Of a DNA stretch of 64,000 nt, positions 1 to 64,000 are shown one piece after another. A program made the translations under genes and the position numbers. Position 1 is the stretch's first letter, and every line of letters starts with the position of its first letter. A model generated the notes under the pieces. That model made no database searches and had not been told where the DNA came from. It saw nothing but the letters and a program-made list of their open reading frames with translations. Source of the DNA: Jatrophihabitans cynanchi. Lineage in GTDB: Bacteria; Actinomycetota; Actinomycetes; Mycobacteriales; Jatrophihabitantaceae. Location of the stretch: positions 930,001-994,000 of the forward strand of contig NZ_CP097463.1 of the NCBI RefSeq assembly GCF_027247405.1, in the 5' to 3' direction.

Positions 1-110
1 GGGAAGCCGGCGAGGGTCAGCACGAACAGCACCAGGCTGGCGACGGCGAGCCCGGTCGCAGCACCCGCCCACAGCAGGAGCCGGAGCCGGTTGAGCAGTT
101 CCTGACGCAT
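1..110 (-). CDS. N-terminal fragment of a small membrane protein (cut by window edge)
   Basis: An ATG at 110 reads leftward off the window for 36 codons, starting MRQELLNRLRLLLW and followed by an Ala/Val/Leu-rich stretch that forms one probable membrane helix (about residues 10-36). An AGGAG lies 6 bases before the start, which is good start evidence. The family cannot be named from this fragment. It is divergent from the MMPL gene and may share the 111-330 intergenic region with it. Confidence 0.5.
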   Translation of the reverse strand, partial: MRQELLNRLRLLLWAGAATGLAVASLVLFVLTLAGF

Positions 111-269
111 CCGACACTCCTGAGGCTTCGCGGTGTTCGCAGTGTTCGCGGTGCCTCCATCCTGACCCACCTTCGTGGCCGGGGTGGTGGTGCTAACTCC
201 ACCGTGCCTGGGGAGCGAGCACCCGTGTGTGCGGCAGGTCCGGACGGCAACGTGAGGTTCGGCCGGCAA

Positions 270-310
270 GCCGTCCGCAACAGATGCCGTCCGCAGCAGA
301 TGCCGTCCGA
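270..310 (+). repeat. Three GCCGTCCG iterons with 16-base period upstream of the MMPL gene
   Basis: GCCGTCCGC occurs at 270-278 and 286-294 and GCCGTCCGA at 302-310, exactly 16 bases apart, ending 20 bases before the MMPL start. The same 9-mer is repeated twice with a 15-base period at 17401-17424. This could be a regulator-binding array or simple slippage. The rest of 111-330 shows no gene. Confidence 0.5.
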
Positions 311-330
311 AACCCGAGAGAGGCGCAGCC

Positions 331-2547
331 GTGTCCCAAGCCCCCGCCACCACCCGCAGGCCGGCCACCGTCCGGGTGGCCCGCTGGAGCGCCACCCACC
401 CGTGGCGCGCGATCGCGCTGTGGCTGGTGTTCGTCAGCGCCTGCATCGCGATCGGCAACCTGTCGGGCCTGCGCACGATCTCCGAGGTCGACGCCACGCC
501 CGGGCAGGCCGGGCATGCGGCCAAGCTGGTCCACGACTCCGGACTGAGCGAGCCGGCCACCGAGGACGTGCTGATCACCGCCCGGTCGGGCACGCTCGAT
601 CACGCCGCCGCCGCCAGGGCCGCCCACGACGTGCGCAGCAGGATGGCCGTCCTGCCCGAGGTGGCGAAGGTCGACGCGCCGGTGACGGCGAAGAACGGCG
701 CCGCGGTGCTCGTCGAGGTCACGCTGCGCGGCAATCCCGGCGACGCGCGCGATCGCGTCGGCCCGCTGCTGGACACGACCGCCAAGACGCAGCAGGCGTT
801 CCCGGCGCTGCGCGTGGAGCAGGCCGGTGCGGCCTCGCTGACCAACGCGGTCAACGATCAGGTGAGCAGCGACCTCGGCGCGGCGGCGGACTTCAGCCTG
901 CCGGTCACCCTGGTCATCCTGCTCGTCGCGTTCGGGGCCATCCTCGCCGCCGGCGTCCCGGTGCTGCTCGCGCTGTCCGCGGTCGGCTCGGCGACCGGGC
1001 TGTCCGCGCTGGTCTCGCACCTGATCCCCGATTCCGGCAGTACCTCCTCGATGATCCTGCTGATGGGCATGGCCGTCGGCGTCGACTACTCGCTGTTCTA
1101 CGTCAAGCGGGCACGCAGCGAACGACACCGCCATGGGCGCAGTCACCTGGACGCGATCGAGATCGCCGCCGAGACGTCCGGGCACTCGGTGATCGTGTCC
1201 GGCCTCGCCGTGATCGTCGCGATGCTCGGGCTGTTCGTGGTCGGCGACCCGGTGTTCGCCTCTCTGGCGGCCGGCTCGATCATCGTGGTCGCCGTCGCGG
1301 TGCTCAGCTCGCTCACCGTGCTGCCCGCGGTGCTCGTCAAGCTCGGCCGCCGCATCGACCGTCCCCGCGTGCCGGTGCTGTGGCGCTGGTCCACGGCCGA
1401 CCGCGAGCCCCGGCTGCTGCCGTGGCTGCTGCGTCCGGCGCTGACCCGGCCCGGCCGCACGCTGCTGATCTCGGTGCTCGCGCTCGGTGCGCTCGCCGTG
1501 CCCGCGCTGTCGATGCGCCTGCAGAGCGACACGCTGCAGACCCTGCCGCAGTCGATCGGCGAGACGCACGCGTTCGCGCGGCTCACCGCGGCGTTCCCGA
1601 GCCGGTCGACCACGCACTACATCGTGGTGCAGGCACCGGCCGGCGAGAGCGGTGCGGTGGCGGCGCGGTTGCGCGAGCTGGCCGGCCGGCTGGACGGCGA
1701 CGCGCTGTTCGTCGCCGGCAGTGGTGAGGTGCGCACGTCCGCCGATCACACCGTGCACGTGCTGCAGATCGCGACGGACCGCGACCCGGAGTCGGGCGCC
1801 GCCCGTGACAGCGTGCGCCAACTGCGCGGCACGCTCGTGCCGGGCGCCGTGCGCGGGCTGCACGACGTGCACTGGGCGGTCGGCGGGGAGACCGCGACGA
1901 GCCTGGACACCGACACCGCGCTGTCGAACGCGCTGCCGTGGGTGATCGGCTTCGTGGTGCTGCTGACCATGCTGATCATGGGCTGGGTGTTCCGCTCAGC
2001 GCTCATCGCGCTGAGCACCGCGCTGATCAACCTGTTGTCGGCCGGAGCGGCGTTCGGCGTACTGGTGCTGACGTTCCAGCACACCTGGGCCGAGAAGCTG
2101 CTGGACTTCCGCTCCACCGGGGCGGTGATCAACTGGATCCCGCTGTTCACCTTCGCCGTGCTGTTCGGCCTGTCGATGGACTACCACGTGTTCGTGCTGA
2201 ACCACGTCCGCGAGGCGGTGGCCGGCGGGATGAGCACGCGGCACGCGGTGCGCGCCGGCATCACCCGCTCGGCCGGGACGGTGACCAGCGCCGCCCTGGT
2301 GATGGTGTCGGTCTTCGCGATCTTCGCGGCGCTGCACATGGTCGAGATGAAGCAACTCGGCTTCACGCTGGCGGTGGCGGTGCTCATCGACGCGCTGGTG
2401 GTGCGGGTGATCGTGCTGCCCTCGCTGCTGACCCTGCTGGGGCGGTGGACCTGGTGGCCCGGGTCAGCCTTCGCTCAGCGGCATCGGCCCGTACACCTCG
2501 GTGGGGCCGTCGAACAGCCGCACCTGGACCACGCCGGCGTCGGCTAG
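331..2547 (+). CDS. MMPL/RND-family transporter
   Basis: A 738-residue polytopic protein of the MMPL family, proton-driven exporters of lipids or drugs in the plasma membrane of actinobacteria. It has the typical duplicated layout: one N-terminal helix, an exposed loop, a helix bundle with GMAVGVDYSLFYVKR (about 246-260), then a second loop and bundle with FGLSMDYHVFVLNH (about 612-625). The Asp-Tyr pairs are the family's proton-relay positions. The GTG start at 331 follows GAGAGAGGCGCAGCC. The last ~28 residues read antisense through the convergent gene at 2464-2673, so the true domain ends near 2460. The substrate is unknown; no polyketide or lipid synthesis genes are adjacent. Confidence 0.88.
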   Translation: MSQAPATTRRPATVRVARWSATHPWRAIALWLVFVSACIAIGNLSGLRTISEVDATPGQAGHAAKLVHDSGLSEPATEDVLITARSGTLDHAAAARAAHDVRSRMAVLPEVAKVDAPVTAKNGAAVLVEVTLRGNPGDARDRVGPLLDTTAKTQQAFPALRVEQAGAASLTNAVNDQVSSDLGAAADFSLPVTLVILLVAFGAILAAGVPVLLALSAVGSATGLSALVSHLIPDSGSTSSMILLMGMAVGVDYSLFYVKRARSERHRHGRSHLDAIEIAAETSGHSVIVSGLAVIVAMLGLFVVGDPVFASLAAGSIIVVAVAVLSSLTVLPAVLVKLGRRIDRPRVPVLWRWSTADREPRLLPWLLRPALTRPGRTLLISVLALGALAVPALSMRLQSDTLQTLPQSIGETHAFARLTAAFPSRSTTHYIVVQAPAGESGAVAARLRELAGRLDGDALFVAGSGEVRTSADHTVHVLQIATDRDPESGAARDSVRQLRGTLVPGAVRGLHDVHWAVGGETATSLDTDTALSNALPWVIGFVVLLTMLIMGWVFRSALIALSTALINLLSAGAAFGVLVLTFQHTWAEKLLDFRSTGAVINWIPLFTFAVLFGLSMDYHVFVLNHVREAVAGGMSTRHAVRAGITRSAGTVTSAALVMVSVFAIFAALHMVEMKQLGFTLAVAVLIDALVVRVIVLPSLLTLLGRWTWWPGSAFAQRHRPVHLGGAVEQPHLDHAGVG

Positions 2548-2673
2548 CTGACGCCACTGCTCGCCGAGCCAGCTCTCCGCGTCGGACTGGTTCTGGTGCG
2601 CGGGCTGGGCGGACGGCGCCGGGCTGGACAGCTCGGCGCCGTCGGCGTCCTCGAACCGCCACGTCCAGGCCAT
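2464..2673 (-). CDS. Small conserved actinobacterial protein of unknown function
   Basis: A 69-residue acidic protein starting MAWTWRFEDADG, with NQSDAESWLGEQW and a C-terminal VYGPMPL. This pattern (a W-rich start, DAESWLGE, then a GV-x-V-x-LF strand and YGPM) is familiar from short hypothetical proteins common in Actinomycetota; no function is known. It overlaps the 3' end of the MMPL gene tail-to-tail by 84 bases. Because its own sequence is the conserved one, the MMPL tail is probably the non-conserved extension. Confidence 0.7.
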   Translation of the reverse strand: MAWTWRFEDADGAELSSPAPSAQPAHQNQSDAESWLGEQWRQLADAGVVQVRLFDGPTEVYGPMPLSEG

Positions 2674-2752
2674 GCGCCGCCTCCGGTGTCAGGTTGCCGT
2701 GTGAGCTACGACCCTAGCGGGCACCCCCGGTTGACCTGCGCTCACGTCGTGT

Positions 2753-2870
2753 GGTGGCATTCGAAACGCACAACCCATCCTGGACGGGGGAAGCCGGTCG
2801 AAATCCGGCACTGACCCGCAACCGTGAGGTTCCGCAGCGTCATCGTGGGACGAGTCGGAATGCCTGCCCG
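2753..2870 (+). promoter_or_regulatory. Cobalamin (adenosylcobalamin-type) riboswitch
   Basis: The conserved core of the cobalamin riboswitch is readable: GAAGCCGG at 2790-2797, the AAATCCGGCACTGACCCGCA block at about 2801-2820 followed by ACCGTGAG, then the 3' B12-box-like GAGTCGGAATGCCTGCC at 2852-2868. The 5' GGTGGCAT (2753-2760) can pair with ATGCC (2859-2863) to close the structure. It lies about 145 bases before an operon for a putative cobalamin ECF transporter, which fits repression by the vitamin. The exact 5' edge is inferred; no convincing promoter was identified in 2674-2750. Confidence 0.9.
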
Positions 2871-2987
2871 GGACACCGCTCCACAAACACGCCGTCGAGG
2901 TCGCGGCGCGGAGTCCGTGTGGGTGCGCCAGACCGGTTGCCCGCCCATGCGCGCGCCGGCCCGGTGCGGCCAGGCGACTCACGCCCT

Positions 2988-3007
2988 GGCCCCTTCCACG
3001 AAGGGCC
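2988..3007 (+). promoter_or_regulatory. Stem-loop covering the ribosome binding site after the riboswitch
   Basis: GGCCCCTT (2988-2995) and AAGGGCC (3001-3007) form a 7-bp stem with one bulged C and a 5-base loop. The 3' arm contains AAGGG, the only good Shine-Dalgarno sequence (8 bases before ATG 3014). This is what a translation-blocking expression platform of a cobalamin riboswitch should look like. The coupling to the aptamer is inferred. Confidence 0.55.
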
Positions 3008-3013
3008 GCACCC

Positions 3014-4558
3014 ATGTCCGTCCGTCTCCCGTTCGCCGCGGCGGTGGCAGCACTGGCCGCCACCGCGCTGTTCGTGTCCTCTCCCGCGGTCGCCGCACCG
3101 CAGGCGCCGGCCACCACCACCTCCCCGACCGTCGCCGCCGCCGGCTGGCTCGCGCACCAGTTCGTCGACGGGAATCACTTCACGTACCCGAAGACGCCTG
3201 GCTCGTCGACCGCCTACTACTGGGGCGGCCTGACCGCCAGCGGGTTGTTCGCGCTCGCGGCCGCGAAGGTCGGCTCGGACCAGATGGAACAGGTGCTGCA
3301 CTACATGGGCACGCAGGCCAAGGGCGACGCGAACCTGGGCACCGGGATGTCACCGGGTCCCTACGACGGCTCGGTCGCGACGTACGCGCTCGCAGCCGAG
3401 GTGAGCGGTGCGAACCCTGCTGATTTCGGCCCCGATCACCTGAACCTGCAGCAGGCCCTGGCCGACGACGAGTGCACGGCCGTGTCGGCACCGGCGAGCA
3501 GTACGGACTACACGACCCCGACGTGTCCTGGCATCGGGAGCGCGCGCAACATCTTCTCCAGCGTGTCCGAGTCGCTCGCCATCCTGGCGCAGGCGCGGGG
3601 CGGCCAGCAGCCCTCTGCCGCGGCAAGCACGTACTTCCTGTCCCTGCAGTGCCCGGGCGGCGGGTTCACCGGCCTGACCACGAAGTGCACCACTGACACG
3701 AACGCGTCGGTGGACGAGACCGCGTACGCGGTGATGGCGCTGCAGGCGCTCGGCGGGCACTCCACGGAGCTCGGCAGAGCCGCCACGTGGCTGCTCGGGC
3801 AGCGCTCGCGGGCCGGCTACTGGGTGGCTCAGGGCGGCCCGGACGTGGACTCGACCGGCCTAGCCGCCGCCGCGCTCGACGGTGTCGGCAAGGACGTGGC
3901 GAGCTCGCGAACGTGGCTGGCCTCCCAGCAGGTGACGGACGGGCCGACGGTCGGGGTGGGGGCGCGCCGCGGGGCGCTGAAGTTCCAGGGCGCCTTCGAC
4001 GCCTCGTCGTCGATCAAGGCCACCGCCGACGGCGTGCTGGGACTGGCCGAGCACGCCTCGCTCGCGACGCTGACCGCCGCGGGCGCGAGCGCGACCGTGC
4101 CGGTGCTCGCGCTGGCACGGCCGGCGCTCGAATCCGCCTCGGTGCGCCAGGGTGGCGCGCAGACGATCACCGGCACCGGCTTCGCCGCCGGCGAGAAGGT
4201 GTCCGGAGTCCTGCACTCCGCGCCGGTCGCGCTCGGGACGGTGCGCGCCGATTCGAGAGGGACGGTGCGGTTGCACTTCACCGTGCCGCGCACCCTGGCG
4301 CCCGGCACGCACACGGTCGTGCTCACCGGGCAGTCCGGGCTGAGCAGCCGGACGTCGTTCACGGTCACCGCGGCAGCGGTCACGACCGCGCCGACCACCG
4401 CCCAGAACGGGGTCGACGCGAGCAACTGCGACCCGGCCCAGCTGGCCTGCACCGGCCGTGACGGCCGGCAGACCCGTGCCGAACTGGTACTCGGCGCCGG
4501 GCTGGTGCTGCTCGGCGGCCTGGCCACGTACGCCGGACGGCGCCGGCGCCGTCCGTGA
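3014..4558 (+). CDS. Secreted alpha/alpha-barrel (prenyltransferase-repeat) protein with sortase-like LACTG tail; putative cobalamin-binding, intrinsic-factor-like
   Basis: 514 residues. Signal peptide 1-28 (ends AVA-AP); helical prenyltransferase/squalene-oxidase-type repeats about 40-350 (e.g. SLQCPGGGF at 210-218, DETAYAVMALQALGG at 234-248, TAYYWGGLTASGLFAL at 66-81); an Ig-like domain about 366-452; then LACTG at 477-481, a hydrophobic helix 490-508 and an RRRRRP tail. The tail matches LAxTG class E sortase substrates. Cysteine pairs C154/C171 and C213/C225 could form disulfides outside the cell. The same alpha6/alpha6 barrel fold makes the N-terminal domain of animal intrinsic factor and transcobalamin. 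The riboswitch and the ECF operon around it point to cobalamin capture at the cell surface. A cyclase role is unlikely: no DxDD/DDTAE motif and the protein is exported. Function is inferred. Confidence 0.8.
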   Translation: MSVRLPFAAAVAALAATALFVSSPAVAAPQAPATTTSPTVAAAGWLAHQFVDGNHFTYPKTPGSSTAYYWGGLTASGLFALAAAKVGSDQMEQVLHYMGTQAKGDANLGTGMSPGPYDGSVATYALAAEVSGANPADFGPDHLNLQQALADDECTAVSAPASSTDYTTPTCPGIGSARNIFSSVSESLAILAQARGGQQPSAAASTYFLSLQCPGGGFTGLTTKCTTDTNASVDETAYAVMALQALGGHSTELGRAATWLLGQRSRAGYWVAQGGPDVDSTGLAAAALDGVGKDVASSRTWLASQQVTDGPTVGVGARRGALKFQGAFDASSSIKATADGVLGLAEHASLATLTAAGASATVPVLALARPALESASVRQGGAQTITGTGFAAGEKVSGVLHSAPVALGTVRADSRGTVRLHFTVPRTLAPGTHTVVLTGQSGLSSRTSFTVTAAAVTTAPTTAQNGVDASNCDPAQLACTGRDGRQTRAELVLGAGLVLLGGLATYAGRRRRRP

Positions 4559-5382
4559 CAGCGCGAGCGCTCCGGCTCGTCGCGGCGGCAGCACTCGGTG
4601 CCGCCGCGACCGCCGGGCTGCAGGCAGCACCGGCGAGTGCCGCGCCGACGCACGTAGCAGTCGTGGTCGCGGGCGATCGAGCGGTGTGCGTCGACTGGCA
4701 CAGCGGTATGACGGGGGCGGACGTGCTGGTGGCGGCGGTCCATGTCACCTGGGGCAACCGCGCGCCGTACACCGGCATGGTGCTGCAGATCGACGGCCGC
4801 CCCAGCGCGCCCGACCCGCAGCAGGCCTACTGGGCCTACTTCCGCAACGGCGTGTACAGCTCGGCCGGTCCGGCGTCGACGAAGCCCGCGGCAGGGTCGG
4901 TGGAGGGCTGGTCCTACGTGCCGGCGAACGGGTCCACGCCACCGCCGCCGTCCGGCAGCTACGCGTCCATCTGCGGCGGACAGGACCCGACCCCTGCACC
5001 GAGCCGGCCGCGCGGCAGCACGCACCAGCCGCCGGCGAGTTCCACCCACCGCGCGCCGGCGACGTCGAGCTCGCCCCGCACCAGGCAGCCGGCCGGCACC
5101 ACGGCCGACACCGCGCGCTCCCCGGCTTCGACTACGCGCGCCGCGCGCACGTCGACCGTGGCAGCACCGAAGCCGACCGCGACGCCGTCGAACACCCCCA
5201 CATCCCTGCGCACCGGCGACACCGCGAGCAGCACCGCCGCAGTGCCGGCGCAGGCCGCGCAGCGGCCGCAGCAGACGTCGCGTTCGGCGTTCCCGCCGTG
5301 GGGAACGGCGCTCGCGGTCGGCGCGATCGCCGTGCTGGGCGGGGCCGGTTACTGGTTCAGCAGACGCCGGGCCGGGCCGTGA
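4555..5382 (+). CDS. Membrane-anchored DUF4430-like (transcobalamin C-terminal-like) surface protein
   Basis: 275 residues. Signal peptide 1-30; a compact domain 31-141 with C45 and C140 as a likely disulfide and YWAYFRNG at 92-99, the hallmark strand of DUF4430 domains; a Pro/Thr/Ser/Ala linker 142-245; a membrane helix 249-268; and an Arg-rich tail. DUF4430 is the domain that follows the helical barrel in intrinsic factor and transcobalamin. The GTG start overlaps the previous stop (GTGA), so synthesis is probably coupled to the barrel protein at about equal amounts. The proposed role is the second half of a cobalamin clamp handing substrate to the ECF transporter. The domain match is by eye and is the weak point. 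Confidence 0.7.
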   Translation: MTARALRLVAAAALGAAATAGLQAAPASAAPTHVAVVVAGDRAVCVDWHSGMTGADVLVAAVHVTWGNRAPYTGMVLQIDGRPSAPDPQQAYWAYFRNGVYSSAGPASTKPAAGSVEGWSYVPANGSTPPPPSGSYASICGGQDPTPAPSRPRGSTHQPPASSTHRAPATSSSPRTRQPAGTTADTARSPASTTRAARTSTVAAPKPTATPSNTPTSLRTGDTASSTAAVPAQAAQRPQQTSRSAFPPWGTALAVGAIAVLGGAGYWFSRRRAGP

Positions 5383-6473
5383 CCGCGCTGCCCCGCTTGC
5401 TGCACCCGGCGGCCTGGTGGCTGTGGGCGCTCGGCCTGGCGTACGCCGCGATGCGCACGACGAATCCCCTGCTGCTGCTGGAGATCGCGACGGTTGCCGG
5501 GGTGGTGGTGAGTGCCCGCAGGGGGCAGGCGCCGTGGGCGAACGCGTACGGGCTGCTGCTCAAGTTCGGCGCGGTCACGGTCGTGCTCACGATGGCTCTG
5601 CAACTGCTGATCGGTGTCCGCGTTCCCGGCCATGTGCTGTTCCGCCTGCCGACGGTGGCGTTACCGTCGTGGCTGAACGGGCTCTCGCTCGGCGGGCCGA
5701 TCACCGGCGAGGCGGTGCTGAACGCGTTCACCGCCGGGCTGCGGCTCGCCGTCCTGGTCGCCTGCTTCGGTGCCGCGAACGCGTTGGCTCACCCGGCGCG
5801 GCTGGTGCGCATCCTGCCCGCGGCGCTCTACGAGGTGGGTGTGGCGATCGTGGTCGCGATGACGTTCGTGCCGCAGCTCGCCGAGTCGGTGGTGCGGGTG
5901 CGCGCGGCGCAGCGGCTGCGCGGGCGGCCGATGACCGGTCTACGCGGGCTGCGCGGCATCGCCGTACCGGTGCTGGAGGAAGCGCTGGAGCGTGCGATTC
6001 ACCTTGCCGCGTCGATGGATTCGCGCGGGTACGGCCGTCGCGCCGAACGCTCGGCCATGGCCCGCCGGGCGAGCGCGGCGGCGCTGCTGCTCGGGCTCGC
6101 CGGCGCGGTGGCCGGCACCTACCAGGTGATCGGCGGCGCTCGCGATCACGGTGTGGGGCTGGCGTTGCTGGTCGCCGGTCCGGCGGTGGCGCTTGCCGGT
6201 GGCCTGCTGGCCGGCAGCAGAGGGCGACGCACCCGGTACCGTCCGGACCACTGGCGCTGGGCCGAGACGCTCGTGGTGGGGTGCGCGGCCGCCGTGGTCG
6301 TGGCCTACCAGATCACCGTGGCCGGCTCCCCCGCCGCCGGCGTCCCGTTCGCCTGGCCGGGGCTGGAGTTGGTGCCGTTCCTGGCCACGCTCGTCGCGGC
6401 GCTGCCCGCCCTTGCCACGCCTCCGGTGCCGACCGCGACGACGCGCGCGCGGCTGGCGGTGGCGGCACCGTGA
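5379..6473 (+). CDS. ECF transporter transmembrane component EcfT (CbiQ family)
   Basis: 364 residues from a GTG overlapping the previous stop. It has N-terminal hydrophobic helices and the two conserved coupling-helix Ala-Arg-Gly-like motifs, RAAQRLRG and SMDSRGYG, by which EcfT contacts the ATPases. The C-terminal helices (about 235-360) extend past the usual ~260-residue family length. It is the membrane scaffold joining the S component and the ATPase. Its position directly after the two surface proteins and before EcfA and S supports a dedicated (group I-like) transporter rather than a shared module. Confidence 0.85.
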   Translation: MTALPRLLHPAAWWLWALGLAYAAMRTTNPLLLLEIATVAGVVVSARRGQAPWANAYGLLLKFGAVTVVLTMALQLLIGVRVPGHVLFRLPTVALPSWLNGLSLGGPITGEAVLNAFTAGLRLAVLVACFGAANALAHPARLVRILPAALYEVGVAIVVAMTFVPQLAESVVRVRAAQRLRGRPMTGLRGLRGIAVPVLEEALERAIHLAASMDSRGYGRRAERSAMARRASAAALLLGLAGAVAGTYQVIGGARDHGVGLALLVAGPAVALAGGLLAGSRGRRTRYRPDHWRWAETLVVGCAAAVVVAYQITVAGSPAAGVPFAWPGLELVPFLATLVAALPALATPPVPTATTRARLAVAAP

Positions 6474-8098
6474 TCGAGTTCGAGCGGGTGAGCGTCAGCT
6501 ACGACGGTGCCGAGGCGCCCGTGCTGCGCGAGGTCGACCTGCTGCTGCCCGAGGGCGAGCTGTGCCTGGTCGTAGGCAGCACCGGCAGCGGCAAGTCCAC
6601 CCTGCTCGGTTGCGTCAACGGCCTCGTCCCGCACTTCACCGGCGGGCGGCTGTCCGGGCGGGTCACGGTTGCCGGACGCGACACCCGCACCCATCCGCCA
6701 CGCGAGCTCGCCGACGTCGTCGGGGTCGTCGGGCAGAACCCGTCCGCCTCGTTCGTCGCCGACACCGTCGAGGACGAGCTGGCCTACACGATGGAGTCGC
6801 TCGGCCTCGCGCCGGACGTCATGCGGCGGCGCGTCGAGGACACCCTGGACCTGCTCGGGTTGGTGGAGCTGCGTGACCGTCCGGTCTCGACGCTGTCCGG
6901 CGGGCAGGCACAGCGCGTGGCGATCGGCGCCGTGCTCACGGCTCACCCGCGGGTGCTCGTGCTGGACGAGCCGACCTCCGCACTGGACCCGTCGGCAGCC
7001 GAAGACGTGCTGGCTGCGGTGCAGCGGCTGGTGCACGACCTGGGCCTGACCGTGCTGATGGCCGAGCACCGGCTCGAACGCGTCGTGCAGTACGCGGACA
7101 CCGTGCTGTGGCTGCCCGGCGGCGGCGCACCGGTCGAGTTCGGCGCGCCGCCGGCGCTGATGGCGCGCACCCCGATCGCGCCGCCGGTGGTCGAGCTCGG
7201 GCGCGCGCTGGGCTGGGACCCGCTGCCGCTCACCGTGCGCGATGCCCGCCGCCCGGCCGTCGCCCTGCGCGAGCGGCTTCCCGCGACACCGCGGCCGACC
7301 GCGCGGCCGGTCGCCGGCGAGGTGCTCGCGCACGCGCACCGCCTGTCCGTGCGCTACGGCACGGTGGGCGCGCTGCGCGAGGTGGACGTGCAGGTGCGCG
7401 CCGGTGAGGTGCTGGCGCTGATGGGACGCAACGGGGCCGGCAAGTCGAGCCTGCTGGCCGCGTTCACCGGCTCGGTGCGCCCCGCCGGCGGGGAGGCGCG
7501 CGTCGGCGGGCTGGATCCGCGTGGGCTGCGCGGGCGGGCGCTGACCGACCGCGTCGGGCTGGTTCCGCAGCAGCCCGCCGACCTGCTCTACGGCGAGACG
7601 GTGGCCGCCGAGTGCGCGCAGGCGGACCGGGACGCCGCCGCCCCGGCCGGCACCTGCGCCCGGCTGCTGCTGCGCATCGCCGGCGAACTGGACGGCGACC
7701 GGCACCCGCGCGACCTGTCCGAGGGGCAGCGGCTGGCGCTCGCGCTCGCCGTGGTGCTCGCATCGGCGCCGCCACTCGTCCTGCTCGACGAGCCGACCCG
7801 CGGACTGGACTACCCGGCGAAGACGCGACTGGTCGCGGTGCTGCGGGAGCTCGCCGCCGACTGGCACGCCGTCGTGCTGGCAACGCACGACGTCGAACTG
7901 GCCGCCGAGGTGAGCAGCCGCACGATCGTGCTCGCCGACGGCGAGGTGGTCGCCGACGGGCCGAGCCGAGAGGTGGTGCTGCAGACGCCGATGTTCGCGC
8001 CACAGGTGGCCAAGATCCTCGCGCCGCTGCCGTACCTGACCGTGCCGGACGTCGTCGAGACGCTCGCCGCGGCGCACGTCGAGAGCGAGGCCGGGTGA
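6470..8098 (+). CDS. Fused double ATPase of ECF transporter (EcfA-EcfA')
   Basis: 542 residues with two complete ABC ATPase halves. Half 1: Walker A GSTGSGKST (36-44), signature LSGGQ (142-146), Walker B with DE at 166-167. Half 2: Walker A GRNGAGKSS (319-327), signature-like LSEGQ, Walker B LVLLDEP with D at about 440. Fusion of EcfA and EcfA' is common in actinobacterial ECF loci. It powers transport with EcfT. GTG start in a GTGA overlap with ecfT; the stop overlaps the next start in the same way. Confidence 0.88.
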   Translation: MIEFERVSVSYDGAEAPVLREVDLLLPEGELCLVVGSTGSGKSTLLGCVNGLVPHFTGGRLSGRVTVAGRDTRTHPPRELADVVGVVGQNPSASFVADTVEDELAYTMESLGLAPDVMRRRVEDTLDLLGLVELRDRPVSTLSGGQAQRVAIGAVLTAHPRVLVLDEPTSALDPSAAEDVLAAVQRLVHDLGLTVLMAEHRLERVVQYADTVLWLPGGGAPVEFGAPPALMARTPIAPPVVELGRALGWDPLPLTVRDARRPAVALRERLPATPRPTARPVAGEVLAHAHRLSVRYGTVGALREVDVQVRAGEVLALMGRNGAGKSSLLAAFTGSVRPAGGEARVGGLDPRGLRGRALTDRVGLVPQQPADLLYGETVAAECAQADRDAAAPAGTCARLLLRIAGELDGDRHPRDLSEGQRLALALAVVLASAPPLVLLDEPTRGLDYPAKTRLVAVLRELAADWHAVVLATHDVELAAEVSSRTIVLADGEVVADGPSREVVLQTPMFAPQVAKILAPLPYLTVPDVVETLAAAHVESEAG

Positions 8099-8892
8099 AC
8101 GCGCTGCGCCTGCGCCCGCGCGCCCTCGCCGCCATCGTCACGGTGACCCTGGTCGGGGTGGGGGCGTTCAGCTGGCCGCTGCTGATCGGGTTCACCTCGG
8201 CCGACAGCGGGCACGCCCGCGACGCGCCGTGGATCTTCCTGCTGATGCTGCCGCTGCTGCTGCTCGTGGTCGCCGCCGAGATCGCCGACGGCGGCATGGA
8301 CGCCAAGGCGGTGGCGCTGCTCGGGGTGCTGGCCGGGATCTGCGCGGTGCTGCGGCCGGTGACCGGCGGGGTCAGCGGCGTGCAGTTGATGTTCTTCCTG
8401 CTGGTGCCCGCCGGACGGGTGCTGGGACCGGGCTTCGGCTTCGTGCTGGGCAACGTCGCGATGTTCGCCTCGGCGGCACTGACCGGCGGCGGCGGGCCGT
8501 GGCTGCCGTTCCAGATGCTCGCGGCCGGCTGGATCGGGATGTTCGCCGGCGTGCTACCGCCGGCGCGTGGGCGCGCCGAGCTCGTGCTGCTCGCCGGCTA
8601 CGGGGCGCTCGCCAGCATCGCGTACGGGTTCGTGCTCAACCTCTGGTTCTGGCCGTTCGGCAGCGCGAACGTCGGCACCGCCGGTGCCGTCGCCTTCCTG
8701 CCCGACGCCCCGCTCGCGGAGAACCTGCGCCGCTGGCTGTCGTTCAGCGTGACCACCAGCCTGGGCTTCGACGTCCCGCGCGCCGTCGTCACCGCGCTCG
8801 CGCTGCTTCTCGTCGGGCGTCCGGTGCTGCTGGCCCTGCGGCGTGCGGCCCGGCGGGCGGCATTCGACGCCCCGGTCGAGTTCGCTCCGTAG
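8095..8892 (+). CDS. ECF transporter substrate-specific (S) component, probable cobalamin (CbrT-like)
   Basis: 265 residues with about six membrane helices. The stretch FGFVLGNVAMFASAALTGG followed by WLPFQMLAAGWIG is typical of S components assigned to cobalamin (CbrT group) and related ones. It is the last gene of the GTGA-linked set and binds the vitamin within the membrane. The cobalamin assignment rests on the riboswitch and on the intrinsic-factor-like genes; the sequence alone would only say ECF S component. No operon gene follows for 297 bases. Confidence 0.8.
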   Translation: MNALRLRPRALAAIVTVTLVGVGAFSWPLLIGFTSADSGHARDAPWIFLLMLPLLLLVVAAEIADGGMDAKAVALLGVLAGICAVLRPVTGGVSGVQLMFFLLVPAGRVLGPGFGFVLGNVAMFASAALTGGGGPWLPFQMLAAGWIGMFAGVLPPARGRAELVLLAGYGALASIAYGFVLNLWFWPFGSANVGTAGAVAFLPDAPLAENLRRWLSFSVTTSLGFDVPRAVVTALALLLVGRPVLLALRRAARRAAFDAPVEFAP

Positions 8893-8987
8893 GCACTGCG
8901 GTCCCGCGATCCGCCGGCCCCGGTGCCGGCTTTGCGCGATGTTCGTGCAGCCTCCGCGGCCGGGTTCGACCCCCTGTGCGCCCCACG

Positions 8988-9026
8988 TGTAGTGGATTGC
9001 CCCGGATCCCGGGGCAATCCACTACA
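8988..9026. terminator. Perfect 18-bp inverted repeat, terminator-like without T-tract
   Basis: Arms 8988-9005 and 9009-9026 (left arm TGTAGTGGATTGCCCCGG) are perfectly complementary around a 3-base loop ATC. It is the only feature seen in the gap 8893-9189. There is no run of T on either side, so it could be a high-GC terminator, an mRNA-stabilising hairpin or a protein-binding palindrome. It separates the ECF operon from the CobT-like gene. Confidence 0.6.
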
Positions 9027-9189
9027 GGCGCGACAACACCCGCCTCGGGCGCGGCCGTCGGGCACCGGATCCGGGGCCGGCACCGGGCGCCGGGCCGGAG
9101 CACCGGCACCGCCCGCTCCCCGACTGACGAGACGGCACGCGCGGCCTGTTGGCGCCGCTTCCGCGTAGGTGCCCGCAATACTTAGCCCC

Positions 9190-10086
9190 ATGGCCAGCTC
9201 CCCCGTCGACCTCGCGACGTTCGGTGCCGACGTCGACTGGCCGGATCACGTCGCCGCCACCCGCACCCGCGAGCTGGCCGGCCCCGAACTCGGCCGCCTG
9301 GCAGACCTGGCCGAGTGGCTCGGCGGCGCGCAGGGCGCCGGCCCGCCGCGCCCGGTCGGCCGGGTGCGCGTCGTCGCCTTCGGCGCGCCCGCCTCGGACG
9401 CGGTGACCGACCTCGCCGCCGACCTGGACGCCGACGTGCGCGTCGTCGACACCGGCGCCGCCGGCGACAGCGCCGCCGACAGCGCCGAGACTGCCGGGGA
9501 CCTCGCCGCGGCCGGCGCGGCCGGCGCTTCGGTTGCCGACGACGAGGCCGAGCGCGGCACCGATCTGGTCGTCGCGGCGGTCACCGGCAGTGCGATCGCG
9601 GCCGCGGTCGCCGTGTCCGTGCTCACCGATCTCGAGCCGGTCCGGGTGCTGGCCCGGGGGGCGCACGCCGTCGACGCGTCCGCCTGGATGCGGCGTGCCG
9701 CCGAGGTGCGCGACACCCGGCTGCGGGTGCGCGGCCAGCGGCACGAGCCCGGCGCGCTGCTCGCCGAACTCGGCGACCCGGTGCTGGCCGCGGCCGCCGC
9801 GTTCGTGCTGCGGGCGGCCGCGCGGCGCACACCGGTCCTGCTCGACGGCCCGGGTGCGGTGGCAGCCGCGCTGGTCGGCTTCGAGCAGTACCCGCGTGCC
9901 GTGCGCTGGTGGGTGGCGGCGGACCGGATCGACGACCCGGTCCACACCCAGGCGGTCGCCACGATGGGCCTGCGGTGCGTGCTCGACCTGGGCCTGACGC
10001 TCGGCGACGGCACCGCCGGCCTGCTCGCGCTGCCGGTGCTGCGCGCGGCCTGCCGCCTCGTCCGGGAGGTCGACGATGCCCGCTGA
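9190..10086 (+). CDS. CobT-like protein (nicotinate-nucleotide-dimethylbenzimidazole phosphoribosyltransferase family), probably altered activity
   Basis: 298 residues, shorter than typical CobT (~350). The C-terminal half follows the CobT pattern: PVLLDGPGAVAAALV, a DDPVHTQAVATMGL stretch, then LDLGLTLGDGTAGLLALP. In CobT the last motif is LGEGxGA and its Glu is the catalytic base (Glu317 in Salmonella); here it is Asp (residue 273). The nicotinate-nucleotide loop GxGNTT is also not recognisable (VTGSAIAAA in its place). It belongs to lower-ligand assembly of cobalamin by family, but may be a degenerate or regulatory paralogue. It overlaps the next gene by 11 bases. Being next to the cobalamin uptake operon is consistent with salvage. 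Confidence 0.72.
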   Translation: MASSPVDLATFGADVDWPDHVAATRTRELAGPELGRLADLAEWLGGAQGAGPPRPVGRVRVVAFGAPASDAVTDLAADLDADVRVVDTGAAGDSAADSAETAGDLAAAGAAGASVADDEAERGTDLVVAAVTGSAIAAAVAVSVLTDLEPVRVLARGAHAVDASAWMRRAAEVRDTRLRVRGQRHEPGALLAELGDPVLAAAAAFVLRAAARRTPVLLDGPGAVAAALVGFEQYPRAVRWWVAADRIDDPVHTQAVATMGLRCVLDLGLTLGDGTAGLLALPVLRAACRLVREVDDAR

Positions 10087-11281
10087 CGAGCTGGAGCCCG
10101 CCGACGAGCCGCGCCGGCGCCGCAACTCGGCCGAGGCGGTCACCTGGGAGGTCCGCGTCGCGGCGTCCTGGACGTGGCGGCTGCTCCTCCTCGGCTTCGG
10201 CGTGTACGTGCTGGCACGCATCTTCGACCGCATCGAGCTCGTCGCGTTGTCGTTCGTCCTGGCGCTGTTCTTCACCGCGATCCTGCACCCGCTCGAGCGG
10301 CGGCTGAACGGCCTGGTGCGCAAGCCGCGCTCGCTGTCGGCGGCGATCGCGCTGCTGATCGGCATCGCCGTGCTCGGCGGCATCGGCTGGTTCGTGGTCT
10401 GGCAGATCACCACGCACGCCGACCAGCTCGGCTCGCAGATCACCGACTTCGTCGACAAGACCCGCACCTGGCTGCAGACCGGGCCGCTGCACCTGAAGTC
10501 CGCCGACCTGGACAAGCTGGCCGACAACATCAGCACCGCGGTGAAGGACCATCAGGGCCAGCTGATCAGCGGCGCGATCGAGACCGTCCGCACGGTCGTC
10601 GAGGCGCTCGGCGCGCTGCTGCTGATCCTGCTCTCGACCTTCTTCCTGCTCCGCGACGGCGAGATGGTGTGGGACTGGGTGGTTCGGCTGTTCCCGCGCA
10701 CCGCCCAGCAGAAGCTCGATCACGCAGGACGGGTCGGCTGGGGCAGCCTGGGCGGCTACATGCGCGGCCAACTGCTCATCGCGCTGTTCCACGGCATCAC
10801 GATCAGCATCGTGCTGGTCGTGCTGAACGTCCCGCTCGCGGCGGCGCTCGGCGTGCTGATCTTCCTCGGCTCGTTCATCCCGCTGGTCGGCCTCACCGTC
10901 TCGGGCGCGCTGTGCGTCGCCGTCACCTTGCTCGAGCACGGTGTGACCGGGGCGATCGTGGTCGCGGTGGCGATCATCCTGCTCGTGCAGATCGAGGGTC
11001 ACGTGCTGCAGCCGTTCATCATGAGCCGAAGTGTCGAGGTGCACCCACTGGCGATCGCGCTGGCCGTGCTGACCGGCACGCTGCTGGCCGGCATCGTCGG
11101 CGCGCTGCTCGCCGTGCCGTTCGTCGCGTTCCTGAACTCGACGGTGCACGCGCTGCGCGGCACGCCCGCGAGCCTGCCGGACGGTCAGGAGTTCCCGGTC
11201 GTCGACGAGTCCGGCGGGCAGCCGTCCTCCGGCGGGCAGCCGTCGTCCGGTTCGGCCGAGGAGGGCCGCGAGGACGCGTGA
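10076..11281 (+). CDS. AI-2E family permease (TqsA/PerM-like)
   Basis: 401 residues. It has the family's typical order: two N-terminal helices (35-95), a large soluble coiled region (about 100-180), then a helix bundle with SLGGYMRGQLLIALFHGI and the conserved segment GVLIFLGSFIPLVG. Charged residues dominate both ends. Family members export small molecules such as AI-2, or ions; the substrate here is unknown. The ATG lies inside the 3' end of the CobT-like gene, so the two are co-transcribed. The C-terminal tail contains the repeat GGQPSSGGQPSS from an 18-base tandem duplication (11210-11245) and overlaps the opposite-strand gene by 97 bases. Confidence 0.85.
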   Translation: MPADELEPADEPRRRRNSAEAVTWEVRVAASWTWRLLLLGFGVYVLARIFDRIELVALSFVLALFFTAILHPLERRLNGLVRKPRSLSAAIALLIGIAVLGGIGWFVVWQITTHADQLGSQITDFVDKTRTWLQTGPLHLKSADLDKLADNISTAVKDHQGQLISGAIETVRTVVEALGALLLILLSTFFLLRDGEMVWDWVVRLFPRTAQQKLDHAGRVGWGSLGGYMRGQLLIALFHGITISIVLVVLNVPLAAALGVLIFLGSFIPLVGLTVSGALCVAVTLLEHGVTGAIVVAVAIILLVQIEGHVLQPFIMSRSVEVHPLAIALAVLTGTLLAGIVGALLAVPFVAFLNSTVHALRGTPASLPDGQEFPVVDESGGQPSSGGQPSSGSAEEGREDA

Positions 11282-12132
11282 TGGCGTTTGAGCGTCGGTG
11301 ACCGGACGATCTCGACGGTGCCGGCGATCATCGCGATCACGCAGACCGCTTCCACGGCGAGCGCGCCCGGGCTTACCGACAGGGTGTTGCCGAACACCGC
11401 GACGCCGAGCGTGACGCCGGTGATCGGCTCGGCGACCGCAGTCGGCGCCAGCGAGTGGTCGAGGCGCGAGGACGCGAACGCGCTCTGTGACAGCAGGATG
11501 CCGATCATCGCGGACGCGATCACGACGTACGTCCAGATAGAGGTGCCGAGCGCCGCGACGCCGTGCCGGTTCGCGGTGTCCAGCGCCTGCTGCGTCGCCG
11601 CGTCCTGCAGCCCGTACATCAGCCCGGCGGCGGTCGCCAGCAGGATCGCCTCGGCCACCAGGTTGCGCGCGCTGCGGCCGATCACGACGAGTACCAGGGC
11701 CGAGCCGACGACCACCACCAGCACCAACCCGGCGAGCGCGATCGGCGGCGGGCTCGGGTGCTCGACCCGGTGCGGGTCACCCACCGCGATGAACACGCCG
11801 AGGGCGGCCGACAGCAGCAGCGCACCGCCGACCTCGCGCCGGGTAGCCCGCTTGCGCGCGAACGCGGCCGCGATCACGAACGCGAACAGCAGATTCGTCG
11901 ACAGCAGCGGTTCGACCAGCGCGACCGCACCCATCCCGAGCGCCACCGCACCGAGGACCTGCCCGCACACCATCGCGGCGATGCCGAAGCGCCAGTCACG
12001 CACCCGGGCCAGGTGCACCAGCAGCCGCCAGGACACCAGTTCGCTCAGCGGGGCGCGCGCGGCCGCGCGCTGCTGGAGCACCCAGCCGAGCCCGAGGCTG
12101 ACCGCGGCTACCAAGCCGGCTGCGAAGATCAT
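11185..12132 (-). CDS. DMT-superfamily (EamA-like) permease, second of a pair
   Basis: 315 residues, about nine or ten membrane helices, starting MIFAAGLVAAVSLGLGWVLQ. The internal duplication and small-residue-rich helices fit the drug/metabolite transporter superfamily. Its ATG overlaps the stop of the upstream paralogous permease (ATGA at 12129-12132), so the pair is probably co-translated and may form a heterodimer, as in paired SMR/DMT exporters. The C-terminal ~38 residues are hydrophilic, rich in Pro/Ser/Asp, and are antisense to the AI-2E family gene tail, so they are unlikely to be conserved. Confidence 0.75.
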   Translation of the reverse strand: MIFAAGLVAAVSLGLGWVLQQRAAARAPLSELVSWRLLVHLARVRDWRFGIAAMVCGQVLGAVALGMGAVALVEPLLSTNLLFAFVIAAAFARKRATRREVGGALLLSAALGVFIAVGDPHRVEHPSPPPIALAGLVLVVVVGSALVLVVIGRSARNLVAEAILLATAAGLMYGLQDAATQQALDTANRHGVAALGTSIWTYVVIASAMIGILLSQSAFASSRLDHSLAPTAVAEPITGVTLGVAVFGNTLSVSPGALAVEAVCVIAMIAGTVEIVRSPTLKRHHASSRPSSAEPDDGCPPEDGCPPDSSTTGNS

Positions 12133-13016
12133 CTGTCGGCCAGCTCCGCGGCCCGCTGCGAGGAGCGGGCGAGAACCATGACCGAGCCGGCGATCATCGC
12201 GGCGCCGAGGGCGGCCAGCGCAAGTGCCGACACCGAGGTGCTCACCGTCTCCCCGAGCACCACCGTGCCCCACAGCAGCGAGACCAGCGGGTCGAACAAG
12301 GTGATGCCGGGTTGGGCCGCCACCAGCGTCCCGGCGTGCAGCGCAGCCTGGATCAGCACCACCGAGGCGACACCGGTCACCGCGAACCCGTAGGTCTGCC
12401 AGGCCGTGAACAGCCCGACGACCCCGCCCGCGCTGAGCCGGGCCATCGCCACCTTGATCAGCGAGGCGGTCAGGCCGAACCCGCTGCCGGCGGCGACGCC
12501 GAACAACGCGGCGCGGCTGCGAGCCGGACCGGCCGCGGCGAACGCGGTCAGCGCGGCGATCCCGGCCGCGGTGCCGACGGTGGCAAGAAGCGACACCAGT
12601 GCCGACACGTGCGCGGCGTCCCCGCCGGACGGTGACAGCAGGGCGACGAACAGGACGAGGCCGGCGGTCATGGTCACGATCCCCGCCCAGTCACGCAGCA
12701 GCAGGTGGTGGTGCAGCACGGCCGAGGCCAGGATCAGCGTCATCGGCAGCTCGAGAACGAGGACCGGTTCGACCGAGGACAGTTCGCCGCGGCTCAGAGC
12801 GCCCGCCTGCAGCAGGAACGAGGCGAGCATCGCGGCCGCGCCGACCAGCCAGGCCGGTTGCCGCACCAGCGAGCCGAGCAGGCGCAGCCCGAACGTCTCC
12901 TCGCTGCGCTTGCGGTTCGCCTCACGCTGCATGACGCTCGACAGCGCGTTGGACGCCGCCGCAGCGACGGCCATCCCCAAGCTGACCAGCTGAGTTCCGT
13001 CACCACAGCACTTCAC
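12129..13016 (-). CDS. DMT-superfamily (EamA-like) permease, first of a pair
   Basis: 295 residues with about ten hydrophobic helices. Recognisable stretches are LLGSLVRQPAWLVGAAAML and, near the C-terminus, PLVSLLWGTVVLGE, the EamA-type end of the second half. The start is taken at ATG 13016 (MKCCGDGTQ). An internal ATG after QLVSLG is possible, which would put residue 1 directly at the first helix. It is transcribed toward its paralogue. It is divergent from the glycosyltransferase at 13142, with a 7-bp hairpin (13030-13048) between. The substrate is unknown. Confidence 0.75.
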   Translation of the reverse strand: MKCCGDGTQLVSLGMAVAAAASNALSSVMQREANRKRSEETFGLRLLGSLVRQPAWLVGAAAMLASFLLQAGALSRGELSSVEPVLVLELPMTLILASAVLHHHLLLRDWAGIVTMTAGLVLFVALLSPSGGDAAHVSALVSLLATVGTAAGIAALTAFAAAGPARSRAALFGVAAGSGFGLTASLIKVAMARLSAGGVVGLFTAWQTYGFAVTGVASVVLIQAALHAGTLVAAQPGITLFDPLVSLLWGTVVLGETVSTSVSALALAALGAAMIAGSVMVLARSSQRAAELADR

Positions 13017-13029
13017 AGCTCTACCCGTT

Positions 13030-13048
13030 TCCGTTGCCGATCAACGGA
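13030..13048. promoter_or_regulatory. Inverted repeat in divergent intergenic region
   Basis: TCCGTTG (13030-13036) and CAACGGA (13042-13048) form a perfect 7-bp dyad with a CCGAT spacer, between the DMT gene start (13016) and the glycosyltransferase start. It could be an operator shared by the divergent genes; no promoter hexamers are convincing. Confidence 0.35.
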
Positions 13049-13141
13049 CCGTAGCGCGCGCAGTTTGCCGGCCCCGGTGCGCGGGAAGCCTTCCGGCGCA
13101 GCGGATGGACGCGAACGCTCCGGTCGAAGGGGTTGAACGAC

Positions 13142-14242
13142 GTGCCGAGCACACCACGCGGTCGTGCCCTGGTCGTGACGGCCAGCATGGGAGCGGGCCA
13201 CACCGCGGTGGCCGACGAACTCGCCCGCCGGTTGCGCGCGGCAGGTTCCGAGGCGGTCGTGGTCGACCTGCTCGAGCTGGCCGGTTCCGCGGGCACCCGG
13301 TTGCGCCGCACCTACCGGCTGCTGCTCGATCACGCGCCCTGGCTCTACGACGCGTCGATGCGGTTCTGGATGCACGCCCCGCACGCGATGGAACGGCTCA
13401 CCGCGGCGGGGGCGGCGCCGTTCGAGCGGGCGCTCGCCGACGCGGTCGCCGAGCACCGCCCGGACGTGGTGGTGAGCTGTTACAACCTGGCGGCGCAGTG
13501 CCTCGGCCGGTTACGCGCGAGCGGACGCATCGGCACAGCGCTGGTGACGCTGGTGACCGATCCGGGAGCACATCCGTACTGGATCAGTCCGGACGTCGAC
13601 CTGCATCTCGCCTACACCCGCGACACGGCCGCGCGGTTGGCGGCGCTGGGGGCCCGCGAGGTCGCCTGGGTCGCCCCGGTGCTGCGTCCGGAGTTCACAC
13701 CGCCGCCGGATCGCGCGCAGGCCCGCGCGGCCCTGGGTCTGGCGGCTGACGCACGCATCGCCGTGGTCAACGCCGGCAGCTGGGCGGTCGGCCGGTTCCG
13801 GCAGACGCTCGACGCGCTCGCCGACGCGCCGGGGTGGCAGGTCCTCGCACTGTGCGGCCGCGACGAGGGCGCGCTGCGCTACGCGCGTGCGCATCCGGCC
13901 GTGCTGGCCGTGCCCTGGACCCCTCAGCTCGCGCAGTACCTGGCGGCGGCCGACCTGCTCGTCGACAACGCGGGCGGGCAGACCTGTTGGGAGGCGCTCG
14001 CCTGCGGCGTCCCGGTCGTGTGCTGTCACCCGCTGCCCGGCCACGGCCGGGTGAACGCCGCCGAACTGCGCTCGCTCGGGCTGATCCGCTGCGTGGACCG
14101 GGTCGCCGAGCTGCCGTCGGCGTTGGCGTCCGCTCCGGCCGTCGCGCACCCCGGCGTGGACCCGTTCCGGGGGGCGGACGCCGCGACGCTCATCCAGCGG
14201 GCCGCCCGGGCGGCCCCGGCGCTCGACGGGGCCGCGCGATGA
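13142..14242 (+). CDS. Glycosyltransferase, MGDG synthase/MurG-like (GT28-type fold)
   Basis: 366 residues. The N-terminal domain starts with the GAGHT loop (MGAGHTAVADELARRL) used by processive diacylglycerol glucosyltransferases and MGDG synthases. The C-terminal domain has the donor-site pattern VPWTPQLAQYLAAADLLVDNAGG followed by ALACGVPVVCCHPLPGH. It probably glycosylates a membrane lipid. The GTG at 13142 is chosen because GAAGGGG lies 9-10 bases before it; a TTG at 13133 is in frame but too close to that site. The stop overlaps a run of duplicated ATGA junctions leading to the deacetylase, so the two act in one envelope unit. Confidence 0.82.
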   Translation: MPSTPRGRALVVTASMGAGHTAVADELARRLRAAGSEAVVVDLLELAGSAGTRLRRTYRLLLDHAPWLYDASMRFWMHAPHAMERLTAAGAAPFERALADAVAEHRPDVVVSCYNLAAQCLGRLRASGRIGTALVTLVTDPGAHPYWISPDVDLHLAYTRDTAARLAALGAREVAWVAPVLRPEFTPPPDRAQARAALGLAADARIAVVNAGSWAVGRFRQTLDALADAPGWQVLALCGRDEGALRYARAHPAVLAVPWTPQLAQYLAAADLLVDNAGGQTCWEALACGVPVVCCHPLPGHGRVNAAELRSLGLIRCVDRVAELPSALASAPAVAHPGVDPFRGADAATLIQRAARAAPALDGAAR

Positions 14243-14276
14243 ACGGGGCCGGGCGATGAACGGAGCCGGGCGATGA
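14239..14276 (+). repeat. Tandem 17-base duplication creating two 6-codon coupled mini-ORFs
   Basis: ATGAACGGGGCCGGGCG (14239) and ATGAACGGAGCCGGGCG (14256) are adjacent copies, followed by ATGAACCGG at 14273. Each ATG overlaps a preceding TGA as ATGA. The result is glycosyltransferase stop, then MNGAGR-stop (14239-14259), MNGAGR-stop (14256-14276), then the deacetylase start. This could lower or tune re-initiation into the deacetylase. The minipeptides themselves are not claimed to be functional. Confidence 0.75.
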
Positions 14277-15028
14277 ACCGGGCGGTGCGGGCCGGCACGC
14301 TGGCCGCTGTCGGCGCCGGGTGGGCGGCGCACGCGGTGCCGAGCGTCGCCTCGATCGCGCCGCTGCGCCGGGCCGCGACGCCGCGGCTCTACGGGGTGCC
14401 GGCCCGCGACCACGTGGCGCTGACGTTCGACGACGGGCCGGCACCGGAGTCGACCCCGCTGTTCCTGGACGCCCTGCGCTCGGCGGATGTGCGCGCCACC
14501 TTCTTCGTGCTCGGCTCGTGCCTGCGCGAGCATCCGGACCTGGGCCGGCGGATCCTCGCCGAGGGTCATGAGCTCGGCGTGCACGGCTGGGTGCACCGCC
14601 CGCACCTGCTGCGCTCGCCGCGCGCCGTCCTGTCGGACATGAACCGGACGGTGCGGTTGATCGAGCAGGTCACCGGCGTCCGGCCGCGCTACTGGCGCCC
14701 GCCGCACGGCATCACCACCGGGTCGGGGCTCTGGGCGGCGCGCCGGCTCGGGCTGACCCCCGTGCTGTGGACCGCCGACGGACGGGACTGGCACGCGTCT
14801 GCGACTGCGGCCACGGTGCGCGAGCGGCTCGGCTCGCATCTGGACGGCGGCGCGGTGGTCCTGCTGCACGACGCCGACACCACCTCGGCCCCGCAGTCCT
14901 GGCGCAGCGCGCTCGCGGCGCTGCCCTGGCTGGTGGACACCTGTCGCGGCCGCGGCCTGCGGGTCGGCCCACTGGGCGAGCACCTGCAGGTGCAGCGCGA
15001 GCACCCGCAGTCGGGGCGCGACCGCTGA
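14273..15028 (+). CDS. Polysaccharide deacetylase (NodB/CE4 family)
   Basis: 251 residues. Residues 1-35 form a hydrophobic membrane or export segment. CE4 motifs: TFDDGPAP at about 50 (catalytic and metal Asp), HGWVHRPH at about 104-111 (metal His pair, H-x(3)-H), and RPPHG at about 143. The last part, VVLLHDADT, supplies the motif His. It removes acetyl groups from a cell-envelope polysaccharide or from peptidoglycan. The ATG at 14273 is the last of three duplicated ATGA junctions; earlier ATGs are closed by stops. Pairing with the upstream glycosyltransferase suggests a common envelope task. Confidence 0.85.
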   Translation: MNRAVRAGTLAAVGAGWAAHAVPSVASIAPLRRAATPRLYGVPARDHVALTFDDGPAPESTPLFLDALRSADVRATFFVLGSCLREHPDLGRRILAEGHELGVHGWVHRPHLLRSPRAVLSDMNRTVRLIEQVTGVRPRYWRPPHGITTGSGLWAARRLGLTPVLWTADGRDWHASATAATVRERLGSHLDGGAVVLLHDADTTSAPQSWRSALAALPWLVDTCRGRGLRVGPLGEHLQVQREHPQSGRDR

Positions 15029-15033
15029 CAGCG

Positions 15034-15375
15034 TCAGCGGTTGTCGCGGCGCACGGCGACGGTGAGCAGCACGGCGGAGTCCTCGAGCGCCAGCAACGCG
15101 TGCCGGCTGTCCGGGATCGCGAGGTGATCGCCCACGGCGCCGTCCCACTCGTCCTGCCCGGCGGTCAGCCGGACCCGGCCGTGCAGAACCTGCAGCGTCG
15201 CCTCGCCGGGGCTCTCGTGCTCGTCCAGGCTGACGCCGGACCGGAGCGCGACCAGCGTCTGCCGCAGCACGTGTTCGTGGCCGCCGTAAACGGTGTGCGC
15301 GCTGCGTCCGCTCGCGTTCTCCGTCGCGCTGGCCAGGTGCTGGCGGGCCATCGCGGTGAGCGAGATCTTGTTCAT
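15034..15375 (-). CDS. Cupin-domain protein
   Basis: 113 residues, a single small beta-barrel of the cupin fold: LRSGVSLDEHESPGEATLQV carries the first metal-type histidine region, then VLHGRVRL and GDHLAIPDSRHALLALED, the second motif with its His. Such proteins often protect against or sense small ligands; no substrate can be named. The ATG at 15375 has GAGGAGG 10 bases upstream. The stop lies 5 bases after the convergent deacetylase stop. It is divergent from another cupin at 15443. Confidence 0.75.
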   Translation of the reverse strand: MNKISLTAMARQHLASATENASGRSAHTVYGGHEHVLRQTLVALRSGVSLDEHESPGEATLQVLHGRVRLTAGQDEWDGAVGDHLAIPDSRHALLALEDSAVLLTVAVRRDNR

Positions 15376-15430
15376 GGCAGGGCCTCCTCGTCGGCTTCCG
15401 GGGACTTTACCCAAGCCGAAATTGGAAGAA

Positions 15431-15436
15431 TACGAT
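15431..15436 (+). promoter_or_regulatory. -10 element for a leaderless transcript of the downstream cupin
   Basis: TACGAT lies six bases before ATG 15443, the spacing at which actinobacterial RNA polymerase starts on the A of the ATG. No Shine-Dalgarno is present upstream of this ATG, which supports leaderless translation. Confidence 0.5.
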
Positions 15437-15442
15437 CGGTGC

Positions 15443-15850
15443 ATGAACGCCGACCCCGAGGTCCATGAGCAGTTGCCGTGCCTGTTGGGAAACGCGTTCG
15501 AGGCGGCCGCCGGGGCCGACGACGCGGCGGCGGGCGGCGGCGCGGCGGCGGGCGGCGGCGCGGCGTGGCGGCTGCGTCCCGAGCCGCGCCAGCTGGACTC
15601 GAACGTGATCCGGCTGCGTCCCGGCGGGCAGATCGACTCGCACGTCGGCCCGGACCTGGACGTGCTGGTTCTCGTGCTCGCCGGCGACGGCCGGGTGGTC
15701 GGCGAGGCGGCCGACGTGCCGCTGACCGAAGGCGCCTTGGTGTGGTTGCCGCGGCGCTCGCGCCGCGCCATCGAGGCCGGCGCGCAGGGGCTGAGCTACC
15801 TGACGGTGCATCGCAAGCGCCCCGGGTTGAGCATCGCGGGCACCAGCTGA
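15443..15850 (+). CDS. Cupin-domain protein with Ala/Gly repeat insert
   Basis: 135 residues. The cupin barrel is in the second half: NVIRLRPGGQIDSHVGPDLD (motif 1, with His), VLAGDGRV, and LTEGALVWLPRRSRRAIEAG (motif 2, lacking the usual His). Between a short N-terminal segment and the barrel is AAAGGGAAAGGG, made by an 18-base tandem duplication (15524-15559). No function can be assigned. It is divergent from the cupin at 15034-15375 and stops 2 bases before the convergent YbaK gene stop. ATG 15443 is supported by the leaderless-type -10. Confidence 0.72.
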   Translation: MNADPEVHEQLPCLLGNAFEAAAGADDAAAGGGAAAGGGAAWRLRPEPRQLDSNVIRLRPGGQIDSHVGPDLDVLVLVLAGDGRVVGEAADVPLTEGALVWLPRRSRRAIEAGAQGLSYLTVHRKRPGLSIAGTS

Positions 15851-15852
15851 GG

Positions 15853-16377
15853 TCAGCGGGCGAGCCCGTCGATCACTTCGGCCCCGGGCAGGGCGGCGAG
15901 CGAGCTCGCGGCGAGCGCGAGCTTGGAGCGGCGCAGACCACTGCCGATGACCACGACCTCACGCTCGAGGACGGCCGCGTCGACGAGCACCGGCCACCCT
16001 GCCGGCAGCCCGATCGGGGTGATCCCGCCGAACTCCATGCCGGACAGCTCGACCGCGTCGTCCATCGGCGCGAAGGATGCCTTGCGGGCGTCCAACCGCT
16101 TGCGGACCACCGTGTTGACGTCGGCCCGGGTGGTCGCGAGCACGACGCACGCCGCGTAGGACGTGCTGTCGCCGCGACGGCCCGCGATCACCACGCAGTT
16201 CGCCGAGTCCTGCATCAGCACGCCGTACTGGGCGCAGAACGCCGCCGTGTCGGCGAGGTCCGGATCGATCGGCGCGGCGAGCACGTCGGCCACGCCGGCG
16301 TGCAGCGCGGTTGCGACCGGCGTGGCGACCAGTGCGTGCCACTGCGGTGTCCAGTCGAGCGTTCCGGGTCCCTGCAC
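15853..16377 (-). CDS. YbaK/EbsC-family protein (aminoacyl-tRNA deacylase-like)
   Basis: 174 residues. It resembles the YbaK/ProX editing fold: the central ANCVVIAGRRG strand, ACVVLATTRADVNTVVRKRL with the family-conserved Lys/Arg face, then GGITPIGLPAGWPVLVDAAV, whose GG-x-x-PIG is the substrate loop. Family members hydrolyse mischarged Cys- or Ala-tRNA(Pro) in the cytoplasm. The exact amino acid specificity cannot be told. A single gene, convergent with the cupin and divergent from the CoA-binding gene. Confidence 0.85.
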   Translation of the reverse strand: MQGPGTLDWTPQWHALVATPVATALHAGVADVLAAPIDPDLADTAAFCAQYGVLMQDSANCVVIAGRRGDSTSYAACVVLATTRADVNTVVRKRLDARKASFAPMDDAVELSGMEFGGITPIGLPAGWPVLVDAAVLEREVVVIGSGLRRSKLALAASSLAALPGAEVIDGLAR

Positions 16378-16400
16378 GGGGCGAGCCTAGTGTGGAGCAC

Positions 16401-16829
16401 ATGACTGCGATGGACGAGGTCGTCGACACCGTGTTGCGCCGCTACGACACGATCACCGTCGTCGGCGCCAGCAACGCCGCCGAGAAGGCGGCGCACTACG
16501 TGCCCGCGCACATGCAGGAGCACGGCTGGCGGATCATCCCGATCAACCCGCACGCCGACGAGATCCTCGGCGAGCGCGTGTTCCGCTCGCTGGCCGAGGT
16601 GCCCGAACAGGTGGGTCTGGTCGACGTGTTCCGCCCGTCCGAACACGCACCGGACGTGGCGCGCCAGGCGGTCGCCGCGGGTGCGAGCGCGCTGTGGCTG
16701 CAGCTGCACATCGCCTCGGACGAGGCGCGGCGCATCGCCGAGGACGCCGGCCTGCTGTACGTCGAGGACCGCTGCCTGATCATCGAGCAGCGCCGGCTCG
16801 GGCTCCAGGCGCCGCGGCGCGGGGCCTAG
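16401..16829 (+). CDS. CoA-binding (YccU-like) Rossmann protein
   Basis: 142 residues. A single CoA-binding fold: TITVVGASNAAEKAAHYVP at the N-terminus (nucleotide loop), IIPINPHADEILG, then VDVFRPSEHAPDVARQAVAA, ending in VEDRCLIIE with the conserved Cys. This is the free-standing version of the succinyl-CoA synthetase alpha N-domain; its role is not established. TAGTGT (16388-16393) lies 7 bases before the ATG and a GGAG overlaps the gap, so either a leaderless or a short-leader start is possible. Its TAG stop overlaps the opposite-strand stop as CTAG. Confidence 0.82.
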   Translation: MTAMDEVVDTVLRRYDTITVVGASNAAEKAAHYVPAHMQEHGWRIIPINPHADEILGERVFRSLAEVPEQVGLVDVFRPSEHAPDVARQAVAAGASALWLQLHIASDEARRIAEDAGLLYVEDRCLIIEQRRLGLQAPRRGA

Positions 16830-17383
16830 CCGGCCGCCGCCCGCCACGAGGTGAACTCCAGCAACTGATCGGTCAGGAGCTGCAGGCCGGCGATCACCTT
16901 CGGCTCGTCGGGCTGCTGCTCGGCCGAGTTCATCGTCAGCGCGTACGGGGTGGGCCAGCCGCGCAGGGCGTGCACTGCCGACCGTGCCGATACCAGGGCG
17001 GTGCCGCAGGACTGCCAGCCGGCGGCGGACACGATGATGCCGACCGCGCGACCGTCGAGGTACGGGTGGTCGTCGTCGCGGAGCAGGTCCAGGAAGTCCA
17101 GGGCGTTCTTGACCAGCCCGGACATCGCCCCGTGATAGCCCGGGGTCGCGATCAGCACCGCGTCGGCGCCGCGCACCGCGTCGACCAACTCGTCGGCGAT
17201 CGCGTTGCGCTGCAGGTCGTGCGGGCTGAAGATCGGCAGTTCCGCCAGGGTGTCGCCGTCGAACGCGACGGTGCGCGCGCCCGCGGCGGCGGCCAGCGCG
17301 AGACAGTCGTGCAGCAACCGCCCGGTGACCGACTCCGGACCGGCCGACCCGCCGATGCCGACGACCAGCGGCCCGCCGCCCAT
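16826..17383 (-). CDS. NAD(P)H-dependent FMN reductase-like oxidoreductase
   Basis: 185 residues with a flavodoxin-like fold: LVVGIGGSAGPESVTGRLL at the N-terminus (phosphate loop for FMN), ATPGYHGAMSGLVKNALDFL (the family's isoalloxazine-side motif), and SAAGWQSCG. It reduces FMN or quinones with NAD(P)H in the cytoplasm. ATG 17383 (MGGGPLVVGIGG). It stands alone, convergent with the CoA-binding gene. Confidence 0.83.
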   Translation of the reverse strand: MGGGPLVVGIGGSAGPESVTGRLLHDCLALAAAAGARTVAFDGDTLAELPIFSPHDLQRNAIADELVDAVRGADAVLIATPGYHGAMSGLVKNALDFLDLLRDDDHPYLDGRAVGIIVSAAGWQSCGTALVSARSAVHALRGWPTPYALTMNSAEQQPDEPKVIAGLQLLTDQLLEFTSWRAAAG

Positions 17384-17400
17384 GTGCTCTCCCCTACGTC

Positions 17401-17424
17401 GCCGTCCGCTTTCACGCCGTCCGC
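17401..17424. repeat. Two GCCGTCCGC iterons, 15-base period
   Basis: GCCGTCCGC at 17401-17409 and 17416-17424, inside the two matching 15-mers (GCCGTCCGCTTTCAC / GCCGTCCGCATTCAC), between the FMN reductase start and the PEBP gene start. The same 9-mer is iterated at 270-310. A TAGGGT hexamer follows at 17433. Confidence 0.4.
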
Positions 17425-17476
17425 ATTCACTCTAGGGTCGGAGGGACAGCACCCAGCATGCAGGAGGAGCCAGCGC

Positions 17477-18019
17477 ATGTCCCTCGATCGCCCCGCCGTG
17501 CAGGATCCGTACGAGAAGTTGCCGCAGGTCGGCTCGTTCAGCGTGACGAGCAGCGACTTCGCCGACGGCGACGCGCTGCCCGCGACGTTCGCCTACGAAG
17601 GTGCGGCCGACGGCGCCGCGAACCGCTCACCGCAACTGAGCTGGAGCGGCTTCCCGGAAGGCACCAAGAGCTTCGTCGTCACCTGCTACGACCCGGACGC
17701 CCCGACGCCGTCGGGGTTCTGGCACTGGGTGCTGGTCGACCTGCCGGCCGACACCACGTCGCTCGCTCAAGGCGCGGGCGCAGCCGGTGCCGCGCTGCCG
17801 GGCAACGCGTTCCACGTGCGCAACGACTGGAGCAGCAAGGACTACGGCGGCTGCTACCCGCCCGACGGCGACCGCCCGCACCGCTACTACTTCGTGGTGC
17901 ACGCGGTCGACGTCGACTCCCTCGGTGTCGACGACGAGGCGAGCGCCGCCGTGGTGTCCTTCAACCTGGTGTTCCACACCCTTGCCCGGGCACAGGTCGT
18001 CGGCACGTTCCAGCGCTGA
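17477..18019 (+). CDS. YbhB/YbcL (PEBP) family protein
   Basis: 180 residues. Phosphatidylethanolamine-binding-protein fold: SPQLSWSGFPEGTKSFVVTC then YDPDAPTPSGFWHWVLVDLP (the ligand-pocket DPDAP and HW motifs), and a GGCYPP-x-G-x-x-PHRYYF segment. Bacterial members are of uncertain role (kinase regulation and ligand binding have been proposed). The ATG at 17477 has AGGAGG at an 8-base spacing. The next gene starts within its stop (TGATG). Confidence 0.88.
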   Translation: MSLDRPAVQDPYEKLPQVGSFSVTSSDFADGDALPATFAYEGAADGAANRSPQLSWSGFPEGTKSFVVTCYDPDAPTPSGFWHWVLVDLPADTTSLAQGAGAAGAALPGNAFHVRNDWSSKDYGGCYPPDGDRPHRYYFVVHAVDVDSLGVDDEASAAVVSFNLVFHTLARAQVVGTFQR

Positions 18020-18429
18020 TGGACGCCCCGGGCGCGGTCGAGTTCCTGCGCGGCAACCATCGCGGCACGCTGGCCACCTTCCGTTCCGACGGTCGCGCCC
18101 AACTCTCCCCCGTGCTGGCCGTGGTCGACGACGACGGCCGGGTGATGATCAGCACCCGGGAGCCGGCGATGAAGGTGCGCAACCTGCGGCGCGATCCGCG
18201 GGTGGCGCTCGCCGTGTTCACCGACGCGTTCTTCGGCGACTGGGTGCAGGTCGAGGGCACCGCGGAGATCGTCTCGCTGCCGGAGGCGATGGACCTGCTC
18301 GTCGACTACTACCGGCGCGGGTCCGGCGAGCACGACGACTGGGACGCCTACCGCGCCGCGATGCAGCGCGACCGCCGGGTGATCATCCGGTTCGCGATCG
18401 AACGCGCCGGCCCTACGGTCAGCGGCTGA
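18019..18429 (+). CDS. PPOX/F420-dependent FMN-binding split-barrel protein
   Basis: 136 residues. GNHRGTLATFRSDGRAQLSP is the N-terminal strand pair of pyridoxamine-phosphate-oxidase-like split barrels, followed by MISTREPAMKVRNLRRDPRV, whose T-x-x-x-x-K-x-x-N-L-x-x-D-P pattern marks F420-binding TIGR03618-type proteins of actinobacteria. It probably reduces or oxidises small substrates with F420H2 or FMN. It is translationally coupled to the PEBP gene (ATG overlaps TGA by one base). Confidence 0.82.
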   Translation: MDAPGAVEFLRGNHRGTLATFRSDGRAQLSPVLAVVDDDGRVMISTREPAMKVRNLRRDPRVALAVFTDAFFGDWVQVEGTAEIVSLPEAMDLLVDYYRRGSGEHDDWDAYRAAMQRDRRVIIRFAIERAGPTVSG

Positions 18430-18474
18430 TCCGATCTAGCCGAACCACGTCAGGCCCCAGGCTCGCGGCGACGG

Positions 18475-18747
18475 TCAGCGAGCCCGGAAGCCGGTCAGGC
18501 CCTGCGCGGTGCCCCAGGTGTGGGTGAGGTCGCCGACCCAGCCGGGTGGCCGGTCGCTGCCGAGCGCGTCCAGCAGTTGCTCGCAGGCGGCACGCGGTCC
18601 CTCGGCGATCACCTCGACCCGCCCGTCCGGCAGGTTGGTGGCAGTGCCGCGCAGCCCGAGGTCGCCGGCCGCGCCACGCACCCAGTAGCGGAACCCGACA
18701 CCCTGCACGCGGCCGCGCACCAGCACGGTCAGGCGCACGTCGGTCAC
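18475..18747 (-). CDS. acyP: Acylphosphatase
   Basis: 90 residues. VLVRGRVQGVGFRYWVR carries the phosphate loop and catalytic Arg (GVGFR), followed by GLRGTATNLPDGRVEVIAEG with the catalytic Asn (TATN). It hydrolyses acyl phosphates such as carbamoyl phosphate or 1,3-bisphosphoglycerate in the cytoplasm. The GTG start at 18747 overlaps the stop of the GNAT gene (GTGA), so it is co-transcribed with it. The length is normal for the family. Confidence 0.92.
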   Translation of the reverse strand: MTDVRLTVLVRGRVQGVGFRYWVRGAAGDLGLRGTATNLPDGRVEVIAEGPRAACEQLLDALGSDRPPGWVGDLTHTWGTAQGLTGFRAR

Positions 18748-19274
18748 GGGCCGACGGCACCGATGTCGAAGAAGTACTGCGGGTACCGCACCTGGCCGCG
18801 CAGCCCGGTGCGGTAGGCCGGCAGCGGGACGAGTTGGAAGGCCGCCTCCGGGATCAGGTCGGACGGCCGCTCGATGCCGAACTCGGACGCGGGCCGGAAC
18901 CCGAGCTTGCCGTACAGCGCCGGGTCGCCCTCGAGCACGACGATCGGCTCGGGTCGGTCGGTGAGCTGCGCGAGCGCGTGCCGCACCAGTGCGCGCGCGA
19001 TGCCGCGTCCGCGGAACTCGGCCTCGACACTCAGCGGCGACAGGCACAACACGTCCACCGCGTCGTCGTCGTTGACCAACTGCAAGGTGCCGAACAGCAC
19101 CTGCCCGACCAGCCGCAGGTCCTCCTCTTCGGCGACGAGCGAGAGCACCGGCCCGTGTTCGTGCACCCACTGCGCGAGCAGTCCGGCAGCCGGGTCGGGG
19201 GCGAACGCGCGGTCGATCAGCGCCCGGATACCCGCCCACTCGTCCGGTCGCTGCTCACGAATCGTCAGCGTCAT
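18744..19274 (-). CDS. GNAT-family N-acetyltransferase
   Basis: 176 residues. TIREQRPDEWAGIRALIDRAF opens the GNAT fold, LCLSPLSVEAEFRGRGIARAL is motif A with the Q/R-x-x-G-x-G/A acetyl-CoA loop (FRGRGIA), and LYGKLGFRPASEFGI is motif B. The substrate is unknown; this subtype (a GNAT with a long C-terminal FQLVPLPAY tail) is widespread as YhbS-like. It is upstream of and coupled to acyP. Confidence 0.85.
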   Translation of the reverse strand: MTLTIREQRPDEWAGIRALIDRAFAPDPAAGLLAQWVHEHGPVLSLVAEEEDLRLVGQVLFGTLQLVNDDDAVDVLCLSPLSVEAEFRGRGIARALVRHALAQLTDRPEPIVVLEGDPALYGKLGFRPASEFGIERPSDLIPEAAFQLVPLPAYRTGLRGQVRYPQYFFDIGAVGP

Positions 19275-19305
19275 GGCTCCACCGTGCCGTACCGCCCGGC
19301 GCCGG

Positions 19306-19746
19306 TCATCGGGGGGCCTGGCACAGCGTCTTGCCGTCGGGGCACAGGTAGTAGGCGACGCCCCGTTCCAGCAGGGTGCGCGAGGCGATCCGGTAGGTGA
19401 TCTTGTCCGCGCCGGGCTCGAGTGTGATCAGATAGGGAGTACCGAGCGCCCAGCCGCCGTCGTAGTCGCCGTACGCGTCGTTCGCGCCCGCGACGTACCC
19501 GTCGTCGAAGGCCTGCTTCACCGGCTCGCGCGCCTGCGGCGGCAGCTGCGAACCCTCCTGCAGCGCCCGGCCGATCCGCTCGCCCTGCGCCTGACCGGTC
19601 GCCAGGCCCGCGTAGTAGCCGTCGCCGTAACCGTCGGCGCGGGCGTGCGAGGTGCTGACGGTCAGCCGGCCGACCACCACCAGCCCCGCCGCGACCGCAC
19701 AACCGGCCAGCACCGCCAGGGCCCATTTGAGGATCCGTGCGGACAT
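19306..19746 (-). CDS. Hypothetical protein with N-terminal membrane anchor
   Basis: 146 residues. A single hydrophobic helix (about 8-27) follows MSARILKW, then an exposed domain rich in Gly/Tyr/Asp (GYGDGYYAGLATGQAQGERIG, FDDGYVAGANDAYGDYDGGW) and a C-terminal part with two cysteines (CPDGKTLC). The repeated G-Y-x-x-G-x-x-x-G pattern suggests short glycine-zipper-like helices. No family is recognised. It lies 21 bases after the MoaD-like gene on the same strand and could be the last gene of the molybdate operon. Confidence 0.6.
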   Translation of the reverse strand: MSARILKWALAVLAGCAVAAGLVVVGRLTVSTSHARADGYGDGYYAGLATGQAQGERIGRALQEGSQLPPQAREPVKQAFDDGYVAGANDAYGDYDGGWALGTPYLITLEPGADKITYRIASRTLLERGVAYYLCPDGKTLCQAPR

Positions 19747-19767
19747 CGACGCACCCCGCTTCCCGAG

Positions 19768-20007
19768 CTACCCACCGGCGAAGGGCGGCAGCACGTCGAC
19801 CACCGCGCCGTCGTGCAACCGCACCGCCTCGCCGGCCTGCTGCCCGTCGACGAGGAAGGACACGACCGTCGCGAGCCGGTCCATGCCGGCGCGGGCGTTC
19901 AGCGTGGCGCGCAGCTCGGCGATGGTGTTCAGGCTCATCGACTCCTCGGCCGTCCCGGCCGCGCGGCGCGCGCCTGCCCAGTAACGAACGGTGATCTGTG
20001 CCGGCAC
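19768..20007 (-). CDS. MoaD/ThiS-family sulfur carrier protein
   Basis: 79 residues with a ubiquitin-like fold: VTVRYWAGARRAAG-like first strand, RATLNARAG and FLVDGQQAG, ending in the diagnostic DVLPPFAGG. The C-terminal Gly-Gly is thiocarboxylated to donate sulfur, here most likely to molybdopterin, given that modC ends only 4 bases upstream. It may serve MoaE encoded elsewhere. Confidence 0.85.
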   Translation of the reverse strand: MPAQITVRYWAGARRAAGTAEESMSLNTIAELRATLNARAGMDRLATVVSFLVDGQQAGEAVRLHDGAVVDVLPPFAGG

Positions 20008-20011
20008 GCCC

Positions 20012-21088
20012 TCAGCCTGCCACGGGTCCGGCGGCCGCGGGCGCGGGGTAGGCGCTCACGTCGGTGGCCTTCGCCGCCAGCCACACCGGCGAACCGAGCC
20101 GCAGGCCCAGGTCGGCGACCGCTGCCGCGGTGACGTCCACCAGCACGTTCTGCTCGCCGCGCACGGTCAGCCGGATCCGGTCGGCGAGCGGCGCGAACGA
20201 CTCGACCCGTCCGGGCCAGACGTTGCGGGCGCTGACCTCGTGCGGCTCGCTGGTGTGCACGGTCAGCGCCGACGGCCGCAGCGCCACCAGCACGCGCCCG
20301 TCCACGGCATCGGGCGCCACGAGCGTGCCGCCGCCGTCGAGGCGCACCACGCCGTGCGCTGCGATGCCGGCGTAGAGGTTGACGCCGACCAGCCGGGCGA
20401 CGTACGGGGTGAGCGGGCGGGAGGTGATCTCCGCCGGACTGCCCTGCTGCACCACTTCGCCGTGCTCGAGCACCACGATCCGGCCGGCCAGCAGCAGTGC
20501 CTCGATCGGGTCGTGGGTGACCAGCAGCGTCGGCCCGGCGAACGCGCCCAGGTGCTCGCGCAGCTCGCCCTGCACCTCGGCGCGGGTCTGCACGTCGAGC
20601 GCGGCCAGTGGCTCGTCCAGCAGCAGCGCGCGCGGCCGGCAGGCGAGGGCGCGCGCCAGGGCGACCCGCTGCGCCTGGCCGCCGCTGAGCCGGCCGGGGC
20701 GCCGGCGGGCCAGCTCGCCGACCCCGAGCCGGGTCAGCCACTCCTGCGCCTGCCGGTGCGCGTCACCGCGGTTGACGTGCTGCGTGCGCAGGCCGAAGGC
20801 GACGTTGTCGAGCACCCGCAGGTGCGGGAACAGTCGGTGGTCCTGGAAGACCACGCCGAGCTTTCGCTCGTCGGCCGGGACGAACACGTCCGGGCCGTCC
20901 AGCTGCTCGCCGGCGAGCTCGACGCGTCCGGTGTCCACCCGGAGCAGGCCGGCGACCGCGCGCAGCAGCGTCGTCTTGCCCGCACCGTTCGGCCCGAGCA
21001 GCGCGAGCACCTCGCCGGGCTCGACCCGCAGGTCCGCGTCCAGCCGGAACTGCCCGCGTTGCACGGCACCGGCGAAATGCAGGCTCAC
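20012..21088 (-). CDS. modC: Molybdate ABC transporter ATP-binding protein
   Basis: 358 residues. Walker A LLGPNGAGKTTLLRA, LSGGQAQRVALARAL signature and LLLDEPLAALD Walker B are in the first 230 residues. The C-terminal ~110 residues form the TOBE/Mop-type domain (SARNVWPGRVESFAPLADRI and a second repeat ending in ATDVSAYP). It energises molybdate or tungstate import. GTG start overlapping the modB stop (GTGA). Confidence 0.92.
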   Translation of the reverse strand: MSLHFAGAVQRGQFRLDADLRVEPGEVLALLGPNGAGKTTLLRAVAGLLRVDTGRVELAGEQLDGPDVFVPADERKLGVVFQDHRLFPHLRVLDNVAFGLRTQHVNRGDAHRQAQEWLTRLGVGELARRRPGRLSGGQAQRVALARALACRPRALLLDEPLAALDVQTRAEVQGELREHLGAFAGPTLLVTHDPIEALLLAGRIVVLEHGEVVQQGSPAEITSRPLTPYVARLVGVNLYAGIAAHGVVRLDGGGTLVAPDAVDGRVLVALRPSALTVHTSEPHEVSARNVWPGRVESFAPLADRIRLTVRGEQNVLVDVTAAAVADLGLRLGSPVWLAAKATDVSAYPAPAAAGPVAG

Positions 21089-21897
21089 GATGCCGCCGCC
21101 GGGCGCAGCCACTTGTCCCGCAGCGCGCCGAGCAGCACCACGGCCACGAGCAGCAGCGGCAGGCTCAGTGCCACGGCGTCCTCGGGCTGGTGCTGGAACG
21201 CGGTCAGGATCAGCGTGGGCATCGTCTGGGTGGACTGCGGGACGTTGCCGCCGAAGAGCACGGTGGCACCGAACTCGCCGAGCGCGCGCGCCCAGCACAG
21301 CACCGAGCCCGCGACCAGCGAGGGCACCACGAGCGGCAGCGTCACCCGGGTGAAGATCCGCAGCCGGCGGGCACCGAGCGTGGCGGCGGCCTCCTCCAGC
21401 GCGCGGTCGGCGGTGCGGAACGCCCCCTCCAGCGTGACCACCAGGAACGGCATCGCGACGAACGTCTCGGCCAGCACCACGCCGTGCTGCGAGAACGGCA
21501 GCGTGATGCCGAACCAGTCGTCCAGGTAACGGCCGACGATCCCGTTGCGCCCGAGCGCGAGGAACAGCGCGACCCCGCCGACGACCGGCGGCAGCACCAG
21601 CGGGATGGTGACCGCGGCGCGGACCAGGCCGAGCCCGGGAAACCGGATCCGGGCGAGCACCCAGGCCAGCGGGACGCCGAACACGAGCGAGAGCAGCAGC
21701 GCCTGCAGCGACGTCACGAGCGAGAGCTTGAGCGCCGCCGCAACGTCGTTGTCACGGTAGATCGCACCGAGGCTGCTCCACGGTGCGCGCACCAGGATCG
21801 CCAGCGTCGGCACGAGCAGGAACAGCACGCCGACCACCGCGGGCGGCACCAGCAGCAGCGGGGTGCCCGACCCGCCGGGCGTCCGCCGGTGCCTCAC
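21085..21897 (-). CDS. modB: Molybdate ABC transporter permease
   Basis: 270 residues with five to six membrane helices and the EAA-loop for ATPase docking, LEEAAATLGARRLRIFTRVTL, followed by LARALGEFGATVLFGGNVP, the ModB/CysTW signature. GTG start at 21897 overlapping the modA stop as GTGA. It forms the channel of the ModABC importer in the plasma membrane. Confidence 0.92.
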   Translation of the reverse strand: MRHRRTPGGSGTPLLLVPPAVVGVLFLLVPTLAILVRAPWSSLGAIYRDNDVAAALKLSLVTSLQALLLSLVFGVPLAWVLARIRFPGLGLVRAAVTIPLVLPPVVGGVALFLALGRNGIVGRYLDDWFGITLPFSQHGVVLAETFVAMPFLVVTLEGAFRTADRALEEAAATLGARRLRIFTRVTLPLVVPSLVAGSVLCWARALGEFGATVLFGGNVPQSTQTMPTLILTAFQHQPEDAVALSLPLLLVAVVLLGALRDKWLRPAAAS

Positions 21898-22661
21898 GGT
21901 GAGCCGAACCCCGCGGCGGCAAGCACCCGCTGCCCGTCCGCCGACAGCACGTAGTCGACGAATGCCTTGGCGAGGGTCGCGTTCTTCGAGCCGTTGAGGG
22001 TGGCGATCGGGTAGTCGGTGGTGGCGTTCTGCGCGTCGGGTATCGGGACGCCGACGACCTTGTCCCCCGCGGCCTTGACGTCGGTGACGTAGACGACGCC
22101 CGCGTCCACCTCGCCGGACTCGACCACGGCGACGACGGACTTCACGTCGGGCTCGCTCGCGGTCGCCTTGACGCTGACGCCGGCCTTGGCGAGCACTTCG
22201 GCCGCGACGACGCCGCAGGGCACCGTCGCCTCGCACAGCGCGACCTTGATGCCGGGCTTGGCCAGGTCGGCGACGCTGGTGACGTGTTCCGGGTTCCCGG
22301 GCGCCGCCGCGATCTGCATGGTGTTCTTCGCGAACGTCACGGGGTCGGCGGCGTTGCCCGCCTCGGTCACGTCGCTCATGTTCTTGGTGGCGGCCGAGGC
22401 GAAGACGTCGCCGGGCGCGCCCTCGTCGATCTGGGTGGCCAGCGCCGAGCTGCCGCCGAAGCTGAACACGATCTTCGTCCCGTGGTGCGCCTGCTCGAAC
22501 TGGGTGCCGAGCGCGCGGAACGGGTCGGTCAAGGAGGCCGCCGCGAAGACCGTGATCGACCCGGCGAGTCCGTCGCGGGCGCCGCCGGACGGGTCGGCCG
22601 AGGACGAGCAGCCGGCGACCACAACCGCGAGTGCGGCGAGCAGGGCTGCGGCGCGTTTCAT
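21894..22661 (-). CDS. modA: Molybdate-binding lipoprotein
   Basis: 255 residues. Lipoprotein signal MKRAAALLAALAVVVAGC (lipobox VAGC, Cys18 acylated), then the ModA fold: ITVFAAASLTDPFRALGTQF (first oxyanion-binding Ser), FSFGGSSALATQIDEGAPGD, and GVVYVTDVKAAG. It captures molybdate or tungstate outside the membrane. ATG overlapping the stop of the regulator gene (ATGA). Confidence 0.93.
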   Translation of the reverse strand: MKRAAALLAALAVVVAGCSSSADPSGGARDGLAGSITVFAAASLTDPFRALGTQFEQAHHGTKIVFSFGGSSALATQIDEGAPGDVFASAATKNMSDVTEAGNAADPVTFAKNTMQIAAAPGNPEHVTSVADLAKPGIKVALCEATVPCGVVAAEVLAKAGVSVKATASEPDVKSVVAVVESGEVDAGVVYVTDVKAAGDKVVGVPIPDAQNATTDYPIATLNGSKNATLAKAFVDYVLSADGQRVLAAAGFGSP

Positions 22662-23065
22662 GCCGGCGCTCCGGGAACCTCGACCACGACGTTGGTGGAC
22701 TTGACCGACGCGATCGCGGTGACGCCCGGCTCGAGTTGCAGCTCGTCAGCGGCCTCGCGGCTCATCAGCGAGACCACGCGGTACGGCCCGCACTGCAGCT
22801 CGACCTGCGCCATCACGCTGTCCCGCACGACCCGCGTGACCAGTCCGACGAACCGGTTACGCGCCGACTCGCGGTGCACCGGCGCCGCGTCCGGGGTGGG
22901 CGTCGCGTTCTGCTCGGCGAAGCGGGCGAGCACGGCACCGTCGACGCTGCGCCGGCCGGCCTCGTCCAGGGTGGTCTGCAGCCGGCCGCTGTCGGCCCAG
23001 CGGCGCAGCGTGTCGTCACTGACGCCGAGCAGCTCGGCGGCCTCGCGGAACCGGTAACCGGGCAC
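22658..23065 (-). CDS. HTH-TOBE molybdate-responsive regulator (MerR-type helix-turn-helix plus Mop domain)
   Basis: 135 residues. The N-terminal YRFREAAELLGVSDDTLRRW is an excisionase/MerR-type winged helix (1-50). The C-terminal TOBE/Mop domain (about 65-133: NRFVGLVTRVVRDSVMAQVE to STNVVVEVPG) binds molybdate in ModE-type proteins. It starts with a GTG at 23065 and has TAGGCT seven bases upstream (leaderless-type). First gene of the modABC-MoaD operon, so probably an autoregulating sensor. It is shorter than ModE of proteobacteria and has a different DNA-binding domain. Confidence 0.85.
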   Translation of the reverse strand: MPGYRFREAAELLGVSDDTLRRWADSGRLQTTLDEAGRRSVDGAVLARFAEQNATPTPDAAPVHRESARNRFVGLVTRVVRDSVMAQVELQCGPYRVVSLMSREAADELQLEPGVTAIASVKSTNVVVEVPGAPA

Positions 23066-23071
23066 CGGACG

Positions 23072-23077
23072 AGCCTA
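23072..23077 (-). promoter_or_regulatory. -10 element of the molybdate operon
   Basis: On the minus strand TAGGCT (23077-23072) stands 6 bases before the GTG start at 23065, the arrangement of a leaderless actinobacterial promoter. No Shine-Dalgarno is seen before this GTG. Confidence 0.45.
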
Positions 23078-23088
23078 CGCCCGCCCGT

Positions 23089-23133
23089 CCGCAGATGCGG
23101 AGCAATTTTCTCCGCTGATCCGTTTCCGCGGAA
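23089..23133. promoter_or_regulatory. Three dyads upstream of the molybdate operon (candidate operator)
   Basis: CCGCA-GA-TGCGG (23089-23100), CGGAG-caatttt-CTCCG (23098-23114) and the perfect palindrome TTCCGCGGAA (23124-23133) lie between the divergent regulator and amidase starts. They sit just upstream of the operon's -10, where the TOBE regulator could bind. Which dyad matters is not decidable by eye. Confidence 0.4.
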
Positions 23134-23159
23134 CAACTGGCCGCTCACGAGCGCGGCGT

Positions 23160-23165
23160 TAGGGT
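23160..23165 (+). promoter_or_regulatory. -10 element of the amidase gene (leaderless type)
   Basis: TAGGGT lies 6 bases before ATG 23172, with no Shine-Dalgarno between. No good -35 hexamer was found at the expected distance. Confidence 0.4.
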
Positions 23166-23171
23166 GCGGCG

Positions 23172-24557
23172 ATGACGGCACGCCAGCCATCCGGCCCGAC
23201 ATCCGGCCCGCCATCCGGCCCGACGGCCGTGCAGCTGGCCGGGCAGGTGCGCGCCGGGCGCGGCACCGCACGCGCGGCGACCGAGCGGGCGCTGGCGCGG
23301 ATCGAGCGCCATGATGCCCGGCTCGGCGCGTTCCAGGTCGTTCGCGCGGCGGCGGCGCTGCGTGAGGCGGACGCCGTGGACGCGCGGCCGGACCGCGCTG
23401 GCCTGCCCTTGGCCGGCGTCCCGATCGCGGTCAAGGACAACGTCCCCGTCGCGGGTGAGCCGATGCGCGCCGGGTCGGCCGGATCCGACCCGACGCCGCA
23501 GGCCGCGGACCACGAGATCGTTCGCCGGCTGCGCGCGGCGGGCGCGGTCGTCGTCGGGCTGACCCGGGTGCCGGAGCTGTGCGTGTTCGCCGCGACGGAC
23601 TCCGGCTTCGGCCTCACCCGCAACCCGTGGAACCGCGGCCGCACTCCCGGCGGGTCATCCGGCGGGTCGGCGGCCGCGGTGGCCGCGGGTCTGGTGCCGC
23701 TCGCCCACGGGAACGACGGGATGGGCTCGATCCGGATCCCGGCGGCGTGCTGCGGGCTGGTCGGGATCAAGCCGGGCCTGGGCGTGGTGCCCGCCGGGCT
23801 CGGCGGGGACAGCTGGTTCGACATGGCCGAGAACGGACCACTTGCCACCACGGTCGCCGACTGCGCGCTCATGCTGTCCGTACTGGCCGATCGGCCGTCG
23901 CTGGCCCGGGTCGCCGACGCCGGGACGTTGCGGATCGCGGTGTCGACGCGGGCGCCGATGCCGCTCGATCCGGTGGATCGGGACTGGGCGTCGGCCGCGC
24001 GCGCAAGTGCGGCGGTGCTGCGCGAGGCAGGACACTCGGTGGTGGACGCAGACCCGCCGTACGGCCAGGTGCTGTCCACGTCCGGGCTGGTGCGGTGGCT
24101 CGCCGGGACGGCGTTGGACGCGCGCACCCTCGCCGACCGCTCGAAGCTCGCCGCGCGCACCAGACGCCATGCGGCTGCCGGCGCGCTGCTGCTGCGCGCC
24201 GGGCTGCCGCGCCCGCGCGGGCCGCAACGCTGGCGGGAGCGGGCGGAGCGGTTCTTCGCGCAGTACGACGTGCTGATCACGCCGACGCTCGCGCACCCGC
24301 CGATCGCCGCCCGGCTCTGGAGCGAGCGCGGCTGGCTGGCCAACCTCTGGGCCAGCTCGCGGTACGCACCCTTCGCGGCCCCCTGGAACGTCGCCGGCTG
24401 GCCTGCGATGGCGCTGCCCGCGGGTGTCGCGCCGGGCGGCCTGCCCCTGTCGGTGCAGCTGGTCGGGCGTCCGGGCAGCGAGGCGACGCTGCTGGCGCTC
24501 GCGGCCCAGCTCGAGCAGCTGCGGCCGTGGCCGCGGCTGGCCCCGGACTATCGCTGA
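23172..24557 (+). CDS. Amidase (amidase-signature family)
   Basis: 461 residues. The Ser-cisSer-Lys triad region is visible: Lys in GVPIAVKDNVPV, then RGRTPGGSSGGSAAAVAAGL with the conserved GGSSGGS run, and the oxyanion-side GSIRIPAACCGLVGIKP. It hydrolyses a carboxamide in the cytoplasm; the substrate is unknown (not the GatA context). Residues 5-19 contain a tetrapeptide repeat SGPT/SGPP from three 12-base tandem units (23189-23224), probably non-functional. Divergent from the molybdate operon. TAGGGT 6 bases before the ATG suggests leaderless transcription. Confidence 0.9.
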   Translation: MTARQPSGPTSGPPSGPTAVQLAGQVRAGRGTARAATERALARIERHDARLGAFQVVRAAAALREADAVDARPDRAGLPLAGVPIAVKDNVPVAGEPMRAGSAGSDPTPQAADHEIVRRLRAAGAVVVGLTRVPELCVFAATDSGFGLTRNPWNRGRTPGGSSGGSAAAVAAGLVPLAHGNDGMGSIRIPAACCGLVGIKPGLGVVPAGLGGDSWFDMAENGPLATTVADCALMLSVLADRPSLARVADAGTLRIAVSTRAPMPLDPVDRDWASAARASAAVLREAGHSVVDADPPYGQVLSTSGLVRWLAGTALDARTLADRSKLAARTRRHAAAGALLLRAGLPRPRGPQRWRERAERFFAQYDVLITPTLAHPPIAARLWSERGWLANLWASSRYAPFAAPWNVAGWPAMALPAGVAPGGLPLSVQLVGRPGSEATLLALAAQLEQLRPWPRLAPDYR

Positions 24558-24637
24558 CGATCCTGCTGCGCGGCCGGCCGCGTGACGCCCTGGCGCACCA
24601 AGACGGCGGCAACGAGGTCGCGCCTGCGCAAACCGGA

Positions 24638-25990
24638 TCACCGGGGCGGGGCGGGGCGCGCCCCGGCGGCCGCGGCGTCGGCCAGCGCGGCGGCGACCTC
24701 GCGGTGCCCGGACGCGACCAGTCCGACCGTCACCCGCAGGTGCGGACGGTCGGACGAACCCAGCTGGAACGGCCCGCCGGGCGCCGCGCCGATCCCGCGC
24801 GTGGCGAGCAGCAGCAGCGCCGCCGCCTCGTCGCGCACCGGCAGCCACATGTTGATGCCGTCGCCGCGCCAGACGTCCACGCCGAGGCGGGCGAGTTCGC
24901 CGGCAACCGTGGTGCGCCGCCTCGCGTACGTCCGGCGGGCACGCGCCACGGCGTGAAGCGACGGTGCATGGGTGAGCAGGTCCACCAGCAGCGCCTGGAG
25001 CAGCCGGCTCGTCCAGCCCTGGCCCAGGAAGCGGCGCTCCACCAACGGATCGACGAGCGCTGCCGGCCCGCCGATCGCGGCCAGCCGCAGGTCCGGGCCG
25101 TGCGATTTGGAGTAGCTGCGCACGTGCAGCGTGCGCTCGGGCAGCGCGCTGCCGAGGCTGAGCGCCGGCGTGGTCGCGATCGGGCCGGCCGAGTCGTCCT
25201 CGACGAGCAGCGCATCGCCTGCCTGCAGCACGGCGGCGAGCTCGGCGAGCCGGTCGGGGGTGAGTGAGGCTCCTGTCGGGTTCTGCGCGCGCGGCTGCAG
25301 GAACACCGCCCGCACGCCGGCACGGACGGCGGAGGCCAGCTCGCCCGGCACCGGTCCGCGCTCGTCGATCCGCACCGGCACCGGCGCCACGCCGGCCGCG
25401 TCGAGCAGGTCGAGCAGCGGCGGGAAGGCGGGCTGCTCGACCGCGACCCGGTCGCCGAAGCGCAGGTGGGCGGCCACGATCTGCGCGAGCGCGTCCATCG
25501 CGCCGTCCACCACGGTCAACCGCCCGGCGGCGAACGGCCAGTCCGCGCGCAGCAACGCGGCAAGCTCGGGAAGTACCGGATCGTCCAGGTAGCTGGCCGG
25601 CGTCAGCGGCGGACGTACCCGGCGCAGCGCCGCGGTCAGGTCGGGCAGCAACTCCGGATCGGGCGTCCCGCCGGACAGGTCCAGCGCGAACGGCGTGTGC
25701 GCGCCGACGGCCCGCCGGTACCGCTGCGGCCCGGCGCGGTGCGCGGTGACGACGGTGCCGCGCCGCCCGGCGGTGTGCACGGTGCCGGCCCGCGCCAGCA
25801 CCGCCCAGGCCGCGCTCACCGTGGTGGGCGAGAGCCCGAGCTGGGCGGCCACGGTGCGGATCGGTGGCAACCGGTCCTCGGCGGCGAGCACCCCGTCGGC
25901 GACGGCACGGCCCACCGCGGCGGCCAGCCCGCGGGCGGTCGGCTCGGCCATCCGCTCCTCTAGTGCGCTCAGCACCGCCGTCCCGTCCAC
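24638..25990 (-). CDS. MocR-type transcriptional regulator (GntR winged helix plus aminotransferase-like domain)
   Basis: 450 residues from GTG 25990. The GntR winged helix covers about 15-75 (RLPPIRTVAAQLGLSPTTVS), and the fold-type I aminotransferase-like domain about 105-440. The PLP lysine motif is RSYSKSHGPDLRLAAIGG, and NPTGASLT is the aspartate-aminotransferase-like loop. It probably binds PLP and an amine and controls the divergent mmsA-aminotransferase pair. The GTG start is preferred over ATG 26008 because a -10 (TATGTT) ends 8 bases before it and the direct repeats would otherwise lie inside the gene. Confidence 0.87.
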   Translation of the reverse strand: MDGTAVLSALEERMAEPTARGLAAAVGRAVADGVLAAEDRLPPIRTVAAQLGLSPTTVSAAWAVLARAGTVHTAGRRGTVVTAHRAGPQRYRRAVGAHTPFALDLSGGTPDPELLPDLTAALRRVRPPLTPASYLDDPVLPELAALLRADWPFAAGRLTVVDGAMDALAQIVAAHLRFGDRVAVEQPAFPPLLDLLDAAGVAPVPVRIDERGPVPGELASAVRAGVRAVFLQPRAQNPTGASLTPDRLAELAAVLQAGDALLVEDDSAGPIATTPALSLGSALPERTLHVRSYSKSHGPDLRLAAIGGPAALVDPLVERRFLGQGWTSRLLQALLVDLLTHAPSLHAVARARRTYARRRTTVAGELARLGVDVWRGDGINMWLPVRDEAAALLLLATRGIGAAPGGPFQLGSSDRPHLRVTVGLVASGHREVAAALADAAAAGARPAPPR

Positions 25991-25993
25991 AGT

Positions 25994-26045
25994 TTTGTAA
26001 CATAGCATTCAGCACTTTGTCACGCCTAGTGCTGTGACGTAGCGT
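25994..26045. promoter_or_regulatory. Divergent promoters with paired direct repeats (candidate MocR operator)
   Basis: Plus strand: TTGTCA (26017-26022), 17-base spacer, TAGCGT (26040-26045), then 7 bases to ATG 26053, a textbook leaderless promoter for mmsA. Minus strand: TATGTT (26004-25999) serves the regulator. TTTGTAAC (25994-26001) and TTTGTCAC (26016-26023) are direct repeats 22 bases apart; one covers the regulator's -10 and the other the mmsA -35. MocR proteins are known to bind such direct repeats. Confidence 0.65.
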
Positions 26046-26052
26046 GCTGGCC

Positions 26053-27543
26053 ATGAGCAACCGCATCTCGCACTGGATCGACGGCGCCCACGTCGCCGGC
26101 TCGTCCGGGCGCACCAGCCCCGTGTTCAACCCGGCCACCGGCCTGCGGAGTGCCGACGTCGACCTGGCCTCGGCCGCCGAGGTCGACACGGCGATCGCGA
26201 GCGCCAAGGCGGCCGCGCGCGAGTGGCGCAGCGCGTCGCTCTCGCGCCGCTCGGCCGTGCTGTTCGCGTTCCGCCAACTGCTGGCCGACAACGCCGGCGA
26301 GCTGGCCAAGATCGTCACGTCCGAGCACGGCAAAGTGCTGGCCGACGCGGCCGGCGAGGTCGCTCGCGGGCTGGAGAACGTCGAGTTCGCCTGCGGAGTG
26401 CCGCAGCTGACCAAGGGCGGCTTCAGCGAGCAGGCCTCGACCGGGGTGGACGTCTACTCGATCCGCCAGCCGCTCGGCGTGGTCGCCGGCATCACCCCGT
26501 TCAACTTCCCGGTGATGGTGCCGCTCTGGATGGCGGCGAACGCGATCGCCTGCGGCAACGCGTTCGTGCTCAAGCCGAGCGAGAAGGACCCGTCGGCGTC
26601 ACTGTTCCTCGCCGACCTGTGGAAGCGAGCCGGCCTGCCCGACGGCGTGTTCACCGTGTTGCAGGGTGACAAGGAGGCGGTGGACGCGCTGGTCGCGCAC
26701 CCCGACGTCGCCGCCGTCAGCTTCGTCGGTTCGACCCCGATCGCCAGGTACATCTACGAGAGCGGGACGCGCAACGGCAAGCGCATCCAGGCTCTCGGCG
26801 GCGCGAAGAACCACATGCTGGTGCTGCCGGACGCCGACATCGACCTGGCCGCGGACGCCGCCGTGTCGGCCGCATACGGCGCGGCGGGCGAGCGGTGCAT
26901 GGCCATCTCGGTGGCCGTCGCGGTCGGCGAGGCGGGCGACCGGCTGGTCGACGCGATCGCGGCCCGGCTGCCCAAGTTGAAGATCGGAAACGGCGCCGAC
27001 CCGGACAGCGAGATGGGGCCGCTGATCACGGCCGCGCACCGCGACAAGGTGGCCGGCTACATCGCCGCGGGCGCGGAGTCGGGCGCGCGCGTGGTCGTCG
27101 ACGGCCGGGCCGGGGACGTCCCGGCAGCGGGCTTCTTCCTCGGCGCGACGCTACTGGACGGCGTCACGCCGGACATGGCCGTCTACACCGACGAGATCTT
27201 CGGCCCGGTGCTGTGCGTGGTGCGCGCCGGGACCTACGGCGAGGCGCTGGAGCTGATCAACGCCAACCCGTTCGCCAACGGCACCGCGATCTTCACGCGC
27301 GACGGCGGCGCGGCGCGGCAGTTCCAGTTCGACGTCGAGGTCGGCATGGTCGGGATCAACGTCCCGATCCCGGTGCCGGTGGCGTACTACTCCTTCGGCG
27401 GCTGGAAGGCCTCGCTGTTCGGCGACACGCACATGTACGGGCCGGAGGGTGTCAACTTCTACACGCGTGGCAAGGTCGTCACATCGCGGTGGCCAGATCC
27501 GGCGACCTCGACGATCGACCTCGGTTTCCCGCAGACCCGCTAG
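26053..27543 (+). CDS. mmsA: CoA-acylating methylmalonate-semialdehyde/malonate-semialdehyde dehydrogenase
   Basis: 496 residues. Aldehyde-dehydrogenase fold with the MmsA-specific motif [13 protein letters not shown] (catalytic Cys), [38 protein letters not shown] (NAD-binding side) and [20 protein letters not shown]. MmsA members oxidise (methyl)malonate semialdehyde with CoA and NAD to propionyl- or acetyl-CoA. Paired with the downstream aminotransferase, it could finish catabolism of beta-alanine, 3-aminoisobutyrate or another beta-amino acid. Controlled by the divergent MocR gene. Confidence 0.92.
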
Positions 27544-27561
27544 AAGTTGGAAGGACGAGCC

Positions 27562-28914
27562 ATGTACGGTATTCCCACCGACGGCAGCATCGTCAAGGCC
27601 CTGGACCGGGCGCACGTGTTCCACTCCTGGTCGGCGCAGGCCCAGATCGATCCGCTGCCGATCGCGGGCGCGTCCGGGTCGTACTTCACCGACTACGCGG
27701 GCAAGCGCTACCTGGACTTCTCCAGCCAGCTGGTGAACGTCAACATCGGCTACCAGCACCCGAAGCTGGTTGCCGCGATCGCCGAGCAGGCCGCGCGGCT
27801 GTGCACGATCCAGCCGTCGTTCGCCAACGACGCGCGCAGCGAGGCCGCCCGGCTGATCACCGAGCTCGCGCCGGGCGACCTGAACCGGGTGTTCTTCACC
27901 AACGGCGGTGCCGAGGCGACCGAGAACGCGCTGCGGATGGCCCGGCTGCACACCGGCCGGTTCAAGGTCTTCGCCGCGCACCGCTCGTACCACGGCGCCA
28001 CGGCCGGCGCCATCGCGATGACCGGCGAGCCGCGGCGCTGGGCGAGCGAGCCCGGAATGCCCGGCGTGATCAGGTTCTTCGGGCCGTACCTGTACCGCTC
28101 GGCGTTCTACGCGAGCACGCCCGAGGAGGAGTGCGAGCGGGCCCTGCAGCACCTGCGCGACCTGATCGTGTTCGAGGGCCCGGCCTCGGTGGCCGCGATC
28201 ATCCTGGAGTCGGTGGTCGGCACGAACGGCGTGCTGGTCCCGCCGCCGGGCTACCTGGCCGGCGTGCGCGCGCTGTGCGACGAGTTCGGCATCGTGATGA
28301 TCGCCGACGAGGTGATGGCCGGCTTCGGTCGCTGCGGCGAGTGGTTCGCCGTCGACCACTGGGACGTCACGCCTGACCTGATCACGTTCGCCAAGGGCGT
28401 CAACTCCGGCTACGTCCCGCTCGGCGGCGTGCTGATCAACGACGCGATCAACGAGACGTTCCAGAGCCGCGTCTACCCCGGCGGCCTCACCTACTCCGGC
28501 CACCCGCTGGCGTGCGGCAGCGCGGTCGCGTCGATCAACATCTTCAAGGACGAGCGCATCGTCGAGCACGCGCGAGAGCTGGGGACGGACGTGATCGGGC
28601 CGGAGCTGACCAAGCTCGCCGAGAACCACCCGTCGGTCGGCGAGGTGCGCGGCCTGGGCGTGTTCTGGGCGGTCGAGCTGGTGCGCGACCAGCGGACCCG
28701 CGAGCCCCTGGTGCCGTTCAACGCGTCCGGGCCGGACGCCGCGCCGATGGGCGAGTTCGCCGCCGCCTGCAAGCAGCGCGGGCTCTGGCCGATGGTGGCG
28801 GGCAACCGCACGCACGTCGTCCCGCCGTGCACGACATCGGCCGACGAGATCCGCGAGGGGATCGCGATCCTGGACGAAGCGCTCGAGGTCACCGACCGGT
28901 ACTGCACTGCCTGA
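27562..28914 (+). CDS. Class III (omega-amino acid) aminotransferase
   Basis: 450 residues. PLP-dependent fold: VFFTNGGAEATENALRMAR (phosphate cradle), IIADEVMAGFGRCGEWFAVD (the D-E-V motif), and the PLP lysine in FAKGVNSGYVPLGGVLI. It closely fits the beta-alanine/omega-amino acid-pyruvate transaminase type. ATG 27562 follows GGAAGGACG, 18 bases after mmsA, so the two form one transcript: transamination of a beta- or omega-amine to a semialdehyde, then oxidation by MmsA. Confidence 0.9.
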   Translation: MYGIPTDGSIVKALDRAHVFHSWSAQAQIDPLPIAGASGSYFTDYAGKRYLDFSSQLVNVNIGYQHPKLVAAIAEQAARLCTIQPSFANDARSEAARLITELAPGDLNRVFFTNGGAEATENALRMARLHTGRFKVFAAHRSYHGATAGAIAMTGEPRRWASEPGMPGVIRFFGPYLYRSAFYASTPEEECERALQHLRDLIVFEGPASVAAIILESVVGTNGVLVPPPGYLAGVRALCDEFGIVMIADEVMAGFGRCGEWFAVDHWDVTPDLITFAKGVNSGYVPLGGVLINDAINETFQSRVYPGGLTYSGHPLACGSAVASINIFKDERIVEHARELGTDVIGPELTKLAENHPSVGEVRGLGVFWAVELVRDQRTREPLVPFNASGPDAAPMGEFAAACKQRGLWPMVAGNRTHVVPPCTTSADEIREGIAILDEALEVTDRYCTA

Positions 28915-28927
28915 TCGCGTCGGCGCG

Positions 28928-29362
28928 ATGTCCGACGAGCGAACGCCCTACCTCGCGCTCGAACGAGAGCTCGGGCTGCTGCTGGCACGATCGCGCGCGC
29001 AGAGCCGTGAGCTGGCGGCCCAGGTGCACCCCGACCTGGACGCGGTGAGCTATGCGACGCTCGCGCGGATCGAGCAGACGGCGCCGGTGCGCGCCTCCGA
29101 ACTTGCCGAGTACTTCGGCGTCGACAAGGCCGCGGTGAGCCGGCAGGTCGCCCGGCTGGAGGAGCTCGAACTGGTCGAGCGCACCCGCGACCCCGCCGAC
29201 GCCCGGGCCCGTGCGCTCGACCTCACCGCGCAGGGCCGCTCCCGCCTGCAGGCGGTCCGGCTGGCGCGCCGGGACCGGTTCCGCAGCCTGGTGAGCACCT
29301 GGCCGCGTGCCGACGTCGCCGAACTGGCCCGGCTGCTCGGGGAGCTCAACAGCGTCCTGTGA
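28928..29362 (+). CDS. MarR-family transcriptional regulator
   Basis: 144 residues. Winged helix: RASELAEYFGVDKAAVSRQVARL (helix-turn-helix) and LVERTRDPADARARALDLT (wing). It is 13 bases after the aminotransferase stop, so could be the third gene of that transcript, or start its own. No ligand is known. Confidence 0.85.
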   Translation: MSDERTPYLALERELGLLLARSRAQSRELAAQVHPDLDAVSYATLARIEQTAPVRASELAEYFGVDKAAVSRQVARLEELELVERTRDPADARARALDLTAQGRSRLQAVRLARRDRFRSLVSTWPRADVAELARLLGELNSVL

Positions 29363-29400
29363 ATCTGTGCACTGAGCCTGCACTGTGAGCAGGCACTGTA

Positions 29401-29443
29401 GTTGACGTCTGCAACCAATTGCCATACAGTTGCTTTCGTCAAC
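29401..29443 (+). promoter_or_regulatory. Promoter with paired palindromic operators of the MarR-exporter operon
   Basis: TTGACG (29402-29407), exactly 17 bases, TACAGT (29425-29430). The -35 lies inside GTTGACGTCTGCAAC (29401-29415); its mirror GTTGCTTTCGTCAAC (29429-29443) starts at the end of the -10. Each half is itself a GTTG...CAAC dyad, and the two halves mirror each other (GTTGACG.../...CGTCAAC). This is what an autorepressed MarR-exporter promoter should look like. Upstream, GCACTG is repeated three times in 29369-29400. Confidence 0.7.
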
Positions 29444-29459
29444 TAACCGAAAGTGTGCC

Positions 29460-29960
29460 GTGACGCCGAATCCCAGCAGCGAGTCCTGTGCGGCCCTGCT
29501 CACCTCGGCCCGCACGCTGCACGGCCTGCACCGGCGCCTGTTGCGCGAGGACAGCACCCAGTGCTCCGCCCTGCGCGCCAACGTCCTGGCCGCCGTCGCC
29601 GACCACGGCCCGCTGCGTCCGTCCACCCTCGCCGAGCAACTGCGGATCGACGGGTCGGTCGCGAGCCGGCAGCTGCACTGCCTCGACGTCGACGGCCTCG
29701 TCGAACGCGTCACCGACCCCGCCGACCGCCGGGCCCAGCTGGTGCGCATCACCGCGCCCGGACGCGACTACCTGGACGGCCTGCGCCGCCGCGCGAGCAG
29801 CGCACTCGCCGGCCGGCTGGCCGGCTGGTCCGATGACGACGTCCACACCCTGGCCGAGCAGTTGCTCCGGCTCGAACACAGCCTCTCCCACGAACACAGC
29901 CTCTCCCGCGAGCACAGCCTCTCCGCGCTCCACGATCCACAGAAGGGCAGCACCGCATGA
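29460..29960 (+). CDS. MarR-family transcriptional regulator (exporter operon)
   Basis: 166 residues from GTG 29460 (GAAAG 8 bases upstream; an in-frame TTG at 29430 overlaps the -10 and is rejected). Helix-turn-helix PSTLAEQLRIDGSVASRQL and wing LVERVTDPADRRAQLVRIT. The C-terminus carries a hexapeptide repeat EHSLS(H/R) three times, from an 18-base tandem triplication (29874-29927). Its stop overlaps the exporter start (ATGA), so it probably represses its own operon and releases on ligand binding. Confidence 0.88.
   Translation: MTPNPSSESCAALLTSARTLHGLHRRLLREDSTQCSALRANVLAAVADHGPLRPSTLAEQLRIDGSVASRQLHCLDVDGLVERVTDPADRRAQLVRITAPGRDYLDGLRRRASSALAGRLAGWSDDDVHTLAEQLLRLEHSLSHEHSLSREHSLSALHDPQKGSTA
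29874..29927 (+). repeat. Three tandem 18-base units in the MarR gene tail
   Basis: GAACACAGCCTCTCCCAC and two near-identical copies (29874, 29892, 29910) encode three EHSLS-type hexapeptides. The frame is preserved because the unit is divisible by three. Confidence 0.85.
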
Positions 29961-31630
29961 GCACCACCACCGCGGACGGCGACGCCGCCGCGAGTTCGGC
30001 CACCTCGGGCGTCACGCCGATGTCGCACCGGCAGATCCTCGAGGCGATGTCCGGGTTGCTGCTCGGCATGTTCGTGGCGATGTTGTCCTCGACCGTCGTC
30101 ACGAACGCGCTGCCGAAGATCATCACCACGCTGCACGGCACCGAGTCCGGGTACACCTGGATCGTCGCGGTGACGCTGCTGACGATGACTGCCACCACGC
30201 CCGTCTGGGGCAAGCTGTCGGACCTGATCAGCCCGAAGCTGCTCGTGCAGCTGTCGATCGTCGTGTACGTCGCCGGTTCGGCGATCGCCGGACTGTCCGA
30301 GAACGTCGGCATGCTCATCGGCGCGCGCGCCATCCAGGGCGTCGGGGTCGGCGGCCTGATGGCGCTGGTGCAGATCATCATGGCCCGCATCGTCAGCCCG
30401 CGTGAGCGCGGCCGGTACAGCGGCTACATCGGCGCAGTCTTCGCCACCGCCACCGTGCTCGGCCCGATCGTCGGCGGGGTCATCGTCGACACGTCCTGGC
30501 TGGGCTGGCGCTGGTGCTTCTACATCGGCGTCCCGTTCGCGGTCGCCGCGCTCGTCGTGCTGCAGAAGACGCTGAAGCTGGACCAGGTCAAGCGCGACGT
30601 GACCATCGACTACCTCGGCGCGAGCCTGATCGTGGCCGGGGTGAGCCTGCTGCTGATCTGGGTCTCGCTGGCCGGCACCAGCTTCGCGTGGTTGTCACTT
30701 CCGTCAGCGCTGATGGTGCTCGGCGGTGTCGTCGTCCTCGCGCTGGCGCTGGTGGTCGAGCGGCGGGCGAGCGAGCCGATCATCCCGCTGGGCCTGTTCC
30801 GCGACTCGACCGTCGCGCTGTCCGCCGTCGCCAGCATCTTCATCGGTGCCGCCCTCTACGGCGTGACGGTGTTCCTCAGCCAGTACTTCCAGCTCAGCCG
30901 GCTGCAGTCGCCCACCATCGCCGGCCTGGCGACGATGCCGATGGTCATGGGCATGTTCCTGACCTCGCTGATCGTCGGCAAGCTCATCTCCCGCACCGGC
31001 CTGTGGCGGCGCTACCTCGTGGGCGGGTCCATCTCACTGGTGGCCGGCCTGCTGATCCTGGGCACGCTCGGCGCGCACACGTCCTACCTCGTGCTCGCGG
31101 CCGGGATGCTGCTCACCGGCAGCGGCATGGGCGCGACCATGCAGAACCTGGTACTCGCCGTGCAGAACACCGTGCCGATGCGCGAGATCGGTGCCGCGTC
31201 GGCCGCGATCTCGTTCATCCGGACGCTCGGTGGTGCGATCGGGGTCAGCGCGCTCGGCGCGGTGCTCGCCGGCCAGGTCAAGAGCAACGTGACGAGCGGG
31301 CTCGACCGGCTCGGCGTCAGCGCGTCCAGCGCGGGCGACTCCGGCGCGGTGCCGGACCCGGCCGCCCTGCCGGCGCCGGTCGCCCACGTCGTTCGCGGCG
31401 CGTACGCGACCGGCATCTCCTGGGTCTTCCTGATCAGCGCGGTCGCCGCGGCGCTGGGCGCGGTCGCGATCTGGTTCATCCGTGAGGTGCCGCTGCGCAC
31501 CACGATCAGCGACGAGGCGGGCGAGCCGGAGAGCCCGCTGCAGGTCGCGTCCGAGAGCGTGGCCGCTGCCGAGGGAGTCGCCGAGGCGCCGGCCTACCGT
31601 GGCGTCCCCGCGATCGCGCGCCAGGCCTGA
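29957..31630 (+). CDS. DHA2-family (14-helix) MFS multidrug exporter
   Basis: 557 residues with about 14 membrane helices. Motif A-like VWGKLSDLISPKLLVQ, the exporter motif C region ATATVLGPIVGGVIVDTSWLG, and LSSTVVTNALPKIITTLHG at the end of helix 1. The C-terminal ~50 residues are hydrophilic. It pumps drugs or metabolites out with protons. It overlaps the marR stop by ATGA and is the effector of that regulator. Confidence 0.9.
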   Translation: MSTTTADGDAAASSATSGVTPMSHRQILEAMSGLLLGMFVAMLSSTVVTNALPKIITTLHGTESGYTWIVAVTLLTMTATTPVWGKLSDLISPKLLVQLSIVVYVAGSAIAGLSENVGMLIGARAIQGVGVGGLMALVQIIMARIVSPRERGRYSGYIGAVFATATVLGPIVGGVIVDTSWLGWRWCFYIGVPFAVAALVVLQKTLKLDQVKRDVTIDYLGASLIVAGVSLLLIWVSLAGTSFAWLSLPSALMVLGGVVVLALALVVERRASEPIIPLGLFRDSTVALSAVASIFIGAALYGVTVFLSQYFQLSRLQSPTIAGLATMPMVMGMFLTSLIVGKLISRTGLWRRYLVGGSISLVAGLLILGTLGAHTSYLVLAAGMLLTGSGMGATMQNLVLAVQNTVPMREIGAASAAISFIRTLGGAIGVSALGAVLAGQVKSNVTSGLDRLGVSASSAGDSGAVPDPAALPAPVAHVVRGAYATGISWVFLISAVAAALGAVAIWFIREVPLRTTISDEAGEPESPLQVASESVAAAEGVAEAPAYRGVPAIARQA

Positions 31631-31663
31631 CCCGTTGTCAGGGCCCGCTCGTAACGTGAGCTG

Positions 31664-32947
31664 GTGCGATCGAACGGATTGAGCGTCAGCCAGGGCACCG
31701 CGCTGACAGTTGCGGCCGTCCTCGGCACCGGCGTGATCTCGCTGCCGGCGCTGGCGTTCGACGAGGCCGGGCCGGCGTCTCTGGTGGCCTGGCTCGCCCT
31801 GGTGCTGCTGTCGATCCCGCTGGCCGCCACCTTCGCGGCACTCGGGGTACGGCACGCGGACTCCGGCGGCGTCTCGACGTATGTTCGGCTCGCCTTCGGC
31901 CCGCGCGCGGCAGGGGTGGTCGGCTGGTGCTTCTACTTCAGCATCCCGCTCGGCGCGATCCCGGCCTGCTCGTTCGCCGCCGACTACGTGGCCGACACCC
32001 TCTCCGGCGGCCGGACCATGCGGCTGGCCACCATCGCGGTACTGCTGGCCGTCGTCGCCGCGATGAACGCGTTCGGGGTCCGGGTGTCCGGCCGGGTGCA
32101 GCTGGTGCTCTGCTGCGTGCTGGCCGGGCTGCTGCTGGCGGCGACGCTCGCGGCCGCGCCGCACGCGCACCTGGGCAATGCCACGCCGTTCGCCCCGCAC
32201 GGCTGGACGGCGATCGGGCCGGCCGCTGCCGTCCTGGTGTGGGGCTTCGTCGGCTGGGAGGCGGTCACCTCGCTCAGCGCCGACTACCGCGACCCGACGC
32301 ATGACCTGCCCCGCGCCACCGGGCTCGCGGTCGTGGTGGTCGGCGTGCTGTACCTCGGGGTGGCCGCGATGACGGTGTTCGTGCTCGGCCCGTCGGCCGG
32401 GCACAGCGCGGCGCCGCTGGCCGACCTGATGGTGATCGGGCTGGGCCCGCACGCGCGCTGGGTCACCACCGTCGTCGCGGTGCTGCTCACGATCGGGACG
32501 GTGAACGCGTACTTCGCCGGCGGCGCCAAGCTCGGGTCGGCACTGGGGCGCGACGGTTCGCTGCCGCGCTGGTTCGCCCGCGGCAGCGCGTCGGGCGAGG
32601 TGCCGCGGCGGTCGCTGGCCGTGCTGGTCTCGCTTACCGCGGTGTCGCTGCTCGCGTACGCCGGTTTCGACCTCGGCGCCAAGTCGGTCGTGCTGCTGAT
32701 CACCGGGGCGTTCACACTGGTCTACGTGCTCGCCACCGCGGCCGCGGTGCGGCTGCTCCCCCGGCACAGCTGGGCGCGGGTCGCGGGACTCGTCTCGCTG
32801 GCGTGCAGCGTGGTGCTGCTCCTGCTGACCGGCGTGCACCTGCTGTGGGGCGTGGCGGTCGCAGTGGCCGCCCTGGTGTACGAGACGGTGGCGGCCCGGT
32901 CGCGCAAGCTGGCGCACGCGCCCGAGCCCGTCCCGTGCGAGCCATGA
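31664..32947 (+). CDS. APC-family amino acid permease
   Basis: 427 residues with about 12 membrane helices. The first helix has the APC signature TVAAVLGTGVISLPALAF (unwound G-x-G-V/I region), with WGFVGWEAVTSLSADYRDP in helix 6. It is a secondary transporter of amino acids or amines. GTG 31664 has TAACGT at 31652-31657, 6 bases upstream (leaderless-type). The IclR gene begins inside its stop, so the two are coupled. Confidence 0.85.
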   Translation: MRSNGLSVSQGTALTVAAVLGTGVISLPALAFDEAGPASLVAWLALVLLSIPLAATFAALGVRHADSGGVSTYVRLAFGPRAAGVVGWCFYFSIPLGAIPACSFAADYVADTLSGGRTMRLATIAVLLAVVAAMNAFGVRVSGRVQLVLCCVLAGLLLAATLAAAPHAHLGNATPFAPHGWTAIGPAAAVLVWGFVGWEAVTSLSADYRDPTHDLPRATGLAVVVVGVLYLGVAAMTVFVLGPSAGHSAAPLADLMVIGLGPHARWVTTVVAVLLTIGTVNAYFAGGAKLGSALGRDGSLPRWFARGSASGEVPRRSLAVLVSLTAVSLLAYAGFDLGAKSVVLLITGAFTLVYVLATAAAVRLLPRHSWARVAGLVSLACSVVLLLLTGVHLLWGVAVAVAALVYETVAARSRKLAHAPEPVPCEP

Positions 32948-33747
32948 TGGCCGGTGTGGCACCCGACAGCGAGCAGCCGGCCGCCGGCCCGGACCGCGGC
33001 ACCGTGCTCGGCAAGGTGTTGACGGTGCTGCAGGCGTTCCGGCCGGACGACGACGAGCTGTCCCTCGCCGAGCTGGGCCGCCGCACCGGGCTGGCCAAGG
33101 GCACCCTGCACCGGGTTGCCGCCGATCTGGTGGCGGCGCGGCTGCTGGACCGCGACTCGGGCGGCTACCGGCTGGGCGGGCAGCTATTCGAGCTGGGCAT
33201 GCGCGCGTCGGTCGAGCGCGGGCTACTGGAGGTGGCGATCCCGTTCATGCAGGACCTGTACGAGCGCACCCACGAGACGGTGCACCTGGGCATCCGCGAG
33301 GGCGGCGAGGTGGTCTATGTCGGCAAGATCGGCGGGCACCGCGCCGCCGTCGCACCGTCACGCGTCGGCGGCCGCATGCCGCTGCACTGCACCGCGATCG
33401 GCAAGGCGCTGCTGGCGTTCGCCGAACGTGACGTGCTGGCCGGCGTGGTCGCGGCCGGGCTGGAGCGCAAGACGCCGCGCACGATCGTCGCGCCCGGCCT
33501 GCTGCGCAACGAACTGCGCCGGGTGGCACAGGCCGGGGTCGCGTTCGAGCACGAGGAGTCCGCGCTCGGCCTGGTGTGCGTGGCCGCACCGATCCGCGAC
33601 GCCGACGAACTCGCGGTGGCCGCGATCAGCGTCACCGGGCCGGTCACCCGGTTCCGTCCCGAGCAGCACGCGACCGCGGTGCGCGCCGCCGCCGACGGCG
33701 TGACCGCCACGCTCGCCCGCCGCCGCCACCTCGTCGCCGACCGGTGA
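32944..33747 (+). CDS. IclR-family transcriptional regulator
   Basis: 267 residues. Helix-turn-helix LSLAELGRRTGLAKGTLHRV (about 38-57), then the IclR effector domain with GGRMPLHCTAIGKALLAF (the ligand-pocket motif) and EESALGLVCVAAPIRD. ATG 32944 overlaps the permease TGA (a second ATG at 32947 is possible). It probably controls uptake or use of the substrate of the adjacent permease. Confidence 0.9.
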   Translation: MMAGVAPDSEQPAAGPDRGTVLGKVLTVLQAFRPDDDELSLAELGRRTGLAKGTLHRVAADLVAARLLDRDSGGYRLGGQLFELGMRASVERGLLEVAIPFMQDLYERTHETVHLGIREGGEVVYVGKIGGHRAAVAPSRVGGRMPLHCTAIGKALLAFAERDVLAGVVAAGLERKTPRTIVAPGLLRNELRRVAQAGVAFEHEESALGLVCVAAPIRDADELAVAAISVTGPVTRFRPEQHATAVRAAADGVTATLARRRHLVADR

Positions 33748-33752
33748 GCGCC

Positions 33753-34436
33753 TCAACGCGCGAGGCGCAGCGCCAGGTCGTGCGCTTGCGCGAGATAGCC
33801 GCCGCCGAACAGCACCGCGTGCACCAGCAGCGGGAACAGCTGCCACAGCGGTAGCCGATCGCGCCAGCCGTCGGCCAGCGGTGCGAGCTCGTGGTACGCG
33901 GCCGCGGTCCGGCGCGGGATGCTGCCGAACAGGTCGAGCATCGCCAGGTCCACCTCGCGGTGCCCGCCGTACGCGGCCGGGTCGATCAGCCACGGCCGCC
34001 CGTCGCGTCCGGCAAGCACGTTCCCGGTCCACAGATCACCGTGCAGCCGGGCGGGCGGCTCGGCCGGAGCGTCGACCCGCACCCGCTCGACCTCGGCCGC
34101 CAGGCCCACCCGCCGGGCCAGCGGCAGCAGCCGGTGCTGCGCGTAGTAGTCGTTCCAGTCGTCGTCCTCGGGCGAGTCCAGCTCGCACCGGCCGACGAGG
34201 AACCGGCCCGGCGCGGGGAGCGCGCCGAACCGCGGTGCCCCGGCGGCGTGCAGCGTGGCGAGCATCCGGCCGAGTTCCTCCTCGCCCGCCGGGCTCAGCG
34301 TGCCGGTCTCGATCCGCTCCAGCTCGAGCCGGCCGGGCGACTCGGCCAGGATGCGCGGCACCCGCGCGCCGCCGTCGGCGAGCCAGCGCAGGCCAGCGGC
34401 CTCGAGCGGCGCCGGGTCACGTTTGACGAAGCTCAT
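33753..34436 (-). CDS. Fructosamine-3-kinase-family (FN3K-like) kinase
   Basis: 227 residues. Kinase-like fold: LEAAGLRWLADGGARVPRIL and LGRMLATLHAAGAPRFG, then the catalytic loop ARLHGDLWTGNVLAGRDGRP and the metal-binding IDPAAYGGHREVDLAML, both diagnostic of FN3K homologues. It is shorter at the N-terminus than typical members (~260-290), and the P-loop Lys could not be placed with certainty. Family members phosphorylate protein-bound ketosamines (ribulosamine, erythrulosamine) as the first step of deglycation. It overlaps the phosphatase gene by 20 bases. Confidence 0.85.
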   Translation of the reverse strand: MSFVKRDPAPLEAAGLRWLADGGARVPRILAESPGRLELERIETGTLSPAGEEELGRMLATLHAAGAPRFGALPAPGRFLVGRCELDSPEDDDWNDYYAQHRLLPLARRVGLAAEVERVRVDAPAEPPARLHGDLWTGNVLAGRDGRPWLIDPAAYGGHREVDLAMLDLFGSIPRRTAAAYHELAPLADGWRDRLPLWQLFPLLVHAVLFGGGYLAQAHDLALRLAR

Positions 34437-34860
34437 CGAGCAGGTCGGAGCAGGCCTCGGTGACGATGTCCAGCACCGTCTCGAAGCCGAGTTCCCCGCC
34501 GTAGTAGGGATCCGGGACGTCGACCGCCGCCAGCTTGCGCACCTTGTGCTCGGTTCCCGACGGCGCGAGGGCAAGCAGGTCGCGCAGGTTGTCCTCGTCC
34601 ATAGCGAGCAGCAGGTCGAAGTCGTGGAAGTCGCGTGCGGTGACCTGGCGTGCGGCGCCGTCGAGCACGATGCCGCGGCTGCGGGCGGCCGCGCTGGCGC
34701 GGCGGTCCGGACGGGCGCCGGCATGCCAGCCGCCGGTGCCCGCACTGTCGACCTCGATCGCGTCCTGCAGCCCGGCGCCGGCGACGAGGTGGCGCATCAC
34801 CGCCTCGGCCGAGGGCGAGCGGCAGATGTTGCCCATGCACACGAACAGCAGCCTGGTCAC
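34417..34860 (-). CDS. Low-molecular-weight phosphotyrosine-type phosphatase
   Basis: 147 residues. The catalytic P-loop CMGNICRS (8-15) and the general-acid DPYYGG segment are intact. It can act on phosphotyrosine, but LMW phosphatases encoded beside FN3K-like kinases are known candidates for ribulosamine-5-phosphate dephosphorylation. GTG start overlaps the PAP2 stop (GTGA), and its 3' end overlaps the kinase. Confidence 0.92.
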   Translation of the reverse strand: MTRLLFVCMGNICRSPSAEAVMRHLVAGAGLQDAIEVDSAGTGGWHAGARPDRRASAAARSRGIVLDGAARQVTARDFHDFDLLLAMDEDNLRDLLALAPSGTEHKVRKLAAVDVPDPYYGGELGFETVLDIVTEACSDLLDELRQT

Positions 34861-35768
34861 TCGACCCCCACCCCGTCCTCGGCCCGCACCCCGTCCTCGG
34901 CCCGCACCCCGTTGAGTGGCGACTTAGCTGTTGAGTGGCGGGCTATACGTCGCCACTCAACAGGTAACCCGCCACTCAACAGGCGGGGACGGAGGGCGGC
35001 GTGCCAGGCGGTGCGCACCCCGAACACGGCCCACGCGCACGCGGCCAGGATCGCGACCGCGACCGCACCGTCCAGCCACCAGTGGTTGCCCGTGACGACC
35101 ACGACCAGCACGGTGATCACCGCATGCACCGGGCCGAGCGCGCGCCACCGGCTGGGGCTGATCCGCCACACGTAGTACCCGACCAGTACCGCCCACGCCA
35201 CGTGCACCGACGGCATCGCCGAGAGCTGGTCGGCGGCGAGCCCGCTGCTGTAGACGGACTGGTGGTACCGGATCCCGGTGTCCACGATGCCGGGCAGCAT
35301 GCGCGGCGGTGCGACCGGCATCAGCTGCACCAGCAGGCAGCCCAGGGTCGTCCAGGCGAGCACCTGGCGCACCGGCCGGTACCGGTCGCGGTGCCGCACG
35401 AACAACCAGATCAGGAACAGCAGCATCACCGTCATGTGCATCGCGGCGTAGTACAGGTTCGCGGCCTGCACGACGAGCCGGTGGCCGAGCACGAGGTGCT
35501 GCACGCTGCGTTCGGACGGCAGCAGGAAATCGTGCTCGACCCGTTGGATCCAGTGCGCCCGCCGGAACGCCCCGTCGACGTCGGTGACCGACACCTTCCC
35601 GGCCAGGTGCCAGAGCCCGTAGAGCACACCGATGACGGCGGTCTCGCGCAGGAACGCGCCGACGGCCCGCACCGGGCGGCGGCCGGACAGCGCCATCGCC
35701 GAGCCGGCCGCGGCGAGCACGGCGGCCGTCTCGAACGAGTGCTGCCAGCTCAGCCCGACGGTCTGCAC
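34857..35768 (-). CDS. PAP2-family membrane phosphatase/inositolphosphotransferase-like
   Basis: 303 residues from GTG 35768. Six membrane helices; LSAMPSVHVAWAVLVGYYV carries the PSxH motif and VVVTGNHWWLDGAVAVAI the second-half catalytic His and Asp (HxxxD). It acts on lipid phosphates in the membrane. The last 42 residues, from LLSGG onward, are encoded by the palindromic repeat 34911-34980 and a duplicated 18-mer (tail GVRAEDGVRAED), so they were added by repeat insertion. It starts 44 bases after folP2 on the same strand. Confidence 0.85.
   Translation of the reverse strand: MQTVGLSWQHSFETAAVLAAAGSAMALSGRRPVRAVGAFLRETAVIGVLYGLWHLAGKVSVTDVDGAFRRAHWIQRVEHDFLLPSERSVQHLVLGHRLVVQAANLYYAAMHMTVMLLFLIWLFVRHRDRYRPVRQVLAWTTLGCLLVQLMPVAPPRMLPGIVDTGIRYHQSVYSSGLAADQLSAMPSVHVAWAVLVGYYVWRISPSRWRALGPVHAVITVLVVVVTGNHWWLDGAVAVAILAACAWAVFGVRTAWHAALRPRLLSGGLPVEWRRIARHSTAKSPLNGVRAEDGVRAEDGVGVE
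34870..34905 (-). repeat. Two tandem 18-base units in the PAP2 gene tail
   Basis: ACCCCGTCCTCGGCCCGC occurs at 34870-34887 and again at 34888-34905 and encodes GVRAED twice on the minus strand. It directly abuts the four-armed element at 34911. Confidence 0.85.
34911..34980. repeat. Four-armed palindromic repeat element, copy 1
   Basis: GTTGAGTGGCGA (34911-34922), GTTGAGTGGCGG (34930-34941), TCGCCACTCAAC (34950-34961), CCGCCACTCAAC (34969-34980): two direct arms facing two inverted arms, 7-8 bases apart. The same architecture recurs at 52053-52122. The element can fold into one long interrupted hairpin or two alternative ones. It lies in frame within the 3' end of the PAP2 gene. Confidence 0.85.
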
Positions 35769-35812
35769 GGTGTGACTATCCCATCGGGACGCGACCAGCC
35801 GCCCGACGCGTG

Positions 35813-36676
35813 CTAGGCCAGCCCGCGGATCGCCCGCGCCGGCGGTCGGGTGCCCCGGATGCACGCGACCATGTCGAGCACCTGCTTGGTCTCCACCACG
35901 TTGTGCGCGCGGAAGACGCAGGCGCCCAGCCACGAGCAGATCGCGGTGGTGGCGAGCGTCCCGGTCAGCCGTTCCCCCGGCGGCAGCCCGCCGAGCGACT
36001 CGCCGACGAAGTCCTTGTTCGACAGCGACACGAGCACCGGCCAGCCCGTGTCGACCAGCCGGCCCAGCTCGCGGGTCACCTGCAGCGAGTGCCGGGTGTT
36101 CTTGCCGAAGTCGTGCGCCGGGTCGATCAGCACCGACTCGCGTGGTACGCCCACTGCGACGGCACGTTCGGCCAGCGCGGTGGTGACGGCGATCGCGTCG
36201 GCGGTGACGTCGTCATACGCGACGCGATGCGGCCGGGTGCGCGGCGTGGCCTGCCCGACGTGCGTGCACACCACGCCCGCGCCGTGCTCGGCCGCGACCA
36301 CGGCCAGCTCGGGATCGTGCCCGCCCCACGCGTCGTTGAGCAGGTCGGCGCCGGCGCGGCACACCGCCTCGCCCACTTCGTGCCGCCAGGTGTCCACGCT
36401 GATCACCAGCTCGGGAAACTCGGCGCGCACCGCGGCGACGAACTCGACCGTGCGCTGCAGCTCCTCATCGACGGAAACGGTGTCGCCGGGCGCAGCCTTC
36501 ACCCCGCCGATGTCGACGATCTCGGCGCCCTGCCCGGCCACCTCGCGCACCCGATCGAGCGCGACCTCGAAGGCATACGTGGCGCCGCGGTCGTAGAACG
36601 AGTCGGGGGTGCGGTTCACGATCGCCATGACCGCCGGGGTGTCGGCGTCGAAACTCCGGCCGCGAAGGATCACCAT
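35813..36676 (-). CDS. folP2: Dihydropteroate synthase homologue, FolP2 type
   Basis: 287 residues. TIM barrel with VMAIVNRTPDSFYDRG (FolP1 enzymes usually have NVTPDSFSDGG), EIVDIGGVKAAPG, SVDTWRHEVGEAV, NDAWGGHDP and a C-terminal VFRAHNV. The NRTPDSFYD variant and the place directly after gpgS are those of the mycobacterial FolP2 group (Rv1207 next to Rv1208), which is not thought to be the true folate enzyme. ATG 36676 overlaps the gpgS stop; GTG 36673 is an alternative. The pterin fold is clear, the activity uncertain. Confidence 0.88.
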   Translation of the reverse strand: MVILRGRSFDADTPAVMAIVNRTPDSFYDRGATYAFEVALDRVREVAGQGAEIVDIGGVKAAPGDTVSVDEELQRTVEFVAAVRAEFPELVISVDTWRHEVGEAVCRAGADLLNDAWGGHDPELAVVAAEHGAGVVCTHVGQATPRTRPHRVAYDDVTADAIAVTTALAERAVAVGVPRESVLIDPAHDFGKNTRHSLQVTRELGRLVDTGWPVLVSLSNKDFVGESLGGLPPGERLTGTLATTAICSWLGACVFRAHNVVETKQVLDMVACIRGTRPPARAIRGLA

Positions 36677-37620
36677 GTGCGCACCTGCCTTGTCGCGTAC
36701 TGCCCTACGGTGACGGCTGGCGGCCGCTCGCCGGTGGGCACCTGCACCTCGTCCCAGCCGCCCGGCACCTCGCGCACCGGGCGCGGCAGCCACACCTCGT
36801 CCGCGTACGGCGCGGCCGAGCGCCGCCGGGCTACCGCCAGGATCTCGGCCGCCATCACCCCCAGGTTGTGCACGCTCTGGTGCCGGTGCGCGCGTCGGCC
36901 GAGGTCGACCTGCGCGATCGCGTCGAGGCCGAACCGCCGGGCGGTGTCGACGAGGGTGGAGAACTCGACCCCGTAGCCGACCGGGACGGGTAGCTGTTCC
37001 ATCAACGAGCGGCGGGCCGCCCACTCACCGGCCAGCGGCTGCACCACACCGGCCAGCTGCGGCCAGTGCAGGGCGAGCAGCGGCCGGGCGACGAGTTCGG
37101 TCACCCGGCCGCCCTCGGTCGTGATATCGCCGCCGAGGTCGAGGACGCGGTCGTAGAAGCCGCGCACGAGCAGCGTCCGCTCGTCGTCCAGTAGCGGGCC
37201 CAGCAGGCCGGTGACGAAGTGTGGGCCCCACTCGGTGAGGTCGGCGTCGATGTACACGAGGACGTCGCCTGACGTGGCGAACAGCGACTGCCACAGGGCC
37301 TCGCCCTTGCCGGCGCGGCGCTCCAGCCCCGGCGCGATGTCGCCGACTGCGCGCACCTGCGCACCGGCCGCGGCGGCTCGTTCGGCGGTGCCGTCGGTGG
37401 ACATCGAATCGATCACGAGCAACTCGTCGACGAGCGGGATCTCGTCCATCAGGGCGCGACGGATCTGGGTGACGACGTCGGCGACGGTGTCCTGCTCGTT
37501 GCGGGCCGGGATCACCACGCTGACCCGGGTACCCGCCTTGCGCTCGAGCAGCGCGGCCGGCGCCCAGGCGGAGCTGGACGTGGTGCGGCGCGTGTACCAG
37601 TCACGGGCCCGCGGATCCAT
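36670..37620 (-). CDS. gpgS: Glucosyl-3-phosphoglycerate synthase
   Basis: 316 residues, GT81 family GT-A fold: VSVVIPARNEQDTVADVV, VLVYIDADLTEWGPHFV with the metal-binding D-A-D, and GYGVEFSTLVDTARRFGLDA near the acceptor site. It transfers glucose to 3-phosphoglycerate, the first step toward glucosylglycerate and methylglucose lipopolysaccharides. ATG 37620 has AAGGAGC 3-9 bases upstream. It overlaps folP2, as in mycobacteria. Confidence 0.92.
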   Translation of the reverse strand: MDPRARDWYTRRTTSSSAWAPAALLERKAGTRVSVVIPARNEQDTVADVVTQIRRALMDEIPLVDELLVIDSMSTDGTAERAAAAGAQVRAVGDIAPGLERRAGKGEALWQSLFATSGDVLVYIDADLTEWGPHFVTGLLGPLLDDERTLLVRGFYDRVLDLGGDITTEGGRVTELVARPLLALHWPQLAGVVQPLAGEWAARRSLMEQLPVPVGYGVEFSTLVDTARRFGLDAIAQVDLGRRAHRHQSVHNLGVMAAEILAVARRRSAAPYADEVWLPRPVREVPGGWDEVQVPTGERPPAVTVGQYATRQVRTW

Positions 37621-37749
37621 GCTGCTCCTTCGGCACTCGGACGGGACAGACGTGACACGGTGCAAGCCCAGCCTAGGCCTCGCACGGTGGCGCACTTGTT
37701 AGGAACCCCTGGCTATCTGGCGGCGCACCGCCCCCGGTGTCATGGAGCG

Positions 37750-38841
37750 GTGATCGAGAACGACGCCCTCGTCCAGCTGCTTGCGGCGGACGGCACCAGG
37801 GTCGCGCACCCGGACTACGCGCTCGAGCTGACCGGCCCGGAACTCGCCGGACTGTACCGGGACATGGTGCTCGTCCGGCGCGTCGACACGGAGGCGATCG
37901 CACTGCAGCGACAGGGCGAACTCGGGTTGTGGACCTCGCTGCTCGGGCAGGAGGCCGCCCAGATCGGTGCCGGCCGTGCGCTGCGCCCGCACGACATGGT
38001 GTTCCCCAGTTACCGCGAGCACGGGGTGGCCTGGTGCCGTGGCGTCGACCCGGTGACGCTGCTCGAGATGTGGCGCGGTTCCGGGCAGGGCGGGTGGGAC
38101 GCGCACCAGCACAACTTCGCGACCTACACGATCGTGATCGGTGCGCAGGCGCTGCACGCGGTCGGCTACGCGATGGGTGTGGTGCGTGACGGCACGGCCG
38201 GGACGGGCGACCCGGGCCGCGACACGGCGGTGCTGGTGTTCTTCGGCGACGGCGCGATGAGCCAGGGCGACACGAACGAGGCGTTCGCGTGGGCCGCCGC
38301 GCAGCACCTGCCGGTCGTGTTCTTCTGCCAGAACAACCAGTGGGCCATCAGCGCACCGGTCTCGGTGCAGGCGCGGGTGCCGCTGGCGCGGCGCGCGGAG
38401 GGCTTCGGGTTCCCGGGCGTGCGTGTCGACGGCAACGACGTGCTCGCCTCGCTCGCGGTGACCCGCAGTGCCCTGGAGCACGCGCGTGCCGGTGGCGGGC
38501 CGATGTTCATCGAGGCGTTCACGTACCGGATGAATCCGCACACGACGTCCGACGACTCACGCCGCTACCGGCACGACGCCGAGTTGGAGTCGTGGCGGCA
38601 GCGAGACCCGATCGCGCGGCTGCGCCGGCACCTCGAGCGCGAGACGGACGTGGGTGCGGCGTTCTTCGCCGACGTCGAGGACGAGGCGCAGAAGCTCGCG
38701 GTGCGAGTCCGCGAAGGCGGCCGCTCGCTCGCGACGGTCGGCGCGGGCGCGGTGTTCGAGCACGTCTTCGAGCGGCCGCCGGCCGACCTGGTGCGCCAGC
38801 GTGACGCGTTCGTCGACTTCGTCGCCCGTGGCATCGACTGA
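37750..38841 (+). CDS. Pyruvate/2-oxoacid dehydrogenase E1 component, alpha subunit (orphan)
   Basis: 363 residues. Thiamine-diphosphate fold with VLVFFGDGAMSQGDTNEAF and FFCQNNQWAIS (GDG...NN motif), LGQEAAQIGAGRAL, and FIEAFTYRMNPHTTSDDS. GTG 37750 after ATGGAGCG. Normally this subunit needs an E1 beta partner and an E2 encoded next door; here the next gene is a chemoreceptor on the other strand and the previous is gpgS. It may pair with subunits encoded elsewhere or use another 2-oxo acid. Confidence 0.88.
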   Translation: MIENDALVQLLAADGTRVAHPDYALELTGPELAGLYRDMVLVRRVDTEAIALQRQGELGLWTSLLGQEAAQIGAGRALRPHDMVFPSYREHGVAWCRGVDPVTLLEMWRGSGQGGWDAHQHNFATYTIVIGAQALHAVGYAMGVVRDGTAGTGDPGRDTAVLVFFGDGAMSQGDTNEAFAWAAAQHLPVVFFCQNNQWAISAPVSVQARVPLARRAEGFGFPGVRVDGNDVLASLAVTRSALEHARAGGGPMFIEAFTYRMNPHTTSDDSRRYRHDAELESWRQRDPIARLRRHLERETDVGAAFFADVEDEAQKLAVRVREGGRSLATVGAGAVFEHVFERPPADLVRQRDAFVDFVARGID

Positions 38842-38847
38842 GCCGGG

Positions 38848-40332
38848 CTAGGTGGCGGTGTAGCCGATCCGGAAGCCGCCCCAGTGCCGGCCACGCACCC
38901 AGATCGGCGCGGACACGTCCTTCATCATCACGTAGCTGCCGCCGCCCATGTCCCGTCGGTACGTCTGCACGACGAACGGATCGGTGTTGCGGGCACAGGT
39001 GAGACCGGTGCGGTCGTTGAAGATCCGGCGGTTTCGGCAGTTCGCCGCGTTCCACACCGGGTCCGGGCCTTGCGGTTTGGAGACCCGGGCCATGTGGGTG
39101 GGGATGTACCCGTTGCGGTCGGTGCAGATCCCGAAGGTGACGCGCGGGTCGATCGTGCGTAGCGGCTCCTGGATCGCGGGCAGCACGCGGTCGGTGAACT
39201 CGGCGAAGCGGGTGAGGTACTGCTGCGGGTCCGAGCCCTGGATCTTCTCGTACTTCTCGTCGAACAGGTCCCGCATGGTGATCTCGCCGCGGTCGATCGC
39301 GTCGGTGAACAGGGCCGACACCTGCGCCGCCGAGCTCACCGCCGCCTCGATGAGCAGCGTGTCGGGTGTACGTACGCCGGTCCGGGCGCTCGTGGCGACC
39401 AGCTTCTCGCTCAGCTGCAGCATGTTCGCCGAACGCTCGCGCGCGGCGTTGAGCTCGTGGCTGGAGTGATCGAGGCCGCCCGCCAGATCGGACAGCGATC
39501 CGAGGAACGCGTCGACGTCGGCACGGATCGCCGCGGCCGCGCCGGTGATCTCGGCAACCTGCTCGTCTGCCGAGGACAGGGCGCCCGTGACCGTCTCGAT
39601 CATGCTCGAGATCGACTGGGTGCTCTCGCGTACTGCCTGAGCCTGCTCGCGGGCCCGTTCGCCCTGGCCGGTGAGCTGGCCCACGCGCGCGGTGAGCGGG
39701 CCGATCGTGGTCTCGATGTCCTTCGCGGCGTTGATGGTCTCGTCGGCCAGTTCGCGGACGGAGTCGGCGATGACCTGGAAGCCGCTGCCCGCGGAGCCCG
39801 AGCGTGCTGCCTCGATGCTGGCGTTCAGGGCGAGGATGTGGGTCTGTTGCGCGATCCGGCCGATCTGGCTGGTGACCTGGGTGATGGCGCTGAGCGCCTC
39901 GGCCACCGACGCAAGCTGATCACCGGTGTCACCGACCCAGTCGACGAACGCGCTTAGCTGCGACAGCGACAGTTGGACGACCTCGCGCGAGCCGGTCGCC
40001 TCGTCGCGGGCGACCTTCGTGGCCGAATGCGCATGCTCCACCGCGGCCTCGATCTGATGGTTGCCGGCGGCGATGCCCTCGGCGACCGTCTTGAGCCGGC
40101 CGGACAGCTTCGCCTGCTCGCCCACCGACGCGGACAGTGCATCGATGTTGCCGGAGATGTCGGCCACTTCGATGCCCAGCTGGCTGGACAGCTGGGCGAA
40201 CTCTATCAGCGACTGTCCAAGCGCTCCACTGGGCGGAGACGCATCCCGGCCGTGCCGCCGAACGCGTCCCAGCCGGTGCGGACGGGCGGAGTCGACAGTC
40301 TGCGTGGTCGCAGCCGCGGACTGAGCGGCCAT
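38848..40332 (-). CDS. Soluble methyl-accepting chemotaxis protein with C-terminal sensor domain
   Basis: 494 residues and no membrane helix. The signalling tip [21 protein letters not shown] is at about 160-180, with flanking coiled coils. The last ~170 residues form a separate domain (from [20 protein letters not shown]) with [20 protein letters not shown] and [16 protein letters not shown], a conserved pattern seen at the C-terminus of cytoplasmic receptors. Three Cys (in FGICTD, AANCRN, LTCARN) could bind metal or heme. No che or flagellar gene is in the window. ATG 40332 has GGAGG upstream. Confidence 0.86.
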
Positions 40333-40383
40333 GAGACCTCCATGCGAGTGATGCGAACGAGGACACGAGCGTCCCTGTTCTAG

Positions 40384-40410
40384 CTTTCGGCCGCGTCCCG
40401 GTGGAGTTGA
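40384..40410 (-). promoter_or_regulatory. Possible FliA(sigma28)-type promoter of the chemoreceptor gene
   Basis: On the minus strand TCAA (40410-40407), 15 bases, GCCGAAAG (40391-40384) resembles TAAA-N15-GCCGATAA of motility sigma factors, 51 bases upstream of the ATG. The match is imperfect in both boxes. The rest of 40333-40534 shows no gene. Confidence 0.3.
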
Positions 40411-40534
40411 GCCGGATTCGGGCAGCGATCATCCGGGTCCCGCCGATACTCACGTCGTGGATGACGCTAGTGGAGTGCGTCGCGGTCCGGAGTGCGGCGG
40501 CGCGTACTCGGTCTCGGCGCGACGCGTGCAAGGA

Positions 40535-41992
40535 TCACGTGGGCCGAAGTTCTCGACGGCGGCGATCAGATCTGGGTTCCCCGCCGGCCGGCGGGTTCAG
40601 CCGAGCCTGAACGAGCAGCGCGGTCGCGGCCGTCAGCCCGGCAAGCGCATACAGCGAGACGGTGAACGCGTGCGTCACCCCACCGGACAGCGCCTCGAAG
40701 AACACGACGCCGATCACCGCGACCCCGAGCGCTCCGCCGACCTGCTGCGCCGTCGCCAGCACACCGGCGGCCGCACCGGCGTCGGCCGGATCGATCTCGC
40801 TCAGCACCTCGGCCGACAGCGGCACCAGCACCAGCCCGATCCCGAAGCCGATCAGCGCCAGCCCCGGCAGCAGTTCGAGCGACGTCGAGGCAGCAGCGAC
40901 ATCCGCCAGGACGAGGCACCCCGCGGCAACGGCAATCGCCCCGGCCGCCAGCACCTGGCGTCCGAACCGCGCCGCCAACGGCTGCGCGAGCAGCATCGCA
41001 GCGAAGTAGCCCACACCCACCGCGGCGAAAACCACTCCCGAGAACAGGGCGGAGAAGCCACGGCCCTGCTGCAGGTACAGGGCAAGGACGAAGAAGAACC
41101 CGGCAGGCACCAGGCCGAAGGTGAGCCCGGCGAGCGAGCCGAGGCTGAACCGTCGATCGGCGAACAGCGCCAGGTTGACCAGCGGTGCCCGCCCCGCGCG
41201 GCGACGACCGAGCTGATGCACCACGAAGACACCGAGCAGCACCGGTGCTGCCGCGAAACTGATCCACGTCCACATCGGCCAACCGTGCTCACGCCCCTCG
41301 ACGAGAGGCAGCACCACCGCGGCCAGGGCGAGGGTGATCAGCTCGGTGCCGACCAGGTCCAGCCGCTCACGCGCGCCGCGCGACTCCGGAATGACCCGCA
41401 CCGCAGCGAGCGCCACAAGCCCCACCGGCACGTTGATCAGGAAGATTCCCCGCCAGCCGCTGCCGGCGAAGTCGGCCGAGATCAGGGCACCACCCAGCAA
41501 CTGCCCGAGCACGCCGGCGATCCCCATCGCGAACCCGTACGCGGCGAACGCCTTCGCCCGTGCCGCACCGGTGTACACCGCCGAGACGATCGCGAGCACC
41601 TGCGGTGTGAGCAGTGCACCGGCAACGCCTTGCAGAACCCGGGCGACGACCAGCACATCCGCGTTGGGCGCCAGGCCGCAGGCGGCCGAGGTCAGGGTGA
41701 ACAGCGCCAGGCCGAGCGCGAACATCCGGCGCCGGCCGTACAGGTCCCCGAGCCGTCCACCGCTGATCATGCCGACGGCGAAAGCGAGACCGTATCCCGC
41801 GACGACGAGCTGAACGGCGTCCGGGCCGGCGTGCAACTCGTCATGGATCGACGGCAGTGCGACGTTGACGATGAAGAAGTCCAGGAAGGTCATGAACGTG
41901 CCGACGAGCACGACGAGCAGCGGACGCCAGTCCGTTGCCGGCCGGCCCGCTCTCGCGGTGACGTCAGTGCGATCGCTGACGGTGGTGGCCAT
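40535..41992 (-). CDS. DHA2-family MFS drug exporter
   Basis: 485 residues, about 14 helices. Start MATTVSDRTD; helix 1 ends FFIVNVALPSIHDEL; motif A SGGRLGDLYGRRRMF; motif C AMGIAGVLGQLLGGALI. A proton-driven drug/metabolite exporter. It is 46 bases after the SnoaL-like gene on the same strand. The XRE regulator is divergent and probably controls both. Confidence 0.9.
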   Translation of the reverse strand: MATTVSDRTDVTARAGRPATDWRPLLVVLVGTFMTFLDFFIVNVALPSIHDELHAGPDAVQLVVAGYGLAFAVGMISGGRLGDLYGRRRMFALGLALFTLTSAACGLAPNADVLVVARVLQGVAGALLTPQVLAIVSAVYTGAARAKAFAAYGFAMGIAGVLGQLLGGALISADFAGSGWRGIFLINVPVGLVALAAVRVIPESRGARERLDLVGTELITLALAAVVLPLVEGREHGWPMWTWISFAAAPVLLGVFVVHQLGRRRAGRAPLVNLALFADRRFSLGSLAGLTFGLVPAGFFFVLALYLQQGRGFSALFSGVVFAAVGVGYFAAMLLAQPLAARFGRQVLAAGAIAVAAGCLVLADVAAASTSLELLPGLALIGFGIGLVLVPLSAEVLSEIDPADAGAAAGVLATAQQVGGALGVAVIGVVFFEALSGGVTHAFTVSLYALAGLTAATALLVQARLNPPAGGEPRSDRRRRELRPT

Positions 41993-42038
41993 GGCTCTCT
42001 GGCTTTCCGTGATCGGGGAATCCGTGATGACGCGCGGC

Positions 42039-42392
42039 TCAGCCGGGGACCTTGTCGAGGAAGCCGAGCACCGTGGCAATCCGCCCGTGCTGGTCGAGCA
42101 CCACGACGTCGAAGCCCTCGACCAGCGGCGCGCTGCCGACCGGCCCCAGCCCCCACCCGAAGCGCGCCTGGCTGTGGTGCGCGTCGACCTCGCCGCGCTG
42201 GGTGAACACCATGCCGGGGAACTGCGCCTGGACGGCGGCGATCGCGGCGTCGATCGCCGCCCTGCCCTCGAGCTCGACCAACGGGTCGACGTACGACGCG
42301 TTCGCCGCGAACAGCTCCTCGACGAGCGCACGCCGCGCCCGGTCGTCGGTCACGTTCCAGCACTGCAGGTAATGGGTGATCGTCTCGTTCAT
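42039..42392 (-). CDS. SnoaL/NTF2-like small protein
   Basis: 117 residues. An NTF2-type cone fold is suggested by MNETITHYLQCWNVTDDRARR, NASYVDPLVELEGRAAIDAA and the final LGFLDKVPG. Such proteins are small isomerases, hydrolases or binding modules; no active-site assignment is made. ATG 42392 with GGAAAGG upstream. First gene of an apparent two-gene transcript with the exporter. Confidence 0.8.
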   Translation of the reverse strand: MNETITHYLQCWNVTDDRARRALVEELFAANASYVDPLVELEGRAAIDAAIAAVQAQFPGMVFTQRGEVDAHHSQARFGWGLGPVGSAPLVEGFDVVVLDQHGRIATVLGFLDKVPG

Positions 42393-42461
42393 CGCGTTGC
42401 CTTTCCATCGAGTGAATCGGTGCCGGGAGCGATCCTGCGGCCGACGCCGACGGCCTGTCGA

Positions 42462-42531
42462 TTACGCCTGAGGTAACGCGTTCGCATGACCTGCCAGGTA
42501 ATGGCTGCGCGGCACGGCGGCCCGATACCGT
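42462..42531. promoter_or_regulatory. Two palindromic sites and -10 element in the XRE/SnoaL intergenic region
   Basis: TTACGCCTGAGGTAA (42462-42476) and ACCTGCCAGGT (42489-42499, perfect 11-mer palindrome) share CCTG--AGGTAA and lie 25 bases apart centre to centre. TACCGT (42526-42531) is 6 bases before ATG 42538 and fits a leaderless promoter. They are probable binding sites of the XRE regulator. Confidence 0.5.
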
Positions 42532-42537
42532 CGGGCC

Positions 42538-43329
42538 ATGACCAGCACGATCACCCGCCCGCCGGCGAACCGTCCGGTCGGCGCCCTGCTTCGGGAATGG
42601 CGCGAGCGGCGCCGCCTCAGCCAGCTGGAACTGTCCATCCAGGCAGACATCTCGACCCGCCACCTGAGCTTCGTCGAGACCGGGCGGTCACGCCCCACGC
42701 CGGACATGATCTTGCGCCTGACCGAGCACCTGGAGGTTCCGCTGCGTGAGCGCAACTCGCTCCTGCTCGCAGGCGGCTACGCCCCCGCCTATCCCGAACA
42801 CGGTCTGGACGAGCCACAACTGTCCGCGGTACGCGCGGCGCTACGCCAGGTACTGACCGCGCACGAGCCCTACCCCGCCGTCGTCGTCAACCGGTGGTGG
42901 GAACTGGTCGAAGCGAACTCAGCGATCGCCATCATGACCGAAGAGGCCGCACCGTTCCTGCTCGAACCGCCCGTCAACGTGCTGCGGTTGAGCCTGCACC
43001 CGGACGGAATCGCCGGGCGCATCGCGAACCTGCCCGCTTGGCGCGCGCACCTGCTGACCCAGCTGCAACAGCGGGCCCGGGCGATGGGCGATGACCGGCT
43101 GCACGCGCTGCACGCGGAACTGCTCGGCTACCCCGGCGGCCTGGCGGAGACGCCCGGCGCCACGGACGTCGTCCTGCCGCTGCTGTTCCGGCGCGGCGGC
43201 GACGTGCTGTCCTTCTTCTCCATCTCCGCCGTCGTCGGCACCGCCACCGACGTCACGGTCGAGGAGCTGGCGATCGAGTCGTTCTACCCGGCCGACGCGC
43301 GGACGGCGCAGGTGCTCCGCGCGGGCTGA
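42538..43329 (+). CDS. XRE-family regulator with MmyB-like ligand-binding domain
   Basis: 263 residues. Helix-turn-helix LSQLELSIQADISTRHLSFVE (about 27-48), then RSRPTPDMILRLTEHLEVPL and the MmyB-like domain with VVVNRWWELVEANSAI and NVLRLSLHPDGIAGRI, which in relatives binds a fatty acid. Divergent from the SnoaL-exporter pair. The following gene stop lies 2 bases away on the other strand. Confidence 0.88.
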   Translation: MTSTITRPPANRPVGALLREWRERRRLSQLELSIQADISTRHLSFVETGRSRPTPDMILRLTEHLEVPLRERNSLLLAGGYAPAYPEHGLDEPQLSAVRAALRQVLTAHEPYPAVVVNRWWELVEANSAIAIMTEEAAPFLLEPPVNVLRLSLHPDGIAGRIANLPAWRAHLLTQLQQRARAMGDDRLHALHAELLGYPGGLAETPGATDVVLPLLFRRGGDVLSFFSISAVVGTATDVTVEELAIESFYPADARTAQVLRAG

Positions 43330-43331
43330 TC

Positions 43332-43553
43332 TCAGAAGCCGCGCACCTTGTCGAGCGTGATCTCCAGCGCGGTCGGGTACAGCGCCGCGAACTGCTCGGG
43401 ACTACCGCCGATCCGTGCCGCGGCCTCCCCGTACTTCGCCGGCTGCGGCGTTCCGTCGGCCCCTACGGTGGTCAGCCAGATGACCTGCTCGTCGGCCAGT
43501 CGTTCGCGGACCCGATCACCGAACGGTGTGCCCGCGGCCGGGAGAACCGTCAT
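43332..43553 (-). pseudogene. Internally deleted F420-dependent PPOX-type (Rv3369/TIGR03667-like) protein remnant
   Basis: 73 residues. The first half (VRERLADEQVIWLTTVGADGTPQP) matches the N-terminal strand of Rv3369-type PPOX proteins, and the second (AKYGEAAARIGGSPEQFAALY to KVRGF) matches their C-terminal end. The whole middle, including the flavin/F420 strands, about 70 residues, is missing while the frame is kept. It is 19 bases downstream of proA on the same strand. It may still be translated but is unlikely to be active. Confidence 0.65.
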
Positions 43554-43572
43554 TCGGCAACGGTAGCCCGGA

Positions 43573-44835
43573 TCAGCGCGTGTGGCCCGCTCCGGTCACG
43601 ACCCATTTGGTGGACGTCAGTTCGGCCAGCCCCATCGGCCCCCGCGCGTGCATCTTCTGCGTCGAGATGCCGATCTCGGCGCCGAAGCCGAACTCGCCGC
43701 CGTCGGTGAACCGGGTGGATGCGTTGACCATGACCGCCGCCGAGTCGACGCGCGCCACGAACCTCTGCGCGACGTCCAGATCTCGCGTCACGATCGCCTC
43801 GGTGTGCCCGGAGGACCAGCGCCGGATGTGCGCGATCGCCTCGTCGACGTCGGCCACGACCCGCGCCGCCATGTCCAGCGACAGGTACTCGCGCTCCCAG
43901 TCCTCGTCGGTCGCGGGCAGCACACCGTCCAGTGCCGCGAACGCGTCGTCCCCGTGCAGCACGACGCCCGCGGACTGCAGCGCGCCGGTGATCCGCGGCA
44001 GGAACTCGTCGGCGATCGCCGCGTGCACCAGCAGCGTCTCGGCACTGTTGCACACGCTCACCCGGGACGTCTTGGAGTTGACGACGATGCGCTCGGCGAC
44101 CTCGAGATCGGCGGCCGCGTCGACGTACACGTGCACGTTGCCGACGCCGGTCTCGATCACCGGCACCGTCGCGTTCTGCACCACGTAGTTGATCAGTCCG
44201 GCTCCCCCGCGCGGGATGATCAGGTCGACGAGCCCGCGCGCCTTGAGCAGGTGTCCCACGCTCGCCCGGTCCGTTCCCGGGACCAGCAGCACCGAATCGC
44301 GCGGCAGTCCGGCCTTCTCGGCAGCGGCAGCGAGCACGTCGACGAGCACGCTGTTCGACTCGTACGCCGAGCCGGAGCCGCGCAGCAAAGCCGCGTTGCC
44401 GCTCTTGAGCGCGAGCCCGGCGGCGTCGACGGTCACGTTCGGACGGGCCTCGTAGATGATCGCGACGACGCCGAACGGCACGCGCAGTTGCCGGATCTGC
44501 AGCCCGTTCGGCTGCGTGTACCCGCGCAGCACCTCGCCGACGGGATCGGGCAGCGCGGCGACGTCACGCAGGCCCTGCGCCATGGCCGCGACCCGGTCGG
44601 CGTCCAGAGCCAGCCGGTCGATCAGCGACTCGCCGATGCCCGTATCGCGTCCGTTCGCCACGTCCTTCGCATTCGCAGCCAGCACCGCGTCGGTGGCCGC
44701 GACGAGCGCGTCGGCCATCGCGTGCAGCGCGGCGTCCTTGGCTGCCCGGCCCAGCGGTGCGAGTTCGGCAGCGGCCTCGCGGCTACGGGCCGCGACCGCG
44801 CGCACGTCCTGCTCGGTGGCGGCTCGCTCGGTCAT
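43573..44835 (-). CDS. proA: Gamma-glutamyl phosphate reductase
   Basis: 420 residues. Aldehyde-dehydrogenase fold with the ProA motif [20 protein letters not shown] (catalytic Cys), [12 protein letters not shown], and [19 protein letters not shown]. Second step of proline synthesis. ATG 44835; it follows proB after 48 bases. Confidence 0.95.
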
Positions 44836-44883
44836 GCTGCCAAGGGTACGGCGCGGCTGCGAACCACCCGGGCCGGACGTCCG

Positions 44884-45975
44884 TCACAACAGCACGAGAT
44901 CGTCGCGGTGCACGACCTCGCGGCGAAGCTCAGCCGGCAGGTCGTGCGTCTTGTGGCCGAGCATCTGCGGCAGGTCAGCGGCGTCGTAACCGACCAGGCC
45001 GCGCGCCACCGCCACACCGTCCGGCGCGAGCAGGTCGACCGGCTCACCGGAGTAGAACTCGCCCTGTATCGCGGTCACACCGGCCGGCAGCAGCGACATG
45101 CGGCGCTGCACGACCGCTGCCACGGCGCCGGCGTCGAGGGTGAGCCGGCCACGCGGCGTGGTCGCGTGCCGCAGCCAGAACAACCGGGACGCCGACCGGT
45201 CCCCCGCCGCGTGGAACAGGGTGCCGACATTGCCGGCCAGCGCGTCGTCGATGCGTGCGGCGGTGCTCAGCAGCACCGGGATCCCCTCGCTGGTCGCGAT
45301 CGCGGCCGCGTCCACCTTGGTCACCATCCCGCCCGAGCCGACGTGGCTGCCCTTGCCGGTGACGTCCACGCCGCCGAGCTCGGCCATCGAGGCCACCTCG
45401 GCGATGAACCGCGCGCCGGGTGTGCCGGGCCGGCCGGTGTAGAGCCCGTCGACGTCGGACAGCAGCACCAGCGCGTCGGCGTGCACCAGGTGCGCGACGA
45501 GCGCAGCCAGCCGGTCGTTGTCGCCGAAGCGGATCTCGTGGGTGGCGACCGTGTCGTTCTCGTTGACGATCGGGATGACGCCGAGGGCGAGCAGCCGCTC
45601 CAGGGTGCGGTCGGCGTTGCGGTAGTGACCGCGCCGGTGCAGGTCGTCGGCAGTGAGCAGCACCTGCCCGACCCGCAGCCCGTAGCGCGCGAACGAGGAC
45701 GCGTACCGCTCGGCGAGCATCAGCTGCCCGACGCTCGCCGCCGCCTGCTGGGTGGCCAGGTCACGCGGCCGCGAGCGCAACCCGAGCGGGCCGATGCCGG
45801 CCGCGATCGCGCCGGAGGACACCAGCACCACCTGCCGCCCGTCGGCGTGCCGGTGAGCGAGGGCGTCGACGATCGTGTCCAGCCGGTCGGGGTCCAGCCG
45901 GCCGCGGGCGGTGAGCGAGGACGAGCCGACCTTGACCACCGTCCGGCGGGCGGCGGCAACGACCTCGCGGGTCAC
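44884..45975 (-). CDS. proB: Glutamate 5-kinase
   Basis: 363 residues. Amino-acid-kinase domain: [46 protein letters not shown]; followed by a PUA domain (about 270-363, [27 protein letters not shown]). First step of proline synthesis. GTG start overlapping the obg stop (GTGA). Confidence 0.95.
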
Positions 45976-47435
45976 TGCTCGTCCTCGGACTCGGTCCACT
46001 CGCCCTCGTACTCTGCGTGCGTCCGCCGGGACCGCTTGGCCGCGAGCCGGTCGTCGGCGCGCCGGCGCCGCGGCGAGGTGTCCAGCCGCTCGTCCTCGCC
46101 GCGACGGGTCGGCAGGTAGTCCTCCTCGATGCCCGCCGACGGCGCGAAGTCGAAGGTGACCTCGCCGATCGTCACCGCGGCGCCGGGCTGCGCTCCCTGG
46201 CGGGCCAGCTCGGCCTCCACGCCCAGGCGCGCCAACCGGTCGGCGAGGTAGCCGACGGCCTCGTCGTTGTCGAAGCTGGTCTGCCGAACCCAGCGCTCGG
46301 GCTTGCTGCCGCGGACGACGAACGCGCCCGGTTCGGCCGGATCGGGCAGCACCGTGAACCCGGAGTCGTTGACGGCAGTCGGCTGCAGCACGATCCGGGT
46401 CGCCTCGGCGATCGGACGGGCGGCGCGGTCGGCGGCGACCACCTCGGCCAGCGCAAAGGTGAGTTCCCGCAGCCCGGCGTGCGATGCCGCGGAGATCTCG
46501 AACACTCGCAGGCCGCGCTCCTCGAGCTCGCCGCGGACGAACTCCGCGAGCTCGCGCGCCTCGGGCACGTCGATCTTGTTCAGCGCGACCAGGCGGGGCT
46601 TGGCCAGCAGCTCACCGAAGGTTCCTTCGTACTGGCCCAACTCGGACTCGATCGCGTCCAGGTCACTGATCGGGTCGCGCCCCGGCTCCAGGGTCGCGCA
46701 GTCCAGCACGTGCAGCAGCACCGCGCATCGCTCGACGTGGCGCAGGAAGTCCAGGCCCAGCCCCTTGCCCGCGGCGGCGCCCGGGATCAGGCCGGGCACG
46801 TCGGCGACGGTGAACGTGCTCGCGCCCGCGCTGACCACGCCGAGGTTCGGCACCAGGGTGGTGAACGGGTAGTCGGCGATCTTGGGGCGCGCCGCGGACA
46901 GCGCCGCGATCAGCGAGGACTTGCCGGCGCTCGGGAACCCCACCAGCCCGACGTCGGCGACGCTCTTGAGCTCGAGCACGAGATCGTGCGCCTCGCCCGG
47001 TTCGCCCAGCAACGCGAAGCCCGGTGCCTTGCGCCTGGTGGAGGCGAGCGCGGCGTTGCCCAGCCCGCCACGTCCGCCCTGGGCAGCGATGAAGCGGGTG
47101 CCTGCGCCGGTCAGGTCGGCGAGCAGCTCACCGCCCGGCGTCAGGACGACGGTGCCGTCCGGAACCCGCAGTTCCAGGTCTGCGCCCTCGGCGCCGTTGC
47201 GGTAGCTGCCTGCGCCCTGCCGGCCGTTGCCGGCTCGCTGGTGCGGGTGGTGATGGAAGTCCAGCAACGTGTGCACGTTCGGGTCGACGATCAGCACGAC
47301 GTCCCCACCGCGGCCGCCGTTGCCGCCGTCGGGGCCGCCGAGCGGCTTGAACTTCTCGCGGTGGATCGAGGCGACCCCGTGCCCGCCGTTGCCCGCGGCC
47401 AGGTGCAGCACGACGCGATCGACAAAGCTGGCCAT
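45972..47435 (-). CDS. obg: GTPase Obg/CgtA
   Basis: 487 residues. The Obg Gly-rich fold (1-158, [19 protein letters not shown]), G domain with [15 protein letters not shown] at about 163, [16 protein letters not shown] (switch II), NKIDVPEA, and the OCT domain followed by an acidic/Arg-rich tail ([14 protein letters not shown]). Ribosome assembly and stress control. ATG 47435; the 90 bases to rpmA hold a stem-loop. Confidence 0.96.
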
Positions 47436-47468
47436 GCTGCTCCTCTCCGCCTCTCCTCGATCATGCGA

Positions 47469-47501
47469 AAGGGCGGGCACCGGTCACCCGGGCCCGCCCT
47501 T
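47469..47501 (-). terminator. Stem-loop between rpmA and obg (attenuator-like)
   Basis: AAGGGCGGGC (47469-47478) and GCCCGCCCTT (47492-47501) pair perfectly over 10 bp with a 13-base loop. In the direction of transcription TTTCG follows, but no long T run, so it may end part of the rplU-rpmA message or stabilise it, separating it from obg. Confidence 0.55.
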
Positions 47502-47525
47502 CGCGGAAGTACCTCGCTCGGGCCC

Positions 47526-47783
47526 TCAGACCCCAGCCGGGACGATGTTCACCGTCTTGCGGCCACGCGACAAGCCGAACTGCACGGTGCCGGCGGACAG
47601 CGCGAACAGCGTGTCGTCGCCGCCGCGGCCCACGTTCGTGCCCGGGTGGAACTTGGTGCCGCGCTGGCGGATCAGGATCTCGCCGGCCTTGACGGCCTGA
47701 CCGCCGTAGCGCTTGACGCCGAGGAACTGCGCGTTCGAGTCGCGGCCGTTACGGGAGCTGGACGCACCCTTCTTATGAGCCAT
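47526..47783 (-). CDS. rpmA: Ribosomal protein bL27
   Basis: 85 residues, [20 protein letters not shown] then [20 protein letters not shown] and [19 protein letters not shown], the invariant bL27 sequence. No N-terminal extension (in Firmicutes it is cleaved). A component of the large ribosomal subunit near the peptidyl-transferase site. 13 bases after rplU. Confidence 0.98.
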
Positions 47784-47796
47784 GGCGTGCCATTCC

Positions 47797-48108
47797 TTAC
47801 TTCGAAGAGATGCCGGTGACGCGGACCTGGGTCAGCGGCTGACGGTGACCCATCCGCTTGTGGTAGCCGGTCTTGTTCTTGAACTTGTGGATGCGGATCT
47901 TGGGGCCCTTGGTCTGCGCGAGCACCTCGGCGGTGACGGCGACCTTGGCGAGCGTGTCCGCGTCGTGGGTGACGGCCTCGCCGTCGACGAGCAGGATCGC
48001 GGCCAGCGCAACCTCGGCGCCGGGCGCCGCGTTCAGCTTCTCGACCTCGATCACATCGCCCTCGGCGACCTTGTACTGCTTGCCGCCGGTCTTGACGATG
48101 GCATACAT
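47797..48108 (-). CDS. rplU: Ribosomal protein bL21
   Basis: 103 residues starting [20 protein letters not shown] and ending [20 protein letters not shown], the standard bL21. ATG 48108 with AGGAG at an 11-base spacing. Its leader contains a CCCAT/ATGGG hairpin (48172-48188). First gene of rplU-rpmA-(obg). Confidence 0.97.
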
Positions 48109-48197
48109 GACGCGTCCACTCCTGACTGCTGCTGTCCGGTGCGCTGCGGATCGGGCGCGCACACAGAGGAACCCATCGGGAAAATGGGCCGTAGTAC

Positions 48198-48227
48198 AGG
48201 TTACGGCACCGCACCGAGCGGAGGCAA
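48198..48227 (-). promoter_or_regulatory. Candidate promoter of rplU-rpmA
   Basis: On the minus strand TTGCCT (48227-48222), 18 bases, TAACCT (48203-48198), about 90 bases upstream of the rplU ATG. Between it and the gene lies the 5-bp hairpin CCCAT/ATGGG (48172-48188). Confidence 0.4.
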
Positions 48228-48254
48228 AACGCCCCCCGCGACGGCGCCTCGCCG

Positions 48255-51146
<2,892 letters not shown>

Positions 51147-51270
51147 GTGCTCGGGTCACTCCGTTTCTCAGCTCCCGGGCGCGATACCGCCGTCATGGCG
51201 AGAGCGCGGCCGCACGGGGGCGGTTGTGGCGAGCGCCCGTGTGGACGTCCGCGAAGTCTTCGTGGTGGTG

Positions 51271-52035
51271 CTACGGCGCCGTCCCGGCCGCGACCCGGTC
51301 CGGCTGGAGCGGATCTGCGACCTCGCCTGCGTCATCGAGCGGTCCCTGCGCCAGGCGCACCGCTACAGGCGGCGCATCCAGGGCGAAACCGGCGACAATC
51401 CGCAGAGCGGCGAGAACGTCGTCGGGCCGGACAGCGGGGGTCACCTGCCGAACGACCAGGTCCAGTATCGCACGAGGTGCGGCTCCGGCGCCGGTTGCGG
51501 CGGCCGACACGGCGGCGGTGAGCACCGGACCCCGCGCGTCCAGGGTGCGCCGGCCGTCCTTGGTGAGACGTTCGACACCCACCTCGTCGCGGGCGAGAAA
51601 GGCCGCGACGGCCGCTCCCAGCGTGCCGGCATCCACCCCGGCCAGCTCGATCCGCCACCGCGACGCCTGGATCCGCTCGGCCAGCGAGCCGGGGCCGGCC
51701 GGCACGGCGTCCACGATGTCCAGGCCGTCGGGCAGCACGTCGTCCAGTGCCGCCCGCAGCGCCTGGATGTCCACCTCGCGCGCCAGGCCGATCTCGACGT
51801 ACTCGGCCTCGCTGGCGACCCCGGTCGGCGCCGCGCCGATGTAGCTGATCTTCGGGTGCGGCGTGAAGCCGGCCGAGTAGCCCATCGGCACGTTCGCGCG
51901 GCGCAGCGCACGCTCGAACGCGCGGGCGAAGTCGCGCTGCGAGGTGAACCGCAGCCGGCCGCGCTTGGCGTACTGCAGCCGCACCCGCTGCACCACGGGC
52001 GGCGGTGGCGGACCGTCCGGTGTGCGCTTGGCCAT
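51271..52035 (-). CDS. TIGR03936-family (radical-SAM-linked) protein
   Basis: 254 residues from ATG 52035. RVRLQYAKRGRLRFTSQRDF, the TP-x-KISYIGAAPTG-like segment (GFTPHPKISYIGAAPTGVAS) and EYVEIGLAREVDIQALRAAL are the fixed pattern of the DUF2344 family that always follows the TIGR03960 radical-SAM protein. Function unknown, possibly tRNA or metabolite modification. The gap to that gene is filled by the palindromic element. Bases 51147-51270 hold no gene. Confidence 0.92.
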   Translation of the reverse strand: MAKRTPDGPPPPPVVQRVRLQYAKRGRLRFTSQRDFARAFERALRRANVPMGYSAGFTPHPKISYIGAAPTGVASEAEYVEIGLAREVDIQALRAALDDVLPDGLDIVDAVPAGPGSLAERIQASRWRIELAGVDAGTLGAAVAAFLARDEVGVERLTKDGRRTLDARGPVLTAAVSAAATGAGAAPRAILDLVVRQVTPAVRPDDVLAALRIVAGFALDAPPVAVRLAQGPLDDAGEVADPLQPDRVAAGTAP

Positions 52036-52052
52036 TACGCCCGCCCTCGACC

Positions 52053-52122
52053 GTTGAGTGGCGGGTTTCGCGTTGAGTGGCGGGCTACAGGTCGCCACTC
52101 AACCCCGAACCCGCCACTCAAC
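52053..52122. repeat. Four-armed palindromic repeat element, copy 2
   Basis: GTTGAGTGGCGG (52053-52064), GTTGAGTGGCGG (52072-52083), TCGCCACTCAAC (52092-52103), CCGCCACTCAAC (52111-52122). Arm spacing and order equal copy 1 at 34911. It fills the space between the TIGR03960 and TIGR03936 genes, and its outermost arm supplies the TGA stop (52120-52118) of the former. Confidence 0.85.
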
Positions 52123-54064
52123 GGGAGGGTCCGGGGGTGCCGCCAGCTGGCGCGAGCGGGAGCAGCGATCGGCCGGTGGGCCCCATCTGGATGTCGGTGC
52201 CCAGGTTGGAACACACGCCGCAGTCGAAGCACGGCGTCCAGCGGCAGTCGTCCTGCTCGAACTCGCCGAGCGCGTCCTGCCAGTCGTCCCACAGCCACTG
52301 CTTGTCCAGGCCCGAGTCCAGGTGGTCCCACGGCAGCACCTCGTCGGCGTCGCGCTCGCGGGTGGTGAACCAGGCGAGGTCCACCCCGTGCAGGTTCTCG
52401 GCGGCGCACCGCGTCCAGCGCTCGTAGGAGAAGTGCTCGCTCCAGCCGTCGAAGCGGCCGCCGTCGCGCCACACCGCCTCGATCACCGCACCGACCCGCC
52501 GGTCGCCGCGCGAGAGCAACCCTTCGATCAGCGACGGCTCGCCGTCGTGGTAGCGCATGCCGACGTTGCGGCCCAGCGAACGGTCGGCGTTGATCGCGGC
52601 GCGCAGCTTGCGCAGCCGGTCGTCGACCGTCTGCGGATCGCACTGGGCGGCCCACTGGAACGGGGTGTGCGGCTTGGGCACGAAGCCGCCGATCGAGACC
52701 GTGCAGCGGATGTCCTTGTGCCCGGCGGCCTCGCGGCCGGCGCGGATCACGTCGTGGGCCATGTCCGCGATCTCCAGGACGTCCTCGTCCGTCTCGGTCG
52801 GCAGGCCGCACATGAAGTACAGCTTCACCTGCCGCCAGCCGTTCGCGTACGCGGTCGAGACGGTGCGGATCAGGTCGTCCTTGCTGACCATCTTGTTGAT
52901 CACGCGGCGCAGCCGTTCCGAGCCACCCTCCGGCGCGAAGGTCAGGCCGGACCGGCGGCCGTTGCGCGACAGCTCGTTGGCCAGGTCGATGTTGAACGCG
53001 TCCACCCGGGTCGACGGCAGGCTCAGGCTGACCCGCTCGTCCTCGTACCGGTCGGCGAGCTGCTTGGTGATCTCGCCGATCTCGGAATGGTCGGCGCTGG
53101 ACAGCGACAGCAGCCCGACCTCGTCGAAGCCGCTGGCCGCAAGGCCCTGGGCGACCATCTCGCCGATGCCGGTGATGCTGCGCTCGCGCACCGGCCGGGT
53201 GATCATTCCGGCCTGGCAGAACCGGCAGCCGCGCGTGCAACCACGGAAGATCTCCACGCTCATCCGCTCGTGCACCGACTCGGCGAGCGGCACCAGCGGC
53301 GTTTTCGGATAGGGCCACTCGTCCAGGTTCATGACGGTGTGCTTGCTGACCCGTGCCGGGACGCCCGCGCGGTTCGGCGTGACCGCGGCGAGCGCGCCGC
53401 TCGGCAGGTAGCTGACGTCGTAGAACTTCGGGACGTACACCCCTCCGGTGCCCGCGAGTCGGCGCAGCAGCTCATCGCGTCCGCCGGGGCGTCCCTCGTC
53501 CTTCCACTCACGGGCGATGTCGGTGATCGTGCCGACGACCTGCTCGCCGTCGCCGAGGACGGCCGCATCGACGAAGTCCGAGATCGGCTCGGGGTTGAAC
53601 GCCGCGTGGCCGCCGGCGATCACCACCGGATGGCTCTCGTCGCGATCGACCGCGTGCAGCGGGATGCCGGCCAGGTCGAGCGCGGTGAGCAGGTTCGTGT
53701 AGCCGAGTTCGGTGGAGAAGCTGATGCCGAGGAAGTCGAAGGCGGCGACCGGGCGATGCGTGTCGACGGTGAACTGGCCGATGCCGTGCTCGCGCATCAG
53801 GGCCTCGAGGTCGGGCCACACCGCGTAGGTGCGTTCGGCCAGTGCGTCCGGCCGCTCGTTGAGCACCTCGTACAGGATCTGGTTGCCCTGGTTCGGCAGG
53901 CCGACCTCGTACGCGTCCGGGTACATCAGCGCCCAGTGCACGGTGACCGACGTCCAGTCCTTGCTACGCGCGTTGAGCTCGCCGCCGACGTACTGGATCG
54001 GCTTGCTGACGCGAGGCAGCAGCGGCTCCAGGCGCGGGAACAGCGATTCGGGGGCAGCGCTCAT
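52118..54064 (-). CDS. TIGR03960-family B12-binding-type radical SAM protein
   Basis: 648 residues from ATG 54064. Start FPRLEPLLPRVSKPIQYVGG; the 4Fe-4S cluster motif is CTRGCRFCQAG (Cys-x3-Cys-x2-Cys); GGHAAFNPEPISDFVDAAVL and FAPEGGSERLRRVINKMV are family-specific. The N-terminal region resembles B12-binding-like folds. Paired with the TIGR03936 protein in a conserved operon before rne. The reaction is unknown. The stop lies within the palindromic repeat, so the last residues (TPGPSR) may have been altered by it. Confidence 0.94.
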   Translation of the reverse strand: MSAAPESLFPRLEPLLPRVSKPIQYVGGELNARSKDWTSVTVHWALMYPDAYEVGLPNQGNQILYEVLNERPDALAERTYAVWPDLEALMREHGIGQFTVDTHRPVAAFDFLGISFSTELGYTNLLTALDLAGIPLHAVDRDESHPVVIAGGHAAFNPEPISDFVDAAVLGDGEQVVGTITDIAREWKDEGRPGGRDELLRRLAGTGGVYVPKFYDVSYLPSGALAAVTPNRAGVPARVSKHTVMNLDEWPYPKTPLVPLAESVHERMSVEIFRGCTRGCRFCQAGMITRPVRERSITGIGEMVAQGLAASGFDEVGLLSLSSADHSEIGEITKQLADRYEDERVSLSLPSTRVDAFNIDLANELSRNGRRSGLTFAPEGGSERLRRVINKMVSKDDLIRTVSTAYANGWRQVKLYFMCGLPTETDEDVLEIADMAHDVIRAGREAAGHKDIRCTVSIGGFVPKPHTPFQWAAQCDPQTVDDRLRKLRAAINADRSLGRNVGMRYHDGEPSLIEGLLSRGDRRVGAVIEAVWRDGGRFDGWSEHFSYERWTRCAAENLHGVDLAWFTTRERDADEVLPWDHLDSGLDKQWLWDDWQDALGEFEQDDCRWTPCFDCGVCSNLGTDIQMGPTGRSLLPLAPAGGTPGPSR

Positions 54065-54129
54065 TTGCCCGATGGTACGGCCGCGAGCGGCGCGATCGTG
54101 ATCCGCTGTGCTCTGAGAAGATCGCAGGT

Positions 54130-54990
54130 GTGCGCGCACCCCCGCCCCAGGTACTGCTGCTGGGCAGTATCGGGTCGGTGCAGTTCGGGGCCGCGTTCGC
54201 GGCGCGGCTGTTCGACCGGGCCGGTCCCGGCGGGCTGGTCTTCCTGCGCCTGGCGCTGTCCGCGCTGATCCTGCTCGCCCTGGCCCGTCCGTCGCTGCGT
54301 GGACGCTCGGCGTCCGACGTGCGCGCGGCGGTCGCATTCGGGCTGGTGCTGGGCGCCATGAACTGGAGCTTCTACGAAGCGCTGGACCGGCTGCCGCTCG
54401 GCGTCGCGGTCACGATCGAGTTCCTGGGCCCGCTCGCGGTGGCGGTGGCCGGCTCGCGGCGCGCGCTCGATCTGGTCTGGGTCGCGCTCGCCGGCGGCGG
54501 GGTCGCACTGCTCGCCCTGCGCGGCAGCCACCACGGCATCACCGCCTTCGGGGTGGTTCTGGTGCTGATCGCCGCGACCTGTTGGGCGCTGTACATCCTG
54601 CTGTCCAAACACGTCGGCTCGGCCTTCCCCGGGCTGGACGGGCTCGCCGTCGCGCTCGTCGTCGGCGCCCTGCTGACGCTCCCGGCCGGCGTGGTCCAGG
54701 GCGGGTCGGCACTCGGTGAGCCCGCCGTGCTCGCCGGTGGGCTCGCGGTCGCGTTGCTGTCCTCGCTCATCCCGTACTCGCTGGAGATCGTGGCGCTGCG
54801 CCGGTTGCCCCCGTCGGTGTTCGGCCTGCTGATGAGCCTGGAGCCGGCGGTGGCCGCGCTCGCCGGCGTACTCGTGCTCAGCCAGGCGCTGTCCGCGGCG
54901 CTGGCGCTTTCGATGGCGATGGTCATCATCGCCAGCGTCGGCACCACGCTCACGTCCCGGCCGCAGCCTGTTCCGCAGCTGCTCGACTGA
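54130..54990 (+). CDS. EamA/RhtA-type DMT permease
   Basis: 286 residues, ten membrane helices in two homologous halves: LFDRAGPGGLVFLRLALSAL, AMNWSFYEALDRLPLGVAVT and EFLGPLAVAVAGSRR in half one; SLIPYSLEIVALRRLPPSVF and LMSLEPAVAALAGVLVL in half two, the RhtA/YddG-like signature. It exports amino acids or metabolites. It stands alone on the plus strand, interrupting the core minus-strand cluster, and its stop is 3 bases from the rodA stop. Probably inserted there. Confidence 0.88.
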   Translation: MRAPPPQVLLLGSIGSVQFGAAFAARLFDRAGPGGLVFLRLALSALILLALARPSLRGRSASDVRAAVAFGLVLGAMNWSFYEALDRLPLGVAVTIEFLGPLAVAVAGSRRALDLVWVALAGGGVALLALRGSHHGITAFGVVLVLIAATCWALYILLSKHVGSAFPGLDGLAVALVVGALLTLPAGVVQGGSALGEPAVLAGGLAVALLSSLIPYSLEIVALRRLPPSVFGLLMSLEPAVAALAGVLVLSQALSAALALSMAMVIIASVGTTLTSRPQPVPQLLD

Positions 54991-54993
54991 AGC

Positions 54994-56169
54994 TCAGCCG
55001 GCCGAGCGCCGCACGGCCTGCAGCAGCCCGATGGCCAGTCCCTGGGCGAACATCGAGGATCCGCCGTAAGAGACGAACGGGAGCGGCAGCCCCGTCACCG
55101 GCATCAGACCCAGGTTCATCCCGATGTTCTGGAAGGCCTGGAAGGCGAACCAGCAGACGATCCCGACCGCGACGAGCCGCCCCGCCGGGTCGGCCGCGCG
55201 AGCGATGCGCAGGCCGCGCCAGCACAGCAGAGCGAACAGCCCGATGATCACGGTGCCGCCGATCAGCCCGAACTCCTCCCCCGCCACCGAGAACACGAAG
55301 TCGGTCTGCTGCTCGGGCACGTAACCGCCGTTGGTCTGCGGGCCGTTGAACAACCCGGTGCCGTGCAGCCCGCCGTTCGCGATCGCGATGCGCGCCTGGG
55401 TGACGTTGTACGAGGCGCCCTGCGGGTCGTGCCCGGGATTGAGGAACGAGCCGAACCGGGCGAGCTGGTAGTCGGCGAGCAGCCCGGAGCGCACGGCCAC
55501 GATCGCGAGCGCGACGGCGAGCACCAGCAGCCCGATCGTCCAGCGCGCGCGAACGCCGGCCGCGACGAGCACCCCGAACGCGGCGGCCGCGAGCACCATC
55601 GCCGACCCCAGGTCCGGCTGCAGCATCACCAGCACGAGCGGCACGGCGATCATCACGATCGCCAGCAGCACGTCGCCGGTGGTCGGCGGCCGCTCGTCGT
55701 CGCGGTTCGCTGCCCGCTGGGTGAACAGCACCGCCATCCCGATGATCAGGCCCAGCTTGGTGAACTCGGACGGCTGCAGCTCGAACCCGCCGCCGACCCG
55801 GATCCACGCCTGTGCCCCGTTCACCGTGCTGCCGACCGCGAGCACCAACAGCAGCCCGAGCAGGCTCACGACGTAGACCAGCGGGCCGAACAGGCGCAGC
55901 AACCGGGCGTCCAGGCGCGATGCGAGGAACATCAGCACCGCGGCGACGGCCAGGTTGAACAGGTGCCGGAACAGGAAAGCCTGCGGGTTTGCGTGCTGCG
56001 CCCGCTGCAGATCGCGCGTGGCGGCCCACACCAGCAGCGCCCCGATCAGCGCCAGCGCGAGCGCGGTCGCGGTCAGCAACCAGTCGTAGCCACGGGTGCG
56101 CCGCTCGAGCGGCAGCACGGGCGGCGTCAGCGAGAACGGCGCCATCGGGTCGCGTACCAATCCGCTCAA
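54994..56169 (-). CDS. rodA: RodA (SEDS peptidoglycan glycosyltransferase)
   Basis: 391 residues, ten membrane helices. SEDS motifs: VNGAQAWIRVGGGFELQPSE, MLQPDLGSAMVLAAAAF, VPEQQTDFVFSVAGEEFGLI and GLPLPFVSYGGSSM. It polymerises lipid II for side-wall elongation with the PBP2 encoded upstream. TTG start at 56169, backed by GGAGGG; an ATG (MAPFS) is 24 bases further in. Confidence 0.93.
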   Translation of the reverse strand: MSGLVRDPMAPFSLTPPVLPLERRTRGYDWLLTATALALALIGALLVWAATRDLQRAQHANPQAFLFRHLFNLAVAAVLMFLASRLDARLLRLFGPLVYVVSLLGLLLVLAVGSTVNGAQAWIRVGGGFELQPSEFTKLGLIIGMAVLFTQRAANRDDERPPTTGDVLLAIVMIAVPLVLVMLQPDLGSAMVLAAAAFGVLVAAGVRARWTIGLLVLAVALAIVAVRSGLLADYQLARFGSFLNPGHDPQGASYNVTQARIAIANGGLHGTGLFNGPQTNGGYVPEQQTDFVFSVAGEEFGLIGGTVIIGLFALLCWRGLRIARAADPAGRLVAVGIVCWFAFQAFQNIGMNLGLMPVTGLPLPFVSYGGSSMFAQGLAIGLLQAVRRSAG

Positions 56170-56209
56170 GGCGTCCCTCCCGACTGCCCCGAAGAGCGGA
56201 ATGGAGGTC

Positions 56210-56240
56210 CCCCCGCCGAAGAAGGCGTAGCCGGCGGGGG
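56210..56240 (-). terminator. Stem-loop between mrdA and rodA
   Basis: CCCCCGCCG (56210-56218) and CGGCGGGGG (56232-56240) form a 9-bp GC stem with a 13-base loop in the 130-base gap between mrdA and rodA. No T run follows, so it is more likely an attenuator or stabilising hairpin than a full terminator. Confidence 0.45.
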
Positions 56241-56299
56241 AGGATCACTCGGGCCGCGCGCAAGCCGGCGGCGCTCGAGCGGGCTCTTCGCGCAACCGC

Positions 56300-58393
56300 T
56301 CATCGCGTCTGGGTCACTTTCGGCAGCGTGGTGATCGGCTTCTTGCCCGCGACGATGGGCTTGCCGTGGGCGCCCATGATCGCGTCCCAGATGCGCTTGA
56401 GCATCGGGCCCGCCGCGGTGGCGCCCGTGCCGGCCTGTTCGATCATGCCGACCACGACGAACTTCGCGCCGACATTCCCCTTACGGTCGTGGCTGGTCGG
56501 CCCCCAGGACGCCAGCCACGAGGTGTCCTTCTTGCCCTCGACCTCCGCGGTGCCGGTCTTGCCGCCGAGCCGCGACTGGTACGGCGAGCCGATGTAGGCG
56601 AACGCGCCGGACACGGCCCAGCCGCGGCCGAAGTCGAGCGAGTCGGCGATGTAGTTCAGGTACGTGCGGCTGACCGGCACGGTGCGGCGCAGCTTGGGCT
56701 CGATCGTCCGCACCGTCTTGCCGTTGTGGTCGACGACGGCCCAGCCGAGCCGTGGTTCCCAGATCTTCCCGCCGTTGACCAGCGCCGAGTACGCCACCGC
56801 GAGCTGCAGCGGCGACATCGTCGTTTCCCCCTGCCCGATCGACATGTCCGCGTTGTCGCCGGCCCGGTAGCGCCAGCCGTCCGTGCAGTTCTCCGACGCG
56901 AGCTGGGTCAGGTAGGCGCGTTGGGTGCGGTCGGCGACCTCCGGGTAGCCGCGCCTGGCGTCCCCGCAGTACTGCGTCCGCTGCGTCCGCCAGCGGGTCA
57001 TCCGGGTCTCGCGGTCGGCGTAGGAACCGGCCGCCTGCTCGTCCGCCGGCAGGTCGATCCCCGGCTGCGTCCCGACGCCGTACAGCGCGGCCGTCCGCTG
57101 CAGGTACTCGTTCGGCTTCTTGCCGTCGCTGATGCGGGTCTGGTCGCGGTAGTACTCGGCCGCGGCGGGGGCGTAGAAGAACGTGTCGCACGAGTAGCCG
57201 AGCGCGTCCTTGAGCGAGAGCGGGTAGTCGAAGGACTCGCTGTCGTAGTTCGTCTTGACGCGGCCGTCGATCGTGAGCGAGCCGGGGCAGGGGTAGGTGC
57301 CGCCGAGCGAGATCTCGTGGTGGATCAGCAACGAGGACGAGGTGATCAGCTTGAACGTCGAACCGGGGGCGTACTGGCCCGCGATCGCCCGGCCCACCAG
57401 AGGGTCGTTTGCCGCGGGCGCGGTCAGCTCGGCGTAGTCGGCGTCGGAGATGCCGCCGACGAACTGCTGCGGATCGTAGGTCGGCGAACTGGCGATCGCG
57501 ATGATGCGCCCGGTGTTCGGGTCCATCACCACGACGGCGCCGGATGTGGCCGGCAACCCGTGCGCGCGGCGGTCGGCGATCTCCTGCGCGAGCGACTGCT
57601 CGGCGATCCGCTGCACGTCCAGGTCGATGCTGGTGATCAGCGTGTCGCCTTGTACGGCCGGGACGTTCGTGGCCTGGCGCACCGCGTAGCCCTGCGGGTT
57701 GAGCAGCAGCGTCTGCCTGCCGTCGGTGCCGCGCAGGATCGAGTCGTACTGCGCCTGCAGCCCGGTGCGCCCGATCGTGTCGACGTCACTCAGTGCCGGG
57801 TTCTGGCTCGTGTCCGCTTCGGCGACCTTCCCGGTGTAGCCCAGCACGTGCGCCGCCAGCGTGCCGTACGGGTACTCCGGCAGGCTCACCGTCTCGACCG
57901 CGACGCCCGGATAGTCCTCGCGGTGCTCGCCGAGCGCCAGCACCACCGCGGTCGACGCGGCCGTCGCGACCGGTACCGGCTGGAACGGCTCGCCGATCCA
58001 GCACGGCGCGGGAACCTTCGGCGAGCACGGGGTGATCTCCGCGGCCAGCCGGGCAGCACTGGTACCGAGCAGGCCGGCCAGCTTGCCGAGTACCGCGGCG
58101 CCCTTGTCGGGCAACCCCTGCAGCGTCTCGCGGTCGACGGTGACCACCTGCGCCGACGTGTTCTGCACCAGCGGACGCCCACGCGCGTCGAGGATCAGGC
58201 CACGCGGCGCAGGCACCACGATCACGCCCTCGTGCAGCCGATCGGCGGTCTGCGCCGGCTTGTTCGGGTCGAGCAGCTGCACGTAGTACAGCCGCCCGAG
58301 CAGGGTGGCCACCATCGAGGCGACCAGCACCACGATGATCGTCAGCCGGCGGGCACCGGGCGGCCGGTGCCTGAAGGCACGCTCGTCAGCCAC
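56300..58393 (-). CDS. mrdA: Penicillin-binding protein 2 (elongation transpeptidase)
   Basis: 697 residues. One N-terminal membrane helix (about 18-40), a dimerisation domain, then the transpeptidase: PGSTFKLIT (catalytic Ser at about 344), the SxN-like stretch after SYSCDTFFYAPA, and GGKTGTAE (at about 611). It cross-links peptidoglycan together with RodA. GTG start overlaps the mreD stop by 8 bases. Confidence 0.94.
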   Translation of the reverse strand: MADERAFRHRPPGARRLTIIVVLVASMVATLLGRLYYVQLLDPNKPAQTADRLHEGVIVVPAPRGLILDARGRPLVQNTSAQVVTVDRETLQGLPDKGAAVLGKLAGLLGTSAARLAAEITPCSPKVPAPCWIGEPFQPVPVATAASTAVVLALGEHREDYPGVAVETVSLPEYPYGTLAAHVLGYTGKVAEADTSQNPALSDVDTIGRTGLQAQYDSILRGTDGRQTLLLNPQGYAVRQATNVPAVQGDTLITSIDLDVQRIAEQSLAQEIADRRAHGLPATSGAVVVMDPNTGRIIAIASSPTYDPQQFVGGISDADYAELTAPAANDPLVGRAIAGQYAPGSTFKLITSSSLLIHHEISLGGTYPCPGSLTIDGRVKTNYDSESFDYPLSLKDALGYSCDTFFYAPAAAEYYRDQTRISDGKKPNEYLQRTAALYGVGTQPGIDLPADEQAAGSYADRETRMTRWRTQRTQYCGDARRGYPEVADRTQRAYLTQLASENCTDGWRYRAGDNADMSIGQGETTMSPLQLAVAYSALVNGGKIWEPRLGWAVVDHNGKTVRTIEPKLRRTVPVSRTYLNYIADSLDFGRGWAVSGAFAYIGSPYQSRLGGKTGTAEVEGKKDTSWLASWGPTSHDRKGNVGAKFVVVGMIEQAGTGATAAGPMLKRIWDAIMGAHGKPIVAGKKPITTLPKVTQTR

Positions 58394-58919
58394 GGCTGGC
58401 CACCACGTCCAGTTCGGTGAGCACCGGGTGCGGGGCGCGCAGCGACTGGGTGCGCAGGAACGCCCGCACGAGCGGGACGACCGCCAGCGCGAGCAGCGCG
58501 TCGCCCACCAGCGAAGGCAGCAGGTGCGCGGCCGCGGCGCCCAAGGTGGCGCCGCCGGAGTGCAGCACGGTGAGCAGCACCGTCGCGAGCGCGCCGGCCA
58601 GGGCACACCCGAGCGCCGCGGTCGCCGCGTCGCGCCGCACCGTCGCGCGGTCGGCCGCCAGACCGCAGCTCACTCCGACCAGCAGCCAACACATCGCCAG
58701 CACCCCGGCCGGGTGCGTCGAGCCGAGATCGGCGAGCAGGCCGGCGGCGAAGCCGAACGCCAGCCCCGTCCCCGGCCCGTCGACGAGCGCGACCGCGGCG
58801 ACCAGCACCGCCGGCAGACTCACCGGCACGGGCTCGGACCACGGCGCGATCAGGGTGGCCTGCAGCAGCAGCGCGGTCAGGATCGCGGCCATCGCGGCGA
58901 AGACCCGGGCGCGCCTCAC
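58386..58919 (-). CDS. mreD: Rod-shape protein MreD
   Basis: 177 residues, five membrane helices. VALVDGPGTGLAFGFAAGLL, then DLGSTHPAGVLAMCW are the usual MreD anchors. A membrane partner of MreC/RodA. GTG start overlapping mreC (GTGA). Confidence 0.88.
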   Translation of the reverse strand: MRRARVFAAMAAILTALLLQATLIAPWSEPVPVSLPAVLVAAVALVDGPGTGLAFGFAAGLLADLGSTHPAGVLAMCWLLVGVSCGLAADRATVRRDAATAALGCALAGALATVLLTVLHSGGATLGAAAAHLLPSLVGDALLALAVVPLVRAFLRTQSLRAPHPVLTELDVVASRG

Positions 58920-59782
58920 TTGTGCTCGGCAAGCTTTGACGGCTGCAGCGCGCCGCGGCCGGTGTCGGCGTGCCCGCCGACCAGGATCACGCCTACCATG
59001 TCCAGCGCGGTGGCCGGGCTCGCGGGCCGAACGCTGGCTCGGACCGTCCCGTCCAGGCCGGCGTGCACCGCGGAGACGGTGCCGACGGCCAGCCCGGCGA
59101 CGAAGCTGCTCGAACCGGCGGGTCCGGTCGCCAGCTTGTCACCGACCTTGAGCGCAGCCTTCGGATTCAGCGGGGTGAAGGTGAACCCCTCGGCGCCGGC
59201 GCCGTCCGCGATGCCGACCTCGCCGGTGCGCAGGTCGCGCGCGCCTACACCGCTGCCGGGATCGGCGGCGAGCAGCACGGTGGCCGAGGACGCGTCGGCG
59301 TGCAGCACCCGGCCGACCAGCCCGGCGCCGTCGGTCACGCTCTGGTCCACCTTGACCCCGCTGCGGGTGCCGACGTCCAGCGTCACGGTCCAGTCGAAGC
59401 CGCCGCCCGGGCCGAGGGCGATCACCCTGGCCGGGACGATGCGGTAGCCGCCGGAGTCGGCCGCGAGTTGCAGCGCCGCGAGCCGGGTGGTGCTCGCCGC
59501 GTCGCGGTCGGTGTCGGCGAGCCGGCCGCGCAGTTCGGCGTTCTCGTGCTGCAACTGCCGGATCCGGTCGGTGTTGGTGCCGGCGGTCGGGACGCCCTGG
59601 ACGAACCGCCGCACCGGACCGAGCACCGAGTCGGTACCGCGGTACAGGGCGCCGAGCGTGCCGCGCACCCCGCTGTGTGCCGAGCGCAGCCCGCCGCCGC
59701 CGACGTCGAGGGTGATGAAGCACAGCGCGAGGACGGCGAGCACGATCGCGGCCGTCCGCTGCCGTCTAGTCAGCCGCCGCAC
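58916..59782 (-). CDS. mreC: Rod-shape protein MreC
   Basis: 288 residues. An N-terminal membrane helix (AAIVLAVLALCFITLDVGGG), a coiled coil (TDRIRQLQHENAELRGRLAD), and the beta-rich MreC domain with ALGPGGGFDWTVTLDVGTRS and DQSVTDGAGLVGRVL. An extracytoplasmic scaffold for the elongasome. GTG start, 3 bases after mreB. Confidence 0.93.
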   Translation of the reverse strand: MRRLTRRQRTAAIVLAVLALCFITLDVGGGGLRSAHSGVRGTLGALYRGTDSVLGPVRRFVQGVPTAGTNTDRIRQLQHENAELRGRLADTDRDAASTTRLAALQLAADSGGYRIVPARVIALGPGGGFDWTVTLDVGTRSGVKVDQSVTDGAGLVGRVLHADASSATVLLAADPGSGVGARDLRTGEVGIADGAGAEGFTFTPLNPKAALKVGDKLATGPAGSSSFVAGLAVGTVSAVHAGLDGTVRASVRPASPATALDMVGVILVGGHADTGRGALQPSKLAEHK

Positions 59783-59785
59783 GGG

Positions 59786-60853
59786 TCACCTACGGTGACC
59801 GTCGACGACGACCTTCTGCAACTGGTCGAAGTGCTCTACCACCGTGCCGGTGCCCAGCACGACCGAGTCCAACGGGCGGTCCGCGACGAGCACCGGAATG
59901 CCGATCTCGTGCTGCAGCCGCGCGTCCAGGCCGCGCAGCAACGCCCCGCCGCCGGTGAGCACGATGCCGCGGGTGACCAGGTCGCCGGACAGCTCGGGCG
60001 GGCAGCGATCGAGGGTGCCGCGCACCGCCATCACGATGCGGCCGACCGGTACCTCCATCGCCTTGCGCAGCTCGTCACCGGAGACGGTGATGTTGCGGGG
60101 CAGGCCGGTGCCGATGTCCCGTCCGCGGATCTCGGCGTTCTTCGGGCCGGCGACCGGGAAGGCCGACCCGACCGAGATCTTGAGCTCCTCGGCGGTGCGC
60201 TCGCCGATCAGCAGCGCGAACTCGCCGCGGATGTGGTCGACGATCGCCTGGTCGAGTGCGTTTCCCGCGACGCGCAGGCTGGTCGAGGCCACGATGCCGC
60301 CGAGCGCGAGGATCGCGACCTCGGTGGTGCCGCCGCCGATGTCCACGACCATCGAGCCCTGCGGTTGGTTCACCGGCAGGCCGGCGCCGATCGCAGCGGC
60401 CATCGGCTCGGAGATGATGTGCACCCGCCGCGCTCCGGCGGCGTACGCCGACTCGCTCACCGCCCGCTGCTCGACGCCGGTGATCCCGGACGGCACGCAC
60501 ACCACTATGCGCGGACCGGCGAACGTGCCACGGCGGCGCAGGACCTTGCGCACGAAGTAGCGCAGCATCTCGGCGGTCACGTCGTAGTCGGCGATCACGC
60601 CGTCCTGCATCGGCCGCACCGCGGTGATGTGCCCGGGCGTGCGGCCGATCATCCGCTTCGCCTCGGCGCCCACCGCGACCACCGAGTTGGTGCTGGTGTC
60701 GACTGCGACCACGGACGGCTCGTCGAGCAGGATGCCGCGACCGCGCGCGTACACCAGGGTGTTCGCCGTGCCGAGGTCGATCGCGAGGTCGCCGCCCAGC
60801 AGGTCGCCGCTGCGCTGGGAGACCAGCGACAAGCGGTACAGCGTGAACGTCAC
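59786..60853 (-). CDS. mreB: Actin-like rod-shape protein MreB
   Basis: 355 residues. Actin fold: LAIDLGTANTLVYARGRG (phosphate 1), VVDIGGGTTEVAILALGG (phosphate 2), and GIVLTGGGALLRGLD (adenosine). It forms filaments guiding cell-wall elongation. GTG 60853 has AGAAGG 9 bases upstream; a TTG at 60874 overlaps that site and is rejected. Its presence means the organism has MreB-type elongation or spore-wall assembly. Confidence 0.94.
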   Translation of the reverse strand: MTFTLYRLSLVSQRSGDLLGGDLAIDLGTANTLVYARGRGILLDEPSVVAVDTSTNSVVAVGAEAKRMIGRTPGHITAVRPMQDGVIADYDVTAEMLRYFVRKVLRRRGTFAGPRIVVCVPSGITGVEQRAVSESAYAAGARRVHIISEPMAAAIGAGLPVNQPQGSMVVDIGGGTTEVAILALGGIVASTSLRVAGNALDQAIVDHIRGEFALLIGERTAEELKISVGSAFPVAGPKNAEIRGRDIGTGLPRNITVSGDELRKAMEVPVGRIVMAVRGTLDRCPPELSGDLVTRGIVLTGGGALLRGLDARLQHEIGIPVLVADRPLDSVVLGTGTVVEHFDQLQKVVVDGHRR

Positions 60854-60989
60854 GGCGGTCGACCTTCTGTGCAATACGGCGGGTTGCGGTGATCGTATGG
60901 CCGGTGTTGGGTGAATCCAGGTTGCGACTCGCGGTACTGCCGTGACTGCTGTGACGCGAGAGGTTAAGCCGTTCAGCGCCCGCTCATGA

Positions 60990-61277
60990 TCACGACCACA
61001 TGCGCCGATTGGCCGACACCGCCGCGCTGTAGTTCCCGTGCGCGGTCGACGCGATCCGGCACAGCACCGTGATCGCCGCGCGCAGTTCGCGCACGCCGTC
61101 GCGCCAGCGCCGGTGGGCCAGCGCGTGCTCGTCGGCGGCGCCGCCCGACCAGGTCGCGTGCAGCCGGTCCAGCCGCGCGGCGACGTCGGCCGCCTGCTGC
61201 TCGACGGCGCGCTCGAAGCCGGCCATCCGCTCGACGACCTCGGCCAGCGCCTCCAGGTGCACAGCGAACTGGCTCAT
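60990..61277 (-). CDS. WXG100-family protein (second of pair)
   Basis: 95 residues. A helical hairpin around TWSGGAADEH (W-S-G replaces W-x-G), flanked by heptad-like helices (LEALAEVVERMAGFERAVEQ and VRELRAAITVLCRIA). No signal peptide. ATG overlapping the stop of its neighbour (ATGA), so the two are made together, as in Esx pairs. No ESX/T7SS machinery is in the window. Confidence 0.72.
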   Translation of the reverse strand: MSQFAVHLEALAEVVERMAGFERAVEQQAADVAARLDRLHATWSGGAADEHALAHRRWRDGVRELRAAITVLCRIASTAHGNYSAAVSANRRMWS

Positions 61278-61564
61278 CGCGTGAACGCGCCCGTGTTCGC
61301 CGCTTCGGCCGCCGCATAACCCTGGCCGGTAGCACCCAGCAGCCGCGCCATCGATTCGGTCGCCGCCAGCACGTCGACGGCACCGCCGTACCACTCGTCC
61401 CATGCGCGCGCGAAGGCCGAACCCGCGGCACCGTGCCAACCGTCGATGAGGGTCTGCACGTCCAGCGCCAGCCGGGCCAGCCCGCCGCGCAGCTGCTCGT
61501 CGGCGGCACGCACCGTGCCGGCCGCCGCGTCCAGCTCCCACGGCGCCACGTCGAAACCGGGCAT
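61274..61564 (-). CDS. WXG100-family protein (first of pair)
   Basis: 96 residues. LALDVQTLIDGWHGAAGSAF carries the W-x-G turn between two helices. The C-terminal GYAAAEAANTG contains Y-x-x-x-E, the type VII secretion signal pattern (YxxxD/E), which the partner lacks. ATG 61564 with GAGGAGG upstream. Located between ndk and mreB, where such pairs are not the rule. Confidence 0.75.
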   Translation of the reverse strand: MPGFDVAPWELDAAAGTVRAADEQLRGGLARLALDVQTLIDGWHGAAGSAFARAWDEWYGGAVDVLAATESMARLLGATGQGYAAAEAANTGAFTR

Positions 61565-61603
61565 CGCGCGCCCCTCCTCCCAGATCGGCCGGGAAGGAGC
61601 CTA

Positions 61604-61620
61604 GGCCGGATCAGCCGGCC
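61604..61620 (-). terminator. Terminator-like hairpin after ndk
   Basis: GGCCGG (61604-61609), ATCAG loop, CCGGCC (61615-61620). A 6-bp GC stem 22 bases past the ndk stop, no T run. Confidence 0.35.
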
Positions 61621-61642
61621 GCGCGGGAGCCTGTGGACAACG

Positions 61643-62086
61643 TCAGAGCGCGGGGAACCAGAGCCCGATCTCGCGTGCCGCCGATACCGGTGAGTCCGAG
61701 CCGTGCACCAGGTTCTGCTGCACGGCCAGGCCCCAGTCGCGGCCCAGATCGCCCCGGATGGTCCCCGGCGCCGCGGCGGTCGGATCGGTCGCGCCGGCCA
61801 GCGAGCGGAAGCCCTCGATCACCCGCTGCCCCTCGGCGACCAGCGCCACGACCGGCCCGGATCCCATGAACTCCACCAGCGGCGCGTAGAAGGGCTTGCC
61901 CTCGTGCTCGGCGTAATGCTCGGCCAGCAGCGCGGCGTCCGGCGTGCGCAGGTCCAGCGCGACCAGGCGGTACCCCTTCGCCTCGATGCGCCCGATCACC
62001 TCACCGGCCAGACCCCGGCGGACGCCGTCCGGCTTGACGAGGACGAGGGTCCGCTCGAGAGGTTCGCTCACGACTGCCTGGCTCAC
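61643..62086 (-). CDS. ndk: Nucleoside diphosphate kinase
   Basis: 147 residues. [20 protein letters not shown] opens the fold; the catalytic His is in NLVHGSDS, with RGDLGRDW before it. It transfers phosphate between NTP and NDP. It lies between folC-DUF4233 and the WXG pair. Confidence 0.96.
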
Positions 62087-62161
62087 GAATGCACAGCCTA
62101 GTGGGCGCGAAGGTGAGCGGATCGCGCCTGCCCTCGGTGCGCCCCGCGCCGGCGCTCACGA

Positions 62162-62584
62162 TCAGGAGACGAGCAGCCGCCAGCCGCCCGGGGTGCCCAC
62201 CAGCTCGTGACGCAGCATCAGCAGCCGCCCCCAGATGGCCGCGAAGATGACACCCACCACGAACATCGCGACGAGCATGACGCCGGTGAGCACGAACAGC
62301 ACCTGCAGGGCCGAGCCGACCGCGATGCCGAACGGGCGGCGGACCAGGCCGGCCGCCACGATCATCAGCACCGCCAGGCTGATCAGCAGCACCGTGCGGG
62401 TGACACCCAGGCCGGTCGAGGTGAACGCGATCGCCCGCGGCACCAGCAGCGTGACCAGCGCCTCGAGCCCGAGCACGCCGGCCAACGCGCCGCGGGTCGC
62501 CCGGTTTGCCCGCACCGCCCGTTCGGCGAACTGTTCCGGGGTCGGGGTGGGCGGCGTCCCGGTGCTCTCGTGCGGCGCGCTCAC
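62162..62584 (-). CDS. DUF4233 membrane protein
   Basis: 140 residues, four membrane helices, starting with a Pro/Thr-rich arm then RANRATRGALAGVLGLEALV, the actinobacterial DUF4233 pattern. It is always next to folC and ndk in related genomes, function unknown. GTG start overlapping the folC stop (GTGA). Confidence 0.88.
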   Translation of the reverse strand: MSAPHESTGTPPTPTPEQFAERAVRANRATRGALAGVLGLEALVTLLVPRAIAFTSTGLGVTRTVLLISLAVLMIVAAGLVRRPFGIAVGSALQVLFVLTGVMLVAMFVVGVIFAAIWGRLLMLRHELVGTPGGWRLLVS

Positions 62585-63942
62585 GAGCCGCCGCCCAGCA
62601 GAAGTCGCGCCTCGCCCGCGGTGATCACCGAGCCGGTGACCAGCACGCCGGAACCGCTGAGGGCGCCGGCGCCGCCGTCTTCCTCGGCGAGCCGCACCGC
62701 CGTCTCGATCGCGTCGTCCAGGCGCGGCTCGACGGTGACGCGGTCGGCGCCGAAGATCTCCACCGCGGTACGCGCCAGTTCGTCGGCCGCCAGCGCGCGC
62801 TCCGAGGAGTTCTGCGTCACCACGATCTCGTCGGCGATGGGCTCGAGCAGCGCGAGTATCGCGCGCGCGTCCTTGTCCGCCAGCACGCCGACCACGGCGA
62901 CCAGCCGGCGGAAGTCGAACGACTCGCTGACCGCGGCGACGCTGGCGGTCATGCCGTGCGGATTGTGCGCGGCGTCCAGCAGGATCGTCGGCGCCGAACG
63001 CACCGCCTCCAGCCGCCCCGGCGAGCGCACGGCGGCGAACGCGGCGCGGACGGTGTCGACGTCGATCACGCCGCTCTCGCCACCGGCACCGAAGAACGCC
63101 TCGACCGCGGCGAGCGCGCAGGCCGCGTTCTGCGCCTGGTGTGCCCCGTGCAGCGGCACGAACACCTGGTCGTAGACGCCGCCGAGCCCCTGCAGCGTGA
63201 GCACCTGGCCGCCGACCGCCACGCGTCGCTCCAGCACCCCGAACTCCAGGCCCTCGCGGGCGATCTGGGCCTGCACCGCAGCCGCCCGGCGGAGCAACGG
63301 CGCGGCCGCCGCCTCGGGCTGCGCAGCGAGGATGGCGGACGCGCCGGCCTTGATGATGCCGGCCTTCTCGGTGGCGATCGCCTCGACCGTGTCACCCAGG
63401 TACTGGGTGTGGTCCAGGTCGACGGGCAGCACGACAGCGACCTCGGCGTCGATCACGTTCGTGTTGTCCCACTCCCCGCCCATGCCGACCTCGACGACGG
63501 CGACGTCGACCGGCGTGTCCGCGAAGATCGAGAACGCGAGCGCGGTCATGATCTCGAAGAACGACAGCGGCACGTCGAACTGGCCGTCGATCAACTCGAG
63601 GTAGGGCGCGAGCTCGCGATAGCCCTCGACGAAGGTGCGATCGCTCACCGGGGCACCGTCGACCACGATGCGCTCGGTCACGCTGGACAGGTGCGGGCTG
63701 GTGTACCGGCCGGTGCGCAGGCCGAAGCCGCGCAACAGCTCGTCCACCATCCGGGCGGTGGAGGTCTTGCCGTTCGTCCCGGTCAGGTGGATCGCGCGGT
63801 AGTTGCGCTGCGGGTCACCCAGCAGTTCGACGAGCGCGCGCATCCGGTCGTTGGACGGGTGCACGTGGCCCTCGCCGCGCCGGGTGAAGATCGCCGTCTC
63901 GACCTGCCGCAGCAGCGCCGCGTACTTGTCCTTCTCGCTCAC
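62581..63942 (-). CDS. folC: Folylpolyglutamate/dihydrofolate synthase
   Basis: 453 residues. Mur-ligase-type ATP site HLTGTNGKTSTARMVDELL (about 50-68), VAVVEVGMGGEWDNTNVIDA, LDHTQYLGDTVEAIATEKAG (carbamylated-Lys region), and ILLDAAHNPHGM. It adds glutamates to (dihydro)folate. GTG 63942 (start MSEKDKYAALLRQ). It follows the valS end by 31 bases. Confidence 0.95.
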   Translation of the reverse strand: MSEKDKYAALLRQVETAIFTRRGEGHVHPSNDRMRALVELLGDPQRNYRAIHLTGTNGKTSTARMVDELLRGFGLRTGRYTSPHLSSVTERIVVDGAPVSDRTFVEGYRELAPYLELIDGQFDVPLSFFEIMTALAFSIFADTPVDVAVVEVGMGGEWDNTNVIDAEVAVVLPVDLDHTQYLGDTVEAIATEKAGIIKAGASAILAAQPEAAAAPLLRRAAAVQAQIAREGLEFGVLERRVAVGGQVLTLQGLGGVYDQVFVPLHGAHQAQNAACALAAVEAFFGAGGESGVIDVDTVRAAFAAVRSPGRLEAVRSAPTILLDAAHNPHGMTASVAAVSESFDFRRLVAVVGVLADKDARAILALLEPIADEIVVTQNSSERALAADELARTAVEIFGADRVTVEPRLDDAIETAVRLAEEDGGAGALSGSGVLVTGSVITAGEARLLLGGGS

Positions 63943-63973
63943 TGGCTTGATCCTCGCAGGGATCGCGTGGTGC

Positions 63974-64000
63974 TCACCCTCCGAGCTGCTCGAGAGCGCT
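63974..64000 (-). CDS. valS: C-terminal end of valyl-tRNA synthetase (cut by window edge)
   Basis: Reading on the minus strand, SALEQLGG then TGA at 63976-63974. An ALEQL-type ending just upstream of folC fits the C-terminal coiled coil of ValS, its usual neighbour; only 8 codons are seen. Confidence 0.4.
   Translation of the reverse strand, partial: SALEQLGG

Follow-up and report, generated by a model that had tools for sequence, protein, structure and literature searches.

A tandem array of stop-start junctions

The window, a 64,000-nt stretch of the Jatrophihabitans cynanchi genome, contains a glycosyltransferase gene (GT, 13133-14242, + strand) followed by a NodB-type polysaccharide deacetylase gene (DA, 14273-15028, + strand), with a DMT-family transporter gene as the divergent neighbor (12129-13016, - strand; NF038012, E=2.7e-25). 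The 369-aa GT combines an MGDG_synth domain (PF06925, E=6.9e-14) with a GT28 C-terminal domain (PF04101, E=1.9e-7) and ends in LDGAAR before the TGA stop at 14240-14242; its TTG start at 13133 is a mechanical ORF start and is putative. Among the NCBIfam models, GT matches the diglucosyl diacylglycerol synthase family below the cut-off, and the GlcN_PG_synth model gives a hit of only E=1.9e-5 with 23.7 bits against a cut-off of 480. The 251-aa DA carries an LTFDDGP motif and matches both PF01522 (Polysacc_deac_1, E=9.2e-33) and TIGR04243 (NodB, E=1.2e-36, below the cut-off).

DMT-like genes adjoin GT or DA in many relatives, with homologues in 45 fetched loci, several of which repeat one genome. 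The neighborhood of glycosyltransferase, deacetylase, and DMT genes, which occupies 11185-13016 (- strand) and 13133-15028 (+ strand) in the window, recurs across many Actinomycetes, and at locus L089 the DMT gene overlaps DA by GTGA. A glycosyltransferase, a deacetylase, and a candidate flippase likewise lie side by side in gpgSDF of Pseudomonas aeruginosa (PMC12713373), and PMC12713373 describes the same gene trio for hexSDF of Clostridioides difficile. The arrangement of neighbors is shared, but the protein families are not: when our Pfam and NCBIfam assignments are set against Table 2 of PMC12713373, which concerns gpgSDF, GpgS is GT4-like, GpgD belongs to COG3233, and GpgF to UPF0104, whereas the window encodes MGDG_synth/GT28, NodB-type CE4, and DMT proteins. 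By analogy with gpgSDF, and with this difference of families in mind, it is reasonable to guess that the GT-DA product is a glycolipid bearing a de-N-acetylated amino sugar.

GT runs into DA through a tandem array that we confirm to be real, in which three 17-nt stop-start junctions lie head to tail. Unit 1 (ACGGGGCCGCGCGATGA, 14226-14242) lies within the 3′ end of GT and is followed by unit 2 (ACGGGGCCGGGCGATGA, 14243-14259) and unit 3 (ACGGAGCCGGGCGATGA, 14260-14276), all on the + strand and all delimited from the sequence and by TRF. A partial fourth match (ACCGGGCGG) comes after unit 3, and the whole array spans 14226-14283. Every unit terminates in ATGA, which places ATGs at 14239, 14256, and 14273, each overlapping a TGA, and two sites differ between the units. 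TRF assigns the array a period of 17, 3.4 copies, 90% matches, and a score of 95. The tandem duplication of an ATGA-bearing 17-nt junction unit, as proposed in the preliminary description, is borne out by the sequence, by TRF, and by relatives that carry a single RTGA. The three ATGA motifs that it listed also stand, but the extent it gave to the repeat does not: the repeat begins at 14226, inside GT, and comprises three units, that is, two extra copies.

The score of 95 ranks second among the TRF scores of the window. The top score (119) belongs to an array of 18 nt × 4.3 at 50845-50921; other arrays are found at 48371-48404 (GCTCCG × 5.7) and at 29873-29924 and 34860-34912 (18 nt × 2.9 each), and the next clear repeat with a unit that is not a multiple of three is one of 16 nt × 2.8 at 270-313. 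Short GC-rich tandem repeats are prone to miscounting, and the junction array might on that account be an artefact of assembly or sequencing, or a chance repeat. We regard this as highly improbable, since the two differences between the units argue against a simple assembly echo, the genome is in a single contig, similar arrays are present in five other genomes, and shuffled sequences fall short of the repeat score. The best non-3n tandem score in the window is 30, and the highest that 60 dinucleotide shuffles produced is 16.

A pattern search of the 4.5-Mb genome, limited to 2 mismatches over most of the unit length, found no exact unit copies elsewhere. The six other matches all have 2 mismatches and none is tandem, which rules out a dispersed repeat element. 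A general device of this genome can be ruled out as well; we surveyed 259 4-nt overlaps in 1.66 Mb (37% of the genome), and a clear duplication leading into a coding gene occurs only here. The other strong matches of that survey are satellite-like arrays without a gene start. At about 345949 of G000:C1 (L161), satellite-like 116-nt units with GTGTGACCAACCCCGTCTGC motifs come after a possible gene end, with no gene start following, and at about 2397800 (L223, - strand) a 15-nt array of GTGACCCGTCTGCGA is present in many copies, its motif resembling that of the 116-nt array.

Mini-ORFs, reading frames, and initiation at the deacetylase

Within the array, two mini-ORFs encode MNGAGR followed by a stop. 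The ATG of mini-ORF 1 (14239-14259, + strand) overlaps the GT stop, that of mini-ORF 2 (14256-14276, + strand) overlaps the stop of mini-ORF 1, and the stop of mini-ORF 2 overlaps the DA ATG. Both have 6 codons and share a 4-nt overlap with the next ORF, each closing exactly on the next ATGA because 17 = 2 mod 3. The ORF reading agrees with the earlier suggestion that ribosomes leaving GT could pass through two 6-codon ORFs, which form a closed chain.

The overlap of an upstream stop with a start codon as RTGA, present here at 14239, 14256, and 14273, is the one seen between adjacent genes in -4 nt pairs coupled by termination-reinitiation (TeRe), and no gene junction is more common in prokaryotes than a 4-nt overlap (PMC6728339, PMC10666635). 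In contrast to such pairs, the window has the overlap three times with two 6-codon ORFs in between, and the two long genes do not overlap directly; 30 nt separate the GT stop from the DA start, and the overlap between GT and DA exists only via the mini-ORFs. Very short leader ORFs that act in cis on the next gene have a precedent in axe-txe, where a two-codon minigene alters translation of the next gene and the distance from the minigene stop to the next start matters (PMC8708949). Mini-ORF 2 is such a short ORF just 5′ of the next start, in this case overlapping it. The axe-txe system, however, has one minigene, no junction duplication, and a measured positive effect, whereas the window has tandem units whose effect is predicted. 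A further actinobacterial example is uPPE2-PPE2 of Mycobacterium tuberculosis, in which a short uORF passes ribosomes on through an AUGA overlap and drives re-initiation (PMC11260477); there the uORF is riboswitch-linked, lies in a 5′ leader, and has a single overlap.

The array shares near-identical head-to-tail units with VNTR switches, but on/off switching by frame is not a property of this one, as any copy number keeps the GT and DA frames intact, a stop and a start being present in each unit. We do not follow the preliminary description in its view that the non-3n unit length avoids a fusion: GT ends at the first TGA for any unit length, and a 3n unit would merely lengthen the DA N-terminus (compare the 9-nt duplication in G774). 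Two of the three phases of a duplicated junction leave DA reachable, with 0 mod 3 extending DA and 2 mod 3 giving a closed ORF. The three 17-nt units (51 nt) do place DA in the GT frame with only the TGA at 14240-14242 between them, and the frame is open from 14243 into DA (T-G-P-G-D-E-R-S-R-A-M-N...), such that read-through of this single stop would yield a GT-DA fusion. We give this explanation almost no credence, however, because the shared frame is automatic from 3 × 17 = 51 and the frame relation is absent from the other arrays and from single junctions.

A Shine-Dalgarno-like GGAG (14262-14265, + strand), which results from the G-to-A difference of unit 3, is located 7 nt 5′ of the DA ATG. 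The Shine-Dalgarno duplex energies are -7.7, -6.8, and -5.0 kcal/mol for units 3, 2, and 1, respectively, compared with a median of -6.4 kcal/mol for the 259 -4 nt junctions of the genome, 63% of which have a weaker duplex than the third ATG. That the array serves to strengthen the Shine-Dalgarno was ruled out, the third ATG being just slightly above the median. The spacing and duplex energy of the GGAG do favor a rival account, in which most DA translation starts directly at ATG 14273 and the mini-ORFs, skipped by ribosomes, do nothing, and Saito et al. 2020, as represented in PMC10666635, make the case that many E. coli junctions initiate de novo. We consider this possible, though doubtful. 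The Shine-Dalgarno match is no better than average for the coupled junctions of this genome, the strong GC-rich local structure (-57.7 kcal/mol over about 100 nt) should favor an arriving ribosome that unwinds it, and 88 of the 104 junctions of relatives retain a 4-nt overlap. A scan of 12900-15100 with the sigma-70 consensus only, a weak test, returned no promoter-like site for DA.

Single overlaps and duplicated junctions in relatives

The GT-DA pair is present in many Actinomycetes. The 104 distinct GT-then-DA junctions depend on tblastn anchors, with coding calls made via frame composition in place of a gene caller; the 88 single 4-nt RTGA overlaps among them comprise 55 GTGA and 33 ATGA, and the remainder are 4 TGATG and 12 other junctions. 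One scan of genome contigs for relatives found only ones that are 40-47% identical. A single ATGA is also present in L004, a relative of the same family, and because this state is shared by L004 and the 88 junctions, one ATGA at the GT-DA junction is probably ancestral.

Duplicated junctions account for 6 of the 12 departures, in six lineages with the window included. In the window, the three 17-nt units close strictly on DA. G066 (L042) has a 42-nt unit and a further duplication, with 125 nt from GTGA to GTGA and one closed 42-codon ORF, and G281 (L062) has a 185-nt unit and one closed ORF of 62 codons. The largest array, in G270 (L047), has a unit of about 200-270 nt and six RTGA over 735 nt, with chained ORFs of 89, 67, and 90 codons that close on the DA GTG. 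Hand-over by 4-nt overlaps thus extends up to the DA start in four arrays (window, G066, G281, and G270). In G136 (L240), units of about 19 nt place RTGA at 0, 37, 56, and 75 and the chain is not closed, and in G132 (L229) an 18-nt unit gives a mini-ORF, MSQRLTMSQRLTA, that closes loosely on the TGATG of DA. Besides these six arrays, G774 (L131) has the 9-nt duplication, which stays in frame. The six arrays look like independent events because their sequences are unrelated and their unit lengths differ. Within genus g41, all GT-DA pairs that were read keep a single RTGA except G281 and G270, and as only these two depart from it, both events look recent. We note a second junction duplication in G066, at another gene pair, where a 60-nt unit with GTGA lies around position 7219 of L270 (- strand) between genes that, as named from a reading of the sequence, are DUF2064-like upstream and methyltransferase-like downstream.

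The closed chains of the window, G066, G281, and G270, taken with the axe-txe minigene precedent (PMC8708949) and the recurrence of duplications at one orthologous junction, raise the question of adaptive tuning, in line with the preliminary description's view of the array as a natural way to reduce or tune re-initiation. Selection on copy number would then have set the GT:DA ratio, with a fraction of the re-initiating ribosomes lost at each unit. The recurrence is seen in 4 of 82 GT-DA junctions (the window left out), whereas the other junctions show 2 cases in 361 (p = 0.012). This excess is gone, however, when the flanking junctions of these loci serve as the comparison (2 of 103, p = 0.24), and with such small counts the GT-DA junction is not established as a hot spot for duplication. 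Closure likewise gives a weaker signal than it first appears to, since even without selection it should come about in roughly half to two thirds of cases: phase-randomised controls close strictly at rates of 0.64 for the window, 0.66 for G066, 0.63 for G281, 0.47 for G270, and 0.56 for G136, while G132, which lacks junctions of the NTGA type, gives 0. Strict closure is observed in 4 of the 6 gap-forming arrays, which for these six arrays is no clear excess over the controls and does not demonstrate selection for closed chains. Moreover, the G136 array is not closed and most relatives keep a single unit. We therefore think it unlikely that tuning by selection explains the array.

A proposed relay and its implications

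From the array, its ORF chain, the single overlap of relatives, and the recurrence of such duplications, we infer, with a little better than even confidence, that the array arose by slippage, is near-neutral, and relays ribosomes from GT to DA at a probably lower yield. GT and DA would have started out as a normal pair coupled in translation through one 4-nt ATGA overlap, and lineage-specific copying slippage then duplicated a 17-nt segment across this overlap twice. Such a duplication would be tolerated because a stop and a start come with every unit, so that at any copy number GT still stops at the first TGA and DA still starts at the last ATG, and each extra unit would become a closed 6-codon ORF because 17 = 2 mod 3.

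How ribosomes behave at 4-nt overlaps, whether they step, scan, or start anew, is disputed. In the relay that we propose, a ribosome terminating GT would step back one base, translate MNGAGR twice, and then start DA, which amounts to three hand-overs. These would replace a 30-nt gap that is expected to allow little direct re-initiation; in E. coli, a distance of +14 nt costs 40-80% of re-initiation and one of +38 nt costs 80-100% (PMC10666635). Direct GT-DA coupling should accordingly be weak because the stop and the start are now 30 nt apart. The DA yield would probably fall below that of a single junction because each hand-over is unlikely to be complete, and some ribosomes may start directly at the third ATG behind the GGAG. 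The relay predicts a loss per unit and a need for each mini-ORF start, and direct initiation predicts neither.

We found no description of tandem-duplicated overlapping junctions in the open-access literature. A broader and decidedly speculative reading, which we hold to be improbable, is that overlapping junctions are expandable relays, in which repeated slippage strings together short ORFs of 6 to 90 codons, copy number serves as an evolvable ratio dial, and the GT-DA junction is a hot spot. If true, coupling would be preserved while yield is cut stepwise, providing a dial for the ratios of subunits or enzymes. The natural orthologous junctions with one, two, three, and six copies are ready-made test objects. 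The arrays also show a route from an overlap to a short intergenic region that does not break either gene, and those of G270 and G281 show how the 3′ end of a gene can supply new small ORFs.
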